Source of the DNA: a virus
Direction: 5' to 3' (one strand)
Length of the DNA stretch: 23,133 bases
IMG/VR virus record: IMGVR_UViG_3300020468_000078
Span: 1 to 23,133 of that record
Positions 1-23,133 of the stretch are shown one piece after another. The translations under genes were made by a program, and so were the position numbers. Under the pieces are notes generated by a model. It was given only the letters and a program-made list of their open reading frames with translations. It had not been told where the DNA came from and searched no databases. Every line of letters begins with the position of its first letter. The stretch's first letter is position 1.

Positions 1-365
1 TGGATTAACAGTTCCAGTAGCATCTTCCATCTTGTTAATAAGATTCATCCACTTTTCAAAAGCAGAACGAATACCAAAATCAAGATCATTGATGACTGTA
101 ACAGTCCATGTATCAAATGTTCTTTCTCCAGCAATTTTTAATATTCTTCCTCTGAAGTTAACTTCAACAGGAGTAATATTAGATGCTGGTAGTGCGGCTG
201 CTTTTACTAAAAATCTTGATTTTTCCTTAACGTCGTTATCAATTGCTAACTGTTCAGGAAATGCGATTTCAACTTCAAACAGATTGGGTCTTGTACCGCC
301 ACCCGCCAATTTACTTTTAAACCCAGTAATGGTTCTTAGTGGAGGTCTGTTAAATTGGGTTGCCA
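1..365 (-). CDS. gp19: Tail tube protein gp19, N-terminal 121 residues (cut by left window edge)
   Basis: This is the tail tube monomer, which stacks as hexamers inside the sheath and forms the channel for DNA. The visible part begins MATQFNRPPLRTITGFKSKL and stays open to base 1. Around residues 34-38 is the L-F-E-V-E-I strand, then K-S-R-F-L-V-K-A-A-A-L-P-A-S-N-I (about 52-67). After that come V-N-F-R-G-R, I-A-G-E-R-T-F-D-x-W and V-I-N-D-x-D-F-x-I-R-x-A-F-E-x-W-M. These are typical of gp19 in T4-like phages, and the tube fold is related to Hcp of type VI secretion. The start is supported by a GAGG at 379-382, about 13 bases upstream. The gene follows the sheath gene by 25 bases, the conserved 18-19 order. 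The missing C-terminus lies outside the window. Confidence 0.95.
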
Positions 366-390
366 TAGTTTTTCTATTCCTCTAAATGGA

Positions 391-2568
391 TTAAACGGTA
401 CCGATTACTTCTTCAAACGAGATTCCAGTTCTCGTGGCGACGAAGGTTAGACCAATGAAATTGATTGATCTTGATGGTTTTATGAAAATGTCAGCAACAA
501 ATTCATTATTATCTATAACAGCAGCAGTGTTATTTGTCTCATCACAAACAACTCTAAAGTCTGTAACACCTCTCTTGGATTGAACATCACGCATGAAAGG
601 TTCAACAATGTTTACAAAGTTTGTCCTTGTAATTTCATCGTTGAATTCAAATAGTTGATCTCTAGCAGCAGCAGAAATTGCATCTTCAAGGAAGATAAAC
701 AATCTACGAACATTGATACGATCAAATGCTGATGCTTTTCCAAGACCAGTTTTATCACCAAATAAGATGATACCTGCTCCTGGTGAGAATATAATTGGGT
801 TAATTCGATTTGAGTAAAGTTTATCTCTTTGAATCTGTGAAGGATTGTATGCGAGTTTTACTGCGTTAAGAATTGATCCTCTTGCTGTTCCCGCTGGTGA
901 GAACCAAGGGAAATTGTTTATGTCATTTCGAGCACAAGTTCCAGCAATATCTCCATTCATAGGTACATATCGGAATGTGTCTGCGAATCTATCATACATG
1001 TACTTGTATCCAGTATCGAATACAGCATAAGATGATGAAGGTATTGGTGAATAGTACTTGACTAAATTGTCTGTTATATCTGAACTTGATAGTATTTGGG
1101 CAGATCCAACAGTGTCAACAAGAACTGATCCTCTGTTAGGAGAGATAAATGCGACTGTATCTTTTCTAATTTCAGCGATTGATATTAATTTGGAAGAAAG
1201 TGCCTGAGAATCCTCTCTAGACATTGATCCTGATCCCATAAGTAAGAAATCAACATCAAATTCTTCTGTATTTTCAAATAGTTCGTAACCAGAAACTAAT
1301 CCACTAAGTGGAACTGATAATGAACCAGCAGCTGAATAATCAGAACCACTGTCATAATTTTGTCCACCACCTAATGTAAGAGTTGTTGCTCCAATACCAG
1401 CAAAACTGATTCCTTGAGCATTCTGATCCCAACCATTATCAGAAGAATGTGAATTAAAGAATGATGTTCCACCAGTACCAGTAGCAATATTAGTTGTTGT
1501 AATACCTGTAGGAGCTCCACCAGCAAAGATAGTCTTTGAAGAATTTACAATAAATTTTCTCCAATATGAAGGAGATCCAGCGGAAAACTCAGCATCTTTT
1601 GCTTTTGAAAGATTTAAATTCTTTTCAAGGATTGTTCCAGCATTACCTGTTATCGTTCCTTTATCATCAATAACTACTACATGTACTTCATCAAATCTTG
1701 AACTTCTTGCTGAAGCATAGTTTGAAGTGCCTGGTCTATCAGCGAGTTGACTCCACTGAACAGTACTGTTAGTTAATTGAACTGTTTGTTGATCATACCA
1801 GTCTTTTTGTGCTGAAACAGATTCTGTTCCAACAATAGAACCATCACCAACTTGACGAAGTGTAAGAGTTCCTGTTCCAGGAAAAGAAAATGTTCCAAGT
1901 GGTTCATAATCTTTAGCAGTTTCTATTCCAGCAGCGGATACGTGACTAATAAATTTAACACTAATCTGACCAGATATATCTGTCTCAGTAACTATTCCCT
2001 TATAGAATCCATCAAGAACAGATGTTGAACCAGCTCCTATTTGATAGGTTGCGGATGGAACTTCCATTGTAATTCCCATACCAACAACAGCAGTGTGTGA
2101 TGCTCCCACTGTAAGTACCTGATCAGCTGCGTTATCAACAATAGCGACTCTTAAGTCATTTGCCCAAGATCCAGGATTTCTTGCTGCTACAGTTATGTTT
2201 GTAATGGTATTTTCATCATAACCATTATTATTATAATCATCTAAAGAGTTTATTTTAATACTCGTTGCTGTTCCAACCTTTGCATTTGCTAAAGAAGCAT
2301 CATCTGCTCTAACTACACTTAAAACTCCACCATATGATAAGTATGAAGATGCTACCATCCAATCTTCATATTGACTATCCGTGGCAGTTGGTTCTCCAAA
2401 AAGGTCAATAAGATCAGCTTCGTTCTCTACAGTTGTAGGTATGTTAACTGGTCCTTTAGAAAAGGCAGCTACTATGGCAGCAGTCTTATCGGTTGCAGTG
2501 TCTACTCTACCAATAGTAAGGTCAACCTCTCTTACCAAAATTCCAGGAGATGCTAAATTAATGGGCAT
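391..2568 (-). CDS. gp18: Tail sheath protein gp18 (725 aa)
   Basis: This is the contractile sheath subunit, which polymerises around the tail tube and shortens on infection. The N-terminus (PINLASPGILVREVDLT, then G-P-V-N-I-P-x-x-V and D-L-I-D-L-F-G-E-P) is the classic sheath start. The middle, about residues 110-400, is rich in G, S and T and variable, as expected for the surface-exposed domains. The C-terminus, about 600-725, carries the conserved polymerisation core: F-D-R-I-N-V-R-R-L-F-I-F-L-E, then F-x-F-N-D-E-x-T-R, V-x-P-F-M-R-D-V-Q and F-I-K-P-S-R-S-I-N-F-I. At 725 residues it is somewhat longer than T4 gp18 (659). The start has GGAG at 2577-2580, 8 bases upstream. A probable late promoter lies about 20 bases before the start, so gp18 and gp19 may form their own late unit. 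Confidence 0.97.
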   Translation of the reverse strand: MPINLASPGILVREVDLTIGRVDTATDKTAAIVAAFSKGPVNIPTTVENEADLIDLFGEPTATDSQYEDWMVASSYLSYGGVLSVVRADDASLANAKVGTATSIKINSLDDYNNNGYDENTITNITVAARNPGSWANDLRVAIVDNAADQVLTVGASHTAVVGMGITMEVPSATYQIGAGSTSVLDGFYKGIVTETDISGQISVKFISHVSAAGIETAKDYEPLGTFSFPGTGTLTLRQVGDGSIVGTESVSAQKDWYDQQTVQLTNSTVQWSQLADRPGTSNYASARSSRFDEVHVVVIDDKGTITGNAGTILEKNLNLSKAKDAEFSAGSPSYWRKFIVNSSKTIFAGGAPTGITTTNIATGTGGTSFFNSHSSDNGWDQNAQGISFAGIGATTLTLGGGQNYDSGSDYSAAGSLSVPLSGLVSGYELFENTEEFDVDFLLMGSGSMSREDSQALSSKLISIAEIRKDTVAFISPNRGSVLVDTVGSAQILSSSDITDNLVKYYSPIPSSSYAVFDTGYKYMYDRFADTFRYVPMNGDIAGTCARNDINNFPWFSPAGTARGSILNAVKLAYNPSQIQRDKLYSNRINPIIFSPGAGIILFGDKTGLGKASAFDRINVRRLFIFLEDAISAAARDQLFEFNDEITRTNFVNIVEPFMRDVQSKRGVTDFRVVCDETNNTAAVIDNNEFVADIFIKPSRSINFIGLTFVATRTGISFEEVIGTV

Positions 2569-2588
2569 CTTTTATTCTCCAAATCTCA

Positions 2589-2596
2589 GATTTATA
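2589..2596 (-). promoter_or_regulatory. Probable T4-type late promoter for gp18
   Basis: The minus strand reads TATAAATC here, 7 of 8 bases of the T4 late consensus TATAAATA. It sits in the only sizeable gap of the left half (2569-2649), about 20 bases before the gp18 start. In T4-like phages such boxes are read by the phage sigma factor gp55 with the sliding clamp. The single mismatch and A+T-rich surroundings leave some doubt. Confidence 0.6.
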
Positions 2597-2649
2597 CTGA
2601 AATTATTTATTAAAAAGGGTATTTTCATCGGGGAAACAATACGTGAACA

Positions 2650-2880
2650 CTACCAATCTGGATACATCCAATCAGTAAATATCCCTTTCTTTTTCCTATT
2701 TTTAACTATTCTTTTAATTGTACATGTTTTACATTCGTAAGAATATGATGAAGCAAGAGTAGATCTATCCTTATGAGTCAGATAAAATCCATCAACTAAA
2801 TCCTTTACTTCTCCACATATTCTACACTTTCTTTCAGAGAATAATAAATGTTCTAAATCTATCTGATCATTAAAATCCAT
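2650..2880 (-). CDS. Small four-cysteine (zinc-ribbon-like) protein, 76 aa
   Basis: The function is not known. Cysteines 19 and 22 (C-R-I-C-G-E) and 50 and 53 (C-K-T-C) give a C-x2-C-x27-C-x2-C pattern, a probable zinc ribbon or other treble-clef knuckle. The pattern C-x2-C-G-E-x-K with a following F-Y, then C-K-x-C and a basic stretch (K-R-I-V-K-N-R-K-K-K), is common in small phage proteins. Some of these resemble the metal-binding part of HNH or endonuclease VII proteins, but no H-N-H catalytic motif is visible here. The protein ends in the aromatic W-M-Y-P-D-W. The start overlaps the stop of the upstream Nfu gene as TAATG, so the two are probably coupled. The four cysteines could instead hold an Fe-S cluster, given that neighbour; this is inference. 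The gap that follows holds the gp18 promoter. Confidence 0.85.
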   Translation of the reverse strand: MDFNDQIDLEHLLFSERKCRICGEVKDLVDGFYLTHKDRSTLASSYSYECKTCTIKRIVKNRKKKGIFTDWMYPDW

Positions 2881-3116
2881 TACAAAACTTGAATTACTCC
2901 ATTACAATCAGGAATATCTTGCATAATTTTATTTTCAATACCTTGTTTTAATGTCATCGCACTCATTGCACAACTTGTACAAGCACCTCCTAATCTAACT
3001 TTAACGTAGTTTGTACCTTCTTCTATCTCTACAAACTCCACAAATCCACCGTCTGCTTCTATGTAAGGAGCGATTTCAGATAAAGATTTAGTTACGTTAC
3101 TTTCATTTAAATCCAT
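2880..3116 (-). CDS. Nfu-type (NifU C-terminal domain) Fe-S cluster scaffold, 78 aa
   Basis: This is a stand-alone Nfu domain. In cells such proteins carry a 4Fe-4S (or 2Fe-2S) cluster, often bridged between two monomers through a CxxC, and hand it to apoproteins. Visible here are I-A-P-Y-I-E-A-D-G-G (residues 15-24), V-K-V-R-L-G-G-A-C-T-S-C with cysteines 46 and 49, then M-T-L-K-Q-G-I-E and a terminal V-I-Q-V-L. All family landmarks are present, so it should bind a cluster. Length and ends resemble the short CnfU proteins of cyanobacteria and plastids rather than the longer two-domain NfuA of proteobacteria. That suggests a host-derived auxiliary metabolic gene, although the origin is inferred. 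It overlaps the 38-residue gene upstream and the four-cysteine gene downstream by single-base TAATG junctions, so it should be made late, with the packaging genes. Confidence 0.93.
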   Translation of the reverse strand: MDLNESNVTKSLSEIAPYIEADGGFVEFVEIEEGTNYVKVRLGGACTSCAMSAMTLKQGIENKIMQDIPDCNGVIQVL

Positions 3117-3232
3117 TATAGTATAAGAATAGTTTGTGAACCGTCTTTATTATCAGTTATGGTTATCTTTTTATTTGGAAATGATTTAGTTAATAATCTT
3201 TTCAATTTCGCATGTTTAAATAAATTCTTCAT
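3116..3232 (-). CDS. Tiny basic protein, 38 aa, between terminase and the Nfu gene
   Basis: This short open frame reads MKNLFKHAKLKRLLTKSF and continues to a hydrophobic end (Q-T-I-L-I-L). The evidence for it is positional. Its ATG overlaps the gp17 stop as TAATG, and its own stop overlaps the Nfu start as TAATG. It therefore fills the space between the two genes exactly, as a translated gene in a coupled string would. The first half is strongly basic (eight Lys/Arg in the first 22 residues) and probably helical. The second half (I-T-I-T-D-N-K-D-G-S) looks like a beta hairpin. I recognise no family. It might be only a short coupling cistron that keeps ribosomes running into the Nfu gene, or a small nucleic-acid or terminase partner. 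Confidence 0.7.
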   Translation of the reverse strand: MKNLFKHAKLKRLLTKSFPNKKITITDNKDGSQTILIL

Positions 3233-4878
3233 TACCGATAATCCCACATATAAGATCTGTCACCATATTCATCAACTTTCCATATATCTCCATCCTTATC
3301 AACAAAGGAATCATCATCTAAACCATCAGACATAAAACCAAATGGTGCCATATCTTGTTCAATTTGATTTTTTTGTTCTTCATATATTCTTTTTCTTACA
3401 TCATTATCAGTCATCTCTTTGAAATAATCCTGTGCCACTAACCACGCAAATATTACAAGGCACATTGCTAAGTCATCATTACAACCTTCTTCTGCCTCAA
3501 ATGAATTATGTTTTTGTGAAAATGTAGTTAATTCTGATATTACATCATAATCATTTGTAAGTAATTTATCATCCTCAATTAAAGTTTTTAAATTACTACA
3601 ACCTAATTTTTTAACAGCAGCAGTTGTTCTCACCCCAAGTTGAGATTTTTTACCACTAAATCCAGATCCAACAACCTGACCCGCACGTCCTCTCATAGAA
3701 CACATAAGTATGTTTTCATATTCTAAATCATATTGTAGTATACTGGCAACCTGATCTCCAATATCGTTTACTTCTATTAACAAAAATGATTCATTATATC
3801 CTTTTGATACATCATAGATGACATTTGGAAATAACATTGGTTTAATTTCATTATTTCGATACTTTGCTACAACTTTATATGGAAAACTTGTTATATCAAA
3901 AACAATAAAAGCTGAATAATCATTTCCAAGACCACGAGCAACATCAACTGTAATCAAATAATTATGTTCTTTAATTGGATTTTCATAGATATCAAGACCA
4001 GCGTTTCTATTAATTGGATCTTCATATATTAAATTTCTAAGTTTATTTGGAGCGATTAATGTATTGATTGATCCTAAAAATTCACACTCAAACTCAATTT
4101 TAAATTGTGCTTCAGAAGTATTTGCTATTGTTTGTTCTCTCCATAGTTCATCTCTACCAGGAACCTCTGACCAATGAACATCAGTTGGAATATATTCGCT
4201 TTTACCTTTTTCGGCATCATGCCACATACGATAAAAATGATTCATACCTCTTGGGGTAGAAACAATTATAACTTTTGTGCTTTGACCAGAGGTAATAGTA
4301 GGATATACAGAAGCAAAAAATTCATCGGCAATATGATTTGGAATAAACGCAAACTCATCAAGAAAAATTACGTTATATGATCCACCTCGAACAGCTGATG
4401 ATGAAGTTGAGTTTGCTGATATCTTTGAACCATTTTCTAATTCTAACGATCCCTTATTCCAAGAAACAATACCTTGCTGCATCCATCTTGGTAAATTTTC
4501 ATATGCTAATTGAAGCCTACCCAGTAAATCTCTTGCTGTTGATGCTTTGTTTGCCAGTATTGCTATATTTACATTTTCATTAAAAACTGCATAATGTAAT
4601 AAGTAAGATACACATGTTGTAGATTTACCAGTTTGTCTTGGCATCTTACAAATATTAAAACGATTCTCATGAAAATTACGAACTAATTTTTCTTGAAAAT
4701 CATAAAGATTAAAAGGAACTAGTCCCTCATCAAGAGATACAATTTTAATATATTTTCTTGCGAAATAAACAGGATCATCCTTACATTTTAAAAATTCAAG
4801 AATATTTTCTTGAGTGAATTCAATCTGCGTATTTGCTTTTTTTAAGTTTGGATTTCCAAGATATACATTATTAGACAT
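3232..4878 (-). CDS. gp17: Large terminase subunit gp17 (548 aa)
   Basis: This is the ATP-driven packaging motor and headful nuclease at the portal vertex. The ATPase domain has a Walker A at residues 79-87 (M-P-R-Q-T-G-K-S-T), a Walker B at about 170-175 (V-I-F-L-D-E, Asp174 and the catalytic Glu175) and the coupling motif V-S-T-P-R-G (206-211). The RNase H-like nuclease domain has V-D-V-A-R-G (Asp312), I-E-V-N-D (Glu369) and C-N-D-D-L-A (Asp468/Asp469), the expected acidic triad. Length is close to T4 gp17 (610). The acidic tail (residues about 517-548, rich in D) is variable in the family. The gene lies 9 bases after the 140-residue gene; I see no strong ribosome site, so translation may depend on read-through from upstream. 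Its stop overlaps the 38-residue gene. Confidence 0.98.
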   Translation of the reverse strand: MSNNVYLGNPNLKKANTQIEFTQENILEFLKCKDDPVYFARKYIKIVSLDEGLVPFNLYDFQEKLVRNFHENRFNICKMPRQTGKSTTCVSYLLHYAVFNENVNIAILANKASTARDLLGRLQLAYENLPRWMQQGIVSWNKGSLELENGSKISANSTSSSAVRGGSYNVIFLDEFAFIPNHIADEFFASVYPTITSGQSTKVIIVSTPRGMNHFYRMWHDAEKGKSEYIPTDVHWSEVPGRDELWREQTIANTSEAQFKIEFECEFLGSINTLIAPNKLRNLIYEDPINRNAGLDIYENPIKEHNYLITVDVARGLGNDYSAFIVFDITSFPYKVVAKYRNNEIKPMLFPNVIYDVSKGYNESFLLIEVNDIGDQVASILQYDLEYENILMCSMRGRAGQVVGSGFSGKKSQLGVRTTAAVKKLGCSNLKTLIEDDKLLTNDYDVISELTTFSQKHNSFEAEEGCNDDLAMCLVIFAWLVAQDYFKEMTDNDVRKRIYEEQKNQIEQDMAPFGFMSDGLDDDSFVDKDGDIWKVDEYGDRSYMWDYR

Positions 4879-4887
4879 ATTTAAATG

Positions 4888-5310
4888 TTATTCCCAACTA
4901 AGTTTTAATTCTTTTTTCCAGTTAGATATATTTTCTTCTTCTACAGAACTAGGTGTACCAGGTGCCTCCTCTTCTTCCTTTTCTATAATTTGCTCTGTTC
5001 CTTTCCATAAACCATCATTATTAACTACAGTGTGCATATTTGTTGGACCAATTATATCAATAGTTTCGATAGATTCTTTTGCTATTTCTGAACGAATTTC
5101 AGCTTTACGTGCTGCTGCTTTCTGCATAGATACTTTTTTAGCTGCTCTTTTATCTGCTAATTCTTTATCAGATATATCGCCTTGATGAACTTCAGATTCA
5201 GATGATTTTTCTTTTGGAGCAGTTCCCATAGAGGTTCCAAAACTTTTCACCTTCTCTTTTTGTTTATCACGAAGTTTTTGTATTTTACCCTGCATGCTTA
5301 AACTAGTCAT
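4888..5310 (-). CDS. Charged protein of unknown function between gp16 and gp17, 140 aa
   Basis: I do not recognise the family. The N-terminal 25 residues are basic (K-L-R-D-K-Q-K-E-K-V-K). Residues about 50-85 form a probable long charged helix with many Ala, Lys and Glu (K-R-A-A-K-K-V-S-M-Q-K-A-A-A-R-K-A-E). A short conserved-looking stretch follows (I-D-I-I-G-P-T-N), then an acidic run (E-K-E-E-E-E-A) and an end S-N-W-K-K-E-L-K-L-S-W-E. There are no cysteines, signal peptide or membrane segments. It starts 2 bases after the gp16 stop and ends 9 bases before gp17, so it is made together with the terminase. In T4, genes 16 and 17 are adjacent, so this is an extra gene; a role in packaging is inferred from position only. 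A weak AGGA lies about 12 bases before its ATG. Confidence 0.85.
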   Translation of the reverse strand: MTSLSMQGKIQKLRDKQKEKVKSFGTSMGTAPKEKSSESEVHQGDISDKELADKRAAKKVSMQKAAARKAEIRSEIAKESIETIDIIGPTNMHTVVNNDGLWKGTEQIIEKEEEEAPGTPSSVEEENISNWKKELKLSWE

Positions 5311-5312
5311 CT

Positions 5313-5747
5313 TTATTTCGTGTCCTGATCATTATTATTTAGAATACCTTTTTTTAATATCTTAGATAATTCTGTTGTAGACCCTACAAATAAGGCATTA
5401 TTAGTTACATTATTTGTTGTTTTAGATTTTTCTTCTTCCACATCTTTAACTTTCTTTTGTAGATCCATTAATTTATCAGTGGTATCTGCAACTGATTTGA
5501 TTAATTGTCCAGCAACTTCATATGCTCTTGGACTAGCACTTTCACCTGCTAATTCCATAATCCCATTTAATGTCTCTTGTCCCTTTTCTATTAATGAATA
5601 TAAATTGGCACGAGTATAATCATAATCTTTAGTAACATCAGTATCATTTACTTTTTCAATACTATTTTGTTTTTTTACAGGATCTACTTTAGAGGGTTTT
5701 GATACCTCTATGTTAAGTGCCTCATCAATAGGATCAAAGTTATTCAT
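5313..5747 (-). CDS. gp16: Small terminase subunit gp16 (144 aa)
   Basis: This protein recognises the concatemer and regulates the gp17 motor; in T4 relatives it forms oligomeric rings. The first 40 residues are low-complexity and charged. The conserved core starts at about residue 41 (D-Y-D-Y-T-R-A-N-L-Y-S-L-I-E-K-G). It continues with G-I-M-E-L-A-x-E-S-x-S-P-R-A-Y-E-V-A-G-Q-L-I-K (about 61-84), then D-T-T-D-K-L-M-D-L-Q-K-K-V-K-D. This is the helical, coiled-coil oligomerisation region of T4-like gp16. The tail has N-A-L-F-V-G-S-T-T-E-L. Length is close to T4 gp16 (164). The start overlaps the gp15 stop as TAATG, and gp17 lies two genes downstream, the canonical context apart from the inserted 140-residue gene. 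Confidence 0.92.
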   Translation of the reverse strand: MNNFDPIDEALNIEVSKPSKVDPVKKQNSIEKVNDTDVTKDYDYTRANLYSLIEKGQETLNGIMELAGESASPRAYEVAGQLIKSVADTTDKLMDLQKKVKDVEEEKSKTTNNVTNNALFVGSTTELSKILKKGILNNNDQDTK

Positions 5748-6793
5748 TATACGTCAGTTTGTCGAGTAGGACTATAAGATTTTTGATCTTCATAGTAACT
5801 GGTTATTTCATTAAATCCAAAACTATCATCTGGATCAACTAAAGCATCATCAGCAGCAGTTAACTTATTAATAATAGAACTTTGTTGGTGAACCACAGCA
5901 ATAGTTGAATCTATTGCCCTATCAACTCCAATTGTAGTTCCATCTACAATTTGATTAACTCTCATAATCTCAGAGTCAATAATAATTCGATCTCTTAAAG
6001 CAAATACTCCACTATTTGTAACAGTTATATTAGTTTGAGAAGCACTAATTTCTGTTTGTGTTGATGATGTAGCATCAGTATCATAATCTTTTCTTGCTTG
6101 TGGTGTTGCTACATATCTTAATTCACGTCTTGCATTTCGAACATCCATAGTTGTAGCATAATCAATTTGAACTTTCTTGATAAGTCCTTCTGGAGTATCA
6201 GCAACAGGTCCGAATAAGAATGTTTTTGCTGTAAAGTTTAATGTGTATATCAATGCTCTTCTTGTTGAAAAATCTCCCTCATAATCATCTTGAAATGATA
6301 TATTATCCAGTACAACACTAATATCTCTTTTTTCTCCAATTACTTTTACTAAATCTACAGTTAAGTTAAAGGATGGTTGAAAGAACGGTAAAATTTGCTC
6401 TATAATTTGAAGAGCATCATCGTTTAATTTAACTAATATATTTAATTCAAATCCAATATTATATGGAACAGGCATAAAAACTTTTCTTAATTTAGAACCA
6501 TCAGATGCTTTGAATGTTTGTGTTATTCCACTTTTTCTTGTTGGATCATATGCGATATTATTCATCTCAAATGACATTCTAGGAAGTGATATTTGAGTCG
6601 CACGATTTAAATCTGCTTGCTGTTCGATTCTCGCTAAAAACTTCTGCATTGGACCATATGCCAAAGCAACTTTCATATCACTTATTGATTTATTATTACT
6701 TCCTTCATGTCTAACATGAATGTCATTAAACAGAGTACCAAAAGCAATAACTGTTTTTTTAAGTATTTCGTGATAGTAGTAAGTTCCTAACAT
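5747..6793 (-). CDS. gp15: Tail sheath stabiliser / tail completion protein gp15 (348 aa) with C-terminal insert
   Basis: Gp15 caps the tail tube and sheath and joins the tail to the neck. The start M-L-G-T-Y-Y-Y (T4: M-F-G-Y-F-Y) and the segment I-I-E-Q-I-L-P-F-F-Q-P-S-F-N (about 130-143) match the family closely. So do F-S-T-R-R-A-L-I-Y-T-L-N-F (about 175-187) and E-G-L-I-K-K (202-207). T4 gp15 has 272 residues. The excess here is mainly at residues about 240-312, an inserted beta-rich module with I-D-S-E-I-M-R-V-N, V-D-R-A-I-D-S-T-I-A-V-V-H and a following I-I. A similar module is in the giant 2430-residue protein. The end resumes with an acidic N-E-I-T-S-Y-Y-E-D. The start overlaps the gp14 stop as TAATG and the stop overlaps the gp16 start. 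Confidence 0.95.
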   Translation of the reverse strand: MLGTYYYHEILKKTVIAFGTLFNDIHVRHEGSNNKSISDMKVALAYGPMQKFLARIEQQADLNRATQISLPRMSFEMNNIAYDPTRKSGITQTFKASDGSKLRKVFMPVPYNIGFELNILVKLNDDALQIIEQILPFFQPSFNLTVDLVKVIGEKRDISVVLDNISFQDDYEGDFSTRRALIYTLNFTAKTFLFGPVADTPEGLIKKVQIDYATTMDVRNARRELRYVATPQARKDYDTDATSSTQTEISASQTNITVTNSGVFALRDRIIIDSEIMRVNQIVDGTTIGVDRAIDSTIAVVHQQSSIINKLTAADDALVDPDDSFGFNEITSYYEDQKSYSPTRQTDV

Positions 6794-8427
6794 TAATATG
6801 TACCAAATGGGTTAGATTCTTGAAAATCCACAATTGAATCTGCTTCAGTTTCAAATATATCACCCTGATTATAGGGATCATATGTATCCGTATCGTTATA
6901 TAGGTCAAGACTGTAAGATGTCATTGAAGTGGATCCATAAGATACCGATACTCCAGATATTGAAGTGGTGTTGATTGAATTCTCACTCATAACAACCTGA
7001 CTCGCACCAATTGATAGTATGGTAGCTCCTATACCTATAATATTATTTACCGCATTTAATTCTTGACCTATCACAAGACCAGTAGTATTAATGCCAGTAA
7101 CTAGGTTAGTTTGAACTCCAACAGTCGCAGTTGTAGTAACTCCAGCAGTAAATACTGTGGATTCCATTGCCTGAATTGTCTCTCCATTCGCAAATCCAGT
7201 TACCTCAGTTCCAATTCCAACACCAGAAACTTTAAGTATTCTAGTATCTAAATCCCAACTCTTAACTCTAGCTTCAGTTCCTGAAGTCTGACCTTTAACA
7301 ATTTCATTCATTCTATAATTTCCACCTGAAATTGTTGCGGGAGATGCGATGGTAACTGTAGGTGCCACAGTGTATCCAGCACCTGGATTTGTAATTCTAA
7401 AACTATCTAGAATATTATTGGATTGATTGATTACAGCAACTGCTGTAGCGTTGATACCACCAACAGGAGCTGTTGAAATCGCAACAGTCGGAGTTGAAGT
7501 ATATCCTGATCCTTCTGCAGTAACTGTAAAGTTAATAACACCTTTAGATACTGTTTCAATTGAAACTGTAGCTGCTGCTCCGACACCACTTCCACTTACA
7601 AACGTTACATTTGGTGGAGTTGTATATCCAGAACCAGCATTAGTTAATAATATTTCTTTCACCGCATGTGCACCACTTCTTGTCGTTGTAATTGCGACAG
7701 CAGTAGCATCAACACCACCAGCTGGTGCTGGTGTGATGAATACTGAAGGAGGTGTCAAGTATCCATAACCATCATTATTTAAATATAGATTTGAAATATA
7801 TCCTGTTGGTTGACTTAAAATAGAAGTTGCAGTTGCTGTGCTACCAGCACCAGCAAGAGTGAGAGTTGTAATAAATCCAGTATCTTCAATGACGGTATCT
7901 ATTTGTTCAATTGAAGTATCAATAACCTCATCCTCATATTCAAATAATTCACATTTTAGTTCATAAACATAATTTTTTCCTAGTTGATAAAATGGGTTTT
8001 CATGTTCTACAAACTTTACCTCAAACAATCTATTTCCAAGAGGGAAGAAAACTAGATCACCCTCTCTAGGACGAGTAACAAGATCAATTTCAGAATCAGG
8101 AACTGCTTCCATAAAAGGAGAGATAAAATCTGCAAATCTTTCTTGTGATATTGTAAGTGTTACTTCATCTCTTAAACTTACTCCAAATTTAGTCATTATA
8201 TCGCCTTGACCAGAATATCCCTCATAGGTATTCACATATGCTTCAATTAAAAAATTATCATCAAATTTTGACGATTGAACTTCATTTAAAACTGTTTCTT
8301 TATTTACAAATTTACGTGGAATGTATGTAACCTCTACACCATATATTTGTAGTTGCTCATTAATTAAACTTTGAACTAATCTTTGTTCAGTTTGAGAACC
8401 TTGAAGGAAGAAGGGATTTAATGCCAT
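6793..8427 (-). CDS. gp14: Neck protein gp14 (544 aa), enlarged by an internal repeat domain
   Basis: Gp14 is a neck protein that closes the head after packaging and offers the site for tail joining. The N-terminal ~180 residues are typical: M-A-L-N-P-F-F, Y-I-P-R-K-F-V-N-K-E, F-L-I-E-A-Y-V, D-E-V-T-L-T-I-S-Q-E-R-F, R-P-R-E-G-D-L-V-F-F-P-L and Y-x-L-G-K-N-Y-V-Y-E-L. The last ~30 residues (D-I-F-E-T-E-A-D-S-I-V-D-F) are also typical. Between about 186 and 510 lies an insertion that roughly doubles the protein relative to T4 gp14 (256). Four G-x-G-Y repeats (220, 265, 306, 349) come first. A module with G-x-T-S-G-T-E-A-R-V and F-A-N-G-E-T-I (about 375-420) follows, then V/G/T-rich strands. These decorations probably protrude from the neck. 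The start lies 6 bases after the gp13 stop, with a possible AGGG site. Confidence 0.93.
   Translation of the reverse strand: MALNPFFLQGSQTEQRLVQSLINEQLQIYGVEVTYIPRKFVNKETVLNEVQSSKFDDNFLIEAYVNTYEGYSGQGDIMTKFGVSLRDEVTLTISQERFADFISPFMEAVPDSEIDLVTRPREGDLVFFPLGNRLFEVKFVEHENPFYQLGKNYVYELKCELFEYEDEVIDTSIEQIDTVIEDTGFITTLTLAGAGSTATATSILSQPTGYISNLYLNNDGYGYLTPPSVFITPAPAGGVDATAVAITTTRSGAHAVKEILLTNAGSGYTTPPNVTFVSGSGVGAAATVSIETVSKGVINFTVTAEGSGYTSTPTVAISTAPVGGINATAVAVINQSNNILDSFRITNPGAGYTVAPTVTIASPATISGGNYRMNEIVKGQTSGTEARVKSWDLDTRILKVSGVGIGTEVTGFANGETIQAMESTVFTAGVTTTATVGVQTNLVTGINTTGLVIGQELNAVNNIIGIGATILSIGASQVVMSENSINTTSISGVSVSYGSTSMTSYSLDLYNDTDTYDPYNQGDIFETEADSIVDFQESNPFGTY
7348..7803 (-). repeat. Four G-x-G-Y-x-x-x-P-x-V protein repeats in gp14
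   Basis: The repeats are GYGYLTPPSV at residues 220-229, GSGYTTPPNV at 265-274, GSGYTSTPTV at 306-315 and GAGYTVAPTV at 349-358. Spacing is 45, 41 and 43 residues, so one unit is about 43 residues. Between them are short strands such as G-G-V-D-A-T-A-V-A and G-G-I-N-A-T-A-V-A. The pattern suggests tandem small beta modules. Related copies occur in gp8, the giant protein and the right-edge protein. Confidence 0.85.
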
Positions 8428-8433
8428 AATTCA

Positions 8434-9279
8434 TTACCCTATCATATCGAGAGGTGGTAATTCATATTCAAGTGTCATTTTTTGTTTAATCGCTTCTATA
8501 TCTCTTTCGGCATCGTCATATATTTCTCGTCCATTTAATTCTAATCCACCAGGTAATTTGACTCCTCTAAACTTAATTAAATTTTGTCCCCATTGACGTT
8601 TTATCAAAGCAGTCACATATTGCTTTAAAAATGGATCATTGTAAACTCCTGTAAATGTATCAGGATCTAATATACGATAACATTCAATAATAATAAATTT
8701 ACCAGCTTTTTCTTGTTTCCAATCAATATCCAAATACAATCTATTCTGTCTTCTGTTAAATCTTATTTGTTTATCTGTTGTCAATAAAAAATCAATATCC
8801 TCAAGATATCTTTTTGTCATAGAGTATTGTAGAAGATCCACAGAATTAAATCTATACAAATCATTTAAAAATAATTGATACTTAATACTAAACATTCCAC
8901 CAGATATTGTACTTGTATCAAATTTAAAAACTTTCTCAATACCGATTACAGCATCTGGAACTTGTATAAAATTAGATGATTCTTGAAAAGTATTAGTTGT
9001 TGTTCCATAACCAGCAACACTTGTAGAAGTTGCTGTAGTTGTTGTGATTCCTACACCCTGAGTTTCATTTGCTCTTCCTCTATCAATATCATTCTGTGTT
9101 AATTCATATTTTAAATACATTTTTTCAACACCATCAAAATGACGATCTTGAAATAATTGAATAGCATCATCCACTAGATCATCAATTTGATCTTCATCAA
9201 CGTTGATTTCTAATACAGGAGCTCCAAGTTTCCTCAAAGAGTAATCAATTAATTGTTGTCTTGTAGCTGGTTTTGCCAT
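8434..9279 (-). CDS. gp13: Neck protein gp13 (281 aa)
   Basis: Gp13 works with gp14 at the head-tail connector, sealing the filled head and docking the tail. The N-terminus is the conserved part in marine T4-like phages: T-R-Q-Q-L-I-D-Y-S-L-R-K-L-G-A-P-V-L (about 6-23). It is followed by D-E-D-Q-I-D-D-L-V-D-D-A-I-Q-L-F and D-R-H-F-D-G-V-E-K-M-Y-L-K-Y (about 45-58). A T/G-rich loop at about 75-98 is variable. Y-R-F-N-S-V-D-L-L-Q-Y and R-F-N-R-R-Q-N-R-L-Y-L-D-I-D-W (about 174-188) follow, and it ends in an acidic helix and E-L-P-P-L-D-M-I-G. Length is near T4 gp13 (309). A GAAGAG lies 4 bases before the ATG, inside the end of the upstream 71-residue gene, which is one base away. Confidence 0.93.
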   Translation of the reverse strand: MAKPATRQQLIDYSLRKLGAPVLEINVDEDQIDDLVDDAIQLFQDRHFDGVEKMYLKYELTQNDIDRGRANETQGVGITTTTATSTSVAGYGTTTNTFQESSNFIQVPDAVIGIEKVFKFDTSTISGGMFSIKYQLFLNDLYRFNSVDLLQYSMTKRYLEDIDFLLTTDKQIRFNRRQNRLYLDIDWKQEKAGKFIIIECYRILDPDTFTGVYNDPFLKQYVTALIKRQWGQNLIKFRGVKLPGGLELNGREIYDDAERDIEAIKQKMTLEYELPPLDMIG

Positions 9280-9280
9280 T

Positions 9281-9496
9281 TTACTCTTCTTCGTCTATGT
9301 TGGATGCTAATATATCATATTTTTTTTGTAACTCAGAAATATTATCAAGTAACTTTGTTTTTTCCTCTAAAAAATCTTGAGTTATGGTTTGAATTTTTGC
9401 CTCTAAAAGGACATTTTGGTTTGACACGGATGCTAATTTTTGATTATAAAGTCCAATTAATACATTAATGTCAACATCATTAGTTGAATTAGCCAT
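9281..9496 (-). CDS. Small coiled-coil protein of unknown function, 71 aa
   Basis: The protein is almost entirely a predicted helix. From about residue 10 to 65 hydrophobic residues recur in a heptad-like pattern (L-I-G-L-Y-N-Q-K-L, then V-L-L-E-A-K-I, F-L-E-E-K-T-K-L-L, I-S-E-L-Q-K-K-Y). It ends in the acidic I-D-E-E-E. It has no cysteines, signal peptide or membrane segment. It sits between the fibre-like protein and gp13, where T4 has wac (fibritin). A role as a small trimerising or chaperone-like partner is possible but not shown. The start lies 6 bases after the fibre gene; the nearest GGAGG (9513-9517) is 16 bases upstream, longer than usual, so re-initiation is likely. Confidence 0.85.
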   Translation of the reverse strand: MANSTNDVDINVLIGLYNQKLASVSNQNVLLEAKIQTITQDFLEEKTKLLDNISELQKKYDILASNIDEEE

Positions 9497-9502
9497 ATTT
9501 TT

Positions 9503-11200
9503 TTAAAACGTACCTCCATCGACGCAGTTTGACCAAACGGGTTTATCAGTATACACAGTTGAAACTGAGTTAGGACTTATAGAAATTGATGTCCCATTAA
9601 CTAATAAATCTCCACTGTTGTTAAATGTTCCGTTAACTCCTACTAATGTTAGAGTTGTTCCACCAGTAATTGTTGTTTTAGTAACACCGTATGCTGAAGC
9701 ATTTCCAACCTGTGTAATCTGATCACCAATCGTTATATTCTGACCAGATGGTAAGGCAAGAGTAACTTCAGTAATAGCAGTTAATATATGTGTGGATGTA
9801 TCAGCAGCAGTAAAGGCAGCTGGAGCAGCAGTAGAATTTTGTAATCCACTACTGTCAAAGTATACCACACCATGAGTGGAAAAGTCACCTGCCTGATAAT
9901 AGATACCTTTAATATCTAAATTACCTCTTGTTCCTGTTACAACTTCATTTGAAACTGTAGCATCAGGAATATAAGTAAAACTTCTTACTGGAGCCTGACT
10001 ATTTTCACCTGTACTATCATTGTAACCAAAGAAACCTATTTTATTGTTTCCTGTTCCAGAACTAGTATTATAGTTGAATGAAATACCACGATCAGTATTT
10101 GTATCGTATGCGTGAGTAATTGTCAATTCTGTGGTAGTTACAATACCAGCAGTTGTGACACCATCTATGAATATTGTTGAAATACCAGCTTGTGATGAGA
10201 AAGAATGAATTGAAGTTGTACCAGCACCAGGAAGAGATGAACTACCAGTAATAACATCTCCAGTATTAACTCCGACAATTGAATCAACGATAATTGTTGA
10301 AACACCAGTTCCAACTGTTGTTTTAACTGTTCTGACACTTGTTACATCACCAAGTTTCATTATACCATCATTCAAAGTTGAAGATGTAGAGTTTACAGTG
10401 GTGGTTGTTCCATCTACCTGTAAATCACCTTTAATAATAACTTGACCTTCATTACTCAATCCATCAGGATATGGGTCAATGTATAATTTATTTCCACTAC
10501 CTGATCTACTTCTAATAACATTAGATGAAATACCAATACTATCGACTACAAGACCATCAAACATTTCAATAGTACCAGTAAATGTAGTGGCACCACCAAC
10601 AGTTAAATGACCACCTACATTCAAGTTTTTCTCTATACCAACACCACCCTCAAAGATAACTGATCCATTATCTTTTGTTGTTGATTGTGTTGTATTATTA
10701 AATTTTGTTATCGCACCCGTAATATCAACTATATTATTAGTATCATCAAATTCAATTCCAAAATCAGGAGCAGCTGTTCCATTTGCTCCACCACCAAATC
10801 CAAGTTTGGTGTCATCTGGTATCATTATATCACCCGAACCGTTAGGATTAAAAATTATATCACCATCGGTGTTAGTTGACGATAATGTATTAGTATCTAA
10901 AGTTAAATTATCTACATTCCATTGGTCTACTTTTCTATCTGAATCTAATATCGCAACAAATCCATTCGCAGCAGTAGTTGGGTTTGCCTGACTAGCGACT
11001 TTACCTGGATCAAGACTTAATAAATCAGTATAATATCTACCACCTACAACTTGTGGATTACTTGCGTTATCTCCAGCAAACACTCTACCACCCGAATTAT
11101 TGGCGGTTCCAACACCTACTGTAAGTCCTAATTCACCGAAGTTCAGACTACCTGGTGGGTTTATACCCGTAGATCTTCTTACTCTAATAATACTGGCCAT
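9503..11200 (-). CDS. Fibre-like virion structural protein, 565 aa
   Basis: This is a probable tail-fibre, whisker or adhesin component at the virion surface. It starts M-A-S-I-I-R-V-R-R-S-T-G, then P-P-G-S-L-N-F-G-E-L-G-L, a start common to fibre-like proteins of marine T4-like phages. The middle has repeated short G/T/N strands (D-G-D-I-I-F-N-P-N-G-S-G-D-I). It also has the element L-Q-V-D-G-T-T-T-T-V-N-S-T followed by D-G-I-M-K-L-G-D (about residues 255-285), typical of phage fibres with beta-helical or triple-stranded shafts. It ends V-W-S-N-C-V-D-G-G-T-F. No catalytic motif is visible. It occupies the wac/gene 12 position upstream of gp13. Its start directly follows the stop of the 75-residue gene, with a GGAGG at 11211-11215. 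The receptor is unknown. Confidence 0.85.
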   Translation of the reverse strand: MASIIRVRRSTGINPPGSLNFGELGLTVGVGTANNSGGRVFAGDNASNPQVVGGRYYTDLLSLDPGKVASQANPTTAANGFVAILDSDRKVDQWNVDNLTLDTNTLSSTNTDGDIIFNPNGSGDIMIPDDTKLGFGGGANGTAAPDFGIEFDDTNNIVDITGAITKFNNTTQSTTKDNGSVIFEGGVGIEKNLNVGGHLTVGGATTFTGTIEMFDGLVVDSIGISSNVIRSRSGSGNKLYIDPYPDGLSNEGQVIIKGDLQVDGTTTTVNSTSSTLNDGIMKLGDVTSVRTVKTTVGTGVSTIIVDSIVGVNTGDVITGSSSLPGAGTTSIHSFSSQAGISTIFIDGVTTAGIVTTTELTITHAYDTNTDRGISFNYNTSSGTGNNKIGFFGYNDSTGENSQAPVRSFTYIPDATVSNEVVTGTRGNLDIKGIYYQAGDFSTHGVVYFDSSGLQNSTAAPAAFTAADTSTHILTAITEVTLALPSGQNITIGDQITQVGNASAYGVTKTTITGGTTLTLVGVNGTFNNSGDLLVNGTSISISPNSVSTVYTDKPVWSNCVDGGTF

Positions 11201-11428
11201 TTAAAATAATCCTCCATTAACATCCAAATTTTGTGCTGAGCCAGGTGTTAGTTCTAAGGTTGCTTCCCATTTCGCAATAGAAGAATTGTAAACCAATACC
11301 ATACCATTCTGTAAACTACCAACTTGAATATCACTCAAGCCAGAGATTGATCCACTTACATTACCAGCCAAAGATGATACGACTCTTGTCGCATCTGTCT
11401 GACCTACTTTAACTCTAATGTTTGCCAT
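11201..11428 (-). CDS. Small conserved-looking virion-associated protein, 75 aa
   Basis: The function is not known. The sequence has N-I-R-V-K-V-G-Q-T-D-A-T-R-V-V-S-S at the start and L-S-D-I-Q-V-G-S-L-Q-N-G-M-V-L-V-Y-N in the middle. That segment continues S-S-I-A-K-W-E-A-T, a short motif seen at the ends of many fibre-like phage proteins. It ends N-G-G-L-F, much like the D-G-G-T-F end of the next gene product. The length and beta-rich composition suggest a small structural or fibre-tip piece. It overlaps the 114-residue gene upstream as TAATG and abuts the fibre gene downstream, and its last codons contain the GGAGG that probably serves that gene. Confidence 0.8.
   Translation of the reverse strand: MANIRVKVGQTDATRVVSSLAGNVSGSISGLSDIQVGSLQNGMVLVYNSSIAKWEATLELTPGSAQNLDVNGGLF
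11211..11215 (-). promoter_or_regulatory. Ribosome binding site for the 565-residue fibre gene, inside the 75-residue gene
   Basis: The minus strand reads GGAGG, 10 bases before the ATG at 11200. It lies within the codons for the C-terminal Asn-Gly-Gly-Leu of the upstream protein. It is one of the few strong Shine-Dalgarno sequences in the window and supports this ATG as the start. Confidence 0.7.
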
Positions 11429-11772
11429 TAGCGAGTTACTCCTGCTCTAACTAATACTGATCCCTCTACAACTCTTGTAACTTCGTTTGAAGCATCAGTT
11501 AAAATAACATCATATACATAACGACCAGATTTTAATCCAGCTGTAGTCACACTACTTAAACCTACTCTAATTGTTCCAGCATCAGCATCTACAATTGATG
11601 AAGTAAAAGTTGCAGCAATACCTGCACTGCCAGCATGTTTTCTCATCTGAGCAGCTACATGAAACCCAGATAAGTTAGTAGCTGAATTTGATGAACTGCT
11701 TTCGAGTTCGAATTGTTGTTGAAATGTTGCCCCAGAGTTTATAACTAAGTTGCTTACATATACCGCTGACAT
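11428..11772 (-). CDS. Beta-sandwich virion protein, 114 aa (baseplate/fibre adaptor-like)
   Basis: The pattern resembles the N-terminal beta-sandwich domain of BppU-type baseplate and fibre-adaptor proteins. There is an opening strand with G-A-T-F-Q-Q-Q-F-E-L, then N-L-S-G-F-H-V-A-A-Q-M-R-K and F-T-S-S-I-V-D-A-D-A-G-T-I-R-V-G-L. After these come the turn L-K-S-G-R-Y-V-Y-D-V-I-L and the end V-V-E-G-S-V-L-V-R-A-G-V-T-R. Such domains usually join a fibre to the baseplate. The match is by pattern only, so the exact role is inferred. It is the first gene after a perfect late promoter (11798-11805) and its stop overlaps the next gene's start as TAATG. An ATG 15 bases upstream opens only a three-codon frame, so it is not the start. 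Confidence 0.85.
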   Translation of the reverse strand: MSAVYVSNLVINSGATFQQQFELESSSSNSATNLSGFHVAAQMRKHAGSAGIAATFTSSIVDADAGTIRVGLSSVTTAGLKSGRYVYDVILTDASNEVTRVVEGSVLVRAGVTR

Positions 11773-11797
11773 TTATTAAAAATTCATGATCTGTCTA

Positions 11798-11805
11798 TAT
11801 TTATA
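11798..11805 (-). promoter_or_regulatory. T4-type late promoter upstream of the 114-residue gene
   Basis: The minus strand reads TATAAATA, a perfect match to the T4 late consensus. It lies in the short gap between the 63-residue gene and the 114-residue gene, about 25 bases before the latter's ATG. The 12 bases at 11794-11805 are identical to those at the gp8 promoter. It probably starts a late transcript for the fibre, neck and packaging genes. Confidence 0.8.
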
Positions 11806-11806
11806 A

Positions 11807-11998
11807 TTAATTGATTATTTGCTTTAACATTGATTTTATTTCTTCAATATCTGATTTAATTTTATCAATTTCTTCGTTTTGAACATTCCTTCTTTCCCTT
11901 GACCTAACATAATTTAAATACCCATTTTCATCACAATTTAAAATTGCCCCAGTATTTTCATCTCGATATAGATTTGAGTGTCCTTCAACTTTTAACAT
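11807..11998 (-). CDS. Small conserved protein with C-terminal coiled coil, 63 aa
   Basis: The function is not known. It starts M-L-K-V-E-G-H-S-N-L-Y-R-D-E-N-T-G-A-I-L-N, a compact motif I associate with small proteins of marine T4-like phages. The C-terminal half (from about 38) is a helix with heptad spacing: I-D-K-I-K-S-D-I-E-E-I-K-S-M-L-K-Q-I. There is a single cysteine (23). The start shares one base with the giant protein's stop (TAATG), so it is probably translationally coupled and made in proportion to it; it may be an assembly partner or chaperone for it. That role is inference. The next late promoter follows directly after its stop. Confidence 0.85.
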   Translation of the reverse strand: MLKVEGHSNLYRDENTGAILNCDENGYLNYVRSRERRNVQNEEIDKIKSDIEEIKSMLKQIIN

Positions 11999-14900
11999 TA
12001 TGCTAGTGCGATTGCCCTTATGTCTTGTAATTTAGGTGCGTGTGCTTCGTTTGTTCCACTAAGTACAATTTTGATCTTAAATCCGTTAAATTTATTTAAA
12101 TTATCAACACTAAATTGATAATCTAAAAATTCATCTTCTGTACTTGCAGGAACTATTGCATCTGGCCTTCCATTATTGTTAACTGGATCAATTACAGTAT
12201 CACCAAAACCATCACCATCAGAATCTATTAAGTTTTCGTAACCAGGAAATAGTTCATATTTTGGTTCAACTTCTTTTGAGTCTGTTTTAAATAATTGATA
12301 AAGAACTCTAAAGTCAGCACTTGAGTGTCTGAAAGCACCTACAATAACTTTTAATGAAGTTGCTGGTTGCTGAAGATCAACTCGATTTGAAATATACACA
12401 GCAGCATGTGGATCACCACTTACTTCATTAGATGATGAGTCAAGACTGTAATCATTTATAGGAGAATTTAACATATTCCTAATGTATATCATCACAGCAT
12501 TCTGTGTATCAACAATTGGTGATAAATTGAAATCAGATGATTTAAAGTCTAATTGTGTTGTAAATGATCTATTTTTAGGTAAGGATGTTAGATGTTCATT
12601 TTCATTTACTTCAGAGCAAACCATTCGGGTAGATGATAATTTATTAATTTGATTTAATTCAACTGGTTCATATCCTTGATCTATAAATGATACTTCTGAT
12701 CCACTCGCACTTGTAGCAGAAACTGTCCTGATTCTACTTGTTAATGATGTATTATTACCAGGTGTTATAAAATTAAATCTTGGTAATATTGAATTATATT
12801 GAATGTTTTGTGAAGCAAAAATACTATTACCACCAACTGATTTTTGATCTGTAAAACATAGTAAGTTATCATCATTATTTGGAGATGCGGTTTCATCTCG
12901 ATCAGAATCTAATGCTATTCTACCTTTTCTTAAAACTTCAATATAATACTTATTAATATCTTTGGCGTTATTAACGACCGATGACTGAGTTGACATTTGA
13001 TGTGTTGTATTAATACCAACTAAAGATACACCATTTAATTCATATTTTTGAACAATATCGCCTTTACTATGAGTTCTACTTGTTGAAGTTACGCCCCTAG
13101 TATCAATTGATATATTATCAGACCCAATTCCATCATATTTAATAATTTCATTGTTAATCTTAACATATCCAATTGATGTTGTTATACCTTCATAAGTTGC
13201 AAATTCAGATGTGCTAGCAACTGATATTGTAGTCACTGATGTAGAATCAATATCACCAGTTAGTTTAATTGGTACAGTATCAGGTTCAATATTATCTATC
13301 TGTACAATATTGTTATTTGCTCCCATACCATGATTATAATGTTCAACTTCAATTACATTACCTGAGAACAATTCATTAATAACTGTAGAATCTCCTCTAA
13401 TATCAGTATTAGCTAATCCTACCGCAGTTGCTCCAATATAGAAATTAAGATCTTGACCATCTGTGAATTGTCTTCCTTGACAATTTGTTAGGTAAAGAGT
13501 ATCAAGTCCATTAACAGCATTTACTGTAATGGTTGCCTCTGATCCCTTTCCACTACTTGTACTACTTGTGGTTATTCCTAATAAATCACCTTCAACATAA
13601 CCCTCTCCAGATATTACATTGGCAACATTCATTGTCGCAGCAGTAAGTTTACCATCAGCAGCAACTGTTATTTGGCATTTACCTCTACTACCATTTCCTG
13701 TGATTGGGAATAGATCAACAAGATAAGTTCCATTAGCATATCCTGTGCCTGATGAAGTTAGTGTAACACCACTCGCACCAGCAGTAATTGGACCACCGAC
13801 TTGTTCTATAATACCATTAACCGCACCAGCAGTTCCTGAATCACTGACTTTAACACCAGGATTTAAATTAGCTTTTATAGGATTACTTGTAATGGTTGTA
13901 ATACCAACTTTTAACTTTCTTGGTAGTGTCTTAATTGAATTTGGAAGTAATCTTGGTAAAAGATTGCTATTTGATCCCAATTTAGGATTAAATAAAGTTA
14001 ATGTCCCAGACTCTACAAATTTAGCTTTATATAAAGTAAATTTTAAATCTTCAAATTGATTTGCTGTCCAAATACTACCGTTTTGAGATTTAAATAAACT
14101 TCCTCCAAGATACTGTTTTGAAATTATAACATTTTCAGTGTCTGGTAAAGTACTGGCAGAAATATTAATTTCTCCCATTCTAGATATCCAAGCTTCATAA
14201 TTATTTGTTGTTGGGGCTAGAAGAACCACAGCAAATGTATCTCCCTCTTGCAAGTAAATTGGAGCAGGGAAAGTTACTCTAGTGGGTATTGAAGCATCTT
14301 CAGAAACTTTAATTTCAGATGGTTCTAAAGTTATTTCAGCATAATCTTGAACTAAAAGATTTGTTGGTGTTCCCAATTCAGTTGTTCTAACTTGAATATC
14401 TAATTTTTCTTGAGGATCTTTCTTTTTAAAGTATAAATCCATTGATGTTAAGAAAGCACCAGTTTCATCAATTATGAAAGTTTGTGCTAATGGGTCATTA
14501 TTAACAACTTCAGTTACATTTGTAATATTGTTAGTTACATTTGTAATATTATTAGTTACTTCTGTAATGTTCTGAGTTATATTTGTAATTTCAGTTATTT
14601 CTTGCGTAACAAAAGTATTATTAATTACTATTGGTATTGGAGGTGGTGGTGGTATACGAACAACAGTTGTTGATTGTTCAAATGTATCAACTACACCGCT
14701 TGTTGTATACACAGCTTCAGCAGATGTTATAGAAACTTCTCCTAAACCAGATATTGAATTATTTGAACTTGAAGTAAGTCTAAATGTTTTACTGCCGTTT
14801 GTAAATCTTAAAGGAGGAACTGGATCTTCTAATGGATTTCTAAAGAAGAATGAACCTTTAACATCTCCAAAAATATCAGAAACTAATCTAATTCCACTTC

Positions 14901-17900
14901 CAGATGATACAGATGCTTGAGAATTACTTGTTCTTCCAACAATCACAACATCATTTCCAGTTCTAATAAATCCAGAGAATCTTCCTTGTGCTTCTTCTGC
15001 TAGAGAATCAATATCAATATTTAAAATTGTTGAAGACGCAGAGTATGATGTTTGTATTGTTACATCCCTATCATATGGATTAGCAGTATAAATTGTGCTT
15101 GGTGTATTTGTATCTCCAGATTTATGATTTGGTTGACAAATTCTAAAGGATGCTAATTGTAAACTTCCAGCAAAAACATCAACTGTTTCACCTTTAGTAA
15201 ATACACCGCTTGTCATCTTAATCTCTAACAATTTTGGAATAACATCAATTCCACCTGTACTATCAAAGAATGAGTAAAATCTTGTAAAAGGTTTTAATCC
15301 ATGTGCGTCAAAAGCAACATTTCGAGAACGAATATGAGTATCTGGAATACTACTTATTTTTACTTCATTAACTATTGTTCCTTCAGCATCTCCTAAAACT
15401 GTTCTTTCTTCTCCTTGAACAACAAGGTTTCTTACCCAGTTATCAGATTGTGGATTTAATGTAATTCTACCTGAAAATACAACTATATTAAATGGGTTAA
15501 CATTTTCTATCCTAGATGCTAAAGGTTGATTTAATAGTTCAACTTCTTCATAATCAAGAGTAATTAAATCACCAGTTTTTTTGAGATTTGAATCTAATAG
15601 TACTAAATTTGAAGCAAAATCTGCAGTATCAGTATTAATTGATGGTTCGAGTCCCAATTCAGGTTTAAGTGTATATAAATTAATTGGTGTATTTAATTCT
15701 TGTAAATTTCTATCTACATCAACTTTACAGTCTGGATCGGAAATATCTAAAAATGTATTATCAGCAAAATCATCTACAAAAAATCCAGTTTTAAATCTAT
15801 CAAAACCATTAGAATCTTGAACTTGTAAAGTTTTTGTACTCAACTCCAAGATACTTAAAGATGTTAAAGTTTCTAAATTCTCTACACGATCTTCAATTTT
15901 ACCAATATCTCTCATTGTATATCTTCTATTATCCACTGTTGATATTACAGCGTCTTTTGGATCATAGAGATAAGCTGGTAGTTTTATAGTACCTATATTC
16001 ATTGAATCTTCTGAACCAGATGGTTCTTTAGGTTCAGTTGAAGATATTCCCTTAATTAAAGAAAAATCACCTCTACTTGTAAGAACTAATTTATCAATTC
16101 GAGGAAGATAGAAACTATAACCTATGAATGAACTTTCATTTGGAGAAACAACTAATGGTGGATTAAATCCTTGATTGAAATTTCTACTTGCATATCCAAA
16201 AGGAGATGCGGTTGCTGTTGATGCATTAAAAGCAGCTACTCTTGGTCTAAAATCAAGAACATCAGATGCTCTCTTACCATTTGGTAAAATTGGCACATCT
16301 TTTGTAAATCTTTCTTGTGGATAAGAGTCTACAGTATAAACGTCACCATCATCATTAGCTGGAACTTGATAAGAATTGTGTATAATTAATAATTGTCTTG
16401 CTGGTGCTGGTAATCCAGTTTTTCTAACAATTTTAGAGTAATCATAATATTGAAGTTTTTGTCCTTTATCTAATTCATACTTATTTGATATATTCAAGAA
16501 ACTTCCTGTGGTTATATCTTGAAGATTCGTTACGATATTTGATTCTTCAAAGGTAATTGACTCTCCAATTTGAAATTTATTTTGTGTCAAATATACGATT
16601 TCAATTTCAGTTGCTGAAGATTGTGTTGCTAACTGTGCAACTGCTCCACTTTCTGCTCCTCTTACTCTTTCACCTAAAATTGATGAAGTATTAAGACTTA
16701 ATCCAGAAACAAAAGTTAATTTATCTAAAACTGGAGCAGATGTATCCAAAGATTCATATACTGCTACAATTTCTACTACGTCTGGAACATTTAAAGATAT
16801 TTCCTCATCTTCAATTCTTAGACCATAGAAAGCACTTGTAGATAATCCAGATATTGTTGTTGCTGCTGACCCAACAACCTTATCAACAGTTACTTTATTA
16901 CTTCTAACAAATTCTTTTTGTTTACTCTTAATTCCTATTTTTTTAATAGTTGATGAAACAACAATATTAGTCTGTCCAGTTGTCAATCCTTTTAATGTTA
17001 CAATATTGTTTGTAATTGAAAATTGATCTGATGATAAAGTTTCAGTGACTCCATTGCTTCTATGAACAGAATATCTTGCTGGATCATATGTTTCATAAAA
17101 TCCTGTGCTTATACCAGTAGCATCAGATAATGAGAAAGTCATATCGCCATTACCATCAGTTGATTCACCTGTAAGTTGTTTTGATACTAGTAAATTTGAA
17201 CCAGATAAATTAACATCAGAAATATTTACGTCTGGTAATGGTGCAAATAATCCAGATCTTTCAGAATCATTAACAGTTGGAACCTTTAGTGATAATGTTG
17301 TATTTAATGCACTAGTAGGTAATCCACCAGTACATACACCGACAACTGTACTAATACCAGTAATTGTCATACTATTACCAGTAGAATCTATACTTACAAC
17401 TCTATTAAGACTTTCATCAGCAAAAGAACTACCAGTTTGGGTATATCCAATAATACTACCTGTCGCAATTCCTGTAAATTTTTTACCTGGACATGTGATA
17501 GTAGTTAAAGATGTTGCTCCTACTGGTACTGAAAATTGAAATACGTCTGTTAAATTAAATCCTGGTAATGTTTCTGTTTGTAATACTACATCCCCAATAA
17601 AATCTGCTGAAAATCCAGCAAAACTTGAACTATCTTGATATACTGATTTAATATCTTTAACACCAAAAGTTTCAAAACTTTTAATTGATCTAGAATGTTG
17701 TGTACTTCCATTAATACTTATTTGCTCACCTTTTAAAAATGCACCTGAAGTTTGAGTAAGAGTGACTACAGATCCAGTGGCAAATCCCGTTACATATCCA
17801 GTAGCACCACTATTTAATCCTTTTATATACGAAGTGTCTGGTAATAAATTTGAATTTATAGAAGTATTTAATGTTAATTTGGTATATGTTTGAAGATCGT

Positions 17901-19290
17901 ATAAGTATAAGTCCCATGTAGATGTGTTATTCAAGTATGGTTGATCTGCTAAATTAAATGCATATGCTCTTGCTTCACCTATTAGTTCTCCAGAACCAGC
18001 ATTTGTAATTCCATCAACTCTTCTATGTCTTTGTAATTTAATTATGGACTCTTCCTTAATTGAAATTTTTGGTGCTCCATAAACATTATTAATTTTTAAA
18101 CGGGTTCCCATTTCAAAAGGAATTAAAGATCCCTCATTTGTTTGTTTATCTCTAGGTTTTTCTATGTCAAGAACTGTTGTTCCTGATTTACTAATATCAT
18201 ATCCTTTTACATAAGCCTTTCCCGCAGATATTTTAACACACATTAAATCATTATTTGGTGTATTTCCATCATCTGTTACTTGTGATGATAAAAATACACC
18301 CTCTTGAGAAACACCATCATTTAGTGAGTTTGATGTTTCTACTTTGAAATTGTTAATTGAATAATTACCAGATTCTTCAAAAGTTCTTTTAGCAAAATAA
18401 TCTTTAATTATATTGTATTCTGTTGGGTTTTTAATTTTTTTAACTTCACCCAGATCCAATTTAAGAATCTCAACAAAACTCTTATCATTATAATCATCTA
18501 AATTTTTCTTACTTAGAACTGTAGATATTTTTAATCTATCGGCACCTGGTGCTGCAAAGTTTGAAAATCCTCTAGCATTGTCATATAGGGAATCATCATC
18601 TTTTGCCCCAATTATTTCTTCCTGTATTGTTAATCCAACTCTATATGATGGTGTATTTGAATATGGATCTAAGATGATTTTATCACTTGCTACGTCTACA
18701 AAAGAACCACGAATAAAATACACTCCACTTGATATACCAACAGAACTTCCAACATATGATGAGTCTAATGGAATAAGTGTCGCAACACTATCTCCAGCAT
18801 TTACTGGTGTATTTCCATATACAAATGATTCCTCTGTTAAAAGATTTTCTCCATCTTCAAGAGAACCAGCCTCATTATTAGTTCCAGATGTTACATATTT
18901 AATAAAAAGAGTTACGTCTGTAATATCATTTGAGTCTGAAGGTAATCTACAATCTTCGACATAAACAATAACTCCAGAATTTTGTCCTTTTAATCTTCTT
19001 CCTTTTAAATTTTCAAGATATAATGTTACGGGAAGTCCTAAGTGATCTGATAATAATTTAATTGAGTAATATTGATTATCAAAAGATATGTTTCCAGGAA
19101 TCACCATTGATCCCTCTTTGAACATGTGACTACCAAAAGATTCTACTTGATTTTGTAAAGTAGATTGTAAAGTAGTTAATTCCCTAGCTTGTACTGGATA
19201 TCCTGGTCTGAATAAGACTTTGTAAAATTGCTTATCCTTACTGAAATCATCATAATAAGGACTTATATTTAAATTGGTTTTCTGTGGCAT
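11998..19290 (-). CDS. Giant DUF4815-type virion structural protein (2430 aa)
   Basis: This is a baseplate- or fibre-associated protein of marine T4-like phages. The DUF4815-like N-terminus has S-P-Y-Y-D-D-F, F-R-P-G-Y-P-V-Q-A-R-E-L-T-T-L-Q and F-K-E-G-S-M-V-I-P-G (residues about 11-65). G-K-A-Y-V-K-G-Y-D-I lies near 355. Y-Y-D-Y-S-K-I-V-R-K and S-D-V-L-D-F-R-P-R-V lie about 960-1060, and a helix I-G-K-I-E-D-R-V-E-N-L-E near 1120. Then come P-P-P-P-P (about 1547), an I-T-N-V-T-N-N heptad stalk (about 1565-1593) and a second region opening D-P-L-A-Q-T-F. Residues about 1848-1905 carry G-x-G-Y repeats, about 2028-2080 a module also in gp15, and D-S-D-G-D-G near 2357. The end has P-K-L-Q-D-I-R-A-I-A-L-A. 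It follows gp8 by 3 bases. Members are usually annotated only as structural; the host-contact role is inferred. Confidence 0.9.
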   Translation of the reverse strand: MPQKTNLNISPYYDDFSKDKQFYKVLFRPGYPVQARELTTLQSTLQNQVESFGSHMFKEGSMVIPGNISFDNQYYSIKLLSDHLGLPVTLYLENLKGRRLKGQNSGVIVYVEDCRLPSDSNDITDVTLFIKYVTSGTNNEAGSLEDGENLLTEESFVYGNTPVNAGDSVATLIPLDSSYVGSSVGISSGVYFIRGSFVDVASDKIILDPYSNTPSYRVGLTIQEEIIGAKDDDSLYDNARGFSNFAAPGADRLKISTVLSKKNLDDYNDKSFVEILKLDLGEVKKIKNPTEYNIIKDYFAKRTFEESGNYSINNFKVETSNSLNDGVSQEGVFLSSQVTDDGNTPNNDLMCVKISAGKAYVKGYDISKSGTTVLDIEKPRDKQTNEGSLIPFEMGTRLKINNVYGAPKISIKEESIIKLQRHRRVDGITNAGSGELIGEARAYAFNLADQPYLNNTSTWDLYLYDLQTYTKLTLNTSINSNLLPDTSYIKGLNSGATGYVTGFATGSVVTLTQTSGAFLKGEQISINGSTQHSRSIKSFETFGVKDIKSVYQDSSSFAGFSADFIGDVVLQTETLPGFNLTDVFQFSVPVGATSLTTITCPGKKFTGIATGSIIGYTQTGSSFADESLNRVVSIDSTGNSMTITGISTVVGVCTGGLPTSALNTTLSLKVPTVNDSERSGLFAPLPDVNISDVNLSGSNLLVSKQLTGESTDGNGDMTFSLSDATGISTGFYETYDPARYSVHRSNGVTETLSSDQFSITNNIVTLKGLTTGQTNIVVSSTIKKIGIKSKQKEFVRSNKVTVDKVVGSAATTISGLSTSAFYGLRIEDEEISLNVPDVVEIVAVYESLDTSAPVLDKLTFVSGLSLNTSSILGERVRGAESGAVAQLATQSSATEIEIVYLTQNKFQIGESITFEESNIVTNLQDITTGSFLNISNKYELDKGQKLQYYDYSKIVRKTGLPAPARQLLIIHNSYQVPANDDGDVYTVDSYPQERFTKDVPILPNGKRASDVLDFRPRVAAFNASTATASPFGYASRNFNQGFNPPLVVSPNESSFIGYSFYLPRIDKLVLTSRGDFSLIKGISSTEPKEPSGSEDSMNIGTIKLPAYLYDPKDAVISTVDNRRYTMRDIGKIEDRVENLETLTSLSILELSTKTLQVQDSNGFDRFKTGFFVDDFADNTFLDISDPDCKVDVDRNLQELNTPINLYTLKPELGLEPSINTDTADFASNLVLLDSNLKKTGDLITLDYEEVELLNQPLASRIENVNPFNIVVFSGRITLNPQSDNWVRNLVVQGEERTVLGDAEGTIVNEVKISSIPDTHIRSRNVAFDAHGLKPFTRFYSFFDSTGGIDVIPKLLEIKMTSGVFTKGETVDVFAGSLQLASFRICQPNHKSGDTNTPSTIYTANPYDRDVTIQTSYSASSTILNIDIDSLAEEAQGRFSGFIRTGNDVVIVGRTSNSQASVSSGSGIRLVSDIFGDVKGSFFFRNPLEDPVPPLRFTNGSKTFRLTSSSNNSISGLGEVSITSAEAVYTTSGVVDTFEQSTTVVRIPPPPPIPIVINNTFVTQEITEITNITQNITEVTNNITNVTNNITNVTEVVNNDPLAQTFIIDETGAFLTSMDLYFKKKDPQEKLDIQVRTTELGTPTNLLVQDYAEITLEPSEIKVSEDASIPTRVTFPAPIYLQEGDTFAVVLLAPTTNNYEAWISRMGEINISASTLPDTENVIISKQYLGGSLFKSQNGSIWTANQFEDLKFTLYKAKFVESGTLTLFNPKLGSNSNLLPRLLPNSIKTLPRKLKVGITTITSNPIKANLNPGVKVSDSGTAGAVNGIIEQVGGPITAGASGVTLTSSGTGYANGTYLVDLFPITGNGSRGKCQITVAADGKLTAATMNVANVISGEGYVEGDLLGITTSSTSSGKGSEATITVNAVNGLDTLYLTNCQGRQFTDGQDLNFYIGATAVGLANTDIRGDSTVINELFSGNVIEVEHYNHGMGANNNIVQIDNIEPDTVPIKLTGDIDSTSVTTISVASTSEFATYEGITTSIGYVKINNEIIKYDGIGSDNISIDTRGVTSTSRTHSKGDIVQKYELNGVSLVGINTTHQMSTQSSVVNNAKDINKYYIEVLRKGRIALDSDRDETASPNNDDNLLCFTDQKSVGGNSIFASQNIQYNSILPRFNFITPGNNTSLTSRIRTVSATSASGSEVSFIDQGYEPVELNQINKLSSTRMVCSEVNENEHLTSLPKNRSFTTQLDFKSSDFNLSPIVDTQNAVMIYIRNMLNSPINDYSLDSSSNEVSGDPHAAVYISNRVDLQQPATSLKVIVGAFRHSSADFRVLYQLFKTDSKEVEPKYELFPGYENLIDSDGDGFGDTVIDPVNNNGRPDAIVPASTEDEFLDYQFSVDNLNKFNGFKIKIVLSGTNEAHAPKLQDIRAIALA
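14513..14596 (-). repeat. 21-base tandem repeat coding a heptad stalk in the giant protein
   Basis: Units beginning gttacatttgtaatattgtt on the plus strand recur at 14513, 14534, 14555 and 14576 with a 21-base period, and a degenerate copy follows at 14594. They encode repeats of I-T-N-V-T-N-N with Ile and Val at heptad core positions. A trimeric coiled-coil stalk is likely. Copy number may vary between relatives. Confidence 0.8.
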
Positions 19291-19293
19291 TTT

Positions 19294-20892
19294 TTAAAAT
19301 TCCAAGATGATTTTAACGTCTTCTTTCTGTCGAAGATTTCTAGTTATCAGCGACCTATTATCTAAGTAAATTATTTCACCAGACCCTTTATTTATCTCTG
19401 GTTCAGAAAGACCATCAGTAAACTCAGTTCCTAGACTAATTAATTTTGTTCCAGTTGGATTTGTGGTAATTCCACTATATGTTGTTTGAATTTGACCAGT
19501 AAATCCACTATCTGCTGCCTCTATGTTTGATGGAACAGCACCACCCGTTGTATCATTATCAAAACTATAAAACGGTGCATCATTTGAGACACCAAGACGA
19601 TCTGTTTGATCATTTAATGTTTGATGGAAGTATAAAGAACGATCTTGATAATACTTTAAAACTTTTGTATCATCATCAAATGATGCAACAATTCCGTATG
19701 CTTTATTTCCATTAGGAAGTTGTTGATTAATAACTTCACCTACAGTTGGAGTGACTGTTGTACTATCAACAAATTTAATTGCCCCTAAAGATGAGAATGA
19801 ACTTCCAGTATATACATTAGTTGATCCAATTGATGTGGGATTTTTAACAATACCTACTTGAGCAAATTTAGTATCAACAGGAAAATCTTTATCTTTATCA
19901 TCAAATCTTGCATAAAGTAAAACTCTATCAGTTCCTAGTTCTTTGTACACATCTGATCCATGACCTTTTCCTGGAGGTATAATAGGAATTAATTTTGAAA
20001 ATATTCCTCCAGAATTGGTATTTATACCTGTATTTAATGTTCCTAAATCAACTATTCCAAAACTATATCCTCTACCACCAGAGGAAACTACAGCATCTGT
20101 AATTTTAGTATTAACGACATCTAAAATAACTCTGGCTCCTGATCCATCTCCTAAAATAGATACTTCTTGACCTAAACCATCTTGATATCCATTTCCTTGA
20201 TTGTCAATATATACTTTCTTAATTTGGTTGCCATTAATTGTAGAATCACCATTTTCTCTAACTGCTTTAATTTGAGCATTGTCTGATGTAGACCAATTAC
20301 TTGGAACTGAAATAAAATCTGTTGAATCAAATTTTATAATATCACTTGGAGAGACAGTAAAAAGATATTTCCAAATATACCCATCACCACTTTCCCCAGC
20401 TCTAGATGGTTCTAAACCAGTAAATGTTGGTTCATCTTGAGAGGCATTTCCAGTAGTATTAATTCCCGAAGAACCATTATCAATACAAACATAAACATTA
20501 AAGTCTTTATTCATTACAAAATAACGAGCATCATATAATCTCTGGGCATTTGATACTGGTGCTGGATTCTGTGAATTATAATCATGACGATACATGTTAT
20601 ATCTGGTTCCAGCAGCCCAATCTCTTCTTGGAACTAATCTTCGAATATTATCACTTGTAACTCTCTTACCAAAAATCATAGTATCCGATGAATGATTTAA
20701 ATCATTGATACTATCCTCTGGAACTGGAACGTCACCATTCCATGCGTTATCGTCTATCTTTCTTCCATACTTAGCACTTCCTGGATCTGTTAAACCCAAA
20801 AAGATATAATAAGAATTTGCAGAATTCTCTACAGTCTCTATAAAGTTGTTAGTATTTAGAATTCTAAATTGATCTGTTACAATTGCAGCCAT
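19294..20892 (-). CDS. gp8: Baseplate wedge protein gp8 (532 aa), enlarged
   Basis: Gp8 dimers form part of each baseplate wedge. The conserved T4 landmarks are all present. The start is A-I-V-T-D-Q-F-R (T4: A-I-V-T-S-K-F-R). Then come L-V-P-R-R-D-W-x-x-G-T-R-Y (86-98), G-D-G-Y-I-W-K-Y-L-F (169-178) and I-S-V-P-S-N-W (194-200). The C-terminus is G-E-I-I-Y-L-D-N-R (505-513) with a final V-K-I-I-L-E-F. T4 gp8 has 334 residues, and the extra ~200 lie mainly between about 205 and 500. They begin with two G-x-G-Y units at about 233-236 and 273-276, followed by G-D-G-S-G-A-R-V-type strands and other beta-rich sequence. A perfect late promoter lies about 19-26 bases before the ATG. The ribosome site is weak (A-rich leader). 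The giant protein starts 3 bases after its stop. Confidence 0.94.
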   Translation of the reverse strand: MAAIVTDQFRILNTNNFIETVENSANSYYIFLGLTDPGSAKYGRKIDDNAWNGDVPVPEDSINDLNHSSDTMIFGKRVTSDNIRRLVPRRDWAAGTRYNMYRHDYNSQNPAPVSNAQRLYDARYFVMNKDFNVYVCIDNGSSGINTTGNASQDEPTFTGLEPSRAGESGDGYIWKYLFTVSPSDIIKFDSTDFISVPSNWSTSDNAQIKAVRENGDSTINGNQIKKVYIDNQGNGYQDGLGQEVSILGDGSGARVILDVVNTKITDAVVSSGGRGYSFGIVDLGTLNTGINTNSGGIFSKLIPIIPPGKGHGSDVYKELGTDRVLLYARFDDKDKDFPVDTKFAQVGIVKNPTSIGSTNVYTGSSFSSLGAIKFVDSTTVTPTVGEVINQQLPNGNKAYGIVASFDDDTKVLKYYQDRSLYFHQTLNDQTDRLGVSNDAPFYSFDNDTTGGAVPSNIEAADSGFTGQIQTTYSGITTNPTGTKLISLGTEFTDGLSEPEINKGSGEIIYLDNRSLITRNLRQKEDVKIILEF

Positions 20893-20910
20893 ATTATCAG
20901 CTTTTTTCTA

Positions 20911-20918
20911 TATTTATA
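20911..20918 (-). promoter_or_regulatory. T4-type late promoter upstream of gp8
   Basis: The minus strand reads TATAAATA, a perfect late consensus, in the 54-base gap between the right-edge gene and gp8. The stretch 20907-20918 is identical over 12 bases to the promoter at 11794-11805. The transcript leader would be very short (roughly 10-20 bases) and A-rich. Confidence 0.82.
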
Positions 20919-20928
20919 CCATTAATTG

Positions 20929-20940
20929 TTATGTACATAA
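20929..20940. repeat. 12-base perfect palindrome between the right-edge gene and gp8
   Basis: ttatgtacataa reads the same on both strands. It lies 6 bases after the upstream stop and 10 bases before the late promoter box. It has no loop or T-run, so it is not a convincing terminator. A protein-binding site or chance in A+T-rich DNA are both possible. Confidence 0.4.
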
Positions 20941-20946
20941 TCATCA

Positions 20947-23133
20947 CTAAGAAACGATGCCAACAGCACCACTATCATTAAATCCATCACCCCTTCTTTG
21001 AATGGTTGGGAAGGTGGTTATTCCAAGTGCTGTGGACAACCCAATTGTTGATCCAGTTACACCAATAGCTATCGGTAATGTGCTTCTTGTAATTCCAGTT
21101 AATTTACCCCAACTGAATTTACCAAGTGATGTTGGACTCTCACTATTAAGTCCAACAGGAGTTACAGTTGCTATGCCTGCAGCATTATAATTTCCAATTG
21201 TTGATGTAGTAAGACCTGTATGTACAAAGCAAGTAACAAGACCTCTAGTTCCATCAGAACTAATTTCTTTGATACGATAAATGTTATCTAAGAAGGTTGT
21301 ACCAATACCAACAACATTATTATTGTTATTATTCCATAGAGATGTTACACCAGATCCAACAGTCGTATCATAAATGTAAATGGGATCTCCAGTTCCTAAA
21401 CCAGAATAATTTCCACTATCTTTACTTAGATAAAATTCTAATGCCAATTTAGTAGACGTTGGTCTTGTCGTACTGATTCCTGTAATAATGCCAGAAAATC
21501 CTTCAACAGCTGTGATATTTTGAATTAATTCAGTTTGTAGGAATGGTGTAGGTGCGATGACCTGTGGTGGTATATCTAAAGTATAACCAAAACCTGAATT
21601 TACAATTGTGGTTGTAGTAATGCCACCATTAGTTATTGTTGCTGTTGCTGTTGCTGTTGTTCCAACTCCAACTCCAATTCCAGTAGTTGGAATACCAATA
21701 ACCAAAGAAGTTGAAGATCCAACATATCCTTGACCTCCATTTACAATTGATAATGAACTTATGGTTCCAGCAGCAGAAACAATTGCAGTGATCGCAGCTG
21801 CTACCACACTACCAGATGGAATAACTAAACCATCTGTTTCACCATCATTAATTACACTTGCAGCATTAGAGTTATAGATAATCTTTTCAATATCAAATGC
21901 TTGTGCATTATCGACAAATATATTAGTATCACCAGGTGCTACATCTGCAATAATTTTAGATGTTGGGAAAATTTGAGGTTCATAAAGATCTCTATTCTTA
22001 TAAACAATTTCACCTTCAATTACTTTGTTTACTTTTTGTTTTGCCCATCTTAAAGGTCTATTTTTACCATCTACATTTGGTTCTATTCCTTGACCATAAT
22101 ATAAATTTGTTTTAAGTGTATCTGATTGAGTTAAATTGGTAATTGTTCTTGAATCTTGTGATGGTTTTGAATTATCAAATTTACCCTTAATGAGAGTTAC
22201 TATATCACCCCTCTTTAAAGATTGCTTAACAGTTACACTCTTACTATCAACACCGACAGTTCCTCTATAAAAGAATATATCAATATTATCGTTTACCGTT
22301 GGAGATACTGCAAATATAATGGAAGTACCACCTGCAAATATATAAGATTCACCAGGATTTTGGAGAACTCCATTAACAAATATTAAAAGTAATGGTTCTA
22401 AATCTATTAATGATGATTGTGGATCATCTTTATCTACTTCAAAACTTACTATATTCCCTTCATATTTTAATGGAAATCTTACTCTTTGACCATCTTGTAA
22501 AGAATATATTGAATCAATATAATCAAATTCACCAAAATCCCATGCTGAGAATTTGTCTGTGAACGTCTCAGTAACAGTAAATTCTAAATCACTTACTAAT
22601 TGTGAAAGTTGAGATGATGTAACTAATCCTACTGGTTTAAATACATCTCCAACTTGATATCCAAAACCTGAATTTACAAATTTAAAGGATTTTACTGAAA
22701 CTAAGGTTGTTCCAATTCCAACCGAAGTTCCCGATCCAACTTCAACACTAACTAAAGTTCCATTTCCAAGTTCTGTCGTAGCACCAACACCTAATCTAGA
22801 AACTCCAACCACTGGTAAATTTTCATATGAAGGTGGTGATACTGATATTACTGGATTTACATAACCATTTCCACCACCTGTAACATCAAAAGTTAAAGTT
22901 CCACCAGCACCAATAGCTGCTGTCACATTTGCTCCCGTTCCTGATCCACCACCAGGTCCAACGTTCACTGTAAGTTGGTTTGTAGATACAGACGTAATAG
23001 TTAAAGCAATACCAGCAGCTGGATCAGTTGGTCTTGGATATGGATGAACAGTTGTGAAATTATCTCTAGAACAAGTAAAGACCAATCCTCCTGTAGTAAT
23101 TCCAAGAGTATTACTTAGTGTTAATCCATGATT
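20947..23133 (-). CDS. Large modular virion structural protein, C-terminal 728 residues (cut by right window edge)
   Basis: The frame is open to the last base of the window. Residues before the internal TTG at 23085 (T-L-G-I-T-T-G-G-L-V-F) read as normal protein, so that codon is not a start. Visible elements are F-T-C-S-R-D-N-F-T-T-V-H-P-Y-P-R-P-T-D-P near the edge and G-x-G-Y units near 22870, 22665, 21730 and 21590. There is also a segment L-L-I-F-V-N-G-V-L-Q-N-P-G-x-S-Y-x-F-A-G-G-T-S (about 22390-22320), then I-D-I-F-F-Y-R-G-T and R-P-L-R-W-A-K-Q-K-V. These are hallmarks of large structural proteins in marine T4-like phages, sometimes labelled VrlC-like. It sits just before gp8, the T4 gene 7 position. 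I see no convincing gp7 sequence match, so wedge or fibre function is inferred from place. Confidence 0.88.
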   Translation of the reverse strand, partial: NHGLTLSNTLGITTGGLVFTCSRDNFTTVHPYPRPTDPAAGIALTITSVSTNQLTVNVGPGGGSGTGANVTAAIGAGGTLTFDVTGGGNGYVNPVISVSPPSYENLPVVGVSRLGVGATTELGNGTLVSVEVGSGTSVGIGTTLVSVKSFKFVNSGFGYQVGDVFKPVGLVTSSQLSQLVSDLEFTVTETFTDKFSAWDFGEFDYIDSIYSLQDGQRVRFPLKYEGNIVSFEVDKDDPQSSLIDLEPLLLIFVNGVLQNPGESYIFAGGTSIIFAVSPTVNDNIDIFFYRGTVGVDSKSVTVKQSLKRGDIVTLIKGKFDNSKPSQDSRTITNLTQSDTLKTNLYYGQGIEPNVDGKNRPLRWAKQKVNKVIEGEIVYKNRDLYEPQIFPTSKIIADVAPGDTNIFVDNAQAFDIEKIIYNSNAASVINDGETDGLVIPSGSVVAAAITAIVSAAGTISSLSIVNGGQGYVGSSTSLVIGIPTTGIGVGVGTTATATATITNGGITTTTIVNSGFGYTLDIPPQVIAPTPFLQTELIQNITAVEGFSGIITGISTTRPTSTKLALEFYLSKDSGNYSGLGTGDPIYIYDTTVGSGVTSLWNNNNNNVVGIGTTFLDNIYRIKEISSDGTRGLVTCFVHTGLTTSTIGNYNAAGIATVTPVGLNSESPTSLGKFSWGKLTGITRSTLPIAIGVTGSTIGLSTALGITTFPTIQRRGDGFNDSGAVGIVS
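21587..21605 (-). repeat. 19-base exact repeat, copy 1 (G-x-G-Y unit)
   Basis: The plus-strand 19-mer ccaaaacctgaatttacaa is identical to the copy at 22661-22679 in the same gene. Both encode an N-S-G-F-G-Y unit. DNA-level identity suggests a fairly recent duplication or exchange between units. Confidence 0.8.
22661..22679 (-). repeat. 19-base exact repeat, copy 2 (G-x-G-Y unit)
   Basis: This is the same 19 bases as at 21587-21605, about 1.07 kb away and in the same orientation. It encodes the N-S-G-F-G-Y that precedes Q-V-G-D-V-F. Confidence 0.8.

Follow-up and report, generated by a model that had tools for sequence, protein, structure and literature searches.

In a cyanomyovirus close to P-SSM2, the gene for a small iron-sulphur (Fe-S) carrier of the Nfu family was found between the genes of the large terminase subunit (gp17) and the tail sheath (gp18), at a site that nearest relatives leave empty. 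The analysed stretch, referred to as the window, is an IMG/VR fragment of 23,133 bases, and its gp17 is 88% identical to gp17 of Prochlorococcus phage P-SSM2. In our judgement, nfu is probably auxiliary metabolic cargo in a hotspot between gp17 and a gene for a four-cysteine (4-Cys) protein, and its product probably delivers Fe-S clusters to electron-transport proteins late in infection. The gene occurs in viral genomes, has a host-type function, lies outside the core and is maintained by selection, as is characteristic of viral auxiliary metabolic genes.

All genes of the locus are located on the minus strand. gp17 (548 aa, positions 3232..4878; PF03237/PF17289, phrog_2) is followed by a gene for a small basic protein of 38 aa (3116..3232), by nfu (78 aa, 2880..3116), by the gene of a 76-aa protein with the cysteine pattern C19-x2-C22-x27-C50-x2-C53 (2650..2880), and by gp18 (725 aa, 391..2568, with its start at 2568; PF04984/PF17482, phrog_23). 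The motif TAATG, with a one-base overlap, is present at all three junctions from gp17 to the 4-Cys gene. The original prediction of three small genes joined in this way to gp17 and to each other therefore agrees with the layout in both coordinates and cysteine patterns. That these small reading frames are genes was also borne out, with dN/dS values of 0.07 and 0.08 for nfu and the 38-aa gene, respectively, and with the assignment of the 76-aa frame to phrog_4723 (E 1.8e-36), which was found in 113 phage records. In two relatives, gp17 is split into two or three overlapping frames (L014, 3246-4858; L008, 4366-5995), probably through errors of assembly or through frameshifts.

The 78-aa protein is a bona fide single Nfu domain (NifU C-terminal type) with the CxxC motif C46-x2-C49, encoded at 2981-2970 on the minus strand. 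It matched profile PF01106 over positions 1-66 of 67 with an E-value of 3.8e-23 and 81.9 bits, far above the cut-off of 27 bits, and the closest solved structure is Arabidopsis chloroplast CnfU2 (2z51, E 2.8e-23). The CxxC motif was kept in every Nfu of the compared set, except for five separate nfu-like paralogs (nfuX). Strong purifying selection acts on the protein (2217 pairs, median dN/dS 0.07). Compared with relative L001, the amino acid identity of Nfu was 100%, and pN was 0.005 at a pS of 0.53, while gp17 reached a pN of 0.078 at a pS of 0.59. The similar pS values point to a similar age of both genes and to a far stronger constraint on Nfu, so that a recent transfer is ruled out as the source of the complete identity. 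By its sequence, Nfu looks like a functional member of the late packaging and tail operon, which would carry and transfer clusters.

In the nearest relatives, L293-L296, the order is gp17, 38-aa gene, 4-Cys gene and gp18, without nfu. These contigs are 93-98% identical to the window in gp17 (89-100% in short pieces of L293) and 93-96% in the 4-Cys gene. Relative to the window, their alignment skips from position 3103 to 2882, with a 16-base overlap between the two BLAST pieces in 4/4 relatives. The overlap is a direct repeat of 16 bp with a single mismatch, the left copy of which, TAATGGATTTAAATGA, spans the start of nfu (3103..3118, minus strand) and the right copy, TAATGGATTTTAATGA, the start of the 4-Cys gene (2867..2882, minus strand). 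The spacing of the copies is 236, and the missing unit of 236 bp corresponds to one Nfu gene minus the shared A. When the sequence to the left of the first copy is joined to that on the right of the second, the empty site results. It had been noticed beforehand that the last two genes share near-identical start contexts; these are the repeat that flanks the piece missing in the relatives, so that the start context is the boundary of the cassette. The repeat arises in part because each copy includes the TAATG junction and both proteins start with M-D.

As judged from the aligned sequences, nfu is a modular one-gene cargo that is gained or lost with the TAATG junctions intact. Recombination across the 16-bp repeat would be a suitable route, and since the repeat is also the start-codon context, the operon would stay intact with or without nfu. 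The exact empty site thus illustrates how a cargo gene may enter or leave an essential late operon with its translational coupling undisturbed.

The slot between gp17 and gp18 was then compared among relatives. Among the loci with both gp17 and gp18 ends, which were fetched by Nfu or NdhI and are therefore biased in their proportions, 46 contained nfu-4Cys and 37 a P-TIM68-type nfu-4Cys (including three copies of P-TIM68 itself). The 38-aa gene followed by nfu, with or without the 4-Cys gene, was found in 10 loci, nfu without a detected 4-Cys gene in 8, and the 4-Cys gene alone or nothing in 3; ndhI-nfu-4Cys was represented by one contig that had been fetched three times. The common order of gp17, nfu, 4-Cys gene and gp18 (46 and 37 loci) answers the earlier call for the same neighbours in relatives and shows that the slot is more than a peculiarity of one genome. 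When the 4-Cys gene was used as the anchor, gp17 was located directly upstream, without Nfu, in 54/80 loci, Nfu in 14/80, the 38-aa gene without Nfu in 7/80 and ndhI in 1/80. Directly downstream, gp18 followed in 73/80, and the remainder ran off the contig. In L203 (5-745) and L337 (around 4001), ndhI directly precedes the 4-Cys gene without nfu, so the same cargo site is held by another electron-transport gene.

The slot order is kept with at least two divergent Nfu subfamilies, and the Nfu tree, built on few alignment columns, requires several moves between the slot and other places. Plastid and mitochondrial PDB proteins served in this tree as proxies for named cyanobacterial and SAR11 Nfu, as the genome scan returned only Bacteroidota/Kapaibacteria, judged by its seed peptides. 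A slot that also hosts the 38-aa gene, ndhI and others, and in which gain and loss across a 16-bp repeat are easy, might take up any small gene, so that Nfu could be a neutral passenger that does nothing selectable. This we consider to have next to no probability, given the dN/dS of 0.07, the retained CxxC and an amino acid sequence more constrained than that of gp17.

The 38-aa gene is such an optional passenger of the slot, with or without Nfu. It recurs in relatives with a median dN/dS of 0.08 and was present in 15/80 of the 4-Cys-anchored loci, 7 of which lack Nfu; its product is outside the Nfu function. An unannotated ORF of P-TIM68 (NC_028955, 57670-57768), far from the gp17-gp18 slot, is 79% identical to the 38-aa protein.

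The 76-aa protein was initially regarded as a natural client of Nfu within a cassette of three co-dependent genes. The tight TAATG coupling of the three genes, the adjacency of nfu and the 4-Cys gene in about 85 slot loci and the four invariant cysteines would suit such a joint function, with Nfu as the loader of an Fe-S cluster for the 4-Cys protein. However, the 4-Cys gene occurs in 113 phage records, mostly of Synechococcus phages, and Nfu was found in none of those Synechococcus phages. It is without Nfu in most cyanomyoviruses (54/80 loci), and L293-L296 retain both the 38-aa and the 4-Cys gene, with only Nfu gone. A joint function of the trio is therefore highly improbable, and the proposed role of the 4-Cys protein as Fe-S client was discarded on account of the Nfu-free occurrence together with the empty site. 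The 4-Cys gene is instead a core gene between gp17 and gp18 in cyanomyoviruses.

The C-x2-C/C-x2-C fold, with phrog_4723 'endonuclease VII' as its best family match, implies zinc rather than an Fe-S cluster. The protein fits the CX2-4C...CX2C pattern of zinc sites, with the invariant C19, C22, C50 and C53 as putative ligands, and the 74 distinct members retain the four cysteines, the motif Y-E-C-K-x-C-T and the terminal Y-P-D-W. The hallmarks of the endonuclease VII DHHRN family are two CxxC pairs together with D-H-x-H, R and N (PMC6083498). Like Endonuclease VII and Hpy99I, the 76-aa protein has the two C-x2-C pairs and resembles the CxxC..CxxC part at the N-terminus of a complete EndoVII/Hpy99I-like phage protein encoded after nfu in L018. 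Unlike them, it has no conserved D-H-x-H, R or N: none of the catalytic residues D40-H41-x-H43, R54 and N62 (T4 numbering) is conserved in the family alignment, which has a variable [TIS]-[RH]-[KR] and, behind the second CxxC, an invariant T. The 76-aa protein model was built from the fetched loci only; the structure model was of low confidence (pLDDT 67), and its weak Foldseek matches to HNH/Hpy99I were not significant. By sequence, the protein is probably a treble-clef or zinc-ribbon remnant of the endonuclease VII/Hpy99I type in which the catalytic residues are absent. HNH proteins adjoin terminase genes in other phages (PMC5304195), and by analogy with this placement the most economical reading would be a zinc-binding packaging accessory. 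The intact EndoVII/Hpy99I-like nuclease of L018 (6237-6650; N-terminal CxxC..CxxC plus DH...RG..C..HN) overlaps nfu by one base and lies outside the slot.

With regard to expression, the cyanophage late promoter is NATAAATA with the core ATAAATA (PMC2984593). The window holds five copies of this core, compared to about 16 expected by chance on both strands, and all are on the coding strand (minus-strand positions 2604, 11798, 19389, 20019 and 20911), three in gaps before genes and two inside a gene. The copy at 11798 precedes the gene block whose last members are gp17 and the trio, and the copy at 2604 (2604..2610, minus strand) lies directly upstream of gp18, so that the trio would be the last part of the late transcription unit before it. 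A TATAAAT-like motif was found in 66/83 homologous gaps. In many relatives, nfu begins 2 bases downstream of gp17, too close to fit a promoter of its own. Position and promoter motif thus make late expression of nfu likely, by read-through and TAATG-coupled translation from gp17.

A position within the late structural operon could also mean that Nfu inserts an Fe-S cluster or iron into a virion protein of this operon, e.g., at the tail tip. Phage lambda gpL carries a cluster and is a parallel for such a role. However, a Pfam search of the adjoining structural genes found no Fe-S motif, most relatives that share these genes lack Nfu, and P-SSM2 has its nfu far from the structural genes, which renders a function in the particle very unlikely.

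For the preferred reading, i.e., delivery to electron-transport proteins, Nfu would receive clusters of the [4Fe-4S] and perhaps also the [2Fe-2S] type from the SUF pathway of the host and hand them over to electron-transport Fe-S proteins. In some phages, the clients may be phage-encoded, with NdhI, PsaC, ferredoxin and a radical-SAM/SPASM pair as candidates. NfuA of cyanobacteria is an essential protein that passes [4Fe-4S] to PsaC in vitro, and NdhI carries two [4Fe-4S] clusters (PMC7058544). In the relatives, ndhI is located directly before nfu in L053/L054, L174, L072 and the single-cell (SAG) virus record MH319726, with the order gp17-ndhI-nfu-4Cys-gp18 in L072, and 7/8 of the SAG virus records with ndhI also contain nfu. 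A SPASM-domain protein and a radical-SAM protein directly follow the slot nfu in L010 and L039, a petF ferredoxin (PF00111) was found 0.7-3.2 kb from nfu in six loci, and P-TIM68 encodes psaJF, C, A, B, K, E, D and ndhI in addition to its slot nfu. This linkage favours [4Fe-4S] electron carriers as putative clients, bearing in mind that these counts share ancestry and that auxiliary genes cluster in any case. The SPASM and radical-SAM frames of L010 (848-1734) and L039 (6237-7096) appear to be a split enzyme, SPASM first, that replaces the 4-Cys gene between gp17 and gp18.

The linkage is far from universal. In the ndhI scan, nfu was found within 1.5 kb in just 5/80 loci, and 2/7 larger ndhI-anchored contigs contained nfu; conversely, 3/19 nfu-anchored contigs had ndhI, and 0/15 in a second set. 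P-TIM40 has ndhI and no nfu. Near nfu loci outside the slot, PTOX was found in 7/53 and psbA in 3/53, while psaC and psaA are too rare in the collections for a linkage test. In G001, a 235-kb relative with a slot nfu, no Fer4, Fer2 or radical-SAM protein was recognisable, so that there the clients must be host proteins, or the client was not recognised. A strict dependence of nfu on phage ndhI, petF or psaC was ruled out as a general rule by the nfu-anchored contigs together with G001.

For phages like G001, the recognisable candidate clients are limited to PSI, NDH-1 or ferredoxin of the host. An Nfu without any recognisable phage Fe-S protein would equally suit a protein that, like E. coli NfuA, protects or repairs many host Fe-S proteins against oxidative stress with no favoured client, and Fe-S assembly genes are abundant in oxycline viromes, where they are read as a stress response (PMC8940887). 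Nevertheless, the repeated adjacency to ndhI, SPASM/radical SAM and petF speaks against such a general role, which we regard as unlikely. Of the earlier proposal for a late Nfu, electron transport is upheld as the probable beneficiary, while the 4-Cys protein is lost as a client.

Among known systems, cyanobacterial NfuA and chloroplast CnfU (PF01106) match the phage protein in having one Nfu domain, about 78 aa long and with CxxC. It differs from both in being phage-encoded, in forming its own clade (in the tree with proxies) and in its motif, CTSCAMSAMT instead of CGSCPSSTMT; its cluster binding is predicted. The Nfu domain of P-SSM2 nifU (PSSM2_228, annotated as NifU-like) is 73% identical to that of the window. 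However, this gene resides in an accessory region near petE, and gp17 of P-SSM2 is directly followed by gp18, whereas nfu of the window is part of the late packaging operon. P-TIM68 AVU42_gp100 (NC_028955, 98130-98411), annotated as 'hypothetical protein', is an unrecognised nfu with CxxC in the slot order gp17-(ORF)-nfu-4Cys-gp18. It is 42% identical to Nfu of the window, from which it differs by a 15-residue insertion before the CxxC strand, in a genome with PSI genes (psaC among them) and ndhI. The annotated phage records with Nfu comprise P-SSM2, P-SSM5, P-TIM68 and marine single-cell viruses; 140 relatives of the window type were found in IMG/VR, with P-SSM2, P-SSM5 and P-TIM68 as isolates, and none in the plasmid scan.

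Viral NifU itself is already known from the literature, which lists it among the auxiliary genes of viromes (PMC8940887, PMC7785012, PMC2186209). In the open-licence papers searched, neither the operon position of nfu nor the empty site nor the linkage to clients was encountered, and a loader of Fe-S clusters for phage electron-transport proteins is not addressed there either. Phages are known to carry photosystem and electron-transport proteins that need Fe-S clusters, in an iron-poor ocean. If phage Nfu serves PsaC or NdhI, the supply of cofactors would be part of the cyanophage redirection of host energy, and the cultured phages P-TIM68 and P-SSM2 allow a direct test of the delivery. More tentatively, and with considerable doubt, the gp17-gp18 junction of Prochlorococcus cyanomyoviruses might be a standing cargo site of the late operon, in which an Fe-S carrier and [4Fe-4S] clients (NdhI and the split SPASM/radical-SAM pair) are exchangeable units bounded by start-codon repeats. 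Such phages would bring dedicated cluster delivery for phage-encoded cyclic electron flow rather than relying on host NfuA.

Finally, the Nfu-like paralogs without CxxC (nfuX) adjoin PTOX, ndhI or a normal nfu and were found in L052 (2047-2277), L064 (382-615), L074 (2140-2373), L150 (1784-2014) and L174 (5093-5326). An AlphaFold model of nfuX reached a pLDDT of 84, with CnfU 2z51 (TM 0.76) and the NifU-like C-terminal domain 1th5 as top PDB matches, which suggests a likeness to the CxxC-less second domain of plant CnfU.
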